Origin: an uncultured Pelagibacteraceae bacterium
GTDB lineage: Bacteria; Pseudomonadota; Alphaproteobacteria; Pelagibacterales; Pelagibacteraceae
Direction: 5' to 3'
Assembly (NCBI GenBank): GCA_902561465.1
Contig: CACEPH010000004.1
Location: 1 to 49,710, forward strand
DNA: 49,710 nucleotides
Below the pieces are notes generated by a model. The model did not search any database and was not told the origin of the DNA. It saw only the letters and a list, made by a program, of their open reading frames with translations. The position numbers were made by a program, and so were the translations under genes. Of this stretch, positions 1-49,710 are shown in pieces. Each line of letters opens with the position of its first letter. Within the stretch, counting starts at the first letter, position 1.

Positions 1-540
1 AGTATGACGATAACAGGAAATCGTTTTAAAAGATCTGAAGGCATTATATTCAAGATTTTATATGAAGTTCATAAGCTGTTGACGCTAATATTTACTGGCA
101 AGTTAATTAAATTTGGTAATTTTACTTGTGTAACAAAAGACCACGTAAAACAGCTAATTCAAAAGCCATACTTATGGAATTCATACTCCAGTTCAGTTGT
201 TAGAACAATTAAAGAGCGAACATTTGTACCTTCCACAAGAGGTATTAGATATGTTTTGCCATCAAAAATGAATTTTTTAGCGTTAGTTTTTCATTCATTA
301 GCTATTATTTCGGTATTTAGAACCACAGTTATTATCCGTTCAATCGTATTTTTTTTAGTTTATCTATTTTTTATTTTAAATAATTTTTCTTTATTTACTT
401 TTATTCCCATTTTATTTTTAATATTGTTTGTTGTTACTATTTTAAAAATATCAACCCGTTCTAATATGGAAGAGTTCAATAAATCTTTAGAAAATATTGA
501 AAGTATTGATATTTTAGAAGCTCCTAACAGCAGGCAATAG
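1..540 (+). CDS. Family 2 glycosyltransferase, C-terminal part (5' end outside window)
   Basis: The reading frame is open to the left edge, so this is only the C-terminal piece (about 179 residues) of a longer protein. The visible part resembles the C-terminal region of membrane-anchored family 2 glycosyltransferases: a short helical region with a G-K-x-I-x-F-G-N-F element, an STRG-like element, then SKMNF followed by two hydrophobic segments (around residues 90-110 and 112-145). Such enzymes transfer sugars from nucleotide- or lipid-linked donors at the inner membrane. The nucleotide-binding domain that would confirm this lies off the window. The 3' end overlaps the convergent umuC by 27 bp. 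Family inferred with moderate confidence; donor and acceptor unknown. Confidence 0.6.
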
Positions 541-1794
541 GTCAAAGCAAGCTGTATCAATTTTAGAAGAATGTTGTTTCTTAATATTCCATTTTTGTCT
601 AAATCCAGCTTGAGCAATACTTAGAGCATTACGACCATATTTGAAATTAGTATAGTCAATCGCCTTCATAAGCTTTGTCCTTTTTTCTTCATTACTAACT
701 TTTGAAAATAAATTTTTTTTATAGGAGTTCATATCTTTTAGACTCGAAAGAATTATCCCGGCTTTTTGGTATCTATAACCTTTTTTATAAATTTGTTTTA
801 ATGCAATTAACGCTTGTTTTATTAACTCAATACTATCGTTAGTTCTAATTGGTAGATCTATTTTTTTTACATTTGCATAATAATTATTGTATTTCTGAAA
901 AGGACTTGTTCTTATAAAAACAGTTATTTTTTTAGCAGTCTGATTATCATTTCTAATCTTTTCTGCTGCATTTAAACAATGTGCTGTGACAGATTCTTTT
1001 AATTCTTCTAACTTTGTAACTTTTCTTCCAAAGGATCTTGATACACAACAGTTCTTTCTTTTTTCTTCAAAAGCTTCTAAAGAGACACAAGGTATTCCTC
1101 GCAACTCCATTGCTGTACGCGCTCCTAATACGTTTGTATTTTTTTTTATCCAACTATTAGATATATTTTTTAATTCATATGCCGTATTTATTCCATTTTT
1201 AATATAAAAATTTGTTAATTGTCGTCCTATGCCCCAAACATCACTTATTTTAATCTGTTTAAGCAATTGATTTGTTTGTTTTGAATTTATTAAGTCAATA
1301 ACACCTGAGCTTTCTTTTTTTGCGATATGGTTTGCGGCTTTACTTAAAGTTTTTGTTGTTGCTATACCAATACTTGTTGGTATACCAGTCCATTTTAAAA
1401 CAGTTTTTCTTATTTTATTTCCATATTCAAGTAAATTTTCATTTTTAATTAAAGATAAATTTAAAAACGCTTCATCAATTGAATAAATTTCTATTTCAGG
1501 AGAAAACTGTCTTAGAGTTTTCATGACCCTTCTTGATATATCACCATATAAAGAATAGTTTGATGAAAAAATTTTTACATCATTTGTTTTTATTATTTTT
1601 TCTACTTTAAAGTATGGTTCACCCATTTTAATACCTAAAGCTTTAGCTTCTGTTGATCTAGATATCACACATCCATCATTACTTGATAACACTACAACCG
1701 GTTTTTTAATTATAGATGGATTGAATAATCTTTCACAAGAAACATAAAATGAATTACAATCTACTAATGCTATTTTATTTTTAGTGTAAAGCAT
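514..1794 (-). CDS. umuC: DNA polymerase V catalytic subunit UmuC (Y-family)
   Basis: This is an error-prone Y-family DNA polymerase that, with processed UmuD, copies past DNA lesions. The N terminus has the polymerase motif [11 protein letters not shown] (Asp12, Glu21), and the second catalytic block YSIDEAF (Asp107, Glu108) is intact. An NDGCVISRS-type nucleotide-contact segment lies near residue 40. The C terminus carries the UmuC-specific KLMKAID...GRNALSIAQ region and an LLP-containing tail like that of E. coli UmuC. Length (426) is normal for UmuC. The start overlaps the end of umuD by 14 bp, so the two are almost certainly co-transcribed and translationally coupled under the LexA-like site at the umuD start. 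The 3' end overlaps the convergent glycosyltransferase gene. Confidence 0.95.
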
Positions 1795-2176
1795 GAATCA
1801 CGTAAGTTACGACGCCCCAAATAAAAATTTCTGGACTTTCAGTTAAGTTAATTTTATCCTTTAATTTTTTGGATCCAGAAGTTAGAAACGATTCATTTTT
1901 TTCCTTTATGAAACTTTTAACAACTAGTTCTTCATTAACATTTGCAATTACTGTCGAAAAATTTTTTGGATTTAAACTTCTATCTACAACTAAAAGATCT
2001 CCATCACGAATTCCGATACTATTCATCGACTTTCCTTGCACCCTGATAAGAAATGTGGAAGGCATGTTTTTTATTAAATGGGTATTAAGATCGATGTCGT
2101 CTTCCACATAATCAGTTGCTGGAGAAGGGAAGCCAGCACCAACTTTGTGTATATGGAAAGGTAATGATAATTTCAT
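1781..2176 (-). CDS. umuD: UmuD, self-cleaving polymerase V accessory protein
   Basis: UmuD is a LexA/UmuD-fold serine peptidase that cleaves itself when RecA filaments form, giving the active partner of UmuC. Seen here are the cleavage region [12 protein letters not shown] (E. coli has C-GFPSPAADYVE), the catalytic serine in GKSM, and the catalytic lysine in LVVKSF. I take the start at position 2176 (product [10 protein letters not shown], 131 residues) because a purine-rich ribosome site (AAGAAGAAC) lies directly upstream and E. coli UmuD begins at a comparable distance from the cleavage site. An upstream in-frame start near 2224 would add 16 residues unlike UmuD. The putative LexA operator overlaps this ribosome site. 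Confidence 0.95.
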
Positions 2177-2179
2177 AAT

Positions 2180-2194
2180 GTTCTTCTTTTGTTC
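2180..2194 (-). promoter_or_regulatory. Putative LexA operator (GTTC-N7-GTTC) at umuD
   Basis: A perfect direct repeat GTTC-N7-GTTC lies on the plus strand (GAAC-N7-GAAC when read with the gene), 3 bp upstream of the chosen umuD start. GTTC-N7-GTTC is the established LexA box of many alphaproteobacteria, and umuDC is a classic SOS operon. Overlap with the ribosome site is compatible with repression near or just downstream of the transcription start. Binding itself is inferred. Confidence 0.7.
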
Positions 2195-2289
2195 TAATTT
2201 ATAATAAACTGAAAGATATAGCAAGATGTGGAAAAGTGTCCAATAAGTTGTATTTTGAGTCCAAAAAAGAATCTAAACTGAATCAAAAC

Positions 2290-2370
2290 ATGAACATTAA
2301 AACTAGATCTAGATATGATGTGGATAACTATTACCAGTATATGAAAATCGTGCTAAAAAATTTAGATTAA
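2290..2370 (+). CDS. Possible 26-residue peptide in the umuD/GFA gap
   Basis: A short open frame encodes 26 residues beginning MNIKTRSRYDVDNYYQYMK. It lies in the 200 bp between umuD and the GFA-fold gene and ends 7 bp before the next start. The composition (aromatic, charged) is not obviously random, but no clear ribosome-binding site is visible and I recognise no family. It could equally be a decayed gene end or chance. Confidence 0.2.
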   Translation: MNIKTRSRYDVDNYYQYMKIVLKNLD

Positions 2371-2377
2371 AAAAGAA

Positions 2378-2746
2378 ATGAAAAAACTAAGCTGTCATTG
2401 CGGAGGAGTAGAAATTCAGGTGGATTTGCCCGAAGCGGGATTTGAAAAGCTTATGAGATGTAACTGTTCTCTTTGTAAAAGGAGAGGTTATATAATGACA
2501 CCAGTTAAACCAGAAAATTTTAAACTTATAAAAGGAAAAGATCTTTTAACTCTTTATCAATATCATACAAAAGTAGCCGAACATTATTTTTGCTCAAAGT
2601 GTGGAATTTATACACATTCAAATCCGAGAAGCAATCATGATAAAGTTTATATGCTGAATGTCGCATGCATAGAAGGGGTAAAACCTTTCGAGCTAGAAAA
2701 TATCAAGGTTAATGATGGTGAAAACCACCCCCTAGATAAAAAATAA
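2378..2746 (+). CDS. GFA/CENP-V-fold zinc protein
   Basis: This is a 122-residue member of the GFA family (glutathione-dependent formaldehyde-activating enzyme fold, also CENP-V-like). The zinc-binding cysteines are all visible: CHCG near residue 7, CNCSLC around residues 28-33, and FCSKCGIYTH around residue 72. True S-(hydroxymethyl)glutathione synthases share this fold, but most small members of the family have no proven substrate, so a formaldehyde role is not claimed. The stop codon overlaps the next start by one base (TAATG), suggesting coupling to the kinase gene downstream. An ATG preceded by AAAAAAGAA supports the start. Confidence 0.8.
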   Translation: MKKLSCHCGGVEIQVDLPEAGFEKLMRCNCSLCKRRGYIMTPVKPENFKLIKGKDLLTLYQYHTKVAEHYFCSKCGIYTHSNPRSNHDKVYMLNVACIEGVKPFELENIKVNDGENHPLDKK

Positions 2747-3663
2747 TGAAAGCAGCAGAAGATTGTTTTTTAAAAGTAAAAAGAGATTATTTAAAATATC
2801 TAAGTAGAGAAAAAGTTTTTCAATCTAAAAATAATAAAATAAAAAGCTTGAAAAAAATTTATATACCTATGTCATTTTGGATTGAAAACAAATATAAAAG
2901 AAAAGGAAAAACTTTATTTTTAGGTTTTTCTGGAGGTCAAGGTTCTGGCAAAACAACAATTGCAGAAATTTTAAAAATTATTTTAAAAAAATTTTTTAAA
3001 AGAAAAATCTATGTTAGTTCTATAGATGATTTTTATAAGACCTTCAAAGACCGTAATAAAATGTCAAATAATGTACATCCTTTATTCAAAACGAGAGGTG
3101 TGCCAGGCACTCATGATATTAATTTAATTAAAAAATTTTTTGACATTCTTAAAAAGAAAAAATTTAAAAGAATCCAGCTACCAAAATTTGAAAAAGCCAT
3201 TGATAATCGATTAAAAAAAAAATACTGGTTTAATATAAAAAAAAAGCCAGAAATAGTAATATTAGAAGGCTGGTGTGTTGGGGCAAAACCACAAATTAAC
3301 TCTCTAATAAAAAAACCAGTAAATATTCTTGAAAAATATGAAGATCAAAATTTAATATGGAGGAAGCACGTAAATGAAAAACTTAAAAAAGAATATAAAA
3401 AACTTTTTTCAATGATAGATCATTTAATTTTTATGAAAATTCCAAATTTTAATATGGTTTTTAAATGGAGACTTCTTCAAGAAAAAAAGCTGGAAAAAAA
3501 GTCACATTTAAAGAAAAAAATAATGTCTTATAATGAAATAAAACGTTTTATAATGTTTTATGAAAGAATTACTTTGCAAATGGTTAAAGATTTAAGTAAG
3601 TCTGCATCAGTGGTTTTGTTGCTAAAAAAAAATCACGTAATTAAGAAAGTTTTATTTAGGTAG
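2746..3663 (+). CDS. D-glycerate 3-kinase-like P-loop kinase
   Basis: The protein (305 residues) carries a Walker A motif GGQGSGKTT near residue 67, followed by SIDDFYKT and, further on, TRGVPGTHD. This combination is typical of the plant GLYK/yeast Tda10 branch of P-loop kinases, which phosphorylate D-glycerate to 3-phosphoglycerate. A second conserved block, LEGWCVG near residue 175, also fits. In a streamlined heterotroph such an enzyme would feed glycerate from glyoxylate or hydroxypyruvate into lower glycolysis. The base composition is extremely A-rich and lysine-heavy, like the neighbours. It is joined to the GFA gene by a one-base overlap. Substrate assignment is by family resemblance only. 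Confidence 0.75.
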   Translation: MKAAEDCFLKVKRDYLKYLSREKVFQSKNNKIKSLKKIYIPMSFWIENKYKRKGKTLFLGFSGGQGSGKTTIAEILKIILKKFFKRKIYVSSIDDFYKTFKDRNKMSNNVHPLFKTRGVPGTHDINLIKKFFDILKKKKFKRIQLPKFEKAIDNRLKKKYWFNIKKKPEIVILEGWCVGAKPQINSLIKKPVNILEKYEDQNLIWRKHVNEKLKKEYKKLFSMIDHLIFMKIPNFNMVFKWRLLQEKKLEKKSHLKKKIMSYNEIKRFIMFYERITLQMVKDLSKSASVVLLLKKNHVIKKVLFR

Positions 3664-3670
3664 AAATAAA

Positions 3671-4957
3671 ATGAAAAAATTTTTTAAAATTATATTAATT
3701 TTAATATTTATAATTCCAAATGTATCTGAAGCTGGTACATTATTAGAATCTCTTCAATCAGCTTATTTAAATAATTCAAAATTAAATGCTGAGAGAGCAA
3801 ATATGCGAGCTTCAAGAGAAGAAAAAAGGGAAGCCATTAGTGAATTTTTACCTAGTGTTACAATTTCAGGTTACCGTAAATCTCAAGACAATATAAAAGG
3901 AAATGAAGCTAGCACTCGTATAAAACCAAAAGAACAGTCTATACTAGTAGAGCAAAAAATTTTTCAAGGATTTGGTGGTGTAGCAAATTTACAAAAAAAA
4001 AGAAAAGGGCAACAATTGGGAGAATTTAAACTCAAAAAAGTTGAACAAGAAATTTTATTAGATGCAGCAAAAGCTCATACAGAATTATTATTAAACAAAA
4101 AGAAGGTAAATATTAATTTAATAAATGTAGATTTATTAGAAAGACAGGTCGAAACTGATCAAAATAGGCTTGAAAAAGGTGAAATAAGTTTAACAGATTT
4201 AGCACAATCAGAGTCTTCTTTGGCGGGAGCTACAGCAGCATTAATAGCAGCCCAAAATGATCTAGTTACCAGTAAGGCAAATTTTGAAAAAATAATAGGA
4301 AAAAAGTCAGCTACAAAAATTCAAGAAAAAGAGAAAAATAATTTAATTCTTCCCGACAGTTTGGCCCAAGCTTATAAAATAGCAAATTTAGAAAATCCTG
4401 ATTTGCAAATAGCAATCTTGGAGTATGAGCAATCTAAATTAGATGTAACAATAGCAGGTTCAGAACTTTCTCCGTCTGCCACGCTTTCATACAAAATTGC
4501 TGAACAAGATGATATTAGCACAACAACACAAGAAAGAACTCAGGAAACAGTAACCGCAACTGCATCCTGGCCTCTATTTGCTGGAGGTAAAAATGCATTT
4601 AATTATAGAAAATTTCAAGAAATAAAAAATCAAAAAGAACTTTTACTTGAAGACCAAAAAAAAACAACAGAAACAGAAGTAACTAATGCATGGTCTAGCT
4701 ACCAGTCTTCTAAAAGCGTATTAGATTCTATTAGATCACAAGTAAAAGCAGCAGAAATTGCAAATGAAGGAATTACCTTAGAATATGAATCTGGAAGCAG
4801 CAGAACTACTCTGGAAGTTATTCAGTCAAGATCAATTTTATTAAATTCAAGAATAAATTTAGCTAGTTCAGAAAGAAATTTTCTTATATCTCAATTTAAT
4901 CTTTTATCGACAATTGGTCGACTCACTGCAAATCAGTTGAATTTAAATTCGAATTAG
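3671..4957 (+). CDS. tolC: TolC-family outer membrane efflux channel
   Basis: A 428-residue protein begins with a cleavable signal sequence (MKKFFKIILILIFIIP, cleavage near SEA-GT). It then shows the pseudo-duplicated, Ala/Gln/Asn-rich coiled-coil helices and short beta segments of the TolC/TypA family. The motif E-x-x-L-x-x-A-Y-x-x-N (residues about 24-36) and its repeat around 229-242 (LAQAYKIANLENP) mark the two halves. Such proteins trimerise as an outer membrane duct and a periplasmic tunnel, serving type I secretion or RND/ABC pumps. No pump or adaptor gene is adjacent, so the partner is unknown. It follows the kinase gene by 7 bp. Confidence 0.9.
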   Translation: MKKFFKIILILIFIIPNVSEAGTLLESLQSAYLNNSKLNAERANMRASREEKREAISEFLPSVTISGYRKSQDNIKGNEASTRIKPKEQSILVEQKIFQGFGGVANLQKKRKGQQLGEFKLKKVEQEILLDAAKAHTELLLNKKKVNINLINVDLLERQVETDQNRLEKGEISLTDLAQSESSLAGATAALIAAQNDLVTSKANFEKIIGKKSATKIQEKEKNNLILPDSLAQAYKIANLENPDLQIAILEYEQSKLDVTIAGSELSPSATLSYKIAEQDDISTTTQERTQETVTATASWPLFAGGKNAFNYRKFQEIKNQKELLLEDQKKTTETEVTNAWSSYQSSKSVLDSIRSQVKAAEIANEGITLEYESGSSRTTLEVIQSRSILLNSRINLASSERNFLISQFNLLSTIGRLTANQLNLNSN

Positions 4958-5026
4958 CGGATCTTAATATTATTTATTTTACAAAAAACCCTGATTTTAG
5001 AGGATTTAATTAACTATTGCTAAAAA

Positions 5027-5051
5027 GAACAAAATGTGTACATTTGTTTTC
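5027..5051 (+). promoter_or_regulatory. Putative LexA-type operator upstream of recA
   Basis: Starting at 5027 the sequence reads GAAC-N7-GTAC, one base away from the GAAC-N7-GAAC direct repeat found at umuD. The first eight bases (GAACAAAA) are identical in the two sites. The element continues into an imperfect palindrome centred on TGTACA and ending GTTTTC at 5051. It lies about 40 bp upstream of recA, where an SOS operator would be expected. Function is inferred from position and resemblance. Confidence 0.45.
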
Positions 5052-5091
5052 ATGATTCGTTAGCTAAATTTAAAATAAAAAAAGGTAAAAC

Positions 5092-6189
5092 ATGACTAAA
5101 AATAACTTAAAAATAGTAAAATCAGGAAAAAATCAGGAAGTGGAAATTAAACAGAAAAATAAAGCTTTAGAAGCAGCTATTAGCCAAATAGACGAGAATT
5201 TTGGAAAAGGCTCAGTAATGAAACTAGGCCAAAAGGCGGCTATAAATGTTGAGGCTATATCAACGGGATCGTTAAGCTTAGATTTAGCTCTTGGAATTGG
5301 CGGTCTTCCTAAAGGAAGGGTTATAGAAATTTATGGACCAGAATCATCTGGTAAAACTACCTTAGCTTTACAAGTTTTAGCTGAAGCACAAAAAACAGGT
5401 GGTATTTGTGCGTTTGTTGATGCGGAACATGCGTTAGATCCAGTATATGCAAAGAAATTAGGAGTTAAAACTGAAGAACTTTTAATATCTCAACCAGATA
5501 CCGGTGAACAAGCTTTAGAAATAGCAGATACGCTAATTAAATCAGGATCAGTTTCGGTTTTAGTAGTCGATTCAGTAGCGGCACTAACGCCAAGAGCAGA
5601 ACTCGAAGGAGAAATGGGAGATCATCATGTGGGATTACAATCTCGATTGATGAGCCAAGCTCTAAGAAAACTAACTAGCTCCATAGCAAAAACTAATACG
5701 ATGGTAATTTTCATAAATCAAATAAGAATGAAAATAGGAATTATGTTTGGTAATCCAGAAACAACATCTGGAGGAAATGCACTAAAATTTTATTCATCAG
5801 TAAGAATGGATATTAGAAGAATAGGGGCCATCAAAGATAAAGAACAAATTATTGGAAATTCTACTCGTGTAAAAGTGGTCAAAAACAAGGTATCTCCGCC
5901 GTTTAAAGTTATAGAGTTTGATTTAATGTATGGAAAAGGAATTAGTAAATCAGGCGAACTAATAGACTTAGGAGCAAAAGCGGATGTAGTTGAAAAATCA
6001 GGCGCATGGTATGCCTACAAAGGCGAAAAAATTGGCCAAGGTAGAGAAAACGCAAAAATATATCTAGAACAAAATCCAAAAGTTGCTGCAGAAATTGAAA
6101 TGGCGATAAGGACAAAAGCTGGTTTAATTTCAAAGAAAATTGAAGGCAATCCAACGGTTGAAAAAACAGATCCTAGTAAAAAAGATTAA
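5092..6189 (+). CDS. recA: Recombinase RecA
   Basis: RecA (365 residues) forms ATP-dependent filaments on single-stranded DNA, drives strand exchange, and triggers LexA/UmuD self-cleavage. Visible features are the Walker A motif GPESSGKTT (residues 82-90), the [11 protein letters not shown] loop 1 region, and the [16 protein letters not shown] segment typical of all bacterial RecA proteins. An N-terminal extension of about 20 lysine-rich residues precedes the usual start of homology. The gene is monocistronic: a long leader with an operator-like repeat lies upstream and a strong terminator follows. recX lies about 10 kb downstream rather than adjacent. Confidence 0.99.
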
Positions 6190-6212
6190 ATATTTAAATA
6201 GTTAGCTCTCTT

Positions 6213-6250
6213 AAGAAAGGTGTCTAAATAGGCACCTTTCTTCTCTTCTA
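6213..6250 (+). terminator. Intrinsic terminator after recA
   Basis: A perfect 10-bp stem (AAGAAAGGTG / CACCTTTCTT) with a 10-nt loop is followed by a pyrimidine/T-rich run. It lies between recA and alaS. Confidence 0.85.
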
Positions 6251-6284
6251 GACATAATTCTAAAAAACTGTATTTAATAGATAA

Positions 6285-8960
6285 ATGGCAGAGAAAACAT
6301 TAAAAAATGTAAGAAAGTCATTTTTGAATTATTTTTCAAATAAAGGCCATCAAATTGTTGAATCTAGCAATTTGGTGCCAGGAAACGATCCTACTTTGAT
6401 GTTCACCAATTCCGGAATGGTGCAGTTCAAAAATGTTTTTACAGGTTTAGAAAAGCGTGATTATAAACGAGCTACTACTTCACAAAAATGTGTTAGAGCA
6501 GGTGGAAAACATAACGATTTAGAAAATGTGGGTTACACACCCAGACACCATACTTTTTTCGAAATGTTAGGAAATTTTTCTTTTGGAGATTACTTTAAGG
6601 ATATCGGAATAGAATTGGCGTGGAATTTAATAACCAAGGAATTTCAGATACCGAAAGATAGATTGTGCGTGAGTGTTTATTCAGAAGACAAAGAGGCTTT
6701 TGATTTATGGAAGAAAATTGCAGGCCTACCAGAAAGTAAAATTTATAAAATATCTACTAGTGATAATTTTTGGTCAATGGGTGATCTCGGGCCTTGTGGA
6801 CCCTGCTCAGAAATATTTTATGATCATGGAGAACATTTACAAGGAGGACCTCCAGGAAGCAAAAATCAAGATGGTGACCGTTTTATAGAAATATGGAATT
6901 TAGTATTTATGCAATTTGAACAAATTTCTAAAGAAAAAAGAGTCAATCTACCAAAACCATCGGTAGATACAGGAATGGGTTTAGAAAGAATTTCAGCATT
7001 GCTCCAGGGCACTCATGATAATTATGCTACAGATCATTTCAAAACTTTAATTAATGCCTCTTCAAATTTAACTAAAACCAAAGTTAGTAAGGAAAATATA
7101 GCTAGCCACAGAGTTATTGCAGATCATCTTAGAGCTAGTTCATTTTTAATTGCAGAAGGAGTTTTGCCTTCTAATGAAGGAAGAAGTTATGTTTTAAGAA
7201 GAATAATGAGAAGAGGAATGAGACATGCTCATACGTTGGGTAGCAAAGAACCAATTTTTTATAAAATGGTACCAACATTAATTAATGAAATGTCAGATTC
7301 CTATCCAGAATTAAAGAGAGCAGAAACTTTAATTATTGAGACATTAAAAACAGAAGAAGAAAAATTTTCTTCATTATTAAGCAGAGGAATAGAAATTTTA
7401 AATGATAATTTAAATAAAGTGAAAAACAATTCTTTTCCTGGAGAAGTTGCTTTTAAATTATATGATACTTATGGTTTTCCACTAGATCTTACTGCTGATA
7501 TTTTAAAAAACAAAAATATAAAAGTAGATAAAATTGGTTTTGAAAAAGAAATGGAGAAAAGCAAAAAATTGGCTCGAGCTAATTGGAAAGGATCTGGAGA
7601 TAAATCTTTAGAAGAAAAATGGTTTAAAGTTAGAGAACAAATTAATCCTACAGAATTTTTAGGTTATGAATTTAATAAACTTGAAGGAGTTGTACTTAAA
7701 ATTTCAAAAGGTAAAGATTTTGTGAATGAAGCAAAAGCAGGCGATGAAATAGAGATAGTAACCAATCAAACACCATTTTATGCAGAGTCCGGAGGTCAAG
7801 TTGGTGATCAAGGTATAATTTATTCTAATGATTGCAAAGTTATAATAGACGACACTCAAAAAAAAATGGGAGATATTCATGTTCATTTTGGAAAAGTTAA
7901 AAAAGGTTCTTTAAAAGTTAATCAAAATGTAAATCTAGAAATTGATGTGAAAAGAAGAAACGATGCTAGAGCTTATCACTCAGCTACACATTTGCTTCAT
8001 GAGGCTTTGAGAAGAACTTTAGGTAAACACGTTACTCAAAAAGGTTCTTTAGTTAGCCCAGAGAAACTTAGATTTGATTTTAGTCATAATAAACCTATTG
8101 AAAAAAATGAAATTGAAAAAATAGAAAAGTATGTGAATGATATGGTTAATACAGCAGGAGATGTTAAGACTAGAATTATGACACCTAAAGAAGCTGTCGA
8201 AAAAGGCGCTCTAGCTATGTTTGGTGAGAAATATGGAGATGAAGTTAGAGTTTTATCTATGGGTAGTGAAAATGGAGGGTATTTTTCTACCGAACTTTGC
8301 GGTGGTACCCATGTTAAAAATATAAAAGATATTGGAAAATTTAAAATAATAAACCAATCATCAATTGCAGCAGGCGTTAGAAGAGTGGAAGCTTTAAGAG
8401 AACAACAATTAGAAAATTATGAAAAATCTTTAGAAAAAAATAAATCTTTAAAAGATAAATCTTTAAAAGATGAGATGGTATCAATCAAAAAAGAGTTATT
8501 AAAATATAATGTTAAACCTAATTACAAAGAAGAACTAGAGTTATTTGAAAATATTAAAAATTTAAATAAACAATTAGATAAAATTAAAATTCAAATTATA
8601 ATTAAGGACAAAAATAAGAATGTTATTAAAGATAAAAAAGTAGGCTCCTTTACTTTAAGGTATCAAGTTCTTACTGATTTTCCTCCAAAGGAACTAAGAA
8701 ACATAGTAGACCAAAGTAAAAAAGATATTAAGAACGGTATAGTCGTTGGATTTTCTACATTTGAAGGTAAAGTTGGAGTTGCGGTTGGAGTAACTAATGA
8801 ATTAACAAAAAAATATGATGCAGTATCACTTGTAAAGATTGCTTCAGAAGTCCTTGGTGGAAAAGGAGGTGGCGGAAGAAAAGATTTTGCGCAAGCGGGT
8901 GGAGCAAACAAAGATAAAATTCAAGAGGCTTTTAATACTTTAAATAAAAAAGTTAATTAA
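6285..8960 (+). CDS. alaS: Alanyl-tRNA synthetase
   Basis: AlaS (891 residues) charges tRNA-Ala in the cytoplasm. The class II core at the N terminus includes the [12 protein letters not shown] segment and the [11 protein letters not shown] block. The editing domain contains the metal-binding HSATH motif and the distal CGGTH motif that clear mischarged Ser/Gly. The C-terminal glycine-rich [14 protein letters not shown] element of the C-Ala/DHHA1 domain is also present. All landmarks are in order and the length is normal. It starts just downstream of the recA terminator and its last 8 bp overlap the convergent icd gene. Confidence 0.99.
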
Positions 8961-10167
8961 GACTTTTTTTTAAATTAGAATTTATTGCTTCTAAAAATTC
9001 ATTTGTAGTTAAATATTTTTGATTTTTACCAACTAATCTAGCTAAATCTTTAGTCATAAAACCATTCTCAACCGTTTGTATACAAACTTTTTCTAAAATT
9101 TTTACAAATTTTTTTAAATCTTCATTGTTATCCAATTTACCACGATGATAAAGACCTCTTGCCCAAGCAAAGATCGAAGCAATTGGGTTTGTTGAAGTTT
9201 CTTTACCTTGTTGATGTAATCTGTAATGCCTTGTTACTGTGCCATGTGCGGCTTCAGATTCTATAGTTTTACCATCTGGTGACATCAAAACACTTGTCAT
9301 GAGACCTAAAGATCCAAATCCTTGTGCTATTGTATCTGATTGAACATCACCATCGTAATTTTTACATGCCCAAATGTAATTACCATTCCATTTCATTGCA
9401 CATGCAACCATATCGTCTATAAGTCTATGTTCATAAGTTATCTTTCTATCTTTAAATTTTTTTTCAAATTCTTTTTCATAAATCTCTTGAAACAAATCTT
9501 TAAATCTTCCATCGTATTTTTTTAAAATTGTATTTTTTGTAGAAAGATAAACTGGCCATTTTCTATTTAATCCATAGTTCATACAAGCTCTTGCAAAATC
9601 TTTAATGGACTGATCTAGGTTATACATTGATAAAGCAATACCAGGTCCACTAAAATTAAAAACTTCAAACTCTTTTTTTTCTTTTCCATCTTCTGAGGTC
9701 CATTTTATTTCTAACTTTCCTTTTCCTGGAACTTTGAAATCTGTAGCTCTGTATTGATCTCCAAAGGCATGTCTTCCTATGACAATTGGATTAGTCCAGC
9801 TAGGAACCAGTTTTGGGATATTTTTACAAATTATTGGTTCGCGAAATACAGTACCTCCTAAAATATTCCTTATTGTACCATTAGGAGATCTCCACATCTT
9901 TTTTAATTTAAATTCTTTTACACGATTTTCGTCAGGAGTAATTGTTGCACACTTAATACCTACTCCTATTTTTTTTATAGCATTAGCGCATTCAATTGTA
10001 ATTTTATCTGACGTTTTGTCTCTATTCTCTATACTCAGGTCATAATACTGTATGCCGATATCTACATAGGGAAGAATTAGCCTCTTTTTGATAAAGCTCC
10101 ATATTATTCTTGTCATTTCGTCGCCATCTAACTCGACAACGGGGTTTTTTACTTTAATTTTAGCCAT
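8953..10167 (-). CDS. icd: NADP-dependent isocitrate dehydrogenase
   Basis: A 404-residue enzyme converting isocitrate to 2-oxoglutarate, CO2 and NADPH in the TCA cycle. The N terminus ([14 protein letters not shown]) and the isocitrate-binding [19 protein letters not shown] block are those of the homodimeric, eukaryote-like NADP-IDH type common in alphaproteobacteria, not the E. coli type regulated by AceK. The adenine/cofactor region with [12 protein letters not shown] is intact. The gene is transcribed towards alaS (8-bp tail overlap) and divergently from psd, with a 74-bp intergenic region that must hold both promoters. Confidence 0.97.
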
Positions 10168-10241
10168 TAATATTTGTTTTTATTAATTGAATTAAATTCT
10201 TAAATATACATATTAGCTTAAAATTAAAAAGAGTTTAAATT

Positions 10242-10892
10242 ATGTTTAATTTTATTGTACAGAAACTTCATAAAGAAGGTTACAGATTTGTAGCTATAGC
10301 TGCCGTTATCACATTTATTCTTTTGCTAATTAATAATTATTTAGGATTGATTGGCATTGTAATCACAATTTGGGTCTATTATTTTTTTAGGGATCCAGAC
10401 AGATTTCCAATTAAAGATGAAAATTATTTGCTTAGCCCTGCGGACGGGAAAATAACACAAATTATGGAAATGGAAGGACCAAAGGAATTAGGCTTAGAAG
10501 GAAAAAAATATACTAGAATAAGTGTATTTATGGATGTGCTTTGTTGTCATGTAAATAGATTTCCTTACACTGGAACGGTTGATAAAATATTTTATAAAGC
10601 TGGGAAATTTATAAACGCAACGCTCGATAAAGCCAGTGAAGATAATGAGAGAAATTATGTAAAAATAAAAAATTCAAACGGTGATGAAATAGTTGTGGTG
10701 CAAATAGCAGGAATGATAGCAAGAAGGATTGTTTGTGATGTAAAAGAAGGAGATACACTCAATCAAGGAGATAGATTTGGAATGATTAGATTTGGTAGTA
10801 GGGTAGATATATATTTTCAAAATTATAATTTGTTAGTTCAGAAAGGTCAAAATACTGTAGCTGGAGAAACGTTATTGGCAAAAAAAAATTAA
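10242..10892 (+). CDS. psd: Phosphatidylserine decarboxylase proenzyme
   Basis: Psd makes phosphatidylethanolamine from phosphatidylserine at the inner membrane. This is the short form (216 residues) with an N-terminal hydrophobic hairpin (about residues 15-48), then the SPADGKI segment and CHVNRFPYTG. The self-cleavage site FGSR lies near residues 184-187, where the serine becomes the pyruvoyl cofactor. It is followed after 4 bp by pssA, which makes its substrate, a standard alphaproteobacterial pairing. Confidence 0.95.
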   Translation: MFNFIVQKLHKEGYRFVAIAAVITFILLLINNYLGLIGIVITIWVYYFFRDPDRFPIKDENYLLSPADGKITQIMEMEGPKELGLEGKKYTRISVFMDVLCCHVNRFPYTGTVDKIFYKAGKFINATLDKASEDNERNYVKIKNSNGDEIVVVQIAGMIARRIVCDVKEGDTLNQGDRFGMIRFGSRVDIYFQNYNLLVQKGQNTVAGETLLAKKN

Positions 10893-10896
10893 TATT

Positions 10897-11700
10897 ATGC
10901 TAGAAAGTAAAAAAGAATTTAAACTTATTTCAAAAAAAAATCCCAGATCGCTTCTTCCAAACACACTTACTATTTTTGGAGTTTGTTTAGGACTTAGTTC
11001 AATAAAATTTGCACTTGATACAAATTATGGAATGGCAATAATTGCAATTGGGTTTGCTGCTATTCTAGATACCTTAGATGGTAGAGTAGCACGCTTAATA
11101 AAAGGAACTTCAAAAGTTGGCAAAGAATTAGATTCTCTCACAGATGTTATTAGTTTTGGAGTTGCGCCAAGTTTTATAATGTACTTTTGGGCTTTAAATG
11201 AAGTAGGTAAATTTGGTTGGATGTTCGTTCTAATCTATACAGTATGTTGTGCTCTTCGCTTAGCTAGATTTAATCTAACAGTAATCGAAGAAAATGAGAC
11301 TTGGAAGATTAATTTTTTTGAAGGTGTTCCGTCACCTGCAGCTGCTGGTTTAGTACTGCTGCCACTAATATTAAATTTAAGCGGGATAATTCAATTTGAA
11401 AACTATGCTGTTTTAAGTTCAATAGCAATTTTACTAACATCCGTTTTAATGGTTAGTAAAATACCTACATATTCTTTAAAAAGGATTTTGATTCCAAGAA
11501 ATTTTGCTATTTTTTTACTACTAGGTATTGGAATTTATATAAGTCTTTTAATTTTTTACACTTTTGAAACATTATTTTTTACTGGTATAATTTATTTGTT
11601 ACTAATTCCAATAAGTTTTTTTCATTATAGAAATAAAAATAAAAAATCATCTATAGCATCAAAAGAACAAGAACAAGAAGAAGATGAAGATGTTTTGTAA
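10897..11700 (+). CDS. pssA: CDP-diacylglycerol-serine O-phosphatidyltransferase
   Basis: PssA joins CDP-diacylglycerol and L-serine to give phosphatidylserine, the substrate of the Psd encoded just upstream. The CDP-alcohol phosphatidyltransferase signature DG-x2-AR-x8-G-x3-D-x3-D is complete (DGRVAR...GKELDSLTD, about residues 60-83). Six to eight membrane segments follow. The C terminus is a short, very acidic Glu/Gln/Asp tail. The length (267) fits the alphaproteobacterial PssA type. Confidence 0.95.
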   Translation: MLESKKEFKLISKKNPRSLLPNTLTIFGVCLGLSSIKFALDTNYGMAIIAIGFAAILDTLDGRVARLIKGTSKVGKELDSLTDVISFGVAPSFIMYFWALNEVGKFGWMFVLIYTVCCALRLARFNLTVIEENETWKINFFEGVPSPAAAGLVLLPLILNLSGIIQFENYAVLSSIAILLTSVLMVSKIPTYSLKRILIPRNFAIFLLLGIGIYISLLIFYTFETLFFTGIIYLLLIPISFFHYRNKNKKSSIASKEQEQEEDEDVL

Positions 11701-11712
11701 ATTATAAAATAC

Positions 11713-12330
11713 TTGAAAAAAAATAAAATTTCAAAAAATTGGTTAATAAAGCAAAAAAAAGATCCTTTTTTTAAGCTTTCAAAAATTAAAGGATTTAGAT
11801 CTAGATCCTCTTTTAAATTAATAGAAATGAATAAAAAATTTAAATTTTTAAAACAAAATACATTTTTGTTAGATTTGGGATCCTGTCCAGGAGGATGGTC
11901 ACAGGTAGCAAGTAAAGAAATTACAAAAGGCAAAATATTATCAATTGATTTAAAATTTATGGAAAAAATTGACAAGGTAGATTTTATGCAAGGAGATTTT
12001 CTTGAAAGCAATATTTATGAAAAAATAATTCACTATTTTAATGATAAAGCAGATGTAGTTCTATCTGATATGGCAGCAAATACCTCTGGAAACAAAACCT
12101 TAGATTCCTACAGAACTGGAGAATTATGTTTAGGAGCGATGAATTTAGCAACTAAAATTTTATCAAAAGATGGAGTATTTTTGTCAAAAGCTTTTATGGG
12201 TACAATATTTAATGAAATTAATGAAAGTGCGAAAAAAAACTTTAGAAAAGTTGTTAAATATAAACCATTATCTAGCAAAAAAGAATCAAAAGAGATTTAT
12301 ATTTATTGCCAAGGAATTTTAAATATATGA
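11713..12330 (+). CDS. rlmE: 23S rRNA 2'-O-ribose methyltransferase RlmE (FtsJ)
   Basis: RlmE methylates U2552 of 23S rRNA late in 50S assembly. The protein (205 residues) shows the FtsJ arrangement: RSRSSFKL with the catalytic lysine, the SAM-binding LLDLGSCPGGWSQVA loop, the VLSDMAAN motif with the catalytic aspartate, and a late lysine in SKAFMG. The frame starts with TTG at 11713. The first internal ATG would remove the catalytic RSRSSFK lysine region, so the TTG start is preferred. It follows pssA by 12 bp and is probably co-transcribed. Confidence 0.93.
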   Translation: MKKNKISKNWLIKQKKDPFFKLSKIKGFRSRSSFKLIEMNKKFKFLKQNTFLLDLGSCPGGWSQVASKEITKGKILSIDLKFMEKIDKVDFMQGDFLESNIYEKIIHYFNDKADVVLSDMAANTSGNKTLDSYRTGELCLGAMNLATKILSKDGVFLSKAFMGTIFNEINESAKKNFRKVVKYKPLSSKKESKEIYIYCQGILNI

Positions 12331-12355
12331 TACATAATAAAATAAAAACTTGACA

Positions 12356-12805
12356 ATGAAAAAAAGTAATTTTTTTATAAAAATGCTTATTATTTTTTTC
12401 CTCTATAATTCAATTGGGGCAGCAAAAGAATCATCCTATTTTATTGAAGGAAAAAAGTATTTTGAAAAGAAAGAATTTGATAAATCAAAGATTTTATTCG
12501 AAAGAGATTTAGTTTTTAATCCGAAAAGTGAAAAATCCTATCTATTTCTTGCGAAAATTTTTAAAAATGATGAAAATGATGAAGAACAAGAGCATAATTT
12601 AAACAGTGTTCTTTTGTTAAACCCTGCAAATGATGAAGCTATATATATGCTTGCTCTTATAAAAATAAAACAATCTGATTATAATCAAGCAAAAGAATTA
12701 ATTGATAGATTTAGTTTAGTTTGTAAATCTTTCTGTTCAAAAAAAAAAGAAATTGAAGATAAATTAGAAAAATTGACTCCAGAGAATGCAAAAAATAACA
12801 ATTAA
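12356..12805 (+). CDS. Secreted TPR-repeat protein, function unknown
   Basis: A 149-residue protein with an N-terminal signal sequence (hydrophobic stretch of about 14 residues, likely cleavage near GAA-KE). It is followed by two to three tetratricopeptide-like helical pairs (YFIEGKKYFEKKEFDKSKILFERDL, then the AIYMLALIKIKQSDYNQAKELI region). It is presumably periplasmic and may mediate protein-protein contact. The start is placed at ATG 12356, two codons after an alternative TTG at 12350. The last 20 bp overlap the start of panB, an unusually long overlap that suggests coupling. No specific partner is evident. Confidence 0.7.
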   Translation: MKKSNFFIKMLIIFFLYNSIGAAKESSYFIEGKKYFEKKEFDKSKILFERDLVFNPKSEKSYLFLAKIFKNDENDEEQEHNLNSVLLLNPANDEAIYMLALIKIKQSDYNQAKELIDRFSLVCKSFCSKKKEIEDKLEKLTPENAKNNN

Positions 12806-13565
12806 AAAAATTATAAATAAAAAAAATAAGACACCAATTGCTTGTTTAACCGCATATTCAAAAAATACAGCTCAAGTAGCAGATAAATATTGTGACATCA
12901 TTTTGGTTGGAGACTCTTTAGGAATGGTTGTATATGGAATGAAAACAACAAGAGATGTTAAAATTGAAACCATGATTCTTCATGCTAGAGCTGTAAAAAA
13001 ATATACAAAAAAAAGTCTAGTAGTTTTTGACATGCCTTACAAAACATATCCAAATAAATTTATCGCATATAAAAATGCTAAAAAAGTAATTAAACTAACA
13101 AGATGCGATGCAGTTAAGTTAGAAGGTGGAACTAAAATTGTAAGTATAATCAAACATTTGGTTAAAAGAAAAATTCCTGTAATGGGTCATATTGGACTTT
13201 TGCCTCAAACTTCAAAAAAATTCAAGGTAAAAGGAAAAAATTCAATTCAAAAAAACAAAATTTTAAAAGATGCATTGGCTGTATCAAAATCTGGTGCATT
13301 TGCAATTGTAGTAGAATGTGTTGTACAAAACTTGGCTAAAACTATTACGAAAAAAGTTCTTATTCCAACAATTGGCATAGGGGCTTCCAAATATTGTGAT
13401 GGTCAAATACTTGTTACAGAGGATATGTTAGGATTAAATGATGTTTCACCAAAATTTGTGAAGAAATATGTAAATTTAAATAAAGTTGTGGACAAATCAA
13501 TAAAAAATTATGTAAGGGATGTGAAGATGAAAAGATTTCCCTCCACAAAATATGCGTATAAATAG
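12786..13565 (+). CDS. panB: 3-methyl-2-oxobutanoate hydroxymethyltransferase (PanB)
   Basis: PanB transfers a hydroxymethyl group from methylene-tetrahydrofolate to 2-oxoisovalerate, giving ketopantoate for pantothenate and CoA synthesis. The metal-binding GDSLGMVVYG segment, DMPYKTYP, KLEGG and MGHIGLLPQ blocks are all present in order. A later IPTIGIGASKYCDGQILV block matches the family. The length (259) is typical. panC is not adjacent. Confidence 0.97.
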   Translation: MQKITIKKIINKKNKTPIACLTAYSKNTAQVADKYCDIILVGDSLGMVVYGMKTTRDVKIETMILHARAVKKYTKKSLVVFDMPYKTYPNKFIAYKNAKKVIKLTRCDAVKLEGGTKIVSIIKHLVKRKIPVMGHIGLLPQTSKKFKVKGKNSIQKNKILKDALAVSKSGAFAIVVECVVQNLAKTITKKVLIPTIGIGASKYCDGQILVTEDMLGLNDVSPKFVKKYVNLNKVVDKSIKNYVRDVKMKRFPSTKYAYK

Positions 13566-13584
13566 TAAAGAATATATAATTTAG

Positions 13585-14235
13585 ATGGCAGACGATTTAT
13601 TTGAAGCTCAGTATGATTTAACAAAGAAGTCAAAATTTAAAAGGTTTTACGAATCTAATAAAATTTTGATTTATACTTCTGTTTTATTATTACTGATTTT
13701 ATTTGGATCTGTAAGTTATTTTTTAGATAGTAAAGAAAAAAAAAGAATTGTAATATCAGAAAATTATATTCAATCTAAAATTTATCTTGAAAAAGGAAAT
13801 AAACAAAAAGCTATAAAGATATTAAAGGATATAATTTTTGCTAACGATCCAACTTATTCTGCTTTATCATTATTCCTGATTTTAAACCAAAATTTAATTA
13901 ATGATAATAATGAAATATCAAATTTGTTTGATCATGTATTATCAAATAATAAATATGATAAAGAGATTAGAAATTTGTTGATCTATAAGAAAGCTTTATA
14001 TAACTCAAATTACATGAACGAATCTGAGCTACTAAAAGAAATAAAATTATTAGTAAATAACGATTCTATTTGGAGACCATACGCACTACTATTGTTAGGC
14101 GATTACTTTATGTCTAAAAACGAATATAGCAAAGCTAAAGATTTTTATACAAAAATTTTATCAATAAATAATTTACAAAAAGATATACACGATCAAGCCA
14201 AATACCAACTTAAATATATTGCTAATGTTCAGTAA
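13585..14235 (+). CDS. YfgM-like tail-anchored TPR protein
   Basis: A 216-residue protein with a single membrane segment near residues 28-48 and a helical, TPR-like periplasmic domain (residues about 55-216). This architecture and its position directly upstream of bamB match the YfgM family, periplasmic chaperones linked to the Sec translocon and outer membrane protein maturation. Its end overlaps the bamB start by 11 bp, which supports a joint role. Sequence-level similarity is weak in this lysine-rich genome, so the call rests on topology plus context. Confidence 0.65.
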   Translation: MADDLFEAQYDLTKKSKFKRFYESNKILIYTSVLLLLILFGSVSYFLDSKEKKRIVISENYIQSKIYLEKGNKQKAIKILKDIIFANDPTYSALSLFLILNQNLINDNNEISNLFDHVLSNNKYDKEIRNLLIYKKALYNSNYMNESELLKEIKLLVNNDSIWRPYALLLLGDYFMSKNEYSKAKDFYTKILSINNLQKDIHDQAKYQLKYIANVQ

Positions 14236-15574
14236 AAAAAAATTAATTTTTTTTTTAATATTATTATCATTAAACAACTGTTCCTTTGATAACAAGACAG
14301 GCATATGGGGCGATAGTGAAAAGGAAAAAATAAGAATTTCTGAATTAGAGAAAAAACAAAAGGAAATAATCAATATAGAAAAAATTTATTCATCTGATAG
14401 CATTTTTCAAAAAGAAAAAAAATTAGGCAAAAGTATAATTTTATCTAAACCAAAGAATAATCAAGAATGGAGAACGACTAGCTTAAATTTAGAAAATTCT
14501 ATTGGAAATATTTACCTACCAGGTATTAACAATATTTTTTTAAAAAAAAAAATTGGTAAAGATAAATTTTCAACACATAATGCAATGACCCCTCTTTTAG
14601 CTTTTGATAATAATATAATTTTATCAGACGACAAGGGCACAATTTTTAATATTACTAAAAGAGGAAAAGTAAATTGGAAAAAGAACATATATAAAAAAGT
14701 ATATAAAAGAATACATAAAAGTTTAGTCTTTTCCATAAGTGAAAATAATATTTATGTAGCTGATAATATTGGTTTTATTTATTCTATTGATATATCCAAT
14801 GGAAATGTACTCTGGATAAAAAATTATGCTGTTCCAATAAAATCTAATATGAAAATTTTTAATGATAAAATTTTTTTAATAGATCAAGACAATAAAATTT
14901 TATGTTTCAATACAAAAGATGGTTCTTTAATTTGGGACTTTCTTTCAATTTCATCTTTTATTAAATCACAAAATCTTCTTTCTCTGGCTGTATCAAAAGA
15001 TGGATATTTGTTTGCTATAACATCATCAGCTGATGTATATAAAATTAAAGTTGATAATGGACAAATTATTTGGTCAAGAAATTCTGCCGAGTCTCTATAT
15101 GCCGATTCAACAGATTTTTTTACTTCATCAGAAATTGTATTAAATGATGATGATATTATTTTCTCATCCAGTTTTACAATGTATTCATATGATTCAAATA
15201 CAGGAATAACAAATTGGAAAAATGATATTAGCTCTGTAGCGACTCCTATTGTAAACGGGGATAATATTTTTATTGTAACAGAAAATGGATATTTTGCTAT
15301 TTTGAATAAAAATTCAGGAAAAATAAATTCTTCAGTAAATATTTTAAAAGTTTTAAAAAGAAAGAAACAACAAACTAAAGTTACAGGTTTTATTATGGGG
15401 TCTGGAAAAATTTACTCAGTAACTTCTAATGGCTTTTTAATAGTTAGTTCAGCAAATACAGGTAAAGTTGAATATTTTAAAAAAATAGGTGAACAGAATA
15501 TGTCTCCACCAATTATAAGTAATGGGGAATTATTTATTTTATTGAAAAATTCAAAAATTATTGGACTAAATTAA
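14225..15574 (+). CDS. bamB: BamB-like outer membrane assembly lipoprotein
   Basis: This is a lipoprotein with a signal peptide and lipobox LNNC (mature Cys near residue 19). Repeated PQQ-type beta-propeller blades follow; tryptophan-containing motifs such as GNVLWIKNY, GSLIWDF, GQIIWSR and TGITNWKND mark successive blades. BamB scaffolds BamA in the BAM complex. ATG at 14225 is preferred over an in-frame TTG two codons upstream. In many proteobacteria der follows bamB; here a convergent membrane-protein gene takes that place, with a 4-bp overlap at the stops. Confidence 0.85.
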   Translation: MFSKKKLIFFLILLSLNNCSFDNKTGIWGDSEKEKIRISELEKKQKEIINIEKIYSSDSIFQKEKKLGKSIILSKPKNNQEWRTTSLNLENSIGNIYLPGINNIFLKKKIGKDKFSTHNAMTPLLAFDNNIILSDDKGTIFNITKRGKVNWKKNIYKKVYKRIHKSLVFSISENNIYVADNIGFIYSIDISNGNVLWIKNYAVPIKSNMKIFNDKIFLIDQDNKILCFNTKDGSLIWDFLSISSFIKSQNLLSLAVSKDGYLFAITSSADVYKIKVDNGQIIWSRNSAESLYADSTDFFTSSEIVLNDDDIIFSSSFTMYSYDSNTGITNWKNDISSVATPIVNGDNIFIVTENGYFAILNKNSGKINSSVNILKVLKRKKQQTKVTGFIMGSGKIYSVTSNGFLIVSSANTGKVEYFKKIGEQNMSPPIISNGELFILLKNSKIIGLN

Positions 15575-16044
15575 TCGTGCAAACTTAATCTTTTTGCATA
15601 AAATGTTCTAAATAACCAATATAGAACTAATCCTAGAACTCCAGTTAAGTAAACAATAATTAAAGTTAGAGCTGTAAGTTTACGTGGTATATTGTATTTA
15701 AATGCATCTCTGGACAGCCAAGATCCAAGGAAAAGATTTAATGCTACAAAATGAATCCAAAAAACTAATAAAAAACTTTCAGTAGCAAAAATTGTATAAA
15801 GGTTATCAAGATTTAAATACAATTTAAAAATATCAGATACTGGATCATCTAATAAAAACGCTTGGTAAAGAATGTATGCATACACTACTCCCAAAATAAG
15901 AGGTAAAATAATAGAATTTACAAAGAACTGTGTGATTTTTGAATTTGGGATAACAATAAGTAAAAGCCAAAAAGGCAAAACACCAAAATTAATCCACAAA
16001 TATATATTTTCAAAAGTTAAATAGTCTTCAAATTGAATTAGCAT
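15571..16044 (-). CDS. ABA4-like (DUF4281) membrane protein
   Basis: A 157-residue integral membrane protein with four predicted membrane segments. The segment FWIHFVALNLFLGSWLSRDA resembles the conserved histidine/Asp-containing core of the ABA4-like family (DUF4281), whose plant member is needed for neoxanthin formation. Bacterial members are uncharacterised. It is convergent with bamB and divergent from recX, with only 35 bp between the two starts. No other carotenoid gene is visible in the window, so the function remains open. Confidence 0.75.
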   Translation of the reverse strand: MLIQFEDYLTFENIYLWINFGVLPFWLLLIVIPNSKITQFFVNSIILPLILGVVYAYILYQAFLLDDPVSDIFKLYLNLDNLYTIFATESFLLVFWIHFVALNLFLGSWLSRDAFKYNIPRKLTALTLIIVYLTGVLGLVLYWLFRTFYAKRLSLHD

Positions 16045-16079
16045 AATAATATAAAATTGTAATATAATATATTAAAATC

Positions 16080-16640
16080 ATGAATCCTATTAAAAATAAA
16101 AAAAATTTAGAAACAAAGATTGAGGAAATTAGAAATTTTGCCTATGTTTATATCGAAAAATATAGTCCTTCAAAACAACAGTTAAGAACGTATTTATTTA
16201 AGAAACTTATTAAAATACAGCAAAAAATATCTAGTAAGAAAGAAATTTTCGATTTAATTGATTCAGTGATTAATACATTAGTTGATCAAAAATTTTTAAA
16301 TGACAAATATTATTCAGATGCTAAATCAAAAGTATTCTATAGAAAAGGTTACTCGTTAAATAAAATTAGGTACAGTTTAATAAAAAAAGGTATAGATCAA
16401 AAATATATTCAAGATAGCATTTCTAAAATTAAAGAAAATGAATCTGATCCTGATTTTTTTTCAGCTATTAGGATTTGTAGAAAAAAAAGAATAGGTCCAA
16501 ATAGAGAAGAAAATAATAGATCGTTATTTTATAAAAAAGATATTGCAATATTAGCAAGATCTGGCTTTAGCTACGAAACATCGAAAAAAGTTTTGGATAT
16601 TCCAAAAGAAGAATTTATCAAATTTTGCAAGATGTTATAA
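16080..16640 (+). CDS. recX: Regulatory protein RecX
   Basis: RecX (186 residues) is a helical-repeat protein that binds in the groove of RecA filaments and limits them. The alignment landmarks are the N-terminal RNFAYVYIEKYSPSKQQLRTYL helix pair, FLNDKYYSDAKS and the GYSLNKIRYSLIKKGID repeat, as in alphaproteobacterial RecX. A last repeat, IAILARSGFSYETSKKVL, closes the protein. It is unlinked from recA (about 10 kb away). Confidence 0.88.
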   Translation: MNPIKNKKNLETKIEEIRNFAYVYIEKYSPSKQQLRTYLFKKLIKIQQKISSKKEIFDLIDSVINTLVDQKFLNDKYYSDAKSKVFYRKGYSLNKIRYSLIKKGIDQKYIQDSISKIKENESDPDFFSAIRICRKKRIGPNREENNRSLFYKKDIAILARSGFSYETSKKVLDIPKEEFIKFCKML

Positions 16641-16645
16641 TAAGT

Positions 16646-16783
16646 TCAATTTTTCGATTTTTTTTTATTATTTTTTGATAAATAATGATCTAATTGATTT
16701 TTTAATTTTTTTTTTACATATAAAAAAAATAAAACCCCAAAGACTGTAACTGAAAAAACAATAATCAGTATTGTTTTAAACAT
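16646..16783 (-). CDS. 45-residue single-pass membrane protein
   Basis: A short frame encodes 45 residues: an N-terminal hydrophobic segment (MFKTILIIVFSVTVFGVLFF) followed by a highly basic Lys/Asn-rich tail. The topology rule (short outside, positive tail inside) is satisfied. It lies downstream of, and co-directional with, the small lipoprotein gene (34-bp gap). I recognise no family. Coding is supported only by composition and position. Confidence 0.45.
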   Translation of the reverse strand: MFKTILIIVFSVTVFGVLFFLYVKKKLKNQLDHYLSKNNKKKSKN

Positions 16784-16817
16784 TTTTTAAATAATTATTT
16801 ATAATTGATGAATTGTT

Positions 16818-17084
16818 TTAGGGAGAAGTAGTTTTAGTTTCTAAATTTTTTGGTAGATATGTTTGTTTTAGTACATCTTTTGATATTGAGTCATATGCAT
16901 GCTGACCAATCGTTTTTCCTGTACTTTTTTTAACCATATAATTAGCTCCAGTTGTTACACCAGATTGTATAATTGATGCAGTGCTAAATCCTGATGCCGC
17001 TGGTCCTATTAGGGCCATTGGTGCCATAAAACATCCAGACAACAACACTCCAAGGGTTGCTATCAAAAGCAATCTTTTAATCAT
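16818..17084 (-). CDS. Small lipoprotein, function unknown
   Basis: An 88-residue protein starts with a classical lipoprotein signal (MIKRLLLIATLGVLLSGC; mature Cys18). A small-residue segment rich in Ala/Gly/Ser/Thr follows (MALIGPAASGFSTASIIQSGVTT) and then a short polar tail. Residues AASGFSTASI and the KKSTGKTIGQHA element look conserved-protein-like rather than random. It is presumably exported and lipid-anchored. A ribosome site GGGAGATTCG lies just upstream of the ATG. Confidence 0.8.
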   Translation of the reverse strand: MIKRLLLIATLGVLLSGCFMAPMALIGPAASGFSTASIIQSGVTTGANYMVKKSTGKTIGQHAYDSISKDVLKQTYLPKNLETKTTSP

Positions 17085-17185
17085 CGAATCTCCCGTATTT
17101 AAATTTAAGTCTATATATCTTTTTAAGTTAGATAAAGAATTATTAATCTGTGAAATAAATTAATTATACAACTTAGAGTAGAAAA

Positions 17186-17962
17186 TTACTTATTTAATTT
17201 TTGTGATCTTTTAGCAATAATTGGTAAATTTTTATAATTTACTTTACCGTAAAAAAACTCTTTTTCATCAAATGAAGTTATAGATCCACCTGAATGTAGC
17301 AATATGGCGTGCCCTGCTGCAATATCCCATTCAAAAGCTCTGCCAATAGCAGCATAAATATCTGCTTCACCTGCGGCAATGATACAAAACTTTAAAGAGC
17401 TCGACATTTTAAATGTTTTTGAAACTTGGTTTTCTCTATAAATATTCCAAACTTCTTTTGGAGTTTTTCCTGAGTTTTCTAGTCCAATTATTTCGTTTTT
17501 ATTTTTTTTTTCACAATTTAATTTTACTGTTTTTCCATTATTAATTTCAAAAGCAAGATTTTCACCAAAAGAATAAAAGAGTCTATTTTTTGCTGGCGCG
17601 TATATAATGCCAAGGGAAGGCTTAAAATCGACTATTAAAGCAGCATTTATAGTATATTCTTCTTTTTTCTTTATATAGTCTTTGGTTCCATCTATTGGGT
17701 CAATTAACCAAAAAGTATTGCTTTCGTTTTTAATATTTATATCGACAGTTTCTTCAGAAATAATAGGTATATCATGAGTTAAATTTTTTATTTTTTCTCT
17801 CAATATTTTATCTACAGCAAGATCTCCATCAGTTACAGGTGATTTATCAGCTTTAATTGTGATTTTAACTCCTTTCTCACTTATTTTTTTAGCAATTCTA
17901 CCTGCTTCTAAAAAAGGGTCTATTAAATCTTCTGTTATTTTTTTTAAATTTAAATTAATCAA
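17186..17962 (-). CDS. cysQ: 3'(2'),5'-bisphosphate nucleotidase (CysQ)
   Basis: CysQ removes the 3'-phosphate from PAP/PAPS, recycling the by-product of sulfotransfer. The inositol-monophosphatase fold is complete: the metal-ligand EET (near residue 70), DPIDGTKDYI (near residue 87), and WDIAAGHAILLHSGG near residue 215. The frame opens with TTG at 17962. No ATG lies near the expected N terminus, so TTG is the likely start. It overlaps the preceding DUF3553 gene by 8 bp, implying translational coupling. PAP recycling would fit the sulfur genes further right. Confidence 0.92.
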   Translation of the reverse strand: MINLNLKKITEDLIDPFLEAGRIAKKISEKGVKITIKADKSPVTDGDLAVDKILREKIKNLTHDIPIISEETVDINIKNESNTFWLIDPIDGTKDYIKKKEEYTINAALIVDFKPSLGIIYAPAKNRLFYSFGENLAFEINNGKTVKLNCEKKNKNEIIGLENSGKTPKEVWNIYRENQVSKTFKMSSSLKFCIIAAGEADIYAAIGRAFEWDIAAGHAILLHSGGSITSFDEKEFFYGKVNYKNLPIIAKRSQKLNK

Positions 17963-18131
17963 TTTTTTTAATTCTTTCTAAAAGAACTTTCTTGCTATTT
18001 ATAACCTTCTTTCCCACGTTTTCAAAATTTACTGTTACCTTATTTTTAATAATTGACTGAATTTGCCCTGTTCCCCAATCCTTATTTTTGGGGTTAATTA
18101 CAAAATCACCAGGTTCATAATTTAAAAACAT
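17955..18131 (-). CDS. DUF3553-family small protein
   Basis: A 58-residue protein matches the DUF3553 pattern: an N-terminal EPGDFVINP, then DWGTGQIQS and KVTVNFENVGKKVI. Its short beta-rich shape resembles a CarD/RapA-type nucleic-acid-associated barrel, but that is an inference. The gene ends 8 bp inside cysQ and starts 46 bp from the divergent mnmA. It is a genuine gene by family pattern despite its size; the function is unknown. Confidence 0.8.
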   Translation of the reverse strand: MFLNYEPGDFVINPKNKDWGTGQIQSIIKNKVTVNFENVGKKVINSKKVLLERIKKID

Positions 18132-18177
18132 TTGTGGAAAAGTAGCATTTTATATAATAAAACAATTACATTAATTT

Positions 18178-19326
18178 ATGAACACTTCAGCACAAAAAAT
18201 TAACTCTTTGGGCATAGAAAAGCAACCCAAAGATACAAAAGTAGTAGTAGCTATGTCAGGAGGAGTTGATTCATCAACCGTAGCAGGTTTAATGAAAAAA
18301 GAAGGATATGATGTAATTGGCGTTACACTTAAGCTTTATGATGATACCAAAAAATCGAAGGAAAGTAGACAATGTTGTGCTGGTCAGGATATATTAGATG
18401 CAAAAAGAGTATCACAACAATTAAATATTCAACATAGAATTTTATATTATCAAAAAAATTTTAAAAAAGAAGTTATAGAATCTTTTATTGATAGTTACGT
18501 TGCTGGTGAAACTCCAATACCATGTGTTCAATGTAATCAAACTGTTAAATTCAGAGATTTATATGATTACGCTAAAGAACTAAAAGCAGATGCCCTAGTA
18601 ACAGGGCATTATGTTAGCAGAATCCAAAAAAATGGTAAGGCTGAACTTTATAGAGCTGTAGATTTAAAAAGAGATCAAAGTTATTTTCTTTTCGCAACAA
18701 CTCAAAAACAACTAGATTTTTTAAGATTTCCTCTAGGTAAAATGGATAAAAATGAAACACGTAAAGTTGCTTTAAAGCTTAATTTAAATGTTGCTGATAA
18801 ACCAGATAGTCAAGATATATGTTTTGTTCCAGGTGGAAATTATGCTGCAGTAATTAAAAAGTATAGACCAAAATCTTTTAAAACAGGTGATATTTTAAAT
18901 ATTAATGGAGATATAATAGGAAAACATGAGGGTATAATTAATTATACAATTGGCCAAAGAAAAGGAATTAAAATCCCTCATAGCGAACCACTTTATGTTG
19001 TGGACATTGATGCGGCACAAAATAAAGTTATAGTAGGTACAAGAGACGCTTTATCTATCAAAAAAATATATCTAAAAAATTTAAATTTACTTAGTGATGT
19101 GGAAAAATATAACGAAAATCTATTTATAAAAGTAAGATCTACCGGAAGATTAATTAAAGCAAAAATAAAATTAGAAAAAACTCAAGCAGAAGTAATTTTA
19201 GAAGAAAATGAATTAGGGATATCACCAGGGCAAGCTTGTGTATTTTATTCAAAAGATAGAATTGGGGATAAAGTTTTAGGTGGAGGCTGGATAACTAAAA
19301 CATCCAACAAATATTTATCCACATGA
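18178..19326 (+). CDS. mnmA: tRNA-specific 2-thiouridylase MnmA
   Basis: MnmA installs the 2-thio group on U34 of Lys, Glu and Gln tRNAs using sulfur relayed from IscS. The PP-loop [14 protein letters not shown] (about residues 25-38) binds ATP. The two catalytic cysteines lie in PCVQCN (near 120) and DICFVPGG (near 220). Later blocks such as YTIGQRKGI and the beta-barrel ending SPGQACVFY are intact. Length is 382 with an alphaproteobacterial N-terminal extension. It is divergent from the DUF3553-cysQ pair. Confidence 0.97.
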
Positions 19327-19402
19327 TCAACAGGCAAGTTCTTTAAATTAATCTTATCAACTAATTAGTGATTTAAGTTTTTTGTTCATTATGATTAAAT
19401 GT

Positions 19403-19590
19403 TTATTGACTTAAGAGGCAACTCTTAACTGGCCAGGTAAGGAAAGACCGAGAGGTTCAAGCTCACCGGGCAGAAAACCCTGCAGAGTAGCGCTTAACAT
19501 AGTAGGGTGGCGGGTTCGACGGTAGCGCATACAACGGCGAACCAAAAATTAAAAGTTCTAGCACGAAAGTGTTAGAACTTTTGGTTTTTT
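19403..19590 (+). ncRNA. Candidate structured RNA of unknown family
   Basis: Between mnmA and a convergent membrane-protein gene lies a stretch with about 57% G+C by hand count (19429-19543), far above its surroundings. It begins with a perfect 7-bp hairpin closed by a GCAA tetraloop (19411-19428). It contains a GACC-GAGA-GGUU hairpin (19446-19457) and a possible 6-bp GGUUCG/CGAACC closing helix (19513-19543). It ends in a 14-bp terminator stem with a GAAA loop and a T run. A TATGAT sequence (19390-19395) could be the -10 box, putting the 5' end near 19403. I see no credible reading frame. It does not match tmRNA, SRP RNA, RNase P, 6S or a riboswitch well enough to name. Confidence 0.65.
19551..19590 (+). 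terminator. Intrinsic terminator of the candidate RNA
   Basis: A 14-bp stem (AAAAGTTCTAGCAC / GTGTTAGAACTTTT, one G-U pair) is capped by a GAAA tetraloop and followed by GG and six T residues. It is the strongest terminator of the left half. Confidence 0.88.
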
Positions 19591-20293
19591 AGGGCCTTTT
19601 TTTCCAAAATAAAAAAGTTAGTAGATAAAAAAGAAGTATTGCAGCGAAATAATTCCATTCCAGAGCATGTTTAAAAAGTGTGTGTCCAGATGTTGTTATT
19701 ATAGGCAATGAAGCAAAGGCAATAATAACTAATGAAGATACTAAAATAGATTTTAAAATAAGGACTTTACTATTTATTATTTGAGAAATTTTATTTTTAA
19801 TTTTAAATAAAGCAATTACCAATAAAGTTTGTGCAACAATTTCAAATATAATAAATCCTAGAAGCACAAATCTTCTAAAAAATTTATATAAATCATACTC
19901 AAATTTAACACCTAAAAAAATTGAATGAACAATTAAAAATATAGCAGACAAAACACCAAAAATTAAAAAACGCCTATTTTTTCCAGATTCGTTATTAATT
20001 TTTTTAATTATAGTATTATTCGCATACCAATATTTTATTAATAGAATAGCAGTAATTATCATGCCAGGTTTAAATAAAAGGTAGGCTGGATATGTTCTTG
20101 CTACTCTGCTTATAGATACAGATCCATCAATATAAGGTATGGTGAATCCGGTTCTTCCTATTTGATCTACAATAAATATTGTATTTTCAAAAAGATGATG
20201 ATTCACTGAAATAAATAAGCATAAATTTAAAACTATTAAAGGAAGTATAAAAATCCAAATGCTTATATTTCTGATTTGACTTATTTTTTCCAC
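19589..20293 (-). CDS. Frag1/DRAM/Sfk1-like six-segment membrane protein
   Basis: A 234-residue polytopic protein with about six membrane segments. The first loop contains IPYIDGSVSISRVARTYP, and the last membrane helix is preceded by LEWNYFAA. This arrangement matches the Frag1/DRAM/Sfk1 (Cwh43 N-terminal-like) family, whose eukaryotic members handle lipid remodelling; bacterial members lack known functions. Its stop codon lies in the terminator T run of the convergent RNA. A tiny basic-peptide gene lies 10 bp upstream in the same direction. Confidence 0.65.
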   Translation of the reverse strand: MEKISQIRNISIWIFILPLIVLNLCLFISVNHHLFENTIFIVDQIGRTGFTIPYIDGSVSISRVARTYPAYLLFKPGMIITAILLIKYWYANNTIIKKINNESGKNRRFLIFGVLSAIFLIVHSIFLGVKFEYDLYKFFRRFVLLGFIIFEIVAQTLLVIALFKIKNKISQIINSKVLILKSILVSSLVIIAFASLPIITTSGHTLFKHALEWNYFAAILLFYLLTFLFWKKRP

Positions 20294-20303
20294 TTATAAA
20301 CTT

Positions 20304-20387
20304 TTATTTTCTTTTGTTTCTTTTACGAGCTCTTCTTTTTTTAGAGCCCATTTTTCTACGGCCCCTATGTTTTTTTGGATATCCCAT
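20304..20387 (-). CDS. 27-residue extremely basic peptide
   Basis: A short frame encodes MGYPKKHRGRRKMGSKKRRARKRNKRK, in which about 17 of 27 residues are Lys, Arg or His. An excellent ribosome site (AGGAG, on the minus strand at 20395-20399) stands 7 bases before this ATG. An ATG two codons earlier would be too close to it, so the site decides the start. Composition and length recall ribosome-bound micro-proteins (bTHX, bS22/mS38-like), but I cannot assign it. It is upstream of, and possibly co-transcribed with, the Frag1-like gene. Confidence 0.6.
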   Translation of the reverse strand: MGYPKKHRGRRKMGSKKRRARKRNKRK

Positions 20388-20466
20388 ATTCATTCTCCTA
20401 TTAAATTAATTCAATTGATTTTACTCAGTGGATATAGCATTCTCCTATTTTGTTATCAAATATTTT

Positions 20467-21645
20467 ATGTCAAAATCAGTTAAAACATATTTAAAAACTG
20501 CTGCTAAAGATTATAGATCTAGATCGGTTAACCCTCCTGTGGTACGCGCGTCTACAATTTTGTTTAAAACAATGCAGGAGTTAAGAAAACACCAAAAAGA
20601 TATAGCAAAAAAAAAGGACGTTGAATTTTGGGATTACGGAAGACAGGGAACACAAACTACAGTTCAATTACAAAAATTACTTAGAGGATTAGAAGAAGCC
20701 TATCAAGTATTTTTAACACCAACAGGTTTTGCTGCAGTTGCTTTATCAATAATGAGTATATGTAGACCAGGAGATGAAATATTAATTTCTGACGGAGTAT
20801 ACAGACCAACACAAAAAATTACCGATGATTTACTTAAAGAATTTAAAGTAAGAGCTGTTTGGTATAACCCAAATGATTTTCAAGATTTTAAAAATAAAGT
20901 TACAAGAAAAACAAAACTTATTTATGTTGAAAATCCTGGAAGCAATACTTTTGAAATGAATGATTTAGGAAAAATAGTTTCTTTGGCAAAAAGTAAAAAT
21001 ATATTTACAGCGATTGATAACACTTGGGCTACAGCATATTTTTTTAAACCTTTAAAATTAGGTTTTGATATATCAATTACATCGGCAACTAAATATTATT
21101 CTGGACATTCTGATGTTATGGCAGGAACTGTTGCTGTTAATAAAAAAGCTTATGACAAAGTTTGGTGGTATAACCACGTGTCAGGTTACAGATTATCAGC
21201 AGATGATGCGTATTTAGTTATAAGAGGCTTAAGAACTTTAGATATAAGATTAGAAAAACATCAGGAAAATGCAAAAAAAATTATTAATTTTTTAAAAAAT
21301 CAAAAAAAAATATATAAAATATTATATCCTTACAAAACCTCATCAAGAGAATTTAAATTATTAAAAAAATATTATTCAGGAGCCTCTGGTTTATTAAGTT
21401 TAATAATAAAAAGTAAAAGTAAAAATTCAGTATACAAATTTGTTAATTCATTAGAACTATTCGGCATTGGTTATAGCTGGGGAGGTTTTGAGAGCCTTGC
21501 CGTTTATACTGACCCAGTAGAACTAGGAGTAAGACGCTACTTCAAATTGGAAAAAAATGAACACCTAGTTCGTTTACATATCGGTCTTGAAGATCCAAAA
21601 GATTTAATTGAAGATTTAAAAAAATCTTTAAAATTTATTAAATGA
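20467..21645 (+). CDS. metC: Cystathionine beta-lyase, PLP-dependent
   Basis: A Cys/Met-metabolism PLP enzyme of 392 residues. The N-terminal VNPPVVRASTILF block, YGRQGTQTT, the aldehyde-binding region TPTGFAAVAL and the Schiff-base lysine in TSATKYYSGHSDVMAG identify the cystathionine beta-lyase (MetC) branch, which makes homocysteine from cystathionine. I place the start at ATG 20467, giving the usual N terminus; an in-frame GTG at 20428 would add 13 hydrophobic residues. Its end overlaps the MFS gene by 4 bp (ATGA). A broader C-S lyase activity is possible. Confidence 0.88.
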   Translation: MSKSVKTYLKTAAKDYRSRSVNPPVVRASTILFKTMQELRKHQKDIAKKKDVEFWDYGRQGTQTTVQLQKLLRGLEEAYQVFLTPTGFAAVALSIMSICRPGDEILISDGVYRPTQKITDDLLKEFKVRAVWYNPNDFQDFKNKVTRKTKLIYVENPGSNTFEMNDLGKIVSLAKSKNIFTAIDNTWATAYFFKPLKLGFDISITSATKYYSGHSDVMAGTVAVNKKAYDKVWWYNHVSGYRLSADDAYLVIRGLRTLDIRLEKHQENAKKIINFLKNQKKIYKILYPYKTSSREFKLLKKYYSGASGLLSLIIKSKSKNSVYKFVNSLELFGIGYSWGGFESLAVYTDPVELGVRRYFKLEKNEHLVRLHIGLEDPKDLIEDLKKSLKFIK

Positions 21646-22871
21646 TCAAAGAAAAGTTTTTTCCAAGTAACACAGCACTTTTTACGCTTATTTCAGCATG
21701 TTTAATAGTTGCGGTATTTATGGGCCTCCGTATGGTCTTTGGATTATTTACAGATTTTTTTATTGAAGATTTGCAGTGTACAGTTACTCAGTTTGGGCTA
21801 GCAATCGGCTTACAAATGTTGATGTGGGGTATGTTCGCGCCAATCTTTGGTGCGTTAGCAGATAAAATTGGAAGTGCAAAAGTTACAATAATTGCAGCTG
21901 GCTTTGTAGCATTAGGAATTTATTTGCTTTATTCAGGACCAAATACAGGAATATTTTTTCAAATTAATCTTGGTTTATTAATTGGAATTGGTTTAGGAGG
22001 AACGGCAATAAGTGTTCAGATAGGAGCAGTTGGAAAGCATTTCCCAAATAAAACTAGAGGAATGGCCATTGGAATTGTAGTCGCTATGGCATCCATAGGT
22101 TATTTTTTTTCTCCTATATATACAAAATTCGCTTTATCTGCTTTTGGTTGGGAAAAAACACTAAATACATATTTGTATTTTGTTTTATTTGGAATAATTG
22201 CTGCAATCTTTCTACGCGAAGTTAAGAAAGAAAAGAATATAAACGACAAAAGCAAAATAGATAATCAAACACTTGTAGAAGCTCTAAAAGAAGCGTTGAA
22301 TCATAAAGGCTTTATACTTTTAACACTTGGTTTTTTTGTGTGTGGCTTTAATATAACTTTAGTTTCAGCACACATACCTATGTATATTCAAGAACGTGGC
22401 TTTGAAATATGGACAGCTGCTGCAATTTTATCTTTGATAGGTCTTTTTAATGTTTTTGGAACATTAACATTTGGTTATTTATCAGGAAAGTATAGTAAAA
22501 AAATATTATTAAGTATTTTATATTTTGCTCGTGGAATTGTACTAATTTTGTTTCTAATTCTTCCTACATCAACTTACGTAGCTATAGGTTTTGGAGTGCT
22601 TTATGGATTTCTTTGGCTAGCAACTATTCCACCAACAAATGGCGTTATTTCTCAAATTTTTGGAACAAAATATTTAGCAACTTTATATGGAATAGTTTTT
22701 TTTAGTCATCAAATTGGATCTTTTTTAGGTGCTTATTTAGGTGGATATTTTTATGATCAATATGGATCATTTGATTACGCTTGGTATCTATCAATAGTAC
22801 TTTCCTTTTTTGCAGCATTAGTACATTTACCAATAGATGAGAGACCACTACCTAGACTTGCTACAGTATAA
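21642..22871 (+). CDS. Major facilitator superfamily transporter (OFA/monocarboxylate-like)
   Basis: A 409-residue, 12-segment MFS carrier. The first half shows LRMVFGLFTDFF and the cytoplasmic loop GALADKIGSAKV (motif A). A long charged central loop (around residues 190-215) separates the halves. The overall pattern resembles oxalate/formate-antiporter and monocarboxylate-porter relatives. It is coupled to metC by a 4-bp overlap and is followed after 21 bp by the APS-kinase-like gene. The substrate cannot be read from sequence; an organic acid, possibly sulfur-containing from the context, is a guess. Confidence 0.8.
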   Translation: MIKEKFFPSNTALFTLISACLIVAVFMGLRMVFGLFTDFFIEDLQCTVTQFGLAIGLQMLMWGMFAPIFGALADKIGSAKVTIIAAGFVALGIYLLYSGPNTGIFFQINLGLLIGIGLGGTAISVQIGAVGKHFPNKTRGMAIGIVVAMASIGYFFSPIYTKFALSAFGWEKTLNTYLYFVLFGIIAAIFLREVKKEKNINDKSKIDNQTLVEALKEALNHKGFILLTLGFFVCGFNITLVSAHIPMYIQERGFEIWTAAAILSLIGLFNVFGTLTFGYLSGKYSKKILLSILYFARGIVLILFLILPTSTYVAIGFGVLYGFLWLATIPPTNGVISQIFGTKYLATLYGIVFFSHQIGSFLGAYLGGYFYDQYGSFDYAWYLSIVLSFFAALVHLPIDERPLPRLATV

Positions 22872-22892
22872 AAACTAAAGTATATAAATTTT

Positions 22893-23300
22893 ATGAAGAA
22901 AATACTTGTTATGGGTTTACCAGGTTCTGGCAAAACCACTTTAGCTTCAGAATTAGTTCCGTTATTAAAAGCAAGATGGATTAATAATGATAAAGTAAGA
23001 AAAGCTGCTAATGATTGGGATTTTTCTGAAAGCGGAAGAGCTCGACAGGCAAAACGCATGTCAGATTTAGCGGACGAGTATAAAAAAGAAGGAAGCTATG
23101 TTGTTTGTGATTTTATTTGCCCAACTCCTGAAGCAAGAAAATTATTTAATGCAGATATTATCATTTGGGTAGATACAATTAAAAAAGGCAGATTTGATGA
23201 TACAAATGCAATGTTTACAAAACCTGAAAAATTTGATTTCCATGTAACATCACAAGATGCTAAACTTTGGGCAACAAAAATAGTAGAGAAAATAAAATAA
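22893..23300 (+). CDS. Small APS-kinase-like P-loop protein
   Basis: A 135-residue P-loop kinase: Walker A GLPGSGKTT (residues 8-16), then INNDKVRKAAN in place of the APS-kinase LDGDNVRHGLN, then DFSESGRARQAKRM, and VVCDFICPTPEAR matching the ISPYRxxR region. It looks like a shortened CysC (normally about 200 residues), missing the C-terminal helix region. The stop overlaps the next start by one base, so the two products are made together. It stands five genes upstream of aprA. A role on APS or another small phosphorylated substrate is inferred. Confidence 0.65.
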   Translation: MKKILVMGLPGSGKTTLASELVPLLKARWINNDKVRKAANDWDFSESGRARQAKRMSDLADEYKKEGSYVVCDFICPTPEARKLFNADIIIWVDTIKKGRFDDTNAMFTKPEKFDFHVTSQDAKLWATKIVEKIK

Positions 23301-23674
23301 TGTCATACGAATGGGATAATAAAAAACCAACAGCACAAATGCTAGGTAGATGGCAACCTTTTCATGATGGTCATTATGCACTCTTTGAAGAAATAATTAA
23401 AAAAACTGGGCAAGTTTGTATTCTAGTTAGAGATGTGCAAGGTGTTGATGATAACCCGTTCGATTTTGAATCGGTTAAAAAAAATATAGAAGAGAAATTA
23501 AATCCTAAATATAAAAATAGATTTAAGATTATGTTAGTGCCTAACATCACCAATATTAGCTATGGTAGAGATGTTGGGTATAAAATTGAAGAAGTTGTTC
23601 TTTCTGAAAAAATTCATCAAATATCAGCAACAAAAATTAGAGCAAAAATGAGAAAAGAGGGAAAGCTAAAATAG
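23300..23674 (+). CDS. Small nucleotidyltransferase (HxGH family)
   Basis: A 124-residue protein starting at the ATG that shares a base with the preceding stop. GRWQPFHDGHYALFEE is the HxGH nucleotide-binding signature of the adenylyl/cytidylyltransferase superfamily, in its GRxQPFHxGH form known from NMN adenylyltransferases. A C-terminal ISATKIRAKMRKEG supplies the second signature (ISxTxIR). Only one compact domain is present. It forms a tight pair with the APS-kinase-like gene. The true acceptor is unknown; context suggests sulfur metabolism. Confidence 0.72.
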   Translation: MSYEWDNKKPTAQMLGRWQPFHDGHYALFEEIIKKTGQVCILVRDVQGVDDNPFDFESVKKNIEEKLNPKYKNRFKIMLVPNITNISYGRDVGYKIEEVVLSEKIHQISATKIRAKMRKEGKLK

Positions 23675-23727
23675 GAAATTACAACTTAAAGTTGATAAAA
23701 ATTTTTCCTATTGGACTTTAATCCTTC

Positions 23728-23756
23728 TTGATTAAATAGTGGAAAAGGATAATGAT
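23728..23756 (+). promoter_or_regulatory. Possible sigma-70 promoter before the CADD-like gene
   Basis: TTGATT (23728-23733) and AATGAT (23751-23756) are separated by exactly 17 bases, which would start transcription near 23763, about 20 bases before the start codon. Each box matches four of six consensus bases, so this is tentative in AT-rich sequence. Confidence 0.3.
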
Positions 23757-23782
23757 CTGTTAAAATAAATATGGAGGCTACT

Positions 23783-24454
23783 ATGTTTTCAAAAGAACTG
23801 AATGCAAAACTAGACAAATATCACCTACTTAACCATCCTTTTTATAAGGCATGGAATGAAGGTAAGTTGACTAGAGAAATAATACAGGATTATGCTGAGC
23901 AGTATTACCAACATGTAAAAGCATTTCCACGTTATATAAGCGCAACGCACTCTTTATGTGAAGATTTAGAAAAAAGAAAAATTTTACTTGAAAATCTTCA
24001 GGATGAAGAAAAAGATGGAGCAGATCATCCAAAACTTTGGAAAAATTTTGCAGTTGCTATTGGAGCTGATAGTAAAAAGATTGAAGATGTGAAAAAAGAA
24101 AAATTTACTTCAGAATTGATTGATAATTTTTTTAAAAATGGTAGATCAAGTTATGCTGAAGGCTTAGCATCTCTTTACACTTACGAAAGACAAATTCCAG
24201 AAATTGCTGAAACAAAGATTAGAGGCTTAAAAAATCATTATGGAGTTACTTCAAAAGAGGGACTTGAATTTTTTGAAGTTCATAAAGCTGCTGATGTTTA
24301 TCATAGAGAGGCATGTGAAAAATTGCTTGACGGTTTATCTCGTGATGAACAAAAAAAAGCAGAAGATTCAGCTCTATCTACAGCTAAGTATTTGTGGAAC
24401 TTTTTGTCAGGTATTGCTGAAAAACACAATTTACCGCGACAGGTTGCTGCTTAA
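23783..24454 (+). CDS. CADD-family heme-oxygenase-like diiron protein (putative pABA synthase)
   Basis: A 223-residue all-helical protein closely resembling Chlamydia CADD (CT610). The shared blocks are HPFYKAWNEGKLT, YYQHVKAFPRYISATHS and LENLQDEE...DHPKLW. The metal ligands Glu/His are seen in DEEKDGADH, Glu in YTYERQIPEIA, and His-x3-Asp-x2-His in VHKAADVYH. CADD makes para-aminobenzoate for folate from its own tyrosine, replacing pabABC. The start at 23783 follows a GGAGG ribosome site by 5 bases; ATG 23771 overlaps that site and is less likely. It stands alone between the nucleotidyltransferase and aprM. Confidence 0.88.
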   Translation: MFSKELNAKLDKYHLLNHPFYKAWNEGKLTREIIQDYAEQYYQHVKAFPRYISATHSLCEDLEKRKILLENLQDEEKDGADHPKLWKNFAVAIGADSKKIEDVKKEKFTSELIDNFFKNGRSSYAEGLASLYTYERQIPEIAETKIRGLKNHYGVTSKEGLEFFEVHKAADVYHREACEKLLDGLSRDEQKKAEDSALSTAKYLWNFLSGIAEKHNLPRQVAA

Positions 24455-24478
24455 TCAAACAGGAATTTTAATTTATAA

Positions 24479-24514
24479 AATTATAGATGGTTCTTTTTAG
24501 AACCGTCTATAATT
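24479..24514. terminator. Long hairpin between CADD gene and aprM
   Basis: An inverted repeat of 16 bp (AATTATAGATGGTTCT / AGAACCGTCTATAATT, one G-U pair) encloses a TTTT loop. It lacks a long T run on the plus side, so it may be a weak terminator, a processing or stability hairpin, or a leader structure for the apr operon. Confidence 0.6.
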
Positions 24515-24537
24515 GGATTTAAATAGGAGGAAAGCTT

Positions 24538-25338
24538 TTGATTACTACCAATCCATTTTCAGCACTTTCTGAAATCATACCGTCCATTGCAATGCAAAGT
24601 TTTGTTATTGTTATGGGATTGTTAGTAGTTTTAGGAACTTTAGTAGATATAATTCACAAAAAAAATGTAAAATATTTTTTTGAAAACGCAAAGAAAGCTA
24701 AAAAATCAGCAAAAAAAATACTTACCACAAGTGAAAAAACTTCAGTAATTATAAAAACAATAGCTAGCGATATAGCAACTACATCAGAACTAGGAGCTGG
24801 TAAAAGAAGAGCAGCTCATCTTCTTGGTATGTATGGAACTATTTTATTTTGGATTGGTTCAGTCGTAATGATTTTTTGTTATGCTTCACCAACTTCAAAT
24901 ACTCCATCTGTATGGCCAATCATCTGGCATCTTGGAGCCATAATGACTGTTTTAGGAGGATCTTGGTTTTGGTTTTTCTTAAGAGTAGATGTTTATTCAG
25001 AAGCTCAACCTTGGTACAGAATTATTCAAGCAGATCTATTCGTATTAGCACTTCTTGCTTCTTCTTTATTTGGTTTAATTTGGTCATTTTTACAATCATT
25101 AAATTTAAATGATAGATGGGACGATAAGGTATTTTTAATTTTATTTATTATATCTAATCTCGTTTTATTTGGTGGTGTATACTGGTCGAAGTTTGCGCAC
25201 ATGTTTTATAAACCAGGAGCGGCACTTCAGAAAAACTTAGCAGAAGCAGATGGTTCAAGAGATAACATGCCACCACCAGCCGATGCGCCAGAAAAATTTG
25301 GCTTGGGTATTAAGCGTGAGGCACCAAAGCACTATTAA
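24538..25338 (+). CDS. aprM: AprM-like membrane protein of the APS reductase operon
   Basis: A 266-residue protein with a membrane helix near residues 20-38, a basic helical loop, and then about four more membrane segments (around residues 95-225) and a hydrophilic tail. It lies immediately before aprBA in the same direction, which is the position of AprM, the proposed membrane partner that takes electrons from AprBA in sulfur-oxidiser-type apr loci. The start is a TTG supported by a strong AGGAGG site 7 bases upstream. No heme or Fe-S motif was evident. Confidence 0.72.
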   Translation: MITTNPFSALSEIIPSIAMQSFVIVMGLLVVLGTLVDIIHKKNVKYFFENAKKAKKSAKKILTTSEKTSVIIKTIASDIATTSELGAGKRRAAHLLGMYGTILFWIGSVVMIFCYASPTSNTPSVWPIIWHLGAIMTVLGGSWFWFFLRVDVYSEAQPWYRIIQADLFVLALLASSLFGLIWSFLQSLNLNDRWDDKVFLILFIISNLVLFGGVYWSKFAHMFYKPGAALQKNLAEADGSRDNMPPPADAPEKFGLGIKREAPKHY

Positions 25339-25377
25339 TATGTATATAAATTATATAAATAGAAAGCAGAAATAATT

Positions 25378-25848
25378 ATGTCGACTTTCGTATATATGAC
25401 TCGTTGCGATGGATGTGGACACTGTGTTGATATTTGTCCGTCTGATATTATGCACATTGATGAAACTATAAGAAGAGCCAAAAATATAGAACCTAATTTT
25501 TGCTGGGAATGCTATTCATGTGTAAAAGCATGTCCTAATCATGCAATTGATGTTCGAGGGTATGCAGATTTTGCTCCGATGGGTCACAGTGTAAGAGTTA
25601 GAAGAGAAGAAGAAAAAGGAACTATCTCTTGGAAAATAAAATTTAGAAATGGAACAGAAAAAGATTTTGTTTCTCCAATAACAACAAAGCCATGGGGAAA
25701 ATTTATTCCAAAACTTGCTGAAGGTGACAAACCACAGCAAGGAGAAATTAAATCCCAAATACTTTATTCTGAACCTCAAGGTTTGAATACTAAAAAAGAT
25801 TTACCAACAATTGATAAAAATTCATTTAAAAAAGGAGTTTATTATTAA
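25378..25848 (+). CDS. aprB: Adenylylsulfate reductase beta subunit (AprB)
   Basis: AprB (156 residues) is the two-cluster ferredoxin-like subunit of APS reductase. Two 4Fe-4S motifs are complete: C10-x2-C13-x2-C16-x3-C20 and C42-x2-C45-x2-C48-x3-C52. The tryptophan W43 next to the second cluster and a long C-terminal beta/tail region that wraps AprA also fit. The last base overlaps the aprA start (TAATG), so the subunits are translationally coupled in stoichiometry. Confidence 0.96.
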   Translation: MSTFVYMTRCDGCGHCVDICPSDIMHIDETIRRAKNIEPNFCWECYSCVKACPNHAIDVRGYADFAPMGHSVRVRREEEKGTISWKIKFRNGTEKDFVSPITTKPWGKFIPKLAEGDKPQQGEIKSQILYSEPQGLNTKKDLPTIDKNSFKKGVYY

Positions 25849-27707
25849 TGTCAAAACGTAAAACTCACCATGAAGAATGTGATATACTTGTAGTAGGTGG
25901 TGGAATGGCAGGAACCGGTGCTACATTTGAAGCGAGACACTGGGGGAGAGATCTAAAAATTATTTGTGTTGAAAAAGCAAACATTGATCGAAGCGGAGCA
26001 GTTGCTCAAGGTCTTTATGCAATTAACTGCTATATGGGGATGCAGTGGAATGAAAATCAACCCGAAGATCATGTGCGTTACGCTCGTAACGACCTAATGG
26101 GATTAGTAAGAGAGGATCTTGGTTATGATATGGCTCGTCATGTAGATTCAACAGTTCACATGTTTGACGAATGGGGTTTGCCTATGATGAAGAATCCAAA
26201 AACTGGAAGATATCAAAGAGAAGGTAAATGGCAAATAATGATTCATGGTGAAAGTTACAAACCTATAGTGGCTGAAGCTGCTAAAAAATCTGCTGATAAA
26301 ATTTATAATCGAATAATGATTACTCATTTGTTAATGGATGAAAACGATGAAAATAGAGTTGGTGGAGCCGTAGGTTTTAATATGCGTACAGGAGATTATT
26401 ATGTGTTTCGTGCTAAAACAGTAATTGTTGCAGCAGGTGGAGCTTCTCACATTTTTAAACCACGAGCAGTCGGAGAAGGTATGGGAAGAACTTGGTATGC
26501 ACCTTGGAGTAATGGATCTGCTTATGCTTTACCAATTGAAGCCGGTGCAAAAATGACTCAAATGGAAAACCGAATTGTTTTATGCAGATTTAAAGACGGA
26601 TATGGTCCTGTCGGAGCTTATTTTTTGCATTTAAAAACTTACACACAAAATGCCAATGGAGAGAATTATGAAAAAAAATGGTACGAACAAACAAAAAAAT
26701 TGGTAGGTGAATATATTGATCATCATCCAACGCCAACATGTTTGAGAAACCATGCTTTTGTTCAAGAAGTAATGGCAGGTGGAGGACCAATTCAAATGGT
26801 AACCAAAGAAGCTTTTCAAGATCCACACTTAGAAACGGTTGGTTGGGAAAACTTTCTTGGTATGACCGTTGGACAAGCAGTTGTTTGGGCATCTCAAAAT
26901 ATCGATCCTAAATATACAAATCCTGAATTAACAACTTCAGAACCTTATGTAATGGGTTCTCATGCAACATGTTCAGGAGCTTGGGTAAGCGGTCCAGAAG
27001 ATATTTCTCCACCAGAATATTTTTGGGGATACAATAGAATGACTACAATTCAGGGACTTTTTGGTGCGGGTGACACAGTCGGAGGAAGTGCGCATAAATT
27101 TTCTTCTGGCTCTTTCACAGAAGGTCGTTTAGCTGCTAAAGCTGCAGTCAAATATATAGAAGATCAAAAAGCAAAAAATATAAAAGTTAGTGATAAACAA
27201 TGTGAAGATTTCAAAAAAATTATATATAAACCATTAGAAAATTATACTGTTGGTAGAAATGAAATTACTGGAGGTACAGTTTCACCAAGTTATTTTTCTC
27301 CAATTCAAGGTCTTCAACGTCTTCAAAAAATAATGGATGAATATGTTGGAGGAATTTCAGTAAATTATATGACAAACGGAAATTTACTTAAAAGAGGCTT
27401 AGAATTATTGCAATGGTTGCAAGAAGATTTAGAACATATCGGAGCTGAAGATTATCATCAACTTATGCGCGCTTGGGAATTAAAACATCGTGCAATAACT
27501 TCACAATGCGTAACAGAACATACATTATTTAGAGAAGAAACACGTTGGCCTGGATATTATTATCGAGGCGATCACATGAACTTGGATGATAAAAATTGGC
27601 ACTGCTTAACTGTATCTAGACGAGATCCTAAAACTGGCAAGTTTAAAATGGAAAAAATGCCGGTTTATCATATAATTGGCGATGAAGAGAAAAAAAAGGC
27701 TTCATAA
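25848..27707 (+). CDS. aprA: Adenylylsulfate reductase alpha subunit (AprA)
   Basis: AprA (619 residues) is the FAD subunit that interconverts APS and sulfite plus AMP. The N terminus has the dinucleotide-binding VVGGGMAGTGATFEARHWG. The active-site block RFKDGYGPVGAYFL contains the substrate-binding arginine, and the FAD region GLFGAGDTVGGSAHKFSSGSF is intact. In organisms without dissimilatory sulfate reduction the enzyme is thought to run towards sulfite oxidation. Neighbouring suyAB and xsc both release sulfite, which supports that direction here. No ATP sulfurylase gene is in the window. Confidence 0.97.
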   Translation: MSKRKTHHEECDILVVGGGMAGTGATFEARHWGRDLKIICVEKANIDRSGAVAQGLYAINCYMGMQWNENQPEDHVRYARNDLMGLVREDLGYDMARHVDSTVHMFDEWGLPMMKNPKTGRYQREGKWQIMIHGESYKPIVAEAAKKSADKIYNRIMITHLLMDENDENRVGGAVGFNMRTGDYYVFRAKTVIVAAGGASHIFKPRAVGEGMGRTWYAPWSNGSAYALPIEAGAKMTQMENRIVLCRFKDGYGPVGAYFLHLKTYTQNANGENYEKKWYEQTKKLVGEYIDHHPTPTCLRNHAFVQEVMAGGGPIQMVTKEAFQDPHLETVGWENFLGMTVGQAVVWASQNIDPKYTNPELTTSEPYVMGSHATCSGAWVSGPEDISPPEYFWGYNRMTTIQGLFGAGDTVGGSAHKFSSGSFTEGRLAAKAAVKYIEDQKAKNIKVSDKQCEDFKKIIYKPLENYTVGRNEITGGTVSPSYFSPIQGLQRLQKIMDEYVGGISVNYMTNGNLLKRGLELLQWLQEDLEHIGAEDYHQLMRAWELKHRAITSQCVTEHTLFREETRWPGYYYRGDHMNLDDKNWHCLTVSRRDPKTGKFKMEKMPVYHIIGDEEKKKAS

Positions 27708-27725
27708 TCTAAAAAAAATTAATTA

Positions 27726-28076
27726 ATGGATCTTCTAGATAAAAAAGATCAAGAAATATTCAAAATTGCTGAACCTATATGGGATAACCTTGTAAAATCT
27801 TCAAATATGAAAGATTACGGTGGGTTTACCAGAGATTTTTCATCACAAATGCTATACGGAGCAAATGAAGTGGAATTAGGAAAGCAGTGGGCTAGTAATA
27901 AATTATTGACGAATTTGTCACAAAAAAAAGAATTCTTAGGGTGTATAAGGAGAGATAATTTTATAACTATTCTTATAAAACAAAAAAGCGATGTAGTTTC
28001 AGGAGAATTTCTAGGAAGACTTGTATTGGGAGTTGAGGGCGATCAGATCAAAGTATTTGGTGCGACAATATTTTAA
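27726..28076 (+). CDS. Conserved-looking protein downstream of aprA, function unknown
   Basis: A 116-residue soluble protein, 18 bp after aprA and co-directional. It has an amphipathic N-terminal helix region (DKKDQEIFKIAEPIWDNLVK), a central MLYGANEVELGKQW, and a beta-rich second half ending in GEFLGRLVLGVEGDQIKVFGATIF. The alpha-plus-beta order recalls cystatin/NTF2-like small folds, but I do not recognise the family. Its location makes a sulfur-oxidation accessory role worth testing. Confidence 0.6.
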   Translation: MDLLDKKDQEIFKIAEPIWDNLVKSSNMKDYGGFTRDFSSQMLYGANEVELGKQWASNKLLTNLSQKKEFLGCIRRDNFITILIKQKSDVVSGEFLGRLVLGVEGDQIKVFGATIF

Positions 28077-28107
28077 TATTACATTTTATAGAAAAAGTTT
28101 CCAAGTT

Positions 28108-28242
28108 ATGTTACTTAAATCCATGATTTTAAAAAAGCTACCACGACAATTAAGCCCTAAGACCTGGAAAATTGCGCTTTATACTGCACTTTTAATCTGC
28201 TGGTCTGTAATTATTGTAGGAAGCTTTTCAATATTTAGCTAA
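28108..28242 (+). CDS. 44-residue single-pass membrane peptide
   Basis: The frame from ATG 28108 encodes a basic amphipathic N terminus (MLLKSMILKKLPRQLSPKTWK) followed by one hydrophobic segment (ALYTALLICWSVIIVGSF). A later in-frame ATG at 28123 is also possible. It lies between the 116-residue protein and the cytochrome gene, same strand. Positive-inside topology would leave the tail out of the cytoplasm. No family recognised. Confidence 0.5.
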   Translation: MLLKSMILKKLPRQLSPKTWKIALYTALLICWSVIIVGSFSIFS

Positions 28243-28313
28243 AATTTATAAATTTAACAAATCTTCCCTTTTCTATCTTCATCTTATAGGTTTAATTATA
28301 AAGGATCATAATA

Positions 28314-28619
28314 GTGAAAATAATTATATTTATTTTATTTTTATTAAACTTCTTTAGTTCAGCTTATGCAGATTCTAAAATGGAATTAGGTTTGGAAGTT
28401 TATAAAAGCAAAGCAATGTGCGGAACTTGTCATATTTTAAAAGCCGCTGAATCATCAGGTGATATTGGTCCTAACTTAGATCAACTAAAACCATCATTGA
28501 ATCAAATTATATATGTTGTTACGAATGGCATTGGAGTAATGCAATCATGGGAAGGCATTTTAACCAAAGAAGAGATTGAAGCAGTAGCTTATTATGTCTT
28601 TAATGTCACGAATGAATAA
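28314..28619 (+). CDS. Small periplasmic class I c-type cytochrome
   Basis: A 101-residue protein with a signal sequence (MKIIIFILFLLNFFSSAYA, cleavage before DS) and a single heme-binding CGTCH near residue 36. The distal methionine is probably in GVMQSWEG, and the final ALL-alpha helix EEIEAVAYYVFNV is typical of class I cytochromes. The GTG start is backed by an AAGGA site 8 bases upstream. It is encoded just after the apr genes, so it may carry electrons from sulfite-related chemistry to the oxidase. Overlaps the next gene by 8 bp. Confidence 0.88.
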   Translation: MKIIIFILFLLNFFSSAYADSKMELGLEVYKSKAMCGTCHILKAAESSGDIGPNLDQLKPSLNQIIYVVTNGIGVMQSWEGILTKEEIEAVAYYVFNVTNE

Positions 28620-29529
28620 AAACTACTTCTCTAAAATAAGAATCCTTGATGGAGGAATGGGTCAAATGCTACTTGCTAAAGGGTTAAAACCTAAAGGTTC
28701 ACTATGGTCAGCAACTGCTTTAGTAGATAAAAAATATCATGAACTAGTGGTAGATACCCATTTAGATTTTATTAAATCTGGTGCTGAAGTTATAACAACA
28801 AATAATTTTGCCGCGAGAAGAATAAGAATGGTTCAAAATAATGTTGAAGATTACTTTAATTATGCAAACGAAAAAGCAGGTGAACTTGCGGTAAAAGCTA
28901 AAGAAATTTCAAAAAAAAATATTTTGATAGCAGGCAGTTTACCAGCTCAAAATGATACTTATGTATTAGATAAAAGAGATAAAAAAATAATTGAAAAAAG
29001 TTTTTATGAACAGGCTGTATTATTAAAACCTTTTGTAGATTTTTTTTACTTAGACGTTTTGTGTGGCAGTAAAGAATGTGAAATAGCACTTAATGTTACA
29101 GAAAAATTAAACCTGCCTGTTTTAGTTGGATTACATATTAAAAAGAATGGTAAACTACCATCAAATGAAAGCTTAAGTGAAGTGGTTGAAAAATGTAAAA
29201 ACAAAAACTGGCTAGGTGTAATATTGGCATGTGTATCTCCTGAAATAATAGAAAATACAACTGATGAAATGAAAAAACTGAACTTACCTTTTGGTTACAA
29301 AGCAAATCTTTGGAGATCAGAAGAACCCGTTCCCGTACATAATTTTGCTTCGCCCGAGGATAAGATTGGAGCAAATCCTATTGAAACTATGGGAACAAGA
29401 GATGAATATACTGGAGAAAAATTTTTAGAATTTGCTAAAAAAATGATGAACAAAGGTACGACAATCTTTGGTGGTTGTTGTGAAACAAAACCTTTACATA
29501 TAAATAAAATTTCCGTTCTTAAGAATTAA
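28612..29529 (+). CDS. Homocysteine S-methyltransferase family protein
   Basis: A 305-residue (beta/alpha)8 enzyme of the BHMT/MmuM family. ILDGGMGQMLL lies at the N terminus and EVITTNNFAARR follows. The zinc-binding cysteines appear as LACVSPE (near residue 208) and GGCCETKP near the C terminus. Such enzymes methylate homocysteine from betaine, S-methylmethionine or similar donors; the donor here is unknown. Three in-frame ATGs exist (28594, 28603, 28612); the last overlaps the cytochrome stop by 8 bp and is preferred without a decisive ribosome site. Confidence 0.8.
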   Translation: MNKNYFSKIRILDGGMGQMLLAKGLKPKGSLWSATALVDKKYHELVVDTHLDFIKSGAEVITTNNFAARRIRMVQNNVEDYFNYANEKAGELAVKAKEISKKNILIAGSLPAQNDTYVLDKRDKKIIEKSFYEQAVLLKPFVDFFYLDVLCGSKECEIALNVTEKLNLPVLVGLHIKKNGKLPSNESLSEVVEKCKNKNWLGVILACVSPEIIENTTDEMKKLNLPFGYKANLWRSEEPVPVHNFASPEDKIGANPIETMGTRDEYTGEKFLEFAKKMMNKGTTIFGGCCETKPLHINKISVLKN

Positions 29530-29536
29530 TTAACTG

Positions 29537-30706
29537 TTAAGCGCTTCTATAAAGTTTTGTTATAACAAATTCTTTATGTCCTAAAGCTTCTGCACAAGTA
29601 ATTCTTCCATTGGCAGTTTTTACCGTAATATCTATTAAAGCATCTCCAGCTTGATTTAAATTCATTTCTCTTTTTAATATTTTAGAAACATCCAAATCAA
29701 TATGTTCACTCATAGTCGAAGCAGTTTTTGGATTAGCTGTTAATTTAATAACTGGTTCAATTGGATTGCCGACCACATTTCCTTGTCCTGTAGGAAATAA
29801 ATGTACAGTAAAACCAGCAGCTGCTTGAAGGGTAACGCATTCTGCAGCGGCAGATGAAGTATCCATAAAATATAAACCTTTACCATTTTTAGGTTCCTCA
29901 GCTGGTTCCAGAACATCCACGTATTTAACTTTTTTTCCAATTTTTTGTAAATTTCCAAAAGCTTTTTCTTCTATTGTTGTTAATCCACCTTTTATATTGC
30001 CAGCTGTTGGTTGGCTTTCAGATAAATCATTTGTTTTATTTTCTAAAATAAAATTATTATAATTATTCCAAGTATCTAAAAATTTCTTCTTTGCTTTTTC
30101 GTCTTTACCCCTGGCGGCACACACCATTTCGGCTCCCGTAATTTCTGATGTTTCACCAAAGCAAAGATGAACACCATGGGGCTCGAGTTTATCCATTAAA
30201 TTTCCAACTGTAGGATTTGAAGCCAAACCGGATGTTGTATCTGACTCACCGCATTTTACTGAAATCCACAAATCACTTAAAGGACATTCAGTTCTTTGTT
30301 TTTCACTTGCCCATTGTACAAATTCTTGAGCTTTTTTTGAGGCTTTCATTGTTGTTCCAATATCACCAAGACCTTCTATGCTAAATCCTTCAACAGGTTT
30401 TCCAGTTTTGGCAATTTCATCTACAACTTTTTTTGTCCACTTAGGCTCAATACCAACAACTATTACAGCTGCAACATTTGGATTTTTTCCTGTACCTATT
30501 ATTGTTCTAAAAAATAACTCTAAATCTTTTCCAAATTGTAATCTTCCATAGGAATGTGGAATAGCAACTGTTCCTTTAATATTATTTCCGATAGCTTCTG
30601 CGCATGCGTTTGAAATATCATCTACAGGTAAAATTATTACATGATTTCTAATTCCTACTCTTCCATTCTCTCTTTTATAGCCCATAAATGTTTTTGAAAT
30701 AGACAT
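29537..30706 (-). CDS. suyB: (2R)-sulfolactate sulfo-lyase beta subunit (SuyB)
   Basis: SuyB (389 residues) is the UxaA-family large subunit that cleaves 3-sulfolactate to pyruvate and sulfite. The N terminus [21 protein letters not shown], the [18 protein letters not shown] block, [22 protein letters not shown] and the terminal [14 protein letters not shown] match characterised SuyB rather than altronate dehydratase. The exact length of 389 also fits. It follows suyA by 6 bp on the minus strand and is convergent with the methyltransferase gene. Function in this organism is inferred from family resemblance. Confidence 0.88.
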
Positions 30707-30712
30707 AATTAA

Positions 30713-31006
30713 TTACCACTTTTTAGTTTTGACATTATGTACATGTACGTGATCACCTTTTTTAATTGGAGCTACTACCTTACCAATATCATGGCCATAT
30801 TTTAATATAACATCTCCTGATTTGAAATCTTTAAGAGCAATTTTGTGACCTAATGGAATTTCACTAATTGATTTTATTTTAATTGTTTTATCATTTTCCA
30901 TTATCCAACCAATACATTCTTGATTTTTTGAAGTTTTATCAATAACAACTACAGCTACATTGTCTTTTTCATCATGAATAATCAAATCTGTTTGAGGCAT
31001 TTTCAT
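30713..31006 (-). CDS. suyA: (2R)-sulfolactate sulfo-lyase alpha subunit (SuyA)
   Basis: A 97-residue SAF-domain protein, the small subunit partner of SuyB. The segment IPLGHKIAL, VILKYGHDIGKVVAPIKKGD and the end HVHVHNVKTKKW are closely similar to characterised SuyA, which ends in HVHNLKTKRW. Altronate and galactarate dehydratases have the two domains fused; here they are separate genes, as in SuyAB. The start lies 53 bp from the divergent xsc start, so the two units share a short promoter region. Confidence 0.88.
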   Translation of the reverse strand: MKMPQTDLIIHDEKDNVAVVVIDKTSKNQECIGWIMENDKTIKIKSISEIPLGHKIALKDFKSGDVILKYGHDIGKVVAPIKKGDHVHVHNVKTKKW

Positions 31007-31059
31007 ACTGGATATAGCCTTAAAATTGATATATTTAAAGTATTTTTTAAGGATTTATC

Positions 31060-32835
31060 ATGACGAAAATGACAACTGAAGAAGCCTTTGTAAAAGTTTT
31101 GCAGATGCATGGTATAGAGCATTCATTTGGAATTATTGGTTCAGCTTTTATGCCAATTTCTGATCTGTTTCCAAAAGCAGGTATTACCTTTTGGGATGTT
31201 GCTCATGAGTCAAATGGAGGATTAATTGCAGATGGCTATACTCGCTCTACAGGCAAAATAGCAATGTGCATAGCTCAAAATGGACCAGGTATTACTGGTT
31301 TGGTAACTCCTATCAAAACAGCATATTGGAATCACACTCCAATGCTTTTAGTAACTCCACAGGCGGCAAATAAAACAATGGGTCAAGGAGGATTTCAAGA
31401 AGTTGAACAAATGAATCTTTTTAAAGATATGGTTTGTTACCAAGAAGAAGTAAGAGATCCATCTAGGATGGCAGAAGTATTAAATCGTGTTATAGAAAAA
31501 GCAATAAGAGGATCTGCTCCAGCACAAATAAATGTCCCTAGGGATTATTGGACTCAAGTAGTTGATATAGAACTACCTCCAATTGTTCGTTTAGAAAGAC
31601 AATCAGGTGGATCAAGTGCAGTTTCTAAAGCAGCAGAATTATTATCTAATGCAAAATTTCCTGTGATACTATCTGGCGCAGGTGTAGTTATTGGTAATGC
31701 TATTCAAGATTGCAAAAAATTAGCTGAACGATTAGATGCGCCAGTTTGCTCTGGCTATCAACACAATGATAGTTTTCCAGGAAGTCATCCTTTAGCAGTT
31801 GGTCCTTTGGGATATAACGGCTCAAAAGCAGCAATGGAATTAATTTCAAAAGCAGATGTTGTTTTGGCTTTAGGCACTCGTCTAAATCCTTTTTCAACTT
31901 TACCCGGGTACGGAATAGATTACTGGCCTAAGAAAGCTAGCATAATACAAGTTGACATGAATTCAGACAGGATTGGTTTAACAAAAAAAGTAACAGTTGG
32001 AATTTGTGGAGATGCTAAGTTAGTTGCACAACAGTTATTATCAAAGTTATCTAAAAATGCAGGCAATAACGATAGAGAAAAACGAAAAGCTTTAATTCAT
32101 CAAACAAAATCAGCATGGTTACAAAAATTAACAAGTTTAGATCATGAAGAAGATGATCCAGGCACTACATGGAATAAAGACGCTCGTAAGAGAGACAAAG
32201 ATAGAATGTCACCACGTATGGCATGGAGAGCTATTCAAGCAGGACTTCCTCCAAATGCAATAATTTCAAGTGATATTGGAAATAATTGCGCTATAGGTAA
32301 CGCTTATCCTACTTTTGAGGAAGGTAGAAAATATTTAGCTCCAGGTCTTTTTGGTCCATGTGGATACGGATTTCCAGCAATACTTGGTGCAAAAATTGGA
32401 TGTCCCAATGTTCCTGTTGTTGGTTTTGCTGGTGACGGTGCGTTTGGAATAAGCATGAGCGAAATGAGCTCTTGTAACCGAAAAGAATGGCCATCTGTTA
32501 CAATGGTAATTTTTAGAAATTATCAGTGGGGAGCAGAAAAAAGAAACTCAATACTTTGGTTTGATGATAATTTTGTAGGAACAGAACTAGATCCTGAATT
32601 GAGCTATGCAAAGGTAGCACAAGGTTGTGGATTAAAGGGAGTTCAGGTTAAAACACAACAAGAATTAACAGATGCTTTAAAAAAATCTTGTGAAGAACAA
32701 AAAAAAGGTGTTACAACTTTTATAGAAGTAATTTTAAATCAAGAACTTGGGGAACCTTTTAGAAGAGATGCTATGAAAAAGCCAGTTAAAGTTGCGGGAA
32801 TTAATGCAAAGGATATGCGTCCACAAAGAAATTGA
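31060..32835 (+). CDS. xsc: Sulfoacetaldehyde acetyltransferase (Xsc)
   Basis: Xsc (591 residues) is a thiamin-diphosphate enzyme that turns sulfoacetaldehyde and phosphate into acetyl phosphate and sulfite, the key step of taurine, isethionate and related C2-sulfonate use. The N-terminal pyrimidine-binding domain has GIIGSAFMPISDLFP and QNGPGITGLV; the central PQAANKTMGQGGFQEVEQ block is typical of Xsc. The ThDP motif GDGAFGIS...N lies near residue 457. A phosphotransacetylase gene downstream at 46941 could use the acetyl phosphate. Divergent from suyAB. Confidence 0.95.
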   Translation: MTKMTTEEAFVKVLQMHGIEHSFGIIGSAFMPISDLFPKAGITFWDVAHESNGGLIADGYTRSTGKIAMCIAQNGPGITGLVTPIKTAYWNHTPMLLVTPQAANKTMGQGGFQEVEQMNLFKDMVCYQEEVRDPSRMAEVLNRVIEKAIRGSAPAQINVPRDYWTQVVDIELPPIVRLERQSGGSSAVSKAAELLSNAKFPVILSGAGVVIGNAIQDCKKLAERLDAPVCSGYQHNDSFPGSHPLAVGPLGYNGSKAAMELISKADVVLALGTRLNPFSTLPGYGIDYWPKKASIIQVDMNSDRIGLTKKVTVGICGDAKLVAQQLLSKLSKNAGNNDREKRKALIHQTKSAWLQKLTSLDHEEDDPGTTWNKDARKRDKDRMSPRMAWRAIQAGLPPNAIISSDIGNNCAIGNAYPTFEEGRKYLAPGLFGPCGYGFPAILGAKIGCPNVPVVGFAGDGAFGISMSEMSSCNRKEWPSVTMVIFRNYQWGAEKRNSILWFDDNFVGTELDPELSYAKVAQGCGLKGVQVKTQQELTDALKKSCEEQKKGVTTFIEVILNQELGEPFRRDAMKKPVKVAGINAKDMRPQRN

Positions 32836-32841
32836 AAAATT

Positions 32842-33993
32842 TTAACCTATAACTAAATCTAATTTTTTTTTGCCTAATCTTTCATTTCCAGAATCAGTTA
32901 CTAAATAAGTTTCTCCTAAATTCATAGCAAGTTGGCTTTCACTATCCATTAAAATCATATGCATGAAAAAGACCATTCCTTGAGTTAAAATAAAAGGATT
33001 CCCAGTATATAACATAGGCCAATCCATCCAATTGGGAGCAAAAGTAGCGCCCATAGAGTATCCACAAGCATTCATTCTAGATTTTTTATAACCCATTTCA
33101 TCAAAAATTTTAGCATGAGCATCAAAAACATCGCCTATTTTATTACCCGGTTTTAATTTATTTTCACATGCTTTTAGTGATTCAAAACAGACCGAATACA
33201 TTTTTTTTTGCTTTTCATTTACCTTGCCAATAGGAATAGTTCTAAACATTGCTGAGTGATAATGTTTATAGGTTCCGGCCCATTCTATCGATAATTGGTC
33301 AGTTTTATCTAACTTTCTCTTTTCACTTTGATAACGACAAAGCAAAGCATTTTTTCCTGATCCTATGATAAATTCATTGGCAGGATAATCTCCGCCACCA
33401 TTAAATATAACTCCTTGCATTTCAGATAAAATTTTTGATTCATTTACTCCTGCATGTGAATATTTCCAAGCAGCTTCCATAGCTCTATCTGCTAGCTCGG
33501 CTGCTTTTCTTACGTATATTATTTCAGCTGGAGATTTTATGACTCTTAGTAAAGAAACTAATTCGGATTGATCATAAAGTTTTGCAAAATTTTTTAAAGA
33601 ATTATTAAGTTTAAGAGCATTTCTTCCAGTTAATCCATAAGCCTCATACTCAACACCTAAATTAGAATTTTCTAAACCAAGTTCAGATAAAATTTTTTTT
33701 AATTCGTTCGCTGGATTAGATTTTTCTTTATCTATCCAAATTCTAATATCTTTTATAATAGAAGTATTTTCAGCTTGTCTCAAGTCGGGAGCTCTTGTTA
33801 ATAAAACTAAATCTCCTTTTAAGGTTAAAATTAGACACTGAAAATAAACATAACCAAAGGTATCGTAACCTGTTAGCCAATACATTGATTCTTGTCTAAA
33901 CATTAACAATCCATCAAGATTCTGTTTTTTTAATTTTTCTATTACTTTAGATTTTCTTTCTAGAAATTCTTCTTTTTTAAAATGAATGGTCAC
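32842..33993 (-). CDS. M24-fold (creatinase/prolidase-like) hydrolase lacking metal ligands
   Basis: A 383-residue two-domain pita-bread protein with an N-terminal creatinase domain (MYWLTGYDTFGY) and an M24 catalytic domain. Four of the five canonical dimetal ligands look substituted: the first Asp is Glu in SIEWAG, the second is Ala in HSAMFRT, the His is replaced in GYSMG, and the first Glu becomes His in FFMHMIL. Only the final Glu in GETYLVT remains. This recalls metal-free creatinase more than aminopeptidase P. It is the last gene of a minus-strand run (GMC, TerC, SDR, MazG). Confidence 0.75.
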   Translation of the reverse strand: MTIHFKKEEFLERKSKVIEKLKKQNLDGLLMFRQESMYWLTGYDTFGYVYFQCLILTLKGDLVLLTRAPDLRQAENTSIIKDIRIWIDKEKSNPANELKKILSELGLENSNLGVEYEAYGLTGRNALKLNNSLKNFAKLYDQSELVSLLRVIKSPAEIIYVRKAAELADRAMEAAWKYSHAGVNESKILSEMQGVIFNGGGDYPANEFIIGSGKNALLCRYQSEKRKLDKTDQLSIEWAGTYKHYHSAMFRTIPIGKVNEKQKKMYSVCFESLKACENKLKPGNKIGDVFDAHAKIFDEMGYKKSRMNACGYSMGATFAPNWMDWPMLYTGNPFILTQGMVFFMHMILMDSESQLAMNLGETYLVTDSGNERLGKKKLDLVIG

Positions 33994-34001
33994 TTATTAA
34001 A

Positions 34002-34373
34002 TTACTCGACAAATTGTTTTAAATCAGGTTCGGAATAATTTGGTCCTTTCATAACTTTACCTTTTTCATTATAGATAGGCTTTCCATCTTTGCCTAATTT
34101 ACTCATATTTGCTCTTTGGACTTCCTTAAAGCATTTATCTAAATCTATTCCATAAGCACAACCTGCTCCATAGGTAACATAAAGAATATCAGTCAAAGCA
34201 TCAGCTACTTCTTTTAAGTCTTTTTCTTTCATCGCTACTTCTAATTCGTTTAGTTCTTCTTTGATTAAATCAAATCTAAGTTTCATAGTTTTTTCATCTG
34301 GAAATTGTGGTTTACTGATTACTCTTTGACCAAATGTTTTCATAAATTTTTTAACGTCTTCAAAATTACTCAT
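34002..34373 (-). CDS. MazG-like nucleotide pyrophosphohydrolase
   Basis: A 123-residue protein with the all-alpha NTP-pyrophosphohydrolase motif: EELNELEVA followed by EVADALTDILYVTYGAG, giving the E-x2-E...E-x2-D acidic set that holds magnesium. It resembles small phosphoribosyl-ATP pyrophosphohydrolase/MazG relatives thought to clear aberrant nucleotides. The C terminus ends in a short loop region KPIYNEKGKVMKGPNY, common in this subgroup. It is spaced 8 bp from the M24 gene and 14 bp from the SDR gene. Confidence 0.78.
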   Translation of the reverse strand: MSNFEDVKKFMKTFGQRVISKPQFPDEKTMKLRFDLIKEELNELEVAMKEKDLKEVADALTDILYVTYGAGCAYGIDLDKCFKEVQRANMSKLGKDGKPIYNEKGKVMKGPNYSEPDLKQFVE

Positions 34374-34387
34374 TTGTATCTACCTCT

Positions 34388-35155
34388 TTATATTGCTGTC
34401 CAGCCACCATCCACTAAAATTGAAGTTCCGGTAATCATTTTAGATGAGTCCGAAGCTAAAAATGCAACAGCTGTTGCTACGTCCCCTAATTCAGCAAATT
34501 TTCCCATAGGGATTTTTTTAAGCGTATCATTTTTAAATTTTTTACTTTTTAAAAATTTTTTTGTCATTGGTGTAACTACAAAGGTTGGGCATACTGTGTT
34601 TACTCTAATATTGTTCTTAGCTAAATCTATAGCCATTCCTTTAGTTAATCCTTCTAGGCCCGATTTTGTCATATTATAAACACTTCTGATAGGTCCTCCC
34701 ACATGAGCCATTTGTGAAGACATATTTATTATAGATCCTCCAATTTTTTTTCTATTTTTTGCCTCTAGCATTTTAAGAGTACACAACTGTGCCACATGAA
34801 ATGTAGATATGGTATTTAGTTTTACTAAATATTCCATATTTTTTTTTTGAACTTTAGTAAAATGTTCTGGAATGTTGTGTCCAGCATTATTCACTAAAAT
34901 ATCAATTCTTTTTTGTTTATTTATAATGTTTTTAATCTGATTGTAGTTAGTAACATCGCAAACATAAGCTGAGCATTTTGATTTTAATTTTTTTACAATT
35001 TTAGAAACATTATTTAAATCTTTTTCAGTTCTACTAACAATAATAAGATCAGCTCCAGCTTCAGCAAGAGCTATTGCGCATGCTCTACCAATACCTTTTC
35101 CAGCACCAGTAATTAAAGCAGTTTTATTTTTTAAATTAATTTTATTAAGGTACAT
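34388..35155 (-). CDS. Short-chain dehydrogenase/reductase (SDR)
   Basis: A classical SDR of 255 residues: the cofactor-binding TGAGKGIGRACAIA near residue 16, the NNAGHN motif near residue 89, catalytic Ser in NMSSQMAHVGG, and YNMTK with catalytic Tyr and Lys. The end reads TGTSILVDGGWTAI. These enzymes oxidise or reduce secondary alcohols with NAD(P). Its substrate is unknown. Given the SuyAB and HpsN genes nearby, a sulfonated diol or hydroxy acid is one possibility, but the neighbouring GMC and M24 genes point to other substrates too. Confidence 0.88.
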   Translation of the reverse strand: MYLNKINLKNKTALITGAGKGIGRACAIALAEAGADLIIVSRTEKDLNNVSKIVKKLKSKCSAYVCDVTNYNQIKNIINKQKRIDILVNNAGHNIPEHFTKVQKKNMEYLVKLNTISTFHVAQLCTLKMLEAKNRKKIGGSIINMSSQMAHVGGPIRSVYNMTKSGLEGLTKGMAIDLAKNNIRVNTVCPTFVVTPMTKKFLKSKKFKNDTLKKIPMGKFAELGDVATAVAFLASDSSKMITGTSILVDGGWTAI

Positions 35156-35159
35156 ATTT

Positions 35160-35735
35160 TTATATAAATATTTTTAAATCACTATAAATTAATTCTAAGG
35201 CGACTGCCAGTATTGCTATCAAACCCAGCCATCCTATCCATTTATATTTTTTGATCCATTTAGATATGATGGTTGCTACTGTAGCCATAAGTATAATTGA
35301 TAAAATTAAACCAAAAACTAATAAAAAGTAATGATCTCTAGCGGCTCCTGCTACACCTAAAACATTATCGAGACTCATGCTAACATCGGCAATTATGACC
35401 GTCATTATTGCCTTAAAAAAATTTGGGTTGTTGGCTTTAATTTTATTTTCATTATTCATTTCAGATTTAATGACATCTTTGTAAAGTTTATAAGCAATAT
35501 ATAGTAGAAGCAGTCCACCAATAGTTTTAAGACCATTAATTTGCAGAAGATATGCAGTTATTAAAGTAAATATTATTCTTAAAATAATTGCTGCTCCAAT
35601 ACCCCAAAATATAATTTTTTTTCTTACCTCATCTTTAAACTGAGAGGCAACCATTCCAATAATAATTGCGTTATCACCAGCTAAAACTAAATCAATAAAT
35701 ACTATTTGAAAAAAAATTACTATTTGCTCGATCAT
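35160..35735 (-). CDS. TerC/YjbE-family membrane protein
   Basis: A 191-residue protein with about six or seven membrane helices and the family's paired acidic motifs, DLVLAGDNAI (near residue 15) and ADVSMSLDNVLG (near residue 115). TerC-family proteins are linked to metal-ion (notably manganese) export, often loading enzymes outside the cytoplasm. The start overlaps the end of the GMC gene by 4 bp, so it is co-transcribed with it. The role in this operon is unclear. Confidence 0.88.
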   Translation of the reverse strand: MIEQIVIFFQIVFIDLVLAGDNAIIIGMVASQFKDEVRKKIIFWGIGAAIILRIIFTLITAYLLQINGLKTIGGLLLLYIAYKLYKDVIKSEMNNENKIKANNPNFFKAIMTVIIADVSMSLDNVLGVAGAARDHYFLLVFGLILSIILMATVATIISKWIKKYKWIGWLGLIAILAVALELIYSDLKIFI

Positions 35736-37336
35736 GATTTGCTATCTTCTATTATCATGTCAGAAGCTTTTTCGGCAATCATAATAGTTGGAGCGTTAGT
35801 ATTTCCAGATGTTATATGTGGCATTACTGAAGCATCTACTATTCTTAAATTTTTAAACCCATAGGCAAACAATCTGTTATTTACAACAGCATTTTCATCA
35901 TTTCCCATTCTACAAGTACTTACCGGGTGAAATATTGTATTAGCATATTTGCCAGCTTCGTCAGCAAGGGTTTCATCATCGGTAATATTAATTCCTGGTC
36001 TTAATTCTTCAGGTTCATAAGGTTTGTATGCCTTAGAATTCATAACTATTTTTCTTACAATTTTTAAAGATTTACCTGCTATTGCTCTATCTTCATCTGT
36101 AGATAAGTAATTCATAAAAATTTTTGGGGAAATTCTTGTATCTGGAGATTTAATTTCAATCGAACCTCTGCTTGTAGGTCTTATATTCGCAATGGTAGGA
36201 GTAAATGCTGGAAAGTTATGTAGAGTTGATTTTCCTAAATAATCAGTACTTGCAGGAGATACATGGAATTGTAAGTTGGGTGTTTCTAGATGGGGATCAC
36301 TTTTAATAAAACCACATAAGTAACTTGCTCCTACAGTTAAAGGTCCTTTTCTCAAAATAAAAAATTTTAAACCAGTTAAAATTTTTTTATAATAACTATA
36401 GTATATGTCATTTAGAGTTTCTAAATTTTTAATTTTATAAACTGGTCTTAACATTAAATGGTCAGTAAGATTTTTTCCAACTCCAGGGAGATCTTTTGTA
36501 ATATTGATATTATTTTTTTTAAGCAATTCACCAGGTCCTACACCAGAAGCTTGAAGTATATGGGGAGAGCCAATCGATCCAGCGCTCAAAATTATTTCTT
36601 TATTAACTTTTACAGAAAATAGCTCATTTCCTTTCCAATAATTTACTTTAGTAGCTTTATTATTTTTAAATTCTATATTTTTAATATGAGCTTCAGTTAA
36701 AATTTTTAGATTTTTTCTTTTTTTTACAGGATTTAAATATCCAACTGATGCACTGCACCTAAACCCATTTTTGACAGTGAAAGGAAAATAACCCATCCCT
36801 TCATTATTACCAGAATTAAAGTCTGAAGTTTTTTTGTAACCAAATTCTGTTGAGGCCTCTAAAAATAAATCCAAAACCTTAAAAGTAGATCGTATTTTTT
36901 CAACTTTTATTGGTCCTCCTACACCATGAAATTCATTTTCTCCATTTTGATTATCTTCAGATTTTTTAAAATAAGGTAAAACATCTTCCCAAGACCAACC
37001 AACGTTTCCGAGTTGACGCCAATAATCATAATCTTTAGATTGACCTCTAATATATAACATCCCATTTATTGAAGAACTTCCACCAAGAGTTTTTCCTCTC
37101 GGGTAGTTCATTTCTCTATTATTAAGGCCTTTATCTTTTTCTATTTTAAAACACCAATCAGTTTTAGGATTGTGCATAGTTTTAAAATATCCTCCTGGAA
37201 TATGTATCCATGGACTAGTATCTTTTCCTCCTGCTTCAAGAAGTAAAATTTTCATTTTAGGATTAGCTGAAAGTCTATTAGCAAGAACACAACCAGCAGA
37301 TCCGGCACCAATTATTATGTAATCAAACTCTTCCAT
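35732..37336 (-). CDS. GMC-family FAD alcohol dehydrogenase (choline-dehydrogenase-like)
   Basis: A 534-residue flavoprotein of the glucose-methanol-choline family. It has the FAD-binding IIGAGSAGCVLANRL at the N terminus, the GGSSSINGMLYIRG signature near residue 85, the second signature GSIGSPHILQASGVGP near 255, and the C-terminal catalytic pair His (IFHPVSTCRMG) and Asn (SGNTNAPTIM). It oxidises an alcohol with FAD and probably passes electrons to the membrane. Candidates include choline, alkanols, and, from context, isethionate, whose known dehydrogenase IseJ is also a GMC protein. It starts the minus-strand run divergent from the TRAP operon. Confidence 0.9.
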   Translation of the reverse strand: MEEFDYIIIGAGSAGCVLANRLSANPKMKILLLEAGGKDTSPWIHIPGGYFKTMHNPKTDWCFKIEKDKGLNNREMNYPRGKTLGGSSSINGMLYIRGQSKDYDYWRQLGNVGWSWEDVLPYFKKSEDNQNGENEFHGVGGPIKVEKIRSTFKVLDLFLEASTEFGYKKTSDFNSGNNEGMGYFPFTVKNGFRCSASVGYLNPVKKRKNLKILTEAHIKNIEFKNNKATKVNYWKGNELFSVKVNKEIILSAGSIGSPHILQASGVGPGELLKKNNINITKDLPGVGKNLTDHLMLRPVYKIKNLETLNDIYYSYYKKILTGLKFFILRKGPLTVGASYLCGFIKSDPHLETPNLQFHVSPASTDYLGKSTLHNFPAFTPTIANIRPTSRGSIEIKSPDTRISPKIFMNYLSTDEDRAIAGKSLKIVRKIVMNSKAYKPYEPEELRPGINITDDETLADEAGKYANTIFHPVSTCRMGNDENAVVNNRLFAYGFKNLRIVDASVMPHITSGNTNAPTIMIAEKASDMIIEDSKS

Positions 37337-37453
37337 TTTAGGTTGAAATGTATTTATAAGTTAAAGAATGTCAAAATGTAAGATATTTTATCTTGATATA
37401 TCTTTTCCATTATAGTCCAATTCATTTTTTTATTAATTAATAAAAGAGGGAAT

Positions 37454-38548
37454 ATGAGAAAAATCATATCTTTGTTTTTAGGTATTGTGCTATTTATCGG
37501 CTTTACGGTATCAGCAAATGCTGCGAAAACATTAAAATGCCAAACTGTTATCAGTGCAAAAGCTGATGAAGTTAAAATGTTAAAAGATTGGGGTAATGAT
37601 ATTACCGCACTTACAAATGGCGAAATTAAATTTGAAATTCTTCCTGCAGGTACTGTAGTAGGAGTTAAAGAAACTTTAGATGCAGTTGATAAAGGACTGA
37701 TCGATTGTGGCTTTGCTTGGACTCATTACTGGTCAGGTGAACACCCTGCGGCTATGTTATTTGGTTCTCCAGTAGCAGGTGCAGGTGTAGGAATTGATAA
37801 TATCGCATTTTTATCTTGGTTCCAGTACGGTGGTGGTAAAGAACTTTACGACCAACTTTGGAAAGAAATGAAAAGAGATATTAAAGGATTTATGCTTCAG
37901 CCAGTTGGTCCAGAAGCTCTTGGTTGGTTCAAAGAACCAATTAATAGCATGGATGACTTTAGAAAGTACAAGTTCAGAACTCCTCCGGGAATTCCAGGGC
38001 AAACTTATAAAGACATTGGTGTAGCATCTGTTGCAATGGGTGGTGGAGATATTCTTCCAGCTCTTGAAGCAGGAACTATTGATGCAGCTGAATGGTGCTG
38101 TCCAAAACCGGACATGACATTTGGTTTCCAAAAAGTTCTTAAGCACTATTACTTACAAGGTTTACACCAAGTAGTGGTAAATGCTGACGTTTATATAAAC
38201 GGTAAGGTTTATAGAAGTTTAACAGATCTTCAAAAGAAAGCTTTTGAAGTTGCGTCTAATGCTTCTTTAAGTAAATCAATGAGCTACAGAATATACGAAA
38301 ACGGAAAAGCTCTTGCAGAACTTACTGGTAAACATGGAGTAATTTTACATGATACTCCAGCTGACTACTTTCCAGCATATATGGCAGCAGCGAAGAAAGC
38401 TTTAGAGACGAACGCCGCAAAGAATAAATTCTTTGCTAAAGTATGGCAGTCTCAAAAAGACTTTGCTGATATAGCTGTTCCATTCTGGAGTGGTGCTCAA
38501 ATGTCAAATGCTAAGCTAGGAATGGCTCACGCAGCGACATTAAAATAG
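37454..38548 (+). CDS. TRAP transporter substrate-binding protein (DctP family)
   Basis: A 364-residue periplasmic protein with signal peptide (MRKIISLFLGIVLFIGFTVSANA) and a DctP fold. The conserved FRTPPGIPGQTYKDIG arginine-containing ligand region and ALEAGTIDAAEW (near residue 205) resemble the TakP branch, whose members bind carboxylates such as 2-oxoacids. Such proteins capture an organic acid for the DctQM permease encoded just downstream. The gene is preceded by GAGGG-type ribosome site. Between it and dctQ lies a strong terminator, so it should be made in excess. Ligand unknown; a sulfonate is possible. Confidence 0.9.
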   Translation: MRKIISLFLGIVLFIGFTVSANAAKTLKCQTVISAKADEVKMLKDWGNDITALTNGEIKFEILPAGTVVGVKETLDAVDKGLIDCGFAWTHYWSGEHPAAMLFGSPVAGAGVGIDNIAFLSWFQYGGGKELYDQLWKEMKRDIKGFMLQPVGPEALGWFKEPINSMDDFRKYKFRTPPGIPGQTYKDIGVASVAMGGGDILPALEAGTIDAAEWCCPKPDMTFGFQKVLKHYYLQGLHQVVVNADVYINGKVYRSLTDLQKKAFEVASNASLSKSMSYRIYENGKALAELTGKHGVILHDTPADYFPAYMAAAKKALETNAAKNKFFAKVWQSQKDFADIAVPFWSGAQMSNAKLGMAHAATLK

Positions 38549-38574
38549 TAGTTTTAAAGACTATAAAAATATTT

Positions 38575-38612
38575 AAAATAAAGCGGACTTTACAGTCCGC
38601 TTTATTTTTTTG
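38575..38612 (+). terminator. Terminator/attenuator between dctP and dctQ
   Basis: A perfect 15-bp stem (AAAATAAAGCGGACT / AGTCCGCTTTATTTT) with a TTAC loop runs into a T-rich tail. It sits within the TRAP operon and probably reduces readthrough into the permease genes. Confidence 0.9.
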
Positions 38613-38622
38613 AGGGATAAAT

Positions 38623-39234
38623 ATGAGTGATGAAACTACAAAATTAGATATTACTGATGAAACGATAGCAGAACGAAGATCTGGTCCTGCAAAAATGCCT
38701 GATGATATGCCAAAATGGATGGCATCACTTATTACAAAAATAGATTTATTTAGCAAATGGACTGGCAATATTGTTTGCTGGATAACAGTACCGTTAATAC
38801 TTGCCATGGTTTATGAAGTTTTGGCCAGAAAACTTTTTACAGCTCCAACTATGTGGGCTTATGATATGAGCAGGTTCTTATACGGGGCACTATTTATGTT
38901 AGGTGCTGGATATGCTTTATCTAAAGGTGTTCATATAAGAGCAGATTTTTTATACAGAAATTTTAAAGTTAAAACACAAGGTATAGTTGATACAACTTTA
39001 TATATTTTATTCTACTTTCCAGGTCTTTTATTCTTTTTTTACATGACAACTGGATTCGTCCAGGAATCAATTATGAGAAGTGAACGAGGGATGGATACGG
39101 CTTGGATGCCATATATGTGGCCTATTAAAGCTTGTTTATGGTTTGGTATATTATTTTTACTTATTCAAGGAATTTCAGAAGTTTTAAAAAGTTACTATGC
39201 GGCTACAAGGGGTAGGTGGCCCGATAAAAAATGA
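38623..39234 (+). CDS. TRAP transporter small permease (DctQ)
   Basis: A 203-residue protein with four membrane helices (around residues 52-70, 84-105, 128-150 and 168-188) after an unusually long, acidic N-terminal extension of about 35 residues. The segment YDMSRFLYGALFMLGAGYAL with GVHIRADFLY is the classical DctQ motif. It forms the complex with DctM encoded directly after it (4-bp overlap). The ribosome site GAGGG precedes the ATG. Confidence 0.9.
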   Translation: MSDETTKLDITDETIAERRSGPAKMPDDMPKWMASLITKIDLFSKWTGNIVCWITVPLILAMVYEVLARKLFTAPTMWAYDMSRFLYGALFMLGAGYALSKGVHIRADFLYRNFKVKTQGIVDTTLYILFYFPGLLFFFYMTTGFVQESIMRSERGMDTAWMPYMWPIKACLWFGILFLLIQGISEVLKSYYAATRGRWPDKK

Positions 39235-40565
39235 TAGCAGAAATAATCAGTCCATCTACTTTAGGCTTTATCTTAGTTGCAGTAATGTTATTTGCAATTT
39301 TTGTAGGCTTTCCTATTTCATTTACCTTAATATTTTTAGGATTTGTTTTTGGATATCTAGGCTTTGGCCCTTTGGTTTTTTACTTAATGACCTTGCAGTT
39401 TTCCATGGTCATGACCGAGCAGGCTCTGTCCGCCGTACCACTCTTTGTCTTTATGGGAATTATGATGGAGCAAGCAGGATTAATGGAAAGATTATTTTCA
39501 TCCGTTCAACTCATGTTAGCTAGGGTTAGAGGATCATTATATTATGCTGTGCTTTTTGTTTCTGTAATATTTGCAGCGGCTACAGGCATAGTGGGAGCAT
39601 CAGTAACAATATTAGGAATCATGGCAGCTAAATCAATGAACAAATCTGGTTATGATGTTCGTTTGGCAGCAGGAACAATTACTGCAGGAGGAACTTTAGG
39701 AATTTTAATACCTCCAAGCATTATGTTAGTTGTTATGGGACCTATTATGGAAATTCCAGTCACTGATTTATTTGCTGCAGCAATAATTCCAGGAATATTG
39801 TTAGCATTATTATATGCAGGATACACAACACTTCGTTGTTGGCTAAATCCAAGCTTAGGTCCAGTTTTACCTGAAGAAATGAGAGCAACAAGCATGAAGC
39901 AAGTTTGGATTGAATTCTTTTTAGGCTTAGTTCCTCCAGCAGCTTTAGTTTTTGCTGCGTTAGGAAGTATATTATTTGGTTTTGCAACTCCAACTGAAGC
40001 TGCTGGCTGTGGAGCTATGGGAGCTATGCTATTAGCATTAGCTTATAAAAAATTAACATTTAATAAATTACAAGAATCTCTAGTTAAAACTTTAGAAATT
40101 ACTGCTTTAATCATGGTGCTAGTTGCAGCGTCGAACTTTTTTGGGTCTGTGTTTTCAAGATTGGGAACACCGATGGTTTTAACAGATTTTCTGTTAGGCT
40201 TAGAGATAAATAAATATTTTATTTTATTTATTGTAATGGCAATGATTTTTTTATTAGGTTGGCCGTTAGAGTGGGTACCTATAGTATTAATTATCATTCC
40301 AATTATTCTTCCTTTAATTGAAAGTTTAGGATTTAATTTAACTTGGTTTGCAATTTTGGTTGCAGTTAACCTACAAACCGCCTGGCTATCACCTCCCGTT
40401 GCTCTTTCAGCGTATTTTTTAAAAGGAGTGGTACCAGAATGGGACTTAAAAGATATCTATATTGGAATGATGCAATTTATGGTTTTGCAAATTATAGGAT
40501 TAATATTGATTGTAATTTTTCCAAAACTCGTTCTATGGCTACCGACCATGATCTACGGACCATAG
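39231..40565 (+). CDS. TRAP transporter large permease (DctM)
   Basis: A 444-residue, about 12-helix membrane protein that carries the sodium-coupled transport step. The typical DctM blocks ALSAVPLFVFMGIMMEQAG, GIVGASVTILGIMAAKSM, AGTITAGGTLGILIPPSIMLV and ATPTEAAGCGAMGAM are all visible. It overlaps dctQ by 4 bp. No substrate information can be read from the permease itself. Confidence 0.94.
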   Translation: MIAEIISPSTLGFILVAVMLFAIFVGFPISFTLIFLGFVFGYLGFGPLVFYLMTLQFSMVMTEQALSAVPLFVFMGIMMEQAGLMERLFSSVQLMLARVRGSLYYAVLFVSVIFAAATGIVGASVTILGIMAAKSMNKSGYDVRLAAGTITAGGTLGILIPPSIMLVVMGPIMEIPVTDLFAAAIIPGILLALLYAGYTTLRCWLNPSLGPVLPEEMRATSMKQVWIEFFLGLVPPAALVFAALGSILFGFATPTEAAGCGAMGAMLLALAYKKLTFNKLQESLVKTLEITALIMVLVAASNFFGSVFSRLGTPMVLTDFLLGLEINKYFILFIVMAMIFLLGWPLEWVPIVLIIIPIILPLIESLGFNLTWFAILVAVNLQTAWLSPPVALSAYFLKGVVPEWDLKDIYIGMMQFMVLQIIGLILIVIFPKLVLWLPTMIYGP

Positions 40566-40686
40566 TGTAAAACCTTTTATAATTAGCCGCTGATTCAAGA
40601 TAAAAATAATAGTAATTTAACTTTTATCATAATTAAAAAATGGGTAGTATTCCCGGACTTAAAATTAATAATTAACGAGGGAGATT

Positions 40687-42117
40687 ATGAGCACAGTTAG
40701 AAGTCGAGACAAACGCTTATACAATAAAGATTTAGCTCCAACTGATAAAAAAAAGAAAAATTGGGGATGGTTTGAAATCTTTAACGTTTGGGCAAACGAT
40801 GTTCAAAGTTTATTTGGTTATACTTTGGCAGCATCTTTGTTCTTAACTTATGGCCTAAATGGTTGGGCTGTATTCTTAGCGATTCTTCTCGCAGGATTTT
40901 TTATAATGTGGTTAGTAAACCTTTCAGGAGCTCCAAGTGTTAAACATGGAATTCCTTATCCGGTATTTGCACGAGCAAGTATGGGAGTCATTGGCGCAAA
41001 CTTTCCGGCAATGGTTAGAGGTATTGTTGCTATGTTCTGGTATGGTGCACAAACATATTTTGCATCAACAGCAGTAGCACTTTTACTTAAAGGTTTATCA
41101 GGATCAGATGGTGGAGATGCAATTCTTTTAGGAATGAATGGAATCGAATGGATTTCATTTATTTTTGTTGCAGGCTTCCAAATTTATTTATTCTGGCAAG
41201 GTATTGATTTAATTAGAAAATTTTTAAACTTTGCGGGACCAGCAGTATATGCAGTAATGATAGTATTAATGTTAGTGATCTGGGGTAAAGCAGGAGGAAA
41301 TCTTCTGTCTGAGGTTGGTAACATTTTCTCAGGAGTTGGTGATTACAGCGGTGGAGCTTTTGCTGCTTTCTTAGCAATTTTTGGAACTATGGTTGCATAC
41401 TTTGCTGCAGTGGTAATAAATTTTGGTGACTTTTCAAGATTTGTAAAAAATGAAAAAGAAATGAGAAAAGGAAATCTTTGGGGATTACCTGGTAACATTT
41501 TCTTGTTCTCCTTTATAGCTTTGATGGTCACAGCAGGAACAGTTTCAGTTTTTGGAGAAACTATTACAAATCCAACTGATATGGTTGCACGTGTTGGTAA
41601 CTTAGGATTAACAGTTATTGCAGCATTTGCATTCTTTGCAGCGACAATTGGAATTAATATGGTTGCGAACTTCGTGCCTCCAGCATATGACTTAGCAAAC
41701 TTGATACCAAGCAAAATTGATTTTAGAACGGGTGGACTAATTACCTCTATAGTTGGTTTTATTATTGGTGCACTTTGGGTTTCTTTCATAAGTCAAGTTG
41801 GAATGTTTCCATTTGTAAATACGCTTGGAGCAATACTAGCGCCAGTTTATGGAATAATGATTGTAGATTATTATGTAATCAAGAAACAAAGACTTGATGT
41901 TAATCAGTTATTCTCAGCTAAAAAAGGTAGCAAGTATTATTACAACGATGGTTGGAATCAAAAAGCTTTTGTAGCATGGGCAATAGCTGGTGTGTTCTCA
42001 GTACTAACAGTATGGCACCCTGCATTATCAGGTTTAGGTGGATATGCATGGATAATTGGTGCAGCTTTAGGAACAGTACTACATCTAATGATGTCAGGAC
42101 AAAAGTCTAGAAGATAA
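40687..42117 (+). CDS. NCS1-family nucleobase/allantoin permease
   Basis: A 476-residue, 12-helix cation symporter of the NCS1 family (purine, cytosine, uracil, hydantoin, allantoin). Motifs include the N-terminal NKDLAPTDKKKKNWGWFEIFNVWANDVQSLFGY region, GIPYPVFARASMGVIG and the later NFGDFSRFVKNEKEMRKGN loop. The adjacent, convergent genes encode the allantoin pathway (puuE, alc, allA), making allantoin or a ureide the most likely cargo. An ACGAGGGAG ribosome site precedes the ATG. It ends just before a strong terminator. Confidence 0.92.
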   Translation: MSTVRSRDKRLYNKDLAPTDKKKKNWGWFEIFNVWANDVQSLFGYTLAASLFLTYGLNGWAVFLAILLAGFFIMWLVNLSGAPSVKHGIPYPVFARASMGVIGANFPAMVRGIVAMFWYGAQTYFASTAVALLLKGLSGSDGGDAILLGMNGIEWISFIFVAGFQIYLFWQGIDLIRKFLNFAGPAVYAVMIVLMLVIWGKAGGNLLSEVGNIFSGVGDYSGGAFAAFLAIFGTMVAYFAAVVINFGDFSRFVKNEKEMRKGNLWGLPGNIFLFSFIALMVTAGTVSVFGETITNPTDMVARVGNLGLTVIAAFAFFAATIGINMVANFVPPAYDLANLIPSKIDFRTGGLITSIVGFIIGALWVSFISQVGMFPFVNTLGAILAPVYGIMIVDYYVIKKQRLDVNQLFSAKKGSKYYYNDGWNQKAFVAWAIAGVFSVLTVWHPALSGLGGYAWIIGAALGTVLHLMMSGQKSRR

Positions 42118-42136
42118 TATTTAAACTTTAAAAATT

Positions 42137-42171
42137 AAAACCCGCTATAGAAATATAGCGGGTTTTTTTTT
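42137..42171. terminator. Bidirectional terminator between NCS1 permease and allA
   Basis: A perfect 13-bp stem (AAAACCCGCTATA / TATAGCGGGTTTT) with a GAAA tetraloop is followed by a run of nine T on the plus side. The 5' arm is A-rich too, so it can serve the convergent allA transcript as well. Confidence 0.92.
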
Positions 42172-42205
42172 ATTTCATTAAGTTGTAGCGGAACTTTTTT
42201 ATTTT

Positions 42206-42700
42206 CTAATAATTAAGAATGATCTTTTCTTTTTCAAACTTATGAATAATTAAATTTTCACCTTTACCCATCCTATCAATTACCAGAAAATTTATATCTT
42301 CTGTTGAAATTAAAGGAAAATGCCAGATTCCAGGCTTGTAATTTATTCCAGTTTTTGGCGGTATAATAAAAGATTGAATTTTATTTATCTCAGGGTATTC
42401 GCCTTTTGGTGCCACAAAACAAAGAAAAGTAGTTTCTTTCATTGGTATAAAAGCCTGACTACCTAAAGGGTGTTTTTCCATCATATCTACGGTCATAGGG
42501 AAAGTTCTTTTTAAGGCTGAAAAAATGCTTACTATAGTTTTTCCATCATCTTTTGTGGTATTCAGATTTGCTAGATTGTCAAAACGTTTTGCATATCCTG
42601 CATTTATGTCTATGGGATTAATATCATCTGTTGTTATTAAATCGCCATATGCAGCAAAGTTTGACCTATTTATCTTTATTGGTTTAATGATTTTTTGCAT
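42206..42700 (-). CDS. allA: Ureidoglycolate lyase (AllA)
   Basis: AllA (164 residues) splits ureidoglycolate into glyoxylate and urea, the last step of allantoin use. The cupin-like fold is recognised by FAAYGDLI near the N terminus, the central FIPMKETTFLCFVAP, the KPGIWHFPL histidine element and the DRMGKGENL end motif. Its start shares one base with the alc stop, so the pair is translationally coupled. Confidence 0.94.
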   Translation of the reverse strand: MQKIIKPIKINRSNFAAYGDLITTDDINPIDINAGYAKRFDNLANLNTTKDDGKTIVSIFSALKRTFPMTVDMMEKHPLGSQAFIPMKETTFLCFVAPKGEYPEINKIQSFIIPPKTGINYKPGIWHFPLISTEDINFLVIDRMGKGENLIIHKFEKEKIILNY

Positions 42701-43692
42701 TATTCTGGTCTACCTAAAAGCCTGATTCTTGAAATACCTCCATCAGGATAAATATTTATTTTTATATAATTAATTTTTTTATTTTTCATCAACTTATTAT
42801 TAAAATTATGCTTTTTATGAGCATGAAGTTTAACTTTGTTTAACAGCAATTTCCAATTTTTTGATTTCTTAACAATATTTTTAGATGAGATGTTTTTATT
42901 TAAGTAGGCAGCTTGTAAGGAACATTTGTCAGGATAATTACCTTTGAAGTGGTGAGTATCAATTTGAATTTTATTTATTTTACCGGCAGTTGCGCATTTT
43001 AAAATTAGCCAATCGAAATTTTTTCCTCTGCTTCTTCTCGTTTCCCATCCGTCACCCATATTTTTACCCACTCCTGGCGCTAAGATATTTTCTGCTCTTC
43101 CAAAATGTTCATTATTACAAGCAATAGGTGTCGCTCCACTTAAAACAGAAGCAAGATTCATAATTTTTTTTTTAAATCTTTTATTAATTTTCATTTCACC
43201 ATAAATTCTAATTCTGGCAACACCACCATCAGGATAAATATTTAATTTTATATGAGTAAAGATAGATTTATTTTTTATATTAAAAAAATGATGGCTATTA
43301 GGTTTAGTTGTTTTTTTTTTTAAAATTTTTATCCATTTTGTATTTTTATTAGGCAATTTATTTTTACTATAACATGCATCAAGTGAAATTTTGCTTGGCT
43401 GATTTCCGTTAAAATAAGAAGTATCAATATCTACTTTATGTATTTTACCTGGTCTACCCAATTTTAAAATTAAATAGTCATGACCTTTGTTTCTTTTTCT
43501 TCTGGTCTCCCATCCATCCATCCATTTTCCATGTTTGTCAAAAACTCCTTCTTTAAATATTGGTGGCCAAGGATTAATAATTCTTTTAGCAGGTGCAAAA
43601 AACTCGTCCGTTTTATATACGATACTCGATCCCAAGCGTGATTGAGCCAAATCAATTAGGCCATTTAAAAAAATATTTTTATTTTTACTCAT
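42700..43692 (-). CDS. alc: Allantoicase
   Basis: Allantoicase (330 residues) hydrolyses allantoate to ureidoglycolate and urea. The protein is visibly built of two homologous halves: MDGWETRR...HDYLILKLG...DACY in the first and GDGWETRR...FDWLILKCA...QAAY in the second, each ending in an IKLNIYPDGGVARIRIYG / IKINIYPDGGISRIRLLG element. This tandem jelly-roll arrangement is diagnostic. It is 8 bp after puuE in the same operon. Confidence 0.96.
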   Translation of the reverse strand: MSKNKNIFLNGLIDLAQSRLGSSIVYKTDEFFAPAKRIINPWPPIFKEGVFDKHGKWMDGWETRRKRNKGHDYLILKLGRPGKIHKVDIDTSYFNGNQPSKISLDACYSKNKLPNKNTKWIKILKKKTTKPNSHHFFNIKNKSIFTHIKLNIYPDGGVARIRIYGEMKINKRFKKKIMNLASVLSGATPIACNNEHFGRAENILAPGVGKNMGDGWETRRSRGKNFDWLILKCATAGKINKIQIDTHHFKGNYPDKCSLQAAYLNKNISSKNIVKKSKNWKLLLNKVKLHAHKKHNFNNKLMKNKKINYIKINIYPDGGISRIRLLGRPE

Positions 43693-43700
43693 AATTAAAA

Positions 43701-44606
43701 TTATATATTTGAATAATTTTTAATCCAATGTTTAGCTATATCAATTCTTTTACACAACCAGACATCATCATGTTTTAAAACATAATCTAAGAATTTTTTT
43801 AGAGATTGGATTCTTCCAGGTCTTCCAATTAATCTACAATGCAATCCTATAGACATCATTTTTGGATTTGTTTTACCTTCTTCATATAGAGCATCAAAAC
43901 TATCTTTAAGGTAAGTAAAAAATTGATCACCACTATTAAAACCTTGATTGGTTGCAAATCTCATATCATTATTATCTAGTGTGTAAGGAATTATTAATTG
44001 TTTCTTTTTTCCTTTAATTATCCAGTAAGGTAAATCATCACTATAAGAGTCACTGTCATAAAGAAAACCTCCTTCTTCTATAACTAAATCTCGAGTATTA
44101 GGGCTACAGCGGCCCGTGTACCAACCCAAAGGTCTCTTACCAAATATTTTTTTAATTGATTGAATAGCAAGCTGCATATGTTTTTTTTCTGTTGCTTTTG
44201 GTATTTTTTGATAATCTATCCATCTCCATCCATGCGAGGCAACTTCATAATCAGATTCTTTTATAGCATCGCATACATCTTTATTTCTTTCTAAAGCCAT
44301 TCCAACACCAAAAATAGTTATAGGTATATTTTTTTTTTGAAAAAGTTCATGCAATCTCCAAAAACCTCTTTTTGAACCATACTCATAAAAAGATTCCATA
44401 TTAATGTGTCTTCCTTTAATTGGTTGAGCTCCAATTATTTCTGACAAAAAGGTCTCCGACATTTTATCACCATGCAATACAGAGTTTTCAGCTCCTTCCT
44501 CATAGTTTAAAACTATTTGAAGAGCTATTTTTGCACCATTTGGCCATTTTATGACTGGTGTTTTTGACCCATAACCAATCATATCTCTTGGATAATTCTT
44601 TTTCAT
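43701..44606 (-). CDS. puuE: Allantoinase PuuE (polysaccharide-deacetylase fold)
   Basis: PuuE (301 residues) opens the allantoin ring to allantoate. It belongs to the carbohydrate esterase 4-like fold and is metal-independent, unlike the cyclic amidohydrolase AllB. Seen are NYEEGAENSVLHGD near residue 35, the EVASHGWRWIDY block near residue 120, GWYTGRCSPNTR near residue 163 and a late GLHCRLIGRPGR. It is the first gene of puuE-alc-allA and is divergent from the hpsN-like gene (52-bp gap). Confidence 0.95.
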   Translation of the reverse strand: MKKNYPRDMIGYGSKTPVIKWPNGAKIALQIVLNYEEGAENSVLHGDKMSETFLSEIIGAQPIKGRHINMESFYEYGSKRGFWRLHELFQKKNIPITIFGVGMALERNKDVCDAIKESDYEVASHGWRWIDYQKIPKATEKKHMQLAIQSIKKIFGKRPLGWYTGRCSPNTRDLVIEEGGFLYDSDSYSDDLPYWIIKGKKKQLIIPYTLDNNDMRFATNQGFNSGDQFFTYLKDSFDALYEEGKTNPKMMSIGLHCRLIGRPGRIQSLKKFLDYVLKHDDVWLCKRIDIAKHWIKNYSNI

Positions 44607-44658
44607 AGAATAAAATATTTATATATTAAATTAAAAATAAAATCATAAAAATTCATAT

Positions 44659-45945
44659 ATGGCTATAAAATATTTAAAAAAAGCAATTAAAACTCCATCA
44701 TCTGACGATAATAAGACTAGAGCAACTGTTCAAAGTATTCTTAATGATATCGAAAAAAGAAGAGAAGAGAGCATTAAAGAAATTACAAAAAAATTTGATA
44801 AATATGAAGGTGAGATAATTGTTTCAAAAGAAAAGATAGAGGAAGCTACAAAAAAAGTTAATCAAAAAACAAAAGATGATGTTCAGTTTGCTTATGAAAG
44901 AATCAAAAAATTTGCAGAACATCAACTTAAAAGCATGAATAATGAATTTGAGGTTGAACTTTCAAAAGGATTATTTGCAGGTCAAAGACTTATACCAGTC
45001 AGTTCGGCAGGTTGTTATATACCAGGAGGACGATACGCGCATATTTCTTCCGCAACAATGGCCATAACTCCGGCTAAGGTTGCTGGGGTAAAAACTATAA
45101 TTTGTGCAAGTCCACCAAAAAATGAGAATGGAGCTCATCCAGGAATTATTTATGCAGCAAATCTTTGTGGAGCTGACATTATATTAAATTTAGGAGGTAT
45201 AGCTGCTATAGGTTCAATGACCTACGGATGTTTTGGTAATCCTCCAGTTGATTTTTTAGTTGGTGCTGGAAACCAATATGTATCTGAAGCTAAAAGAATA
45301 GTTTACGGACAAGTAGGAATCGATCAGTTTGCGGGTCCAACTGAGATAGCAATTATTGCAGATAAATCTGCTGACAAAGAAATAGTTGCGGCAGATATAG
45401 TCGGCCAGGCGGAGCACGGTTACAATTCACCAGGATGGGTTTTTACTACAGATAAATCAGTCGCTGATTATATAATGAAAAGAATTCCAGAACTAATTGC
45501 TGAATTACCTGAAGGTCCAAGATCAAGCGCCGAACCAGCATGGAGAGATTATGGAGAAGTAATTCTTTGTGATACTGATGAAGATATGGCTCAAATTAGT
45601 GATCAGTATGCGGCTGAACACTTAGAGGTTCATGCTGAAAAATTAGATTGGTGGTTAAAGAGATTAAAAAATTATGGATCATTATTCTTAGGTGAAGAAA
45701 CAACAGTGGCTTATGGAGACAAATGTTCTGGGCCTAATCATATTTTACCAACCAAAGGAGGAGGAAGATATACTGGAGGTTTATCTGTTGGAAAATTTAT
45801 TAAAACATTAACTTTTCAAAGGATGACCAAAGAGGCTAATAAAATTGTAGGAGCTACTGCAGCTAGACTGGGTAGAGCCGAAGGAATGGAAGCTCACGCA
45901 AGAACAGGAGATATAAGATTGCAAAAGTATGGTCATACTAAATAA
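44659..45945 (+). CDS. hpsN: Sulfopropanediol 3-dehydrogenase (HpsN-type, histidinol dehydrogenase family)
   Basis: A 428-residue NAD enzyme related to HisD but with the HpsN pattern, which oxidises (R)-2,3-dihydroxypropane-1-sulfonate to sulfolactate in two steps. It begins MAIKYLKKA as HpsN does. Zinc and catalytic residues are present: Gln and His in GQAEHGYNSP, Glu-His in YAAEHLEV, Asp in YGDKCSGPNHILPT and the C-terminal His in EGMEAHARTGD. No other his gene is near, which argues against histidine synthesis. Its product would be the substrate of SuyAB encoded 14 kb to the left. Assignment by resemblance and context. Confidence 0.82.
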   Translation: MAIKYLKKAIKTPSSDDNKTRATVQSILNDIEKRREESIKEITKKFDKYEGEIIVSKEKIEEATKKVNQKTKDDVQFAYERIKKFAEHQLKSMNNEFEVELSKGLFAGQRLIPVSSAGCYIPGGRYAHISSATMAITPAKVAGVKTIICASPPKNENGAHPGIIYAANLCGADIILNLGGIAAIGSMTYGCFGNPPVDFLVGAGNQYVSEAKRIVYGQVGIDQFAGPTEIAIIADKSADKEIVAADIVGQAEHGYNSPGWVFTTDKSVADYIMKRIPELIAELPEGPRSSAEPAWRDYGEVILCDTDEDMAQISDQYAAEHLEVHAEKLDWWLKRLKNYGSLFLGEETTVAYGDKCSGPNHILPTKGGGRYTGGLSVGKFIKTLTFQRMTKEANKIVGATAARLGRAEGMEAHARTGDIRLQKYGHTK

Positions 45946-45947
45946 AT

Positions 45948-46952
45948 ATGCGGGCTCTTGTTTATACAAATACTCAAAAATTAATTTATAGAGAAGAAAA
46001 TAATCCAAAACCAAAAACTGGAGAAAGTATAATAAAAGTTACTGCATCTGGAATATGTGGTTCTGATATGCACGCTTATCACGGTAAAGATAATAGAAGA
46101 ATTCCTCCATTAATATTAGGACATGAAATAAGCGGAATTATAGACAAGGGAAAAGATATTGGAAAAGAAGTTGTGCTTAATCCTTTAATAACATGTGGTA
46201 AGTGTAGTTACTGTCAAAATGGCAATGAACATCTTTGTGAAAAAAGAATAATTTTGGGAATGAATAGACCAATTGAAAGACAAGGAGGTTTTGCAGAATT
46301 TGTTTCTATACCAGAAAAAAATATTTACAAACTACCAAAAGGACTTAGTATCAAGGAAGCCCCAATAGCTGAGCCAACAGCAGTTGCTTTTCACGCTGTA
46401 GAACTTGGTCAAAAATCTATTTTAAAAGATATTAAAAAAAGCAAAGCACTAGTTATTGGAGGTGGAGCGATTGGCTTACTTTGTGGACTGATATTATCGA
46501 ATGTAAAAAAATGTGATGATATAACTATTGTAGATCCTAATAACAAAAGATTAAAAGAGTGTTCCAAATATTTAAATGCAATGCCCGTAAGTCCTGAAAG
46601 CAAAAATATAGTAGAAAGCAATTTTGATATAGTTTTTGACACTGTTGGTCTTGAAGCCACAAGATTGCAAGCGATAAAATCCATTAAACCTGGAGGGACT
46701 ATTATACATATAGGACTTACTCAATCAGGAGGTAATTTCGATTTTAGAAAAGCTACACTTCAAGAAATAACATTTATAGGAACTTACTGTTACACAAACG
46801 AAGATTTTAAAAAAACATTAAATATTTTATCTAATAGAGAAATAGGAAGTCTTGATTGGATTGAATATAGAAATTTAAAAGATGGAGCTAAAGCGTTTAA
46901 GGAAATTCATGATGGATCTTGTAGCGCTCCAAAAATAGTTTTATTGATCTAA
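45948..46952 (+). CDS. Zinc-dependent MDR alcohol dehydrogenase (HpsO-like candidate)
   Basis: A 334-residue medium-chain dehydrogenase. Catalytic zinc ligands appear as CGSDMHAYHG and GHEISG near residue 60; the structural-zinc cysteines CGKCSYCQNGNEHLC are complete; the nucleotide-binding VIGGGAIGLLCG is near residue 170. It starts 2 bp after the hpsN-like gene, so they are co-translated. In known dihydroxypropanesulfonate clusters a dehydrogenase of this kind helps interconvert the two enantiomers so that HpsN can use both. That role here is inference. Confidence 0.85.
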   Translation: MRALVYTNTQKLIYREENNPKPKTGESIIKVTASGICGSDMHAYHGKDNRRIPPLILGHEISGIIDKGKDIGKEVVLNPLITCGKCSYCQNGNEHLCEKRIILGMNRPIERQGGFAEFVSIPEKNIYKLPKGLSIKEAPIAEPTAVAFHAVELGQKSILKDIKKSKALVIGGGAIGLLCGLILSNVKKCDDITIVDPNNKRLKECSKYLNAMPVSPESKNIVESNFDIVFDTVGLEATRLQAIKSIKPGGTIIHIGLTQSGGNFDFRKATLQEITFIGTYCYTNEDFKKTLNILSNREIGSLDWIEYRNLKDGAKAFKEIHDGSCSAPKIVLLI

Positions 46953-47855
46953 AGATACCACCGCAGCAGCTATTGAAGCCAATCTAGCTTCAGCTTCATC
47001 TGATCGACTAGTAATAACGACTGGAGCTTTACCTCCAAGAACAACGCCTGCAGCACAAGCTCCCATAAAATAAATCATCATTTTTACTAAAGCATTACCA
47101 GATTCTACATTGGGAACTAACATAATATCTAAGTCACCAGAAACATTATTTTTAATTTTTTTAATGGCAGCTGATTTTTTTGAAACTGAATTGTCAAAAG
47201 CTAAAGGACCAAATACATCAGCATTAATATTTTCTTCTTTAGCACGTTTTGTAATTTTATCAGCATCAATTGAGCTTGGAACGCTTTCTAAAATTTCTTC
47301 AGTTGCAGATAATACAGCTACTTTAGGTTTAGAAATTCCAATTTTGTTTGCAAAGTCTACAGCATTTTTAAGTATATGCATTTTGACTTCTAATTTTGGT
47401 AGTACGTTAACGACTCCATCAGTAATAATTAAAGGTTTATCATCAGTTCCTAAGGTCATATGCCAGACATGACTTAATCTTTTTTTTCCAATTAAATTTA
47501 AATCTCTTTTTAAAACAGATTTCATTAAGACATCTGTATGAATATGTCCTTTAACTATAATTTTTACTTTTCCTTCGCTTGCTAGTTTTGCTGCTATGGG
47601 TGCAGTGTCATTTTCATTTTTTTCACTAATTAATTCGTATTTAGAAATATCCCAGTTTAGTTTTTCTGCATATTTTTTTATTTCGATTTCGTTTCCTATA
47701 AATATAGGGTTAATTAAATTATTTTTAACTGCTTTATGCACAGACTCCATTGGAAAAATTTCTCCAGCATTGACAATGGCAGCATCGACCTTACCAACTT
47801 TTTTAGCTACATTAATAAGGTTATTTGGACATACAATTTTTTTATTTGATAACAT
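46941..47855 (-). CDS. pta: Phosphate acetyl/butyryltransferase family protein (Pta-like)
   Basis: A 304-residue protein of the phosphate acetyl/butyryltransferase family, matching the C-terminal domain of bifunctional enoyl-CoA hydratase/phosphate acetyltransferases. Seen are the N-terminal AAIVNAGEIFPMESVHKAV region, a central KGHIHTDVLMK, DGVVNVLPKLEVK, PNVESGNALVKMM and GGKAPVVITSRSD. It would convert acetyl phosphate and CoA to acetyl-CoA. Xsc in this window makes acetyl phosphate, and a pta gene commonly accompanies xsc. It overlaps the zinc dehydrogenase by 12 bp tail to tail. Confidence 0.88.
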   Translation of the reverse strand: MLSNKKIVCPNNLINVAKKVGKVDAAIVNAGEIFPMESVHKAVKNNLINPIFIGNEIEIKKYAEKLNWDISKYELISEKNENDTAPIAAKLASEGKVKIIVKGHIHTDVLMKSVLKRDLNLIGKKRLSHVWHMTLGTDDKPLIITDGVVNVLPKLEVKMHILKNAVDFANKIGISKPKVAVLSATEEILESVPSSIDADKITKRAKEENINADVFGPLAFDNSVSKKSAAIKKIKNNVSGDLDIMLVPNVESGNALVKMMIYFMGACAAGVVLGGKAPVVITSRSDEAEARLASIAAAVVSLDQ

Positions 47856-47884
47856 ACTTATTTATTTATGCTAATAAGTAAAAT

Positions 47885-48529
47885 ATGCAAGATATAAGTT
47901 TTGTTTTACTTGGATTTTTTACAGGATTAAGTTTAATTTTAGCCATTGGTGCACAAAATATATTTGTTATAGAGCAAGGTCTTAAAAAACAATATGTTAT
48001 TTTAGTTTGTTTAATTTGTTCAATATCAGACCTGTTGTTAATTTTCTTTGGGATTTTTTTATTTGAATACTTTAGAAGCTTTTTTAATAATATCGTAGAG
48101 TTAATTTTCAACATATTGCTTTTAGCTTTTCTCGTTTACTTTGTAATTGGTAAAATAAGAATTAAATATGACAACTTAAAGATTAATTTTGAAAATAGCA
48201 CTATTTCATTAAAAAATACGGTAATTAAAACATTAGGTTTTACCTATTTAAACCCTCATGTTTATTCAGATACTGTTTTTTTTCTTGGAAATTTTTCTAA
48301 GAATTTTCTAATTACACAAAAGTATTATTTTGGTGTAGGGGCTGCAATTGCTTCTTTTTTGTTTTTTTTTAGTCTAGGTTTTTTGTCTAAATTTCTATCA
48401 AAATATTTAAAAAATCAAACGGCCTGGAAATTTATAAATCTATTTATTGTAGTTTTCATGAGTATTTTGGCTTTTTATGTTTTATTAAATATTATCCTTT
48501 TCCTCTCCATGGAATTGTTTTATCTATAA
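47885..48529 (+). CDS. LysE/ArgO-family exporter
   Basis: A 214-residue, six-helix membrane protein of the LysE family. The first helix block LSLILAIGAQNIFVIEQGLKK is diagnostic, with the following SDLLLIFFGI segment and the central TLGFTYLNPHVYSDTV. Such proteins export basic amino acids or other small metabolites. It is divergent from pta (29 bp) and runs into the 3' end of the ABC permease gene (38-bp tail overlap). Cargo unknown. Confidence 0.87.
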   Translation: MQDISFVLLGFFTGLSLILAIGAQNIFVIEQGLKKQYVILVCLICSISDLLLIFFGIFLFEYFRSFFNNIVELIFNILLLAFLVYFVIGKIRIKYDNLKINFENSTISLKNTVIKTLGFTYLNPHVYSDTVFFLGNFSKNFLITQKYYFGVGAAIASFLFFFSLGFLSKFLSKYLKNQTAWKFINLFIVVFMSILAFYVLLNIILFLSMELFYL

Positions 48530-49710
48530 TTTTTCTAATCGTTAAATCAAATAGTAGTCCTAACATTCCCATTACGAATATTGTGATCCAAATTACTTCA
48601 TACTGCATATACTTTCGAGCTACATTTTCAACAAACCCAATACCAGTTGTTCCTGCCAAGAACTCAGCAGCTACTAGTGTTCCCCAACACATACCAACAG
48701 CAACTCTTATTCCTGTTAGTATTTCTGGCAGAGAGTTAGGAAATATAACTTCTCTAATGATTTGCCATCTAGAAGCTCCAAGCGAGTGAGCAGCATGAAT
48801 TTTTGATAGTTGAGTTCCTGATGCACCTGCTCTTGCTGAAATAATCATAATCGAAAAAGAAACCATAAATAATAAGAAAACTTTTCCAACGTTATCAATT
48901 CCAAAAACTGTTATTACTAATGGCGCCCAAGCAAGTGGAGGAACTGGTCTGTATAATTCAACCATGGGATCGAAAAATCCTTTAGCAAATCTATTTAATC
49001 CCATAAATAAACCTAAAGGAACACCAAGTATTATTCCAAGAGACAATCCTAAAAATACTCTTAAAAAAGAATCCCAAATGTGTCCTGTAGGAACTGGAAT
49101 TTTGAAAGCTTCAAACTCACCAGTAGCAATATCTAAAACTTTACTTTTGAAATTTGGATCAACTGTTCCATCTTGGTTATGTACCGGGTATTTACCTGGC
49201 ATGATATCAGCTATCCAATCAGGAAGAATAAACCCAACAATTTTATTAACTCCCATCATTTCATACCAAAGCATAGGAATCATTTTATATCCAACGCTTG
49301 GTTTCAACATCTCACCAAAAATTCTAAAAGTATCAGAAGGTTTTGGTAACCATCTACCAGGACCAGCTTCTGAACATTGAGGACCGCTTGCAACAATTGT
49401 TCCAGCTGGAAATAAAAGAATATCTATTGTTCTTAAATTTCCTTGCTCATTACTTTGAACTTTGTCAAAAGCTCTAATTGAATTTTCTAATTCATCCAAA
49501 GTTTTGGGAGGAAAAATACTTGCGTACTCAATTCTACGTACAAGTTTTTTAATATCTTTTATATAATCTAATTCTAACCCATCATCCAATCCATCCATGT
49601 ATTCTTTAATTTCATTAAAAATTGCCTCTGCCTGTCTTAAGTACTCAGGGTTATGATTTCTCATTTCAAAAAATTCATCACTAATAGAATTTAATTCTGC
49701 CGCCGCTGCA
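48492..49710 (-). CDS. TauC/SsuC-like ABC transporter permease with N-terminal extension (partial)
   Basis: The frame is open to the right edge; about 405 residues are visible, with the stop at 48492. The C-terminal 190 residues are a typical nitrate/sulfonate/taurine permease domain: a TM helix block beginning HIWDSFLRVFLGLSLGI, the EYRPVPPLAWAPLVI-like loop (written here ELYRPVPPLAWAPL) and the ATPase-docking loop AAHSLGASRWQIIREVIFPNSLPEI. Upstream lies a long, largely soluble region of about 200 residues, unusual because TauC is normally near 275 in total. Sulfonate import fits the genes to the left. Binding protein and ATPase are off the window. Confidence 0.85.
   Translation of the reverse strand, partial: AAAAELNSISDEFFEMRNHNPEYLRQAEAIFNEIKEYMDGLDDGLELDYIKDIKKLVRRIEYASIFPPKTLDELENSIRAFDKVQSNEQGNLRTIDILLFPAGTIVASGPQCSEAGPGRWLPKPSDTFRIFGEMLKPSVGYKMIPMLWYEMMGVNKIVGFILPDWIADIMPGKYPVHNQDGTVDPNFKSKVLDIATGEFEAFKIPVPTGHIWDSFLRVFLGLSLGIILGVPLGLFMGLNRFAKGFFDPMVELYRPVPPLAWAPLVITVFGIDNVGKVFLLFMVSFSIMIISARAGASGTQLSKIHAAHSLGASRWQIIREVIFPNSLPEILTGIRVAVGMCWGTLVAAEFLAGTTGIGFVENVARKYMQYEVIWITIFVMGMLGLLFDLTIRKIIDKTIPWRGKG

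Follow-up and report, generated by a model that had tools for sequence, protein, structure and literature searches.

A very short, highly basic gene of SAR11 bacteria encodes an apparently undescribed protein family that is also carried by phages

Can an open reading frame of only 27 codons be a real gene, and what would so small and so basic a product do in the cell? The question is raised by contig CACEPH010000004.1 (assembly GCA_902561465.1) of an uncultured Pelagibacteraceae bacterium; the whole stretch analyzed, 49,710 nucleotides, is called the window here. The original prediction saw a hyper-basic peptide in which about 17 of 27 residues were Lys, Arg or His, preceded by a well-placed AGGAG, and suspected a small gene of the kind that is routinely missed. 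The frame lies on the minus strand and its stop codon ends at 20304. Read from the first ATG (20391–20393) it has 29 codons, and from the second ATG (20385–20387) it has 27. The Shine-Dalgarno word AGGAG is located at 20395–20399 on the same strand, 1 nt from the first ATG and 7 nt from the second, and the comparison of family loci showed that conservation starts at the second. Because of this spacing and this start of conservation, the 27-residue polypeptide MGYPKKHRGRRKMGSKKRRARKRNKRK, encoded at 20304–20387 with the stop included, is likely the product of the microgene; the alternative ATG two codons upstream lies outside the conserved codons and is probably not the start. The exact count of basic residues is indeed 17 of 27 (eight Lys, eight Arg and one His), and the ribosome-binding site is placed as well as had been thought.

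How well is this frame kept among relatives? The search of SAR11 genomes that the original prediction had proposed gave matches to the 27-residue query in 49 of the 60 genomes examined from the window's own family, including all 20 with completeness of 90% or more and contamination of 5% or less; the 11 genomes without a match are 55–89% complete. In one matching genome (G035) the contig ends inside the gene, leaving its last 17 codons, which read in frame. The other 48 genomes contain 49 gene copies (two in G031), every one of exactly 27 codons and free of internal stops, so that the broken frames named beforehand as a contrary sign were not encountered. The 11 non-matching genomes and G035 were also searched for the divergent neighbour of the microgene, an approach to gene loss that applies to lineages with the same divergent neighbour. 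Contigs start inside this neighbour in G003, in G035 and probably in G008, the remaining nine genomes had no close match to it, and no intact locus without the microgene was seen among the 12.

The expected bias toward synonymous sites was also present: among 47 distinct DNA sequences pN was 0.079 and pS was 0.59 (pN/pS about 0.13). Gly9 is written as GGC, GGT, GGA and GGG, and invariant residues generally use several codons, which indicates selection on the protein and not on the DNA. Over 19 SAR11 variants 17 of the 27 columns are invariant, and 13 are so in alignment A2, whose 16 variants cover phage and Gemmatimonadota sequences as well; the near-invariant core is YPKKHRGRRKxGSKxRR. That a chance or non-coding frame has been mistaken for a gene could be argued from its absence in every family library searched. 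Against this stand the fixed frame and length, the mostly synonymous change and, independently, the composition itself. The basic fraction of the microgene frame is 0.59, the runner-up among 421 window frames of 20–60 aa has 0.41, and in 100 order-2 Markov windows no frame of this size reached 17/29 basic residues (maximum 0.50). Conservation thus refutes a chance origin, whose probability we consider negligible, and it is near certain that 20304–20387 on the minus strand is a real gene.

An SD-like word lies within 22 nt of the start in 33 of 49 SAR11 loci. A generic consensus promoter scan reported no site upstream of the microgene, and the promoter-like element was found by comparing loci. 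It consists of a conserved extended −10-like sequence TGCTATATCC at 20430–20439 and a −35-like TTGATA at 20454–20459, both on the minus strand, with 17 nt between TTGATA and TATATC; this arrangement with its TG extension precedes the microgene in many SAR11 loci. The distance from TGCTATA to the start codon was 38–54 nt across 60 rows of the locus comparison. The pattern was present in 68 of 175 loci having at least 90 nt upstream, a set which includes duplicates between collections and non-SAR11 lineages. Whole variants do not have it, for example 20 copies ending IGSKKRRARKRNKKK, and several deep genera have neither the SD-like word nor the promoter-like element. Each of four genomes searched had one match of the pattern, and in the window's own genome (G000) the sole match is the microgene site.

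In the window, a hydrophobic 234-aa frame, probably a membrane protein, lies 10 nt downstream (19589–20293, minus strand); Pfam gave nothing significant for it (NrsF, E 0.066), and it is a probable co-transcription partner of the microgene in many SAR11. On the plus strand are the divergent neighbour, a PLP-dependent enzyme of Cys/Met metabolism (20470–21645; PF01053, E 8e-101), and an mnmA-like tRNA 2-thiouridylase (18178–19326; PF03054, PF20259 and PF20258). The window's neighbours were named by Pfam, and those elsewhere by eye. Most SAR11 loci have the order MFS transporter, PLP enzyme, microgene, 234-aa membrane-like protein and mnmA. Several SAR11 genera do not have the membrane-like gene, and there mnmA lies directly downstream of the microgene in convergent orientation. 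The IMES-2 structured RNA (RF02035, 143 bits) was identified at 19404–19545 on the plus strand, between mnmA and the 234-aa frame. It was also present in 9 of 19 other microgene loci scanned, so that in many SAR11 it belongs to the conserved surroundings of the microgene. In other families the microgene adjoins genes which, by eye, we take to be LysR-like and SbmA-like, MsrB-like and MFS, or sigma-factor-like and CspA-like. Since the neighbours differ in this way, the microgene stands alone. No ribosomal operon surrounded it in any locus examined.

Two explanations depend on these neighbours. A leader peptide or a secreted antimicrobial peptide would agree with a short, cationic product whose gene is, in many SAR11, closely followed by a second one. 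The microgene occurs as a single gene on the chromosome, and its surroundings differ from lineage to lineage; for this reason a leader peptide of one neighbour is ruled out. The peptide is nearly unchanged in several genera that do not have this downstream gene or have another in its place. Near-invariance is expected of neither kind of peptide, and on direct reading the sequence shows no hydrophobic segment like that of a signal peptide, so that we regard this whole explanation as very improbable. Alternatively, the product may be a chaperone or regulator that serves one non-ribosomal RNA or machine, such as a tRNA-modification complex, tmRNA, IMES-2, an RNase or RNA polymerase. The frequent proximity of mnmA, directly convergent in some genera, and the position of IMES-2 next door favour such a partner; however, the sequence of the microgene is kept in other families where the neighbours differ, and also in those scanned loci, 10 of 19, where IMES-2 was not matched. 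We consider this partnership unlikely.

Does the product belong to a known family? Searches of Pfam, NCBIfam and PHROGs with the window peptide returned nothing with an E-value of 10 or lower, and its phage and Gemmatimonadota relatives had no match in the same three libraries either; PDB sequences searched with the peptide and with the profile likewise gave nothing at E up to 10. The NCBIfam library can detect proteins so small, since Thermus bTHX, bS22 and bL37 used as controls each match their own models. The original prediction had likened the peptide to ribosomal micro-proteins of the bTHX and bS22 type. The likeness holds for size and charge, and membership of either family was rejected by models and shuffles. 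Like the microgene product, bTHX (Thx/S31; TIGR04560, NF011339) has 27 residues in Thermus, is very basic and begins with MG, but there is no profile match in either direction, and the GKGDRRTRRGK with which the Thermus protein starts is missing from the microgene product. TIGR04560 exceeded its cut-off in none of 41 SAR11 family genomes, with no hit at the microgene, and the family profile scores Thermus bTHX no better than its shuffles. The bS22/mS38 proteins (AURKAIP1/COX24_C; NF047430, PF08213) are tiny and K/R-rich, and bS22, with 33 aa in mycobacteria, is ribosomal. Here too PF08213 was over its cut-off in none of 60 genomes, and on the family profile the score of mycobacterial bS22 was equalled or exceeded by 385 of 500 of its own shuffles.

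The third candidate, bL37 (NF047428, NF047429), is a basic ribosomal protein of likewise tiny size, 24 aa (PMC5876184). The NCBIfam search gave no match to it, its planctomycete model was over cut-off in none of 20 genomes, and on the family profile 314 of its 500 shuffles scored at least as well as bL37 itself. The architecture also differs: bL37 has a helix and then a loop, whereas the model of a phage relative in the present family has a loop and then a helix. A role as stand-in for a lost bS21 (PF01165) was rejected as well, since 11 of the 12 genomes tested from the family encode bS21, as do 8 of 8 from a second family in the order. A literature search for core strings of the family found no paper, and the peptide was not described in the titles and opening lines of abstracts on SAR11 small proteins and Pelagibacter ribosome structures. 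By these sequence comparisons, which exclude bTHX, bS22 and bL37, the microgene product appears to be a previously undescribed family.

The family also extends to viruses. In IMG/VR, two pattern scans (26 and 32 contigs) together gave 34 viral contigs with relatives, and two further scans added nothing beyond these 34. The YPKKHRGRR form is found in 26 of the 34, in peptides of 28–40 aa; the viral relatives have longer C-terminal tails. The other eight have a divergent start and keep the HRGRRKxG core, the only part that these most divergent forms retain. Against the family profile, each of three divergent phage versions outscored every one of its 500 shuffles. Six contigs (L235–L240) share a common divergent version with core KHRGRRKLGRKKRRKR, possibly a separate subfamily. 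The first 25 residues are identical in phage copies L211, L218 and L220 and in an alphaproteobacterial chromosomal copy (L065); this identity suggests that the gene has been exchanged between phage and host. A tblastn search of INPHARED phages gave no matches under a low-complexity filter that removes these queries; in a local control the filter removed the match of the peptide even to its own DNA, so that this search was uninformative.

The viral contexts bear on another explanation, in which the product is a protamine-like or nucleoid micro-protein that binds and compacts DNA in SAR11, in phage heads or during phage replication. With 17 of 27 residues basic the peptide would suit this role; by PHROGs, its gene is accompanied by portal, holin, GroES and head genes in one phage group (L219) and by exonuclease, HNH and integrase genes in another (L213), and the viral carrier contigs reach 328 kb. 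A protamine-like role, however, should tolerate changes that preserve composition, and the 13 invariant positions include Y3, P4, H7, G9, G14 and S15. A DNA-binding role of this kind appears to us unlikely.

Outside the family the distribution is patchy. The order contains a second family, where none of 40 genomes matched the 27-residue query and none of 14 matched in the profile search. At the level of class, 289 genomes were searched, and full-length matches below E 1e-9 occurred in nine, of which three belong to the microgene's own family and the rest, six, to three further families of Alphaproteobacteria. The best hits of 68 of the 77 matching genomes were weak (E 0.0026 or worse), and the 11 loci read among these 68 contained no comparable small protein. 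Among 398 genomes of the phylum only two matched at E 0.001, both from the same family as the window. In the phylum of Gemmatimonadales record L095, full-length relatives were found in 3 of 150 genomes, and the L095 copy sits, by eye, among chromosomal and not phage-like genes. These Gemmatimonadota carriers (L242 and L243 among them) are scattered, which suggests that the family has spread horizontally beyond marine Alphaproteobacteria.

If the protein is under such strong constraint, what does it bind? The invariant part combines charge with Tyr3, Pro4, His7, Gly9, Gly14 and Ser15 (alignment A2), and at C-terminal positions K and R interchange freely; together these features favour a defined RNA pocket over a simple polycation. 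The AlphaFold model of a 33-aa phage relative, built from 16 aligned rows, is extended over residues 1–12 and helical over 13–31 (mean pLDDT 81.5, pTM 0.38), an anatomy that could fit a structured RNA pocket. An eL41-type micro-protein is a single basic helix at the subunit interface. From sequence and model, the product most likely grips a structured RNA such as that of the ribosome. The extended N-terminal half, with its invariant Tyr, Pro, His and Gly among K/R, would thread into a specific pocket, and the predicted helix from about residue 13 would supply phosphate contacts in which K and R are interchangeable. The RNA would most likely be ribosomal, and the protein would be comparable in kind to bTHX, bS22 and bL37 and separate from them in sequence.

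The ribosomal identity of the RNA is inferred from two precedents: the 24-aa bL37 was recognized from ribosome cryo-EM density and occupies an rRNA pocket (PMC5876184), and viral bS21 proteins, one of them from a pelagiphage, become incorporated into ribosomes (PMC6375957). The latter are also common to SAR11 and a pelagiphage and mainly aquatic in viral data, but they are unrelated in sequence, and bS21 is present alongside the microgene in these genomes. Phages carry versions of the microgene product with extended basic tails, just as they carry bS21, and these versions would probably act on host ribosomes during infection. Several results speak against a ribosomal role: the absence of a ribosomal operon from the loci examined, the phage contexts of head, holin and GroES genes or of DNA metabolism, which would equally suit DNA binding, and the patchy distribution, since a second family without the gene means that a closely related ribosome does without the peptide. 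On balance, we give an even chance to a tiny RNA-binding family, carried by phages too, whose members are most likely lineage-specific micro-proteins of the ribosome or associated with it.

Few groups of bacteria in the ocean are as abundant as SAR11. Its genera share this protein almost letter for letter, and no library searched contains it, for which reasons the gene is probably part of the core machinery. Low-complexity filtering can hide families such as this one. It is a tentative possibility that a hyper-conserved ribosomal micro-protein of SAR11 has been missed, that phage and host exchange it, and that the tailed phage versions reprogramme or stabilize host ribosomes. If the protein is ribosomal, the composition of the SAR11 ribosome and the interest of phages in it would become directly testable in culture.
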